Positions 1 to 10,655 of a DNA stretch of 10,655 nt are shown piece by piece. This DNA is from Alistipes sp. Its GTDB lineage: Bacteria > Bacteroidota > Bacteroidia > Bacteroidales > Rikenellaceae. Position 1 is the stretch's first letter. The number at the start of each line of letters is the position of its first letter. The stretch lies in contig JAGBYV010000255.1 of NCBI GenBank assembly GCA_017628595.1, positions 1 through 10,655 of the forward strand. Reading direction: 5' to 3'. The translations under genes were made by a program, and so were the position numbers. The notes beneath the pieces were generated by a model that was given only the letters and a program-made list of their open reading frames with translations, had not been told where the DNA came from and did no database searches.

Positions 1-999
1 CTGCTGCCCTACCTCGAAGGCATTATAGTCCTGAATCATAATCTCGTAGCCATCGGGCGTGGTGACTGTCATCTCGTAGTGTACACCCTTGAATATGCAC
101 GACTGCACGGTGCCCTCGAGCATGCCTGAGTCGGTCTTGGCCATGATGTACACATCCTCGGGGCGGATAACAACATCGACAGGTGCATTCTCGCCGAAGC
201 CTGCATCGACGCACTCCCACTCGCGACCCATAAAACGTACAACTTTGTCCTCGACCATGGTGCCATTGAGGATGTTGCTCTCGCCGATAAAGTCGGCTAC
301 GAATGAGTTTGCAGGCTCGTTGTATATGTCGGTAGGTGTGCCGATCTGCTGCACCTTACCCTCGCTCATAACGACGATGGTGTCGCTCAGCGTAAGAGCC
401 TCCTCCTGATCGTGTGTGACATATACGAAGGTGATACCCAGAGTCTTGTGCATATCCTTGAGCTCCATCTGCATATCCTTGCGCATCTTCAGATCCAAAG
501 CTGCCAGCGGCTCATCGAGCAACAGCACCTGAGGACGGTTTACAATCGCGCGGGCGATGGCCACACGCTGCTGCTGACCTCCCGAGAGCGAGTTAACGTC
601 GCGCCACTCGTAGTCGGTCATGCCTACCATCTTCAGCGCCTTGCGAACGCGCAACTCAATCTCATCATCCTTGACCTTCTTGAGCTTAAGACCAAAGGCA
701 ATGTTATCATAGACATTCAGATGCGGGAAGAGTGCATAGCGCTGGAATACTGTATTTACCGGGCGCTCGTGTGGTGGTACGCTGGTAATATCCTTGCCGT
801 CGATACGTATCTCACCCTCATCGGCGGTGCCGAAGCCTGCAAGAATACGCAGCAACGTGGTCTTTCCACAACCCGAAGGGCCGAGAATCGTGACAAACTC
901 ACCCTTCTTTACAAACAAACTAACATCATCCAAAACCTGCTTGTCGCCAAAACTTTTAGATATGTGGCTCAACTCGATGATGAAATTTGAATCTTTCAT
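1..999 (-). CDS. potA: Spermidine/putrescine ABC transporter ATP-binding protein PotA (partial, C-terminus cut by window edge)
   Basis: This is the cytoplasmic ATPase that energises import of spermidine and putrescine through the PotB/PotC permease, with PotD as binding protein. The 333 visible codons show a complete ABC domain: Walker [10 protein letters not shown] at residues 40-48, signature LSGGQQQR at 138-145, Walker B ending in LLLDEP with D162/E163, and the switch histidine H196 in [13 protein letters not shown]-type C-terminal region follows (from about residue 235, including [12 protein letters not shown]), and the reading frame is still open at position 1. The text closely resembles Bacteroides PotA as I remember it ([29 protein letters not shown]). 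The ATG at 997-999 gives the N-terminus [18 protein letters not shown], which fits the family; an AAAGGA lies almost directly before it. The gene starts 42 bp after the porin stop and has no visible promoter of its own, so co-transcription is likely. The potB, potC and potD genes would be expected beyond the left edge. Confidence 0.95.
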
Positions 1000-1041
1000 T
1001 TCCTTTAAATATTCGGGATTAATAAAATGTAAACCTATTGA

Positions 1042-2184
1042 TTAGTTAACCTTGCGGGTAATATACCGTACGGCATTGACCAGGTCGAACTTCCATGTAA
1101 GACCAACGTTCAGTGCGTGACGCTTTGTGTAACTGTTTGATGTCCAGACTGCGTGGAGTCGTATGCTCTTGTTCTCCTTTAAGGGGAAATACTCAACGCC
1201 TGCGCCGTAGAAAATATAATCCTCGCCCGGAACAATGTAGGCGGGAAGCACGGCTGTATTTTCGTCGTTGGCTGCAATCTGATCCTCTACGCTGAGGTAT
1301 TCGCCCCAGATGTCGTAAGGCAGTTCTGCGCCCATTCGCTCCCAGCCAAACTTGGCAAAGAGGCGTACCGACTCGCCAAGATTAACCGAAGGCATAATGT
1401 TGAGCGTGATGTCGTCGAACATATTCTTGACCTTGTCGCCTCGCATGATGTAATCTACCATCAGCGAGAAGTCGCCTGCGTAGAACATATTGCCCAATGC
1501 CAGCATCTTGACAAATGAGCCCGGAGCGTACTCCAGCATGTTGAATGTCCAGATTGACTCATAGCTGTCCCACGCACCATACCAGCCCAGATTGTAGGCA
1601 TACATATTCTCCTCGCGCGGAGCAAATGCAAAGGGCGAGTTGGTTACCTGAAAAGCAAATGAAGTGGTCTCCGACGGGTTGGTCCACATTGACTTTACGC
1701 CCCACTGGTAGCAGGCGAAAGAGTTGTAGAACATAGAGTTCATATCGAAGTAAGAGTCGATGTCGTAGGCGTCGTACTCGAAACTACCCACCATCAGAAC
1801 ATCCTTACCTGCAGTGAATGAGAAGCCACCAACCTCGTAGGTGAGGTTGAGCCAGTCGGTGTTGTCGAAAACGGAAGGGTCCTCGCCGTGAGCCATATCC
1901 AGACGCTGACTGAGCGAGTATGAGAAGTGCTTGCCAATTTTACCGTCAATGCTGAGCCAAAAACCATCTCCGCCAAAGCCTGCGGAGTCACCGGAGACTA
2001 TGCGGTCGTAACTAAAACGCGAATCCAATGAGATAGAGGGAATCCAATCCGCACCATCAGCACCAATACCATCCTCCCCGGATGAAGACCCATAGGCTGT
2101 CGCACTACTATTCACTTCCTGCGCCCAAACCGTAGAGCCAGCCATGATAAACATAGCCCCCAAAAAGGTTAATAGTCTCTTCAT
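1042..2184 (-). CDS. Outer-membrane porin, OprO/OprP-like beta-barrel family
   Basis: This 380-residue exported protein has a clear type I signal peptide (MKRLLTFLGAMFIMAGSTVWA, cleavage predicted after VWA, residue 21). The mature part is rich in aromatic and glycine residues in alternating strand-like blocks ending in aromatic girdle positions, as in an outer-membrane beta-barrel. The stretch FSFTAGKDVLMVGSFEYDAYDIDSYF (about residues 120-145) resembles the strand-and-loop pattern of the phosphate-selective porin O/P family (Porin_O_P), which is common in Bacteroidetes. Its length is normal for that family. The last strand (NVGLTWKFDLV) lies about 12 residues before the C-terminus rather than at it. 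The substrate cannot be read from sequence; phosphate is only the family name. The gene lies 42 bp upstream of potA on the same strand, so a role in passage of polyamines or other small solutes is possible. Two candidate promoters lie upstream. No Shine-Dalgarno is visible before the ATG. Confidence 0.82.
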   Translation of the reverse strand: MKRLLTFLGAMFIMAGSTVWAQEVNSSATAYGSSSGEDGIGADGADWIPSISLDSRFSYDRIVSGDSAGFGGDGFWLSIDGKIGKHFSYSLSQRLDMAHGEDPSVFDNTDWLNLTYEVGGFSFTAGKDVLMVGSFEYDAYDIDSYFDMNSMFYNSFACYQWGVKSMWTNPSETTSFAFQVTNSPFAFAPREENMYAYNLGWYGAWDSYESIWTFNMLEYAPGSFVKMLALGNMFYAGDFSLMVDYIMRGDKVKNMFDDITLNIMPSVNLGESVRLFAKFGWERMGAELPYDIWGEYLSVEDQIAANDENTAVLPAYIVPGEDYIFYGAGVEYFPLKENKSIRLHAVWTSNSYTKRHALNVGLTWKFDLVNAVRYITRKVN

Positions 2185-2310
2185 TAAGCAGTAAAATGTT
2201 AAATTACATAAGAGTATTGTTTTATTATTGCACTTTAAGTTTTTGCTTTGTTGTTAAAAAAAATGCGGTTATCAGGGATAGTATTGTCGCCTTACAACCA
2301 CATTTCTGTA

Positions 2311-2341
2311 CAAAAATAAGACAAAATATTGAATAAACAAC
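2311..2341 (-). promoter_or_regulatory. Candidate porin promoter, proximal
   Basis: Read on the minus strand, GTTG (2338-2341) is followed after 19 bp by TATTTTTG (2311-2318). This matches the Bacteroidetes layout of TTTG, 19-21 bp, TAnnTTTG, with a one-base change in the -33 box. Transcription would start near 2304 and give a leader of about 120 nt before the porin ATG at 2184. It competes with the distal candidate at 2421-2451; either or both may be used. Confidence 0.45.
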
Positions 2342-2420
2342 CCTTTGTGCGAACTTTTTTGCTATTTTCTTGCACGTTTGGGATATGTCTAATGATTTTT
2401 GGTGGTAGCAGCGGTTGCTA

Positions 2421-2451
2421 CAAAGATATGAGGTGGTGGTGAGGCTACGAA
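2421..2451 (-). promoter_or_regulatory. Candidate porin promoter, distal, with consensus -7 box
   Basis: On the minus strand the -7 box TATCTTTG (2421-2428) is an exact match to the Bacteroidetes TAnnTTTG consensus and is followed by TAGCAACC, a typical start-region text. The -33 box is weaker: TTCG at 2448-2451, 19 bp away. The start would be near 2414, giving a leader of about 230 nt for the porin-potA transcript. It lies about 60 bp from the opposing promoter at 2512, so one regulator bound between them could control both directions. Confidence 0.5.
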
Positions 2452-2511
2452 AAACTCTTTTTGATAAATAGGAATTTCTTGCTACGGGATGTGAAATAGT
2501 GGCGCGCTTAT

Positions 2512-2543
2512 ATTGATTTAATAGAAAAAATATTATAACTTTG
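2512..2543 (+). promoter_or_regulatory. Promoter of the cytochrome/chorismatase-like/HzsA-like/esterase operon
   Basis: ATTG (2512-2515), a spacer of 20 bp and TAACTTTG (2536-2543) fit the Bacteroidetes sigma-ABfr type promoter, with one mismatch in the -33 box. The start should fall near 2550, leaving a leader of about 90 nt before the ATG at 2642. No comparable promoter is seen in the short gaps inside the downstream four-gene block, so this is the likely single promoter for it. Confidence 0.65.
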
Positions 2544-2555
2544 CCTATTGGCATT

Positions 2556-2584
2556 TCGTGCGCGCGCCTAAGGTGCGTGTGCGA
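2556..2584 (+). promoter_or_regulatory. GC-rich hairpin in the predicted 5' leader
   Basis: Bases 2556-2568 can pair with 2572-2584 around a TAA loop (2569-2571): 13 consecutive pairs, of which four are G-U in RNA. It begins only a few nucleotides after the predicted start of transcription and is far more GC-rich than the flanking DNA. No T-tract follows, so it is not a simple intrinsic terminator. It could stabilise the mRNA 5' end, be part of a leader control element, or be a protein-binding site. Confidence 0.5.
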
Positions 2585-2641
2585 CTACCCTAACCCGAAT
2601 ATTGACTGCCCAAGTTGCCGCGTGCAACGAAAAATGTAAAG

Positions 2642-4411
2642 ATGAAAGGAGCTTTAAAACTCATACCCATAGCGCTCTCTGCCCTGCTGTTGCTATGCGC
2701 CGGGGTCGATAGAGAGAATGTACTGCCGATGTACACTAGCTCGATTGACCTGACGACGGATGGACGTGTAGTGCTGGCCAATAAGGGAACGCGCGAAGTT
2801 GTGATTCTGGCCAAGGATGGTCAGGTGGCGCAGCGCTGGGCTCTTGAGGAGCCTGCGACGGGTGTTGCGGTGGCTGGAGATAAGTTATTTGTTACGAGTT
2901 CTCACGCCAAGGGTTTTCTTTCGTGCATCAGCCTCTCGGATGGACAGGTTTTGTATCGCGCAGAGACAGCGATGGGAGCCTGCGCTCCCGTGGTGAGCCT
3001 CGATGGTGAGAAGGTCTATGTGATGAACCGCTATCGTGGTACGGTGAGCGAGGTGAAGGCCTCGACGGGTGAGGTGTTGCGCTCGGTGGCTGTGCTGCGT
3101 GAGCCGTGTGCGGCGGTCTTGTCGCCCGATGGTCGCTATCTGTATGTGAATAATCACTTCCCTGCACAGCGCGCTGATGTGGATTATGTGGCAGCCGATG
3201 TCTCGGTGATTGATTGCCAGTCGTTCGAGCGAGTGAAGGATATTAAGTTGAGCAACGGCAGTAACGCCCTGCGTGGTATTGCTTGTTCACCCGATGGCCG
3301 CTATGTATTTGTGTCGCACAACCTCGGTCGTTTTCAGGTGCCTACATCGCAGTTGCAACAGGGTTGGATGAATACCAACGCCGTGAGTGTAATTGACACT
3401 TCTACGCAGAGCCTTGTGGGTTCCATATCGCTCGACGAACCTGATCGTGGTGCTGGAGGTATCTGGGATGTGAAGTGTGACGGGCAGTGGCTCGTGACCT
3501 CGCAGTCGGGTACGCACGATGTGAGCATTGTGGATTACAAGGCAATGATTGAGAAACTCAATGCCTACGCCGATAAGTCGAAGCTTGACTATGATCTATA
3601 CTTCATGCGCGGTATTCGTGTGCGTCTGCCTATTGAGGGCAATGGTCCACGAGCTATGGCGATGCGTGATGGTAAGATATATCTGCCGACCTACTTCTCC
3701 GATACGCTCAATATAGTTGATGTGTCAGCGCAGAAGGTTGATGCGGTGGCGTATAATCCCGCCCGTGTGGAGTCTGCATGCGATAAGGGTGAGCGAGCCT
3801 TCAACGATGCTTCGCTCTGCTATCAGAACTGGCAGTCGTGCAATGGTTGCCACCCCGACGATGGCCGCACCGACGGCATGAACTGGGACTTGATGAACGA
3901 CGGCATTGGCAATCCGAAGAACTGCAAGAGTATGTTATTCAGTTTTCAGACACCAAAGAATATGATCTCCGGCATCCGCGACCATGCGGGTATTGCCGTC
4001 AGAGCGGGATATAAGTTTATTCAGTTCTGTGATGTGGATGAGCCGACGGCTACCAATGTCGATGAGTATATCCGTTCGCTGGAGCCTCTGCCCAGCCCCT
4101 ATCTTGTTGATGGAGAGCTCTCGGAGAGGGCTTTGCAGGGTCGTAAGGTGTACGAAAAGTATGGTTGTGCCGAGTGTCACTCGGGTCCATACTATACCGA
4201 TATGCAGATGCATCATATCGGCGAGGATGTGGAGTTTGAACAGGGATGGGATACCCCCACACTGCGCGAGGTGTGGCGTACGGCGCCCTATCTATTCGAT
4301 GGTCGTGCTGCCACGATGGAGGAGGTCTTTACGGTGCATAAGCACGGTATCGAGGGTAAAATATCGCGTAAGGATGCTGAGGCATTGGCTGAATTTGTAA
4401 ATTCGTTGTAA
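2642..4411 (+). CDS. Secreted YVTN-type beta-propeller / diheme cytochrome c (MauG/CcpA-like) fusion protein
   Basis: This 589-residue exported protein has two parts. Residues about 30-375 form a beta-propeller with repeated blade texts such as SLDGEKVYVMN, SPDGRYLYVNN and SPDGRYVFVSHN, each followed by a VIDxxS-type strand. Residues about 385-589 form a cytochrome c domain with two haem sites, CNGCH (400-404) and CAECH (509-513). The texts MNWDLMNDGIGNPKN and TPTLREVWRTAPYLFDG are typical of the diheme cytochrome c peroxidase/MauG superfamily; the usual PYLHDG histidine is phenylalanine here. I chose the ATG at 2642 because it opens a proper signal sequence (MKGALKLIPIALSALLLLCAG); an in-frame TTG at 2615 would put polar residues before it. 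The cysteine in LLLLCAG might be lipidated, but leucine at -1 makes a poor lipobox. It is the first gene of the operon, 8 bp before the next. It probably carries electrons or oxidises a substrate in the periplasm; the substrate is unknown. Confidence 0.88.
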   Translation: MKGALKLIPIALSALLLLCAGVDRENVLPMYTSSIDLTTDGRVVLANKGTREVVILAKDGQVAQRWALEEPATGVAVAGDKLFVTSSHAKGFLSCISLSDGQVLYRAETAMGACAPVVSLDGEKVYVMNRYRGTVSEVKASTGEVLRSVAVLREPCAAVLSPDGRYLYVNNHFPAQRADVDYVAADVSVIDCQSFERVKDIKLSNGSNALRGIACSPDGRYVFVSHNLGRFQVPTSQLQQGWMNTNAVSVIDTSTQSLVGSISLDEPDRGAGGIWDVKCDGQWLVTSQSGTHDVSIVDYKAMIEKLNAYADKSKLDYDLYFMRGIRVRLPIEGNGPRAMAMRDGKIYLPTYFSDTLNIVDVSAQKVDAVAYNPARVESACDKGERAFNDASLCYQNWQSCNGCHPDDGRTDGMNWDLMNDGIGNPKNCKSMLFSFQTPKNMISGIRDHAGIAVRAGYKFIQFCDVDEPTATNVDEYIRSLEPLPSPYLVDGELSERALQGRKVYEKYGCAECHSGPYYTDMQMHHIGEDVEFEQGWDTPTLREVWRTAPYLFDGRAATMEEVFTVHKHGIEGKISRKDAEALAEFVNSL

Positions 4412-4419
4412 AAAGATAA

Positions 4420-5517
4420 ATGATTAGAAAAGAGTATAATATTTACCGATCTGAGGCTGCCTCGTTTGATGAGGCTTTGAGTGAATTGCTTGCAGCCATG
4501 GTCGGGGTAGAACGAGAGATTGTACGCATCGTATTGTTCGGTGCCCCCAAGGATAATGTAGAGTATGGCGAGCAGCGCACGCTCTTCGAGCAGCGTTGTC
4601 GGATGCATTTTGGCGAGCGTGTGCCAATGTTGAGTTATGTGGCTCAGGCGCCGCTGCGTTACAGTTTGGCTGCCGAGGTGACAACCATTTCGCGTGAGGA
4701 TGCACGGCAAATAGTTCGTCATGAGGATTACATAACCCTTGGCGATGAGATTCTTTCGGCCGGTATATATGCTCCGCTGGAGAAGAATGTGGCGCAGCAG
4801 GCTGAGCAGATTTTTGCCCGTGTGTCAGAGATCCTGTCCGCAGAGGGCGTTTCGACATCCGATATTGTGCGTCAGTGGAATTACATTGAGCGTATCACAC
4901 ATATGGCCGAGGAGGGGCAGCACTACCAGCTGTTCAACGATGCTCGTAGCCATTTCTATCAGGGTTGCCAGTGGCATAACGGCTACCCTGCCGCTACAGG
5001 TATCGGCACACAGGCTGGAGGTGTAACGGTGCTCTTCGATGCCGTGAGGAGTAGCGCTCTCCATTCGAAGGCTGTGGATAATCCGTTGCAGATCTCGGCG
5101 CACGCCTACTCGCAGCAGGTGCTCATCAACAATACACAGTCGCACAAGACCACACCCAAGTTCGAGCGTGCACGTTATATGAGTGGCGATGATGCGTCGG
5201 TCTATATTTCGGGTACGGCGGCCATACGTGGCGAGGAGAGTTGCAGCGAAGATGCTGTGGGTCAGACCCGCCTAACGATGGAGAATATAGACTACCTCAT
5301 CAGTGAAGAGAATCTCATTAAGAGTGGCGTGGCGGAGCCCGAAAAGATGGCTTACGCATCGCTGCGCGCCTACTTAAAATATAGAGATGATTTGGAGCAG
5401 GTCGTGGAGTGGATGGATAGAAACTACCCTCAGGTTGATGTACTCTACCTGTGGGCAGATATATGTCGTGAGGAGTTGCTTATTGAGATTGAGGGTATAG
5501 CAAAACAGGTAAACTAA
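4420..5517 (+). CDS. Chorismatase-like protein (FkbO/Hyg5/XanB2 family, YjgF/RidA-type fold)
   Basis: This 365-residue protein has no signal peptide and should be cytoplasmic. Texts matching the chorismatase family as I know it are W153-N-Y-I, YQLFNDAR (169-176), GYPAATGIG (188-196), SGTAAIRGEES (264-274) and a C-terminal DICREELLIEIEG, whose glutamates E356 or E358 may match the catalytic glutamate of FkbO/Hyg5. Characterised members hydrolyse chorismate to 3- or 4-hydroxybenzoate or a dihydrocyclohexadiene carboxylate plus pyruvate; automatic pipelines may label such proteins Rid-family or pteridine-dependent deoxygenase. Members I recall read SGTASIxGH in the middle motif, while this one has GEE, so the reaction may differ. 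The family call is fairly secure and the reaction is not. The start is 8 bp after the cytochrome gene stop and the next gene follows 20 bp later, so it is an operon member between two exported haem proteins. It may supply an aromatic acid or cofactor precursor. Confidence 0.75.
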   Translation: MIRKEYNIYRSEAASFDEALSELLAAMVGVEREIVRIVLFGAPKDNVEYGEQRTLFEQRCRMHFGERVPMLSYVAQAPLRYSLAAEVTTISREDARQIVRHEDYITLGDEILSAGIYAPLEKNVAQQAEQIFARVSEILSAEGVSTSDIVRQWNYIERITHMAEEGQHYQLFNDARSHFYQGCQWHNGYPAATGIGTQAGGVTVLFDAVRSSALHSKAVDNPLQISAHAYSQQVLINNTQSHKTTPKFERARYMSGDDASVYISGTAAIRGEESCSEDAVGQTRLTMENIDYLISEENLIKSGVAEPEKMAYASLRAYLKYRDDLEQVVEWMDRNYPQVDVLYLWADICREELLIEIEGIAKQVN

Positions 5518-5537
5518 CAACTTAAAACAATACTGCA

Positions 5538-8500
5538 ATGAAACTGAGAATTTTCATTCTGCTGGCACTCATCGGCGCCACTTCGGCGTGGGCTGATCCT
5601 ACGCCCAGGCAGGTGGAGGCTATGCGCACTGAGGCCGAGATGACCTACTTCAGCGTGGAGTCGGTGCGTAAGGCATACAATGATTTCTGTAAAACGGCGG
5701 GCTACGACAAGGCTCGTTATGGAGCACTCGTTGCCGAGCTGGAGAAGGCTTGCGCACCAGGAAGCGGAGTGAGCGATGAGCGTAAGATTGCACTAAAGCG
5801 TGAGATATTGCTCTCTAACCCATTGCTGGACAATGCGAAGATCATCGTAGGTCGTTACCGTATTGGTGAGAAGGCTCGCGAGGTGATGGCACCTTCGTTG
5901 GGTACACAGAATAACAACTGGTCAAATCAGTCGTCGGCTGCTCGTAAGGGTTTTGATGCCGAGATTGCCGAGTTGTCAAATCTGCGTGGCGAGGTTGAGA
6001 GCCGCACGATCTATAAGCCCAAGCATAGCACAGCCGTAACGGATATGTTGCTGCACTGGGATGGTGAGCGCATCCTTTTTACTGCCGCTGACGAGAATGA
6101 GCGTTGGGGTGTATATGAGGTTAAGCGTGACGGTTCGAATATGCATAAGGTGATTAAGTCGGAGGAGCCCGATCTGGAGTTCTTCGATGGAGCGTATATG
6201 CCTTCGGGACGAATCATTGCGATGAGTAACATCGGCTATCAGGGTGTGCCCTGTGTGAATGGTAGCGACCCTGTGGGTAATATGATTGCTTATGAGCCCT
6301 CGACGGGTGAGATGCGCCGCATGACCTTCGATCAGGATGCCAACTGGCACCCCCGTGTGATGAATAATGGCCGACTGATGTATGTGCGCTGGGAGTACAC
6401 CGATCTTACGCACTACTATTCGCGTTTTGTGATGCACGCCAACCCCGACGGTACGGAGACAAAGGCTCTGTATGGTAGCGGCGGCTGGTTCCCCAACTCA
6501 ATCTTCGATGTGCAGCCCCTGCCGGGCGGAAACAATACCTTCGTGGGAATCATCTCGGGTCACCACGGAGTGGCTCGTTCGGGTCGTCTGATTCTGTTTG
6601 ATCCTTCGATGGGTCGTAAGGAGACCAAAGGTATGATTCAGGAGATGCCCTTCTCGCAACGCGAGATTGTGCCCATCATCAAGGATGAGCTGGTGGATGG
6701 CGTATGGCCTCAGTTTGTGAAGCCCTACCCCGTGAGTGATAAGTATTTCCTTGTGTCGGCTAAACTTACGCCCGAATCGCTGTGGGGTATCTATCTGGTC
6801 GATATCTATGACAATATGACTCTTTTGGCGGAGTTTGAGGGTGAGGGTCTTATCAACCCCATTATCGTAAACAAGCGCCCCACGCCTCCCATTATTCCCG
6901 ATCGCATCAAGCCCCAGGAGAAGGAGGCAACGGTATTTATCCAGGATATTTATCAGGGCGAAGGTCTGCCCGGTGTGCCCGTTGGTACGGTTAAGAAGTT
7001 GCGTGTATTTGCATACGAATATACATACGTAAATTCAGAGTCGGATCATATCGCACAGGGTATCCAGAGCGGATGGGACATCAAGCGTAACCTAGGAGAG
7101 GTGGATGTTGAACCCGATGGCTCGGCAATGTTTAAGATTCCTGCCAATACGCCCGTATCGTTCCAGCCGCTGGACGAGGAGGGACGTGCCATCCAGTGGA
7201 TGCGTAGCTGGGTGACAGGTATGCCCGGTGAGGTGCTCTCGTGTGTGGGATGCCACGAGGATCAGAACTCATTGCCCATGCCCAAGCGTGTGATGGCATC
7301 GACCAAGGCTCCCGCTGCGTTGCAGACTCCCGAGGGCGGTGTGCGTTCGTTTACATTCGATCTGGAGGTGCAGCCAATACTCGACCGCAACTGCATCGCG
7401 TGCCACAATGCTGATGGTGCAAAGCCCGACTTCAGAGGCATTAAGGTTGTGGAGAAGGATGATGATAAGGCTGGAAGTTACTCTACCCCGTCGCACCGAG
7501 CCGAGTCGGGCCGATTGGATCTTACGCTGAGTTATCTGAATATTCACCCCTATGTTAACCGTCAGGGTCCCGAGGCTGATATATATGTTATGAAGCCATA
7601 CGAGTACCACGCTTCGACATCGGAGCTGGTGCGTATCCTGAAGGCTGGCCACCACGGCGTGGAGCTTACGGATAAGGAGTGGCGCACGCTCTATACGTGG
7701 ATCGACTTCAATGCTCCGCACCACGGACGTTTCGTATATAATAAGGTGTGGTATAGCCCCTACGATCAGTATGAGCGTCGCATCGAGCTTGCCAACAAGT
7801 ATGGTAATGGCGCAGGTGTTGAGTGGAAGCGCGAGCTGGAGGAGTATGAGCAGTGGCTTAAGGCTCATCCTCAGCCTGCGGCTGTACGCAAGGAGGTAAA
7901 GGAGCCTAACTATAAGGATGTGAAGAGCAAGCGATTCCCCTTCACCGAAGCTGAGGCATTGGAAATGGCCAAGCGCTACGGCACCGATCGCCGCACAATT
8001 GAGTTAGCCGATGGAGTGAAGATGACGCTTGTGAGAATCCCTGCCGGCACATTCATTATGGGTAACAACAACCGCGGCTTGGACAATGCTCCTGCATCGG
8101 TAGTGAAGATCGACCGCCCCTTCTGGATGTCAGAGACTGAGGTTACGAATGAGCAGTATAACACCGTTGATCCCTCGCACGACAGCCGCTTTACGGCGCA
8201 GTTCTGGAAGGATCACGTAGGCCCTGGCTATGCCGCCAACCGTCCTTCGCAGCCCGTTACACGCATCTCGTGGAATGAGGCTATGGAGTTCTGTCGTGTG
8301 GTGAGCGAGCGTGTAGGCGCAAAGGTTACACTTCCGACCGAGGCACAATGGGAGTGGGCATGCCGTGCGGGTAGCGATACCGATTTCTGGTATGGCGATT
8401 TGAATTCAGATTTTGCCGCGCAGGAGAATCTGGCCGATCAGTCACTGCGCAAGATGGCCGTATCGGGTGTGGATCCGCAGCCCGTGGCAGAGGATAATTG

Positions 8501-8813
8501 GGTGTATAAATATTATACATATATGCCCCGTGAGGATAGTGTGAATGATGGTACGATGACCATTGCCGATGTGGCGCAGTATAAGCCCAACGTGTGGGGT
8601 CTGTATGATATGCACGGCAATGTGGCGGAGTTTACCCGTTCGACCTATGCCCCCTACCCCTACAAGGGCGAGCCTGCGGAGGGCAAGGATAAGGTTGTGC
8701 GTGGCGGTGCATGGGATGTGCGCCCGAAGAATTCGACGGCTTACGCCCGTAAGTCGTATCTTGCTTGGCAGCCGGGTAATAACGTAGGTTTCCGAGTGGT
8801 AATTGAGGAGTAA
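5538..8813 (+). CDS. Secreted HzsA-like multidomain protein with two CXXCH haem sites and a C-terminal FGE/sulfatase-modifying-factor-like domain
   Basis: This 1091-residue exported protein starts with a clean signal peptide (cleavage after AWA, residue 19). An N-terminal helical part carries NPLLDNAKIIVGRY (about 94-107), a text typical of hydrazine-synthase-alpha-related proteins. A propeller-like region (about 170-435) and an HzsA-type middle region (about 465-560) follow. Then come two haem sites, CVGCH (569-573) and CIACH (619-623), the second in a PSCyt-like context (FDLEVQPILDRNCIACHNADG). Residues about 826-1090 are a formylglycine-generating-enzyme-type domain: MTLVRIPAGTFIMG, SETEVTNEQY, LPTEAQWEWACRAG, DMHGNVAEF (GNVAE at 1027-1031), RGGAW (1055-1059) and GFR (1084-1086). 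The paired cysteines of true FGE after RGG are absent, so formylglycine formation is unlikely. HzsA relatives occur outside anammox bacteria, so hydrazine synthesis should not be assumed. It is probably a periplasmic or surface oxidoreductase with an unknown substrate, possibly a partner of the operon's other cytochrome. Confidence 0.85.
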   Translation: MKLRIFILLALIGATSAWADPTPRQVEAMRTEAEMTYFSVESVRKAYNDFCKTAGYDKARYGALVAELEKACAPGSGVSDERKIALKREILLSNPLLDNAKIIVGRYRIGEKAREVMAPSLGTQNNNWSNQSSAARKGFDAEIAELSNLRGEVESRTIYKPKHSTAVTDMLLHWDGERILFTAADENERWGVYEVKRDGSNMHKVIKSEEPDLEFFDGAYMPSGRIIAMSNIGYQGVPCVNGSDPVGNMIAYEPSTGEMRRMTFDQDANWHPRVMNNGRLMYVRWEYTDLTHYYSRFVMHANPDGTETKALYGSGGWFPNSIFDVQPLPGGNNTFVGIISGHHGVARSGRLILFDPSMGRKETKGMIQEMPFSQREIVPIIKDELVDGVWPQFVKPYPVSDKYFLVSAKLTPESLWGIYLVDIYDNMTLLAEFEGEGLINPIIVNKRPTPPIIPDRIKPQEKEATVFIQDIYQGEGLPGVPVGTVKKLRVFAYEYTYVNSESDHIAQGIQSGWDIKRNLGEVDVEPDGSAMFKIPANTPVSFQPLDEEGRAIQWMRSWVTGMPGEVLSCVGCHEDQNSLPMPKRVMASTKAPAALQTPEGGVRSFTFDLEVQPILDRNCIACHNADGAKPDFRGIKVVEKDDDKAGSYSTPSHRAESGRLDLTLSYLNIHPYVNRQGPEADIYVMKPYEYHASTSELVRILKAGHHGVELTDKEWRTLYTWIDFNAPHHGRFVYNKVWYSPYDQYERRIELANKYGNGAGVEWKRELEEYEQWLKAHPQPAAVRKEVKEPNYKDVKSKRFPFTEAEALEMAKRYGTDRRTIELADGVKMTLVRIPAGTFIMGNNNRGLDNAPASVVKIDRPFWMSETEVTNEQYNTVDPSHDSRFTAQFWKDHVGPGYAANRPSQPVTRISWNEAMEFCRVVSERVGAKVTLPTEAQWEWACRAGSDTDFWYGDLNSDFAAQENLADQSLRKMAVSGVDPQPVAEDNWVYKYYTYMPREDSVNDGTMTIADVAQYKPNVWGLYDMHGNVAEFTRSTYAPYPYKGEPAEGKDKVVRGGAWDVRPKNSTAYARKSYLAWQPGNNVGFRVVIEE

Positions 8814-8834
8814 ACTAACCAAATTAATAGAACT

Positions 8835-9917
8835 ATGAGAAAGATTTTATTTGCCGCAATGGCTTTGCTGGTGAGTGTGAGTGCAAATGCTCAGTTCCAG
8901 CGTACGCCCACACCCAATGACAAACTGGTGTCGGTAGAGACAGCGAAAGATGGTAGCGTGACATTCCGTATCTATGCTCCCAATGCAAAACAGGTAGGCC
9001 TCTCGGGCGATATTGGTGCTCGTGGTCTTACATTTACAAAGTCAGACGATGGCGTGTGGAGCGCAACACTGCCTAATGTAACTCCTGGTGCATTCCGTTA
9101 TACATTCGTAGTGGATGGTATTACGGTGTTTGATCCCAAGTATTCTCGTTTGGGTGAGATTCGTCCCGTAGTGGAGATTTTGCCTCAGGATCAGGATGCT
9201 TTCTGGGCGATGAAGGACGTGCCTCACGGTGCTGTGGCTCAGGTTTATTACAAGTCATCAACGATGGGCACAACACGACGTATGCATGTGTGGACACCTG
9301 CGGGTTACAACGCTTCTGTAGATAAGTTGCCTGTGCTGTATCTGATTCACGGTGGTGGTGATAACGACGCCTCTTGGCCCGGCGTAGGTCGTGCTGGTCA
9401 GATTCTGGATAATCTGTTGGCAGAGGGTAAGATGGTGCCTATGGTGGTTGTAATGCCCGATGGTAGCATCTCTACTGACAAGTTCCCCGATGAGCTTACC
9501 AAGGATATTATCCCCTTCGTTGAAAAGAATTACCGCGTGAAGACCGACTCTGCAAACCGTGCTCTGGCAGGTTTGTCGATGGGTGGTTTGGAGACTTTGG
9601 ATTCATTTATGGCTCACCCCGATATGTTCGGTTATATCAACGTGATGAGTTCGGGTTGGTTCACCAACAACAAGGAGATGTACGAGAAGGGCGAGGCACG
9701 CCTTAAGGAGATCGCTGCAACGCTGAACAAAACTGCCAAGCTGCTTATCTTCACTCAGGGTGGCGAGGAGGATATCGCCTACGCTAACGGCAAGGCTATG
9801 CTGGAGGTGTTCAAGAAGTGCGGTATCAAGTTCGAGTACAGCGAGATGCCTGGTGGCCACACTTGGCACGTATGGCGTCACGACTTGCACAACCTGGCTC
9901 CCAGATTGTTCAAGTAG
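8835..9917 (+). CDS. Secreted esterase, CE1 / esterase-D (feruloyl or enterochelin esterase-like) with N-terminal E-set domain
   Basis: This 360-residue exported hydrolase has a signal peptide MRKILFAAMALLVSVSANA (cleavage after residue 19). Residues about 35-115 form a glycogen-binding/E-set-like beta domain (VTFRIYAPNAKQVGLSGDI, then GVWSATLPNVTPGAFRYTFVVDG). Residues about 125-358 are an alpha/beta hydrolase of the esterase PF00756 type. The oxyanion text LIHGGGDNDASW has HGGG at 172-175, the nucleophile is S248 in GLSMGG, and H342 in GGHTWHVWR is the likely catalytic histidine; the acid is probably one of E311-D313 in GGEEDIA. Many Bacteroidetes relatives sit in xylan loci and remove hydroxycinnamoyl or acetyl groups, but no glycan genes are seen here. 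As last gene of the operon, 21 bp after the HzsA-like gene and just before a terminator, it may release an aromatic or other acyl ester used by the system. The exact substrate is unknown. Confidence 0.88.
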   Translation: MRKILFAAMALLVSVSANAQFQRTPTPNDKLVSVETAKDGSVTFRIYAPNAKQVGLSGDIGARGLTFTKSDDGVWSATLPNVTPGAFRYTFVVDGITVFDPKYSRLGEIRPVVEILPQDQDAFWAMKDVPHGAVAQVYYKSSTMGTTRRMHVWTPAGYNASVDKLPVLYLIHGGGDNDASWPGVGRAGQILDNLLAEGKMVPMVVVMPDGSISTDKFPDELTKDIIPFVEKNYRVKTDSANRALAGLSMGGLETLDSFMAHPDMFGYINVMSSGWFTNNKEMYEKGEARLKEIAATLNKTAKLLIFTQGGEEDIAYANGKAMLEVFKKCGIKFEYSEMPGGHTWHVWRHDLHNLAPRLFK

Positions 9918-9938
9918 CAGTTTGTCGAACGTAATATT

Positions 9939-9972
9939 ATGGCGTATGGGTTATCCCGTGCGCCATTTTTTT
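9939..9972 (+). terminator. Rho-independent terminator of the four-gene operon
   Basis: Bases 9939-9950 pair with 9955-9966 in an uninterrupted 12-bp stem (two G-U pairs) around the loop TTAT, directly followed by a run of T up to 9972. It begins 21 bp after the esterase stop, a classic position. The T-tract overlaps the -33 box of the next promoter. Confidence 0.85.
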
Positions 9973-10000
9973 GTATTTGAGAATTTTATCCATATCTTTG
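9970..10000 (+). promoter_or_regulatory. Promoter of the CAT-family gene
   Basis: TTTG (9970-9973), 19 bp, then TATCTTTG (9993-10000): an exact Bacteroidetes-type promoter. Transcription would start near 10007 and leave a leader of about 20 nt before the ATG at 10028. The -33 box is built from the last bases of the upstream terminator's T-tract, so the two elements are fused. The gene is therefore a unit of its own. Confidence 0.8.
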
Positions 10001-10027
10001 CCGCCCTTAATTTAAATTTATTGCCCT

Positions 10028-10651
10028 ATGAAAGAGATTGATCCCAAACAGACAAGCCGTGCATATGCCTTCGAGATGTGGATGCAGGCACCTATGCCGA
10101 TGGTGACTTTTTTTAAGACACTGAATGTGTCACGCCTTGTGAAGATAAGTCGCAGGAAGGGCTTGAAATTCAATATGCTTATGTGCTACTGCATTGCTCG
10201 TGCGGCAAGCCGTGTGAAGGAGTTTTATTTGTTGCCCGTGGGTGAAAAGCTGATGCAGTACGATACCATTGCCGTGAATACCATTGTGGCAAATAGTCAG
10301 GGTGAGGTTAGTTCGTGCGATATGCCCTACTGTGATGATTTGCAGCAGTTCAACGCCGATTATCTGCGTCTTGCGCGACAAGTGGCAGATTCGTGTCAGG
10401 ATTATGACCTTTCGCAGAAGAGTATGGTTATCGGTACCTCGGCACTTGCAAAGTATGAGATTGATGGCGCTGTTGGAATGTATAGCGGAGTGTTTAATAA
10501 CCCATTCCTTATTTGGGGAAAATATCGTCGCTCGTGGTTCAAGACTTCACTCGTGCTGTCGTTTCAGTTTCACCACACGCAGATGGATGGCGCACATGCG
10601 GCACACTTTCTCGATCTGTTGCAGCAGGAGATTGGTGCGCTTAAGATATAA
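10028..10651 (+). CDS. Chloramphenicol acetyltransferase family protein (CatA-type acyltransferase)
   Basis: This 207-residue cytoplasmic protein matches the CatA fold family, whose trimeric members move an acetyl group from acetyl-CoA to a hydroxyl. The hallmark HHxxxDG motif is present as FHHTQMDG: H183 should be the catalytic base and D187 the structural aspartate, which in CAT pairs with an arginine near the N-terminus (R11 here is a candidate). The text NPFLIWGKYR near residue 160 and the N-terminal SRAYAFEMWMQAPMPMVTFF also fit the family; typical CATs are about 210-220 residues. It has its own consensus promoter and is separated from the esterase operon by a strong terminator. No mobile element or other resistance gene is next to it, so it may be a chromosomal family member with another acceptor. 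Whether it acetylates chloramphenicol cannot be told from sequence. Confidence 0.85.
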   Translation: MKEIDPKQTSRAYAFEMWMQAPMPMVTFFKTLNVSRLVKISRRKGLKFNMLMCYCIARAASRVKEFYLLPVGEKLMQYDTIAVNTIVANSQGEVSSCDMPYCDDLQQFNADYLRLARQVADSCQDYDLSQKSMVIGTSALAKYEIDGAVGMYSGVFNNPFLIWGKYRRSWFKTSLVLSFQFHHTQMDGAHAAHFLDLLQQEIGALKI

Positions 10652-10655
10652 TTAC

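Follow-up and report, generated by a model that had tools for sequence, protein, structure and literature searches.

Hydrazine synthase-like cytochromes encoded with a probable chorismatase in Alistipes: a candidate carbohydrate-linked complex

We analysed a stretch of 10,655 nucleotides from an Alistipes genome, referred to as the window. Its + strand carries four open reading frames, g1 to g4, with intergenic gaps of 8, 20 and 21 bp (Table 1). The start of g1 was listed as TTG at 2615. The ATG at 2642 is the likelier start, since the signal-peptide-like MKGALKLIPIALSALLLL opens there and several relatives align from this position. The candidate promoter element was picked by its match to TAnnTTTG, which we take to be the Bacteroidetes-type -7 box. 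This motif has two matches on the + strand of the window, the second of which, at 9993, lies upstream of the next gene. At ~20 bp upstream of the first match, the -33 element reads ATTG instead of the expected TTTG. Neither sigma-70 matches (9 in the window vs 11.8 in shuffled sequence) nor terminator matches overall (9 vs 8.3) were enriched, and an Rfam search of the window gave no match. The original prediction was of a four-gene operon. The short gaps and the strong terminator confirm this and suggest one transcript spanning g1 to g4, but g4 is not part of the conserved core.

Table 1. Positions of genes, haem-binding motifs and transcription signals in the window
Feature	Position	Strand	Basis
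TAACTTTG, candidate Bacteroidetes-type -7 promoter element	2536..2543	+	pattern scan of window
g1, exported fused HZS beta-gamma-like protein (7-bladed propeller and di-haem domain), 589 aa	2642..4411	+	
g1 first CXXCH, CNGCH, residues 400-404, gamma-I-like haem	3839..3853	+	sequence, family alignment
g1 second CXXCH, CAECH, residues 509-513, gamma-II-like haem	4166..4180	+	sequence, family alignment
g2, cytosolic FkbO/Hyg5-family chorismatase-like enzyme, CH-II residues present	4420..5517	+	TIGR04444, PDB 5ag3, residues
g3, exported HZS alpha-like protein with C-terminal FGE-like domain, 1091 aa	5538..8813	+	
g3 first CXXCH, CVGCH, residues 569-573, alpha-I-like haem	7242..7256	+	
g3 second CXXCH, CIACH, residues 619-623, alpha-II-like haem	7392..7406	+	
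g4, secreted CE1/CBM48 feruloyl-esterase-like enzyme, optional member	8835..9917	+	PF00756, PDB 6rzn
Intrinsic terminator 3' of g4, 12-bp stem, 7 G-C pairs, T tail	9939..9966	+	

The best family and PDB matches of g1 were the beta and gamma subunits of hydrazine synthase (HZS), so its original description as a YVTN/MauG-like protein was incomplete. Two CXXCH motifs were found in all 43 aligned g1 sequences, including that of the window. For the beta propeller, the relation to HZS is backed by both sequence and predicted fold. The gamma part of the model has low pLDDT and is assigned by sequence; 5c2v_C was absent among the 50 matches listed for the structural model of g1.

In g3, a propeller is followed by the HZS_alpha middle domain, two CXXCH motifs and an FGE-like domain, and the predicted fold of the alpha part matches that of HZS over most of its length. 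At least two CXXCH motifs were present in all 70 g3 sequences of 780 aa or more, the window included. Residues about 810-1091 are predicted to adopt the SUMF1 fold common to FGE, PvdO and GldK. In contrast to FGE, this domain is fused to an HZS alpha body and lacks the catalytic cysteines: where FGE has the segment GGSYMCHRSYC with its active-site cysteine pair, the window g3 has GGAWDVRPKNSTAYARKS, and 46 of the 51 alphas of at least 1000 aa that match the segment pattern have no Cys there. A formylglycine-generating activity was rejected, as the window copy has no such cysteine pair. PF08305 was found in longer alpha relatives. The periplasmic redox character that had been predicted was upheld, as were the general expectation of gene co-occurrence and the families named for g2 (FkbO/Hyg5 chorismatase), g3 (with its FGE-like domain) and g4 (CE1 esterase).

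Since g1 best matches HZS beta and gamma, g1 and g3 together make up an HZS-type set, a relation missed in the original prediction. A beta propeller is fused to a gamma di-haem domain, the latter recognised by sequence, and is encoded beside alpha. These sequences, together with the predicted folds of alpha and of the beta propeller, show that g1 and g3 belong to the HZS superfamily, in a Bacteroidota branch. The NCBIfam equivalog and exception cut-offs for HZS were missed (113.9 vs 1250 bits and 35.6 vs 800 bits). As in anammox HzsABC (PDB 5c2v) and the fused HzsBC, alpha comprises a propeller, a middle domain and two haems, a beta propeller is combined with a gamma di-haem domain, and the beta-gamma gene lies 5' of alpha.

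Across the window's family (150 genomes), we examined whether the two chains occur together. PF18582, the alpha family, was present in 31 genomes, hereafter HZS+, and homologues of g1 (E<=1e-40) in exactly these 31. In a mirror-tree test on 34 hand-picked adjacent pairs, the identity matrices of alpha and beta-gamma correlated with r = 0.86, whereas the highest of 2000 permutations reached 0.43. Three loci (L005, L017, L048) carry paralogous second alpha/beta-gamma pairs side by side. From this pairing we infer that g1 and g3 form a periplasmic complex. The cytochrome assembly gene ResB was found in 30/31 HZS+ genomes vs 37/119 others. Fisher tests in this analysis disregard shared ancestry. 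A pattern-based scan gave at least 76 loci, among which L068-L078 match the FGE domain only. ORFs in the retrieved loci were called by a greedy longest-ORF rule that hides some real genes (for example in L126, where one was recovered by tblastn). Five alpha loci from Akkermansiaceae and Planctomycetia (L057, L058, L059, L065, L066) show no chorismatase, and beta-gamma was seen in L065 only; L059 and L066 are cut inside alpha. The Akkermansiaceae locus L057 also holds a ketosynthase-like ORF, L057_1.

The product of g2 is most likely a cytosolic chorismatase that would convert chorismate to 3-hydroxybenzoate, judging by its residues. It matched TIGR04444 with an E-value of 2.2e-42 and 145.4 bits, far under the 325-bit cut-off, and PDB 5ag3 with 2.2e-29. 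Gly164, Gly231, Cys318 and the catalytic Glu325 (Nat-Hyg5 numbering), the set that defines 3-hydroxybenzoate-forming CH-II chorismatases in the available text of PMC7170507, are all present in g2, as they are in 34/34 HZS-linked and 7/7 PSD1-linked homologues. Thus g2 has all four key residues in common with Hyg5-type enzymes, but differs from them in its score and in its partners, which are exported cytochrome-type systems rather than polyketide or peptide clusters.

A strong chorismatase match (E<1e-30) was found in 29/31 HZS+ genomes, G229 and G258 being the exceptions, vs 8/119 other genomes of the family. Weaker matches, in 10 further genomes, were set apart as a divergent group. In all 29 HZS+ genomes with a strong match, the chorismatase lies beside the g1 homologue on one contig, and g2 is thus tied to the g1/g3 pair by both co-occurrence and adjacency. 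The eight strong matches outside HZS+ genomes fell in exactly the eight genomes with a PSCyt2/PSD1-DUF1501 cassette. None of the 111 family genomes with neither the HZS-like pair nor this cassette had a strong chorismatase (37 genomes in total did). In an order-level sample of 119 genomes, a chorismatase match of any strength was present in 8/9 HZS+ and 9/110 HZS- genomes. At this level, two strong chorismatases occurred in genomes with neither HZS nor PSD1: that of G025 adjoins mono-haem PD40 proteins, and that of G102 lies in an apparent arabinose operon. In G057, a strong chorismatase was accompanied by PSD1 on another contig. Divergent chorismatase-like genes share operons with genes for di-haem DHOR, imelysin, porin and mono-haem proteins and for cytochrome assembly.

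In contrast to this core of g1, g2 and g3, the esterase gene is not regularly linked to the set. Among 18 hand-chosen close relatives, from which L012, L028 and L052 were excluded because the contig breaks off within alpha or shortly beyond it, an esterase lies beside g3 in only two (L011, L046). The expected co-occurrence of all four genes therefore did not hold, and g4 was rejected as a core member of the operon. The g4 protein has PF00756 (88.6 vs 22 bits, 7.2e-25) and PF02922 (31.7 vs 22.4 bits) over their cut-offs and matches PDB 6rzn with an E-value of 2.6e-68. It shares both domains and near full-length similarity with CE1 feruloyl esterases carrying CBM48 (PDB 6rzn, 7b5v) and looks like an ordinary member of that group, set apart only by its operon position.

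The gene neighbourhoods of relatives suggest that the HZS-like set handles sugars rather than nitrogen. A lipoprotein resembling D-lyxose/D-mannose isomerase was present in at least 19 alpha loci, DhaK in at least 18, DhaL in at least 17 and an LsrF-type aldolase in at least 18, these families having been named on L025. In L136, alpha and beta-gamma are separated by genes for an FGGY kinase and a DeoC aldolase, and SusC/SusD-like neighbours were recognised in relatives' loci by eye and by clustering. The isomerase, DhaKL and LsrF genes are absent from the window and from Alistipes-type loci, so the link to carbohydrate is made via relatives, and no neighbouring gene names the substrate. On the strength of the relatives' neighbouring genes, namely those for a sugar isomerase, kinases, aldolases and SusCD-like proteins, we favour a periplasmic, carbohydrate-linked cytochrome complex. 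Specifically, we hold it somewhat more probable than its negation that this is a tetrahaem oxidoreductase of the HZS superfamily, accompanied by a 3-hydroxybenzoate-forming chorismatase and an optional esterase. The fused beta-gamma chain (g1) and alpha (g3) would assemble into the complex in the periplasm, where, or at the cell surface, it would most likely oxidise or reduce a carbohydrate or carbohydrate-derived compound. The neighbourhoods hint at electron exchange with the menaquinone pool, possibly by way of NapC-type cytochromes. In the window's own genome, a tetrahaem NapC-FGE protein is encoded beside Gfo/Idh and TIM-barrel proteins and ResB/CcsA. More speculatively, the 3-hydroxybenzoate made by g2 might serve the complex as an aromatic cofactor, mediator or ligand, and g4 might cleave acyl or feruloyl substituents off the glycan on which the complex acts.

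A broader proposal is that chorismatase-like proteins are a Bacteroidales helper of unrelated exported, mostly redox, systems, with an aromatic made from chorismate, either 3-hydroxybenzoate or one of its derivatives, as cofactor, ligand or redox mediator, and that the HZS-type complex is a glycan-attacking haem oxidoreductase. We consider this rather doubtful. If true, it would bring new chemistry for the HZS fold and a so far unrecognised cofactor, ligand or mediator role. The partition of the chorismatase between two unrelated exported systems poses one testable question, namely the role of its product for both.

The complex might instead be a respiratory reductase, in which menaquinol electrons pass through a NapC-FGE protein and the HZS-like complex to a gut electron acceptor such as a phenolic or sulfated compound. 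NapC-FGE is present in all eight HZS+ genomes of the window's genus, its own genome included. The FGE-like domain on both g3 and NapC-FGE and the feruloyl esterase in the window also fit this proposal. However, NapC-FGE is missing from 17/31 HZS+ genomes of the family but is carried by G206, G234 and G246, three genomes of the genus that are HZS-, and the kinase and aldolase neighbours suggest that the substrate doubles as a carbon source. With NapC-FGE in 14/31 HZS+ vs 16/119 other genomes of the family, it is not an obligate partner. We regard the respiratory role as rather unlikely.

It is unlikely that the genes form a natural-product pathway, in which 3-hydroxybenzoate would be a building block oxidised or coupled outside the cell by the exported haem proteins. 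Known CH-II enzymes supply natural products (available text of PMC7170507), the CH-II residues of g2 are complete, and a DAHP synthase lies directly 3' of alpha in at least nine loci. Against this, inspection by eye of the Bacteroidota loci among those listed revealed no evident ketosynthase, ligase or carrier protein, sugar catabolism accounts for many of the neighbours, and one chorismatase homologue sits in an apparent arabinose operon (L092).

Quite unlikely, too, is a MauG- or peroxidase-like role, with g1 as a di-haem peroxidase protecting against H2O2 or modifying a partner protein, g3. A CCP_MauG match barely over its cut-off (26.8 vs 25.6 bits) and weak MbnH and MauG matches of g1 speak for it, but HZS gamma and beta-gamma are far better matches, and g3 is itself a di-haem protein. 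Position gamma-144, equivalent to the catalytic Trp of CCP/MauG in the available text of PMC12758564, is occupied by Ile in 41 of the 43 g1 sequences, that of the window among them (MAFFT; one Val, one Ser). With this replacement, and no cognate substrate protein recognised, the MauG-like protein modification envisaged originally was not sustained.

A true hydrazine enzyme in a gut bacterium, forming N-N bonds between NO- or hydroxylamine-derived nitrogen and either ammonia or organic amines, is highly improbable. In its favour, every HZS subunit has a relative here and these relatives are paired, the fold of alpha agrees with HZS over most of the chain and, in a pairwise alignment, window g1 has a Cys and an Asp (QFCDVD) at the spacing of gamma Cys165/Asp168. 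Against it, scores lie far under the equivalog cut-offs, the recognised neighbours are sugar genes rather than nitrogen genes, and residues specific to HZS are replaced. Hydrazine synthesis by the g1/g3 complex appears unlikely in that neither alpha-Tyr591 nor gamma-His144 is kept. Tyr591 is the proximal ligand of haem alpha-I in HZS (available text of PMC12607021); at the corresponding His+4 position of the first alpha haem, Asn was found in 63 of 68 sequences, including the window, and Tyr in one. The position of gamma-His144 is the Ile site described above, and that of Glu122 is Asp in all 43 g1 sequences. In anammox HZS, gamma-Cys165 is cross-linked to haem. The Cys of QFCDVD at first resembled this cross-link site but was dropped as support for HZS chemistry, with a Cys after the IQF motif in only 17 of the 43 g1 sequences and a gap opposite Cys165 in the multiple alignment.

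HZS was, to our knowledge, long thought to be without homologues. In 2025, homologues outside anammox bacteria were described, including beta-gamma homologues in Bacteroidota (available text of PMC12758564). Clades I-IV of that work, from Planctomycetota and Desulfobacterota, likewise have co-located alpha and fused beta-gamma without key HZS residues. Clades I-III have Trp at gamma-144 and FG-GAP neighbours, whereas the Bacteroidota set has Ile, the FGE domain and a chorismatase. Anammox HZS differs in retaining Tyr591 and His144, in its host, and in lacking the FGE-like domain on alpha, the chorismatase partner and the sugar-gene neighbourhoods of the relatives. In the open-access literature, we found no report of a Bacteroidota alpha/beta-gamma operon or of its chorismatase partner, and nothing linking hydrazine synthase with Alistipes. 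The window organism has relatives of all HZS parts beside an enzyme likely to make a small aromatic acid, and gut-metagenome matches labelled hydrazine synthase may not mean anammox. Alpha homologues were also found in cultured Bacteroides and Parabacteroides species, including Bacteroides cellulosilyticus and B. clarus (clusters L025 and L050). Gut bacteria with an HZS relative whose alpha and beta-gamma always occur together offer a tractable system for the function of the HZS fold outside anammox.

The original prediction of a four-gene operon was borne out: the window carries four ORFs on the plus strand, separated by gaps of 8, 20 and 21 bp, with a strong terminator 3' of the fourth. Export signals were seen by inspection at the N-termini of g1 (fused β-γ-like di-haem protein), g3 (hydrazine synthase (HZS) α-like protein with an FGE-like domain) and g4 (esterase), and none was found by inspection at that of g2 (chorismatase-like enzyme). 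Judged from sequence, the likelier start of g1 is ATG 2642 rather than TTG 2615, because this ATG opens a signal-peptide-like segment and is the point from which alignments to several relatives begin. A pattern scan for the Bacteroidetes-type -7 motif gave a candidate box at 2536-2543 (Table). The g4 protein is an ordinary CE1/CBM48 feruloyl-esterase relative, and an esterase of this type adjoins the g3 homologue in 2 of 18 close relatives. The CatA-like gene 3' of the terminator lies outside the operon and has its own -7-like box at 9993.

Table. Positions of features in the window and in other loci
Feature	Location	Strand	Basis
Candidate Bacteroidetes-type -7 box	window 2536-2543		pattern scan
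CatA-like family 2 O-acetyltransferase	window 10028-10651	+	360 bits vs 250-bit cut-off
NapC/NirT-type tetrahaem cytochrome fused to FGE-like domain	L152:615-2180 (own genome, G000:C116)		
PSD1 genomes G208, G239, G254, G255, G263, G266, G136, G153	loci L120-L127		

Within the window's family, 31 of 150 genomes carry the α family, and the identical 31 (HZS+ genomes) carry g1 homologues (E<=1e-40). The identities of α and β-γ proteins were correlated over 34 neighbouring pairs picked by hand (r = 0.86; top of 2000 permutations, 0.43). In some genomes there is a second pair whose two genes are neighbours (L005, L017, L048), and ResB, a cytochrome c assembly protein, was found in 30 of the 31 HZS+ genomes compared to 37 of the 119 others. 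Collectively, these results fit a real haem complex. The closest named relatives among the α loci listed, from a pattern-based scan, were Alistipes and Rikenellaceae. In L048 (1638-12276), the paralogous pair is an insertion that separates the g1 orthologue from the chorismatase.

By architecture the window set resembles an HZS-type complex, but its predicted proteins miss the cut-offs and key residues of HZS proper, to which they would not belong. In anammox HZS, haem α-I is ligated by Tyr591 and zinc is bound by His587 (available text of PMC12607021); where HZS has Tyr591, the His+4 residue is Asn in 63 of the 68 α proteins examined. The γ-His144 position is Ile in 41 of 43 g1 alignment rows, in contrast to Trp in clades I-III of a 2025 survey of HZS homologues (available text of PMC12758564). 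By motif, 17 of the 43 rows have a Cys at the γ-Cys165 place. Since Tyr591 and γ-His144 are not kept, hydrazine synthesis by this set seems unlikely. HZS homologues outside anammox bacteria, including β-γ homologues in Bacteroidota, are already reported in that survey text; no account of a Bacteroidota α/β-γ operon, the FGE domain or the chorismatase partner was found in the open-licence literature searched. Elsewhere the window's own genome encodes a clear CCP_MauG protein (L001, G000:C196:5776-6219; 183.5 bits).

All four residues of CH-II, the Hyg5-type, 3-hydroxybenzoate-forming chorismatase class (defined in the available text of PMC7170507), are kept in g2 and in 34/34 HZS-linked homologues. 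Strong chorismatase matches (E<1e-30) occurred in 37 of the 150 genomes, 29 HZS+ and 8 HZS-negative; in all 29, the gene adjoins a g1 homologue on one contig. Fisher values for co-occurrence were extreme, but they ignore ancestry. No strong match was found in the other two HZS+ genomes, G229 and G258. In G145 and G180, two of the 29, the chorismatase adjoins a distant pair, whose β-γ protein is 41% identical and whose 842-aa α protein is too short for the FGE domain and lacks its motif. An apparent L-arabinose operon, called by eye, also contains a chorismatase-like gene that keeps every CH-II residue (L092:6437-7588).

The 8 HZS-negative genomes with a strong match are exactly those of the 150 with PSD1. 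In seven, the chorismatase shares a gene run with a repeat-protein gene, DUF1501 and PSCyt2/PSD1 (DUF1549/DUF1553; the Pfam names were tested on L120), a cassette of a kind typical of Planctomycetes; in the eighth, the chorismatase adjoins the repeat-protein gene where the contig ends, with PSD1 located on a different contig. CXXCH was absent from the seven PSD1 proteins examined, and haem is therefore not common to every chorismatase-linked system. Divergent chorismatase-like/Rid proteins occur in operons with di-haem (DHOR), imelysin (Peptidase_M75), porin and mono-haem proteins (L140, L150, L156, L157; partly L142, L153), some with cytochrome-assembly genes, sometimes a fused ResB-CcsA gene. 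The names DHOR, imelysin and Porin_O_P were tested on L150 and ResB/CcsA on L140; other porins were called by size. PD40 propeller proteins with one CXXCH recur with a DUF6057-like protein (L145-L147, L091, L137), near a chorismatase-like gene in L091 and L145-L147, of the divergent kind in the latter three.

Bacteroides-type loci carry, between chorismatase and α, genes for a D-lyxose/D-mannose-isomerase-like lipoprotein (matching PDB 7nzo at 2.1e-20), a VOC-like protein (no family match; named by eye), DhaK, DhaL and an LsrF-type aldolase. Clusters of these proteins were found in 19, 14, 18, 17 and 18 of the α loci listed, respectively, counting Akkermansiaceae L057, which lacks g1 and chorismatase. 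In another type of HZS-like set (L136:4846-11204), α and β-γ are separated by an FGGY sugar kinase and a DeoC aldolase. Further α genes sit within loci that look SusC/SusD-like by eye, and longer α proteins contain PF08305, presumably a carbohydrate-binding module. These features suggest a link between the HZS-like set and carbohydrate, but none of them names a substrate. The own-genome NapC-FGE gene is followed by Gfo/Idh and xylose-isomerase-like proteins, with export-signal-like starts by eye, and ResB/CcsA. NapC-FGE was found in 30 of the 150 genomes; because these comprise 14 of the 31 HZS+ and 16 of the 119 others, its tie to the HZS-like set is suggestive only.
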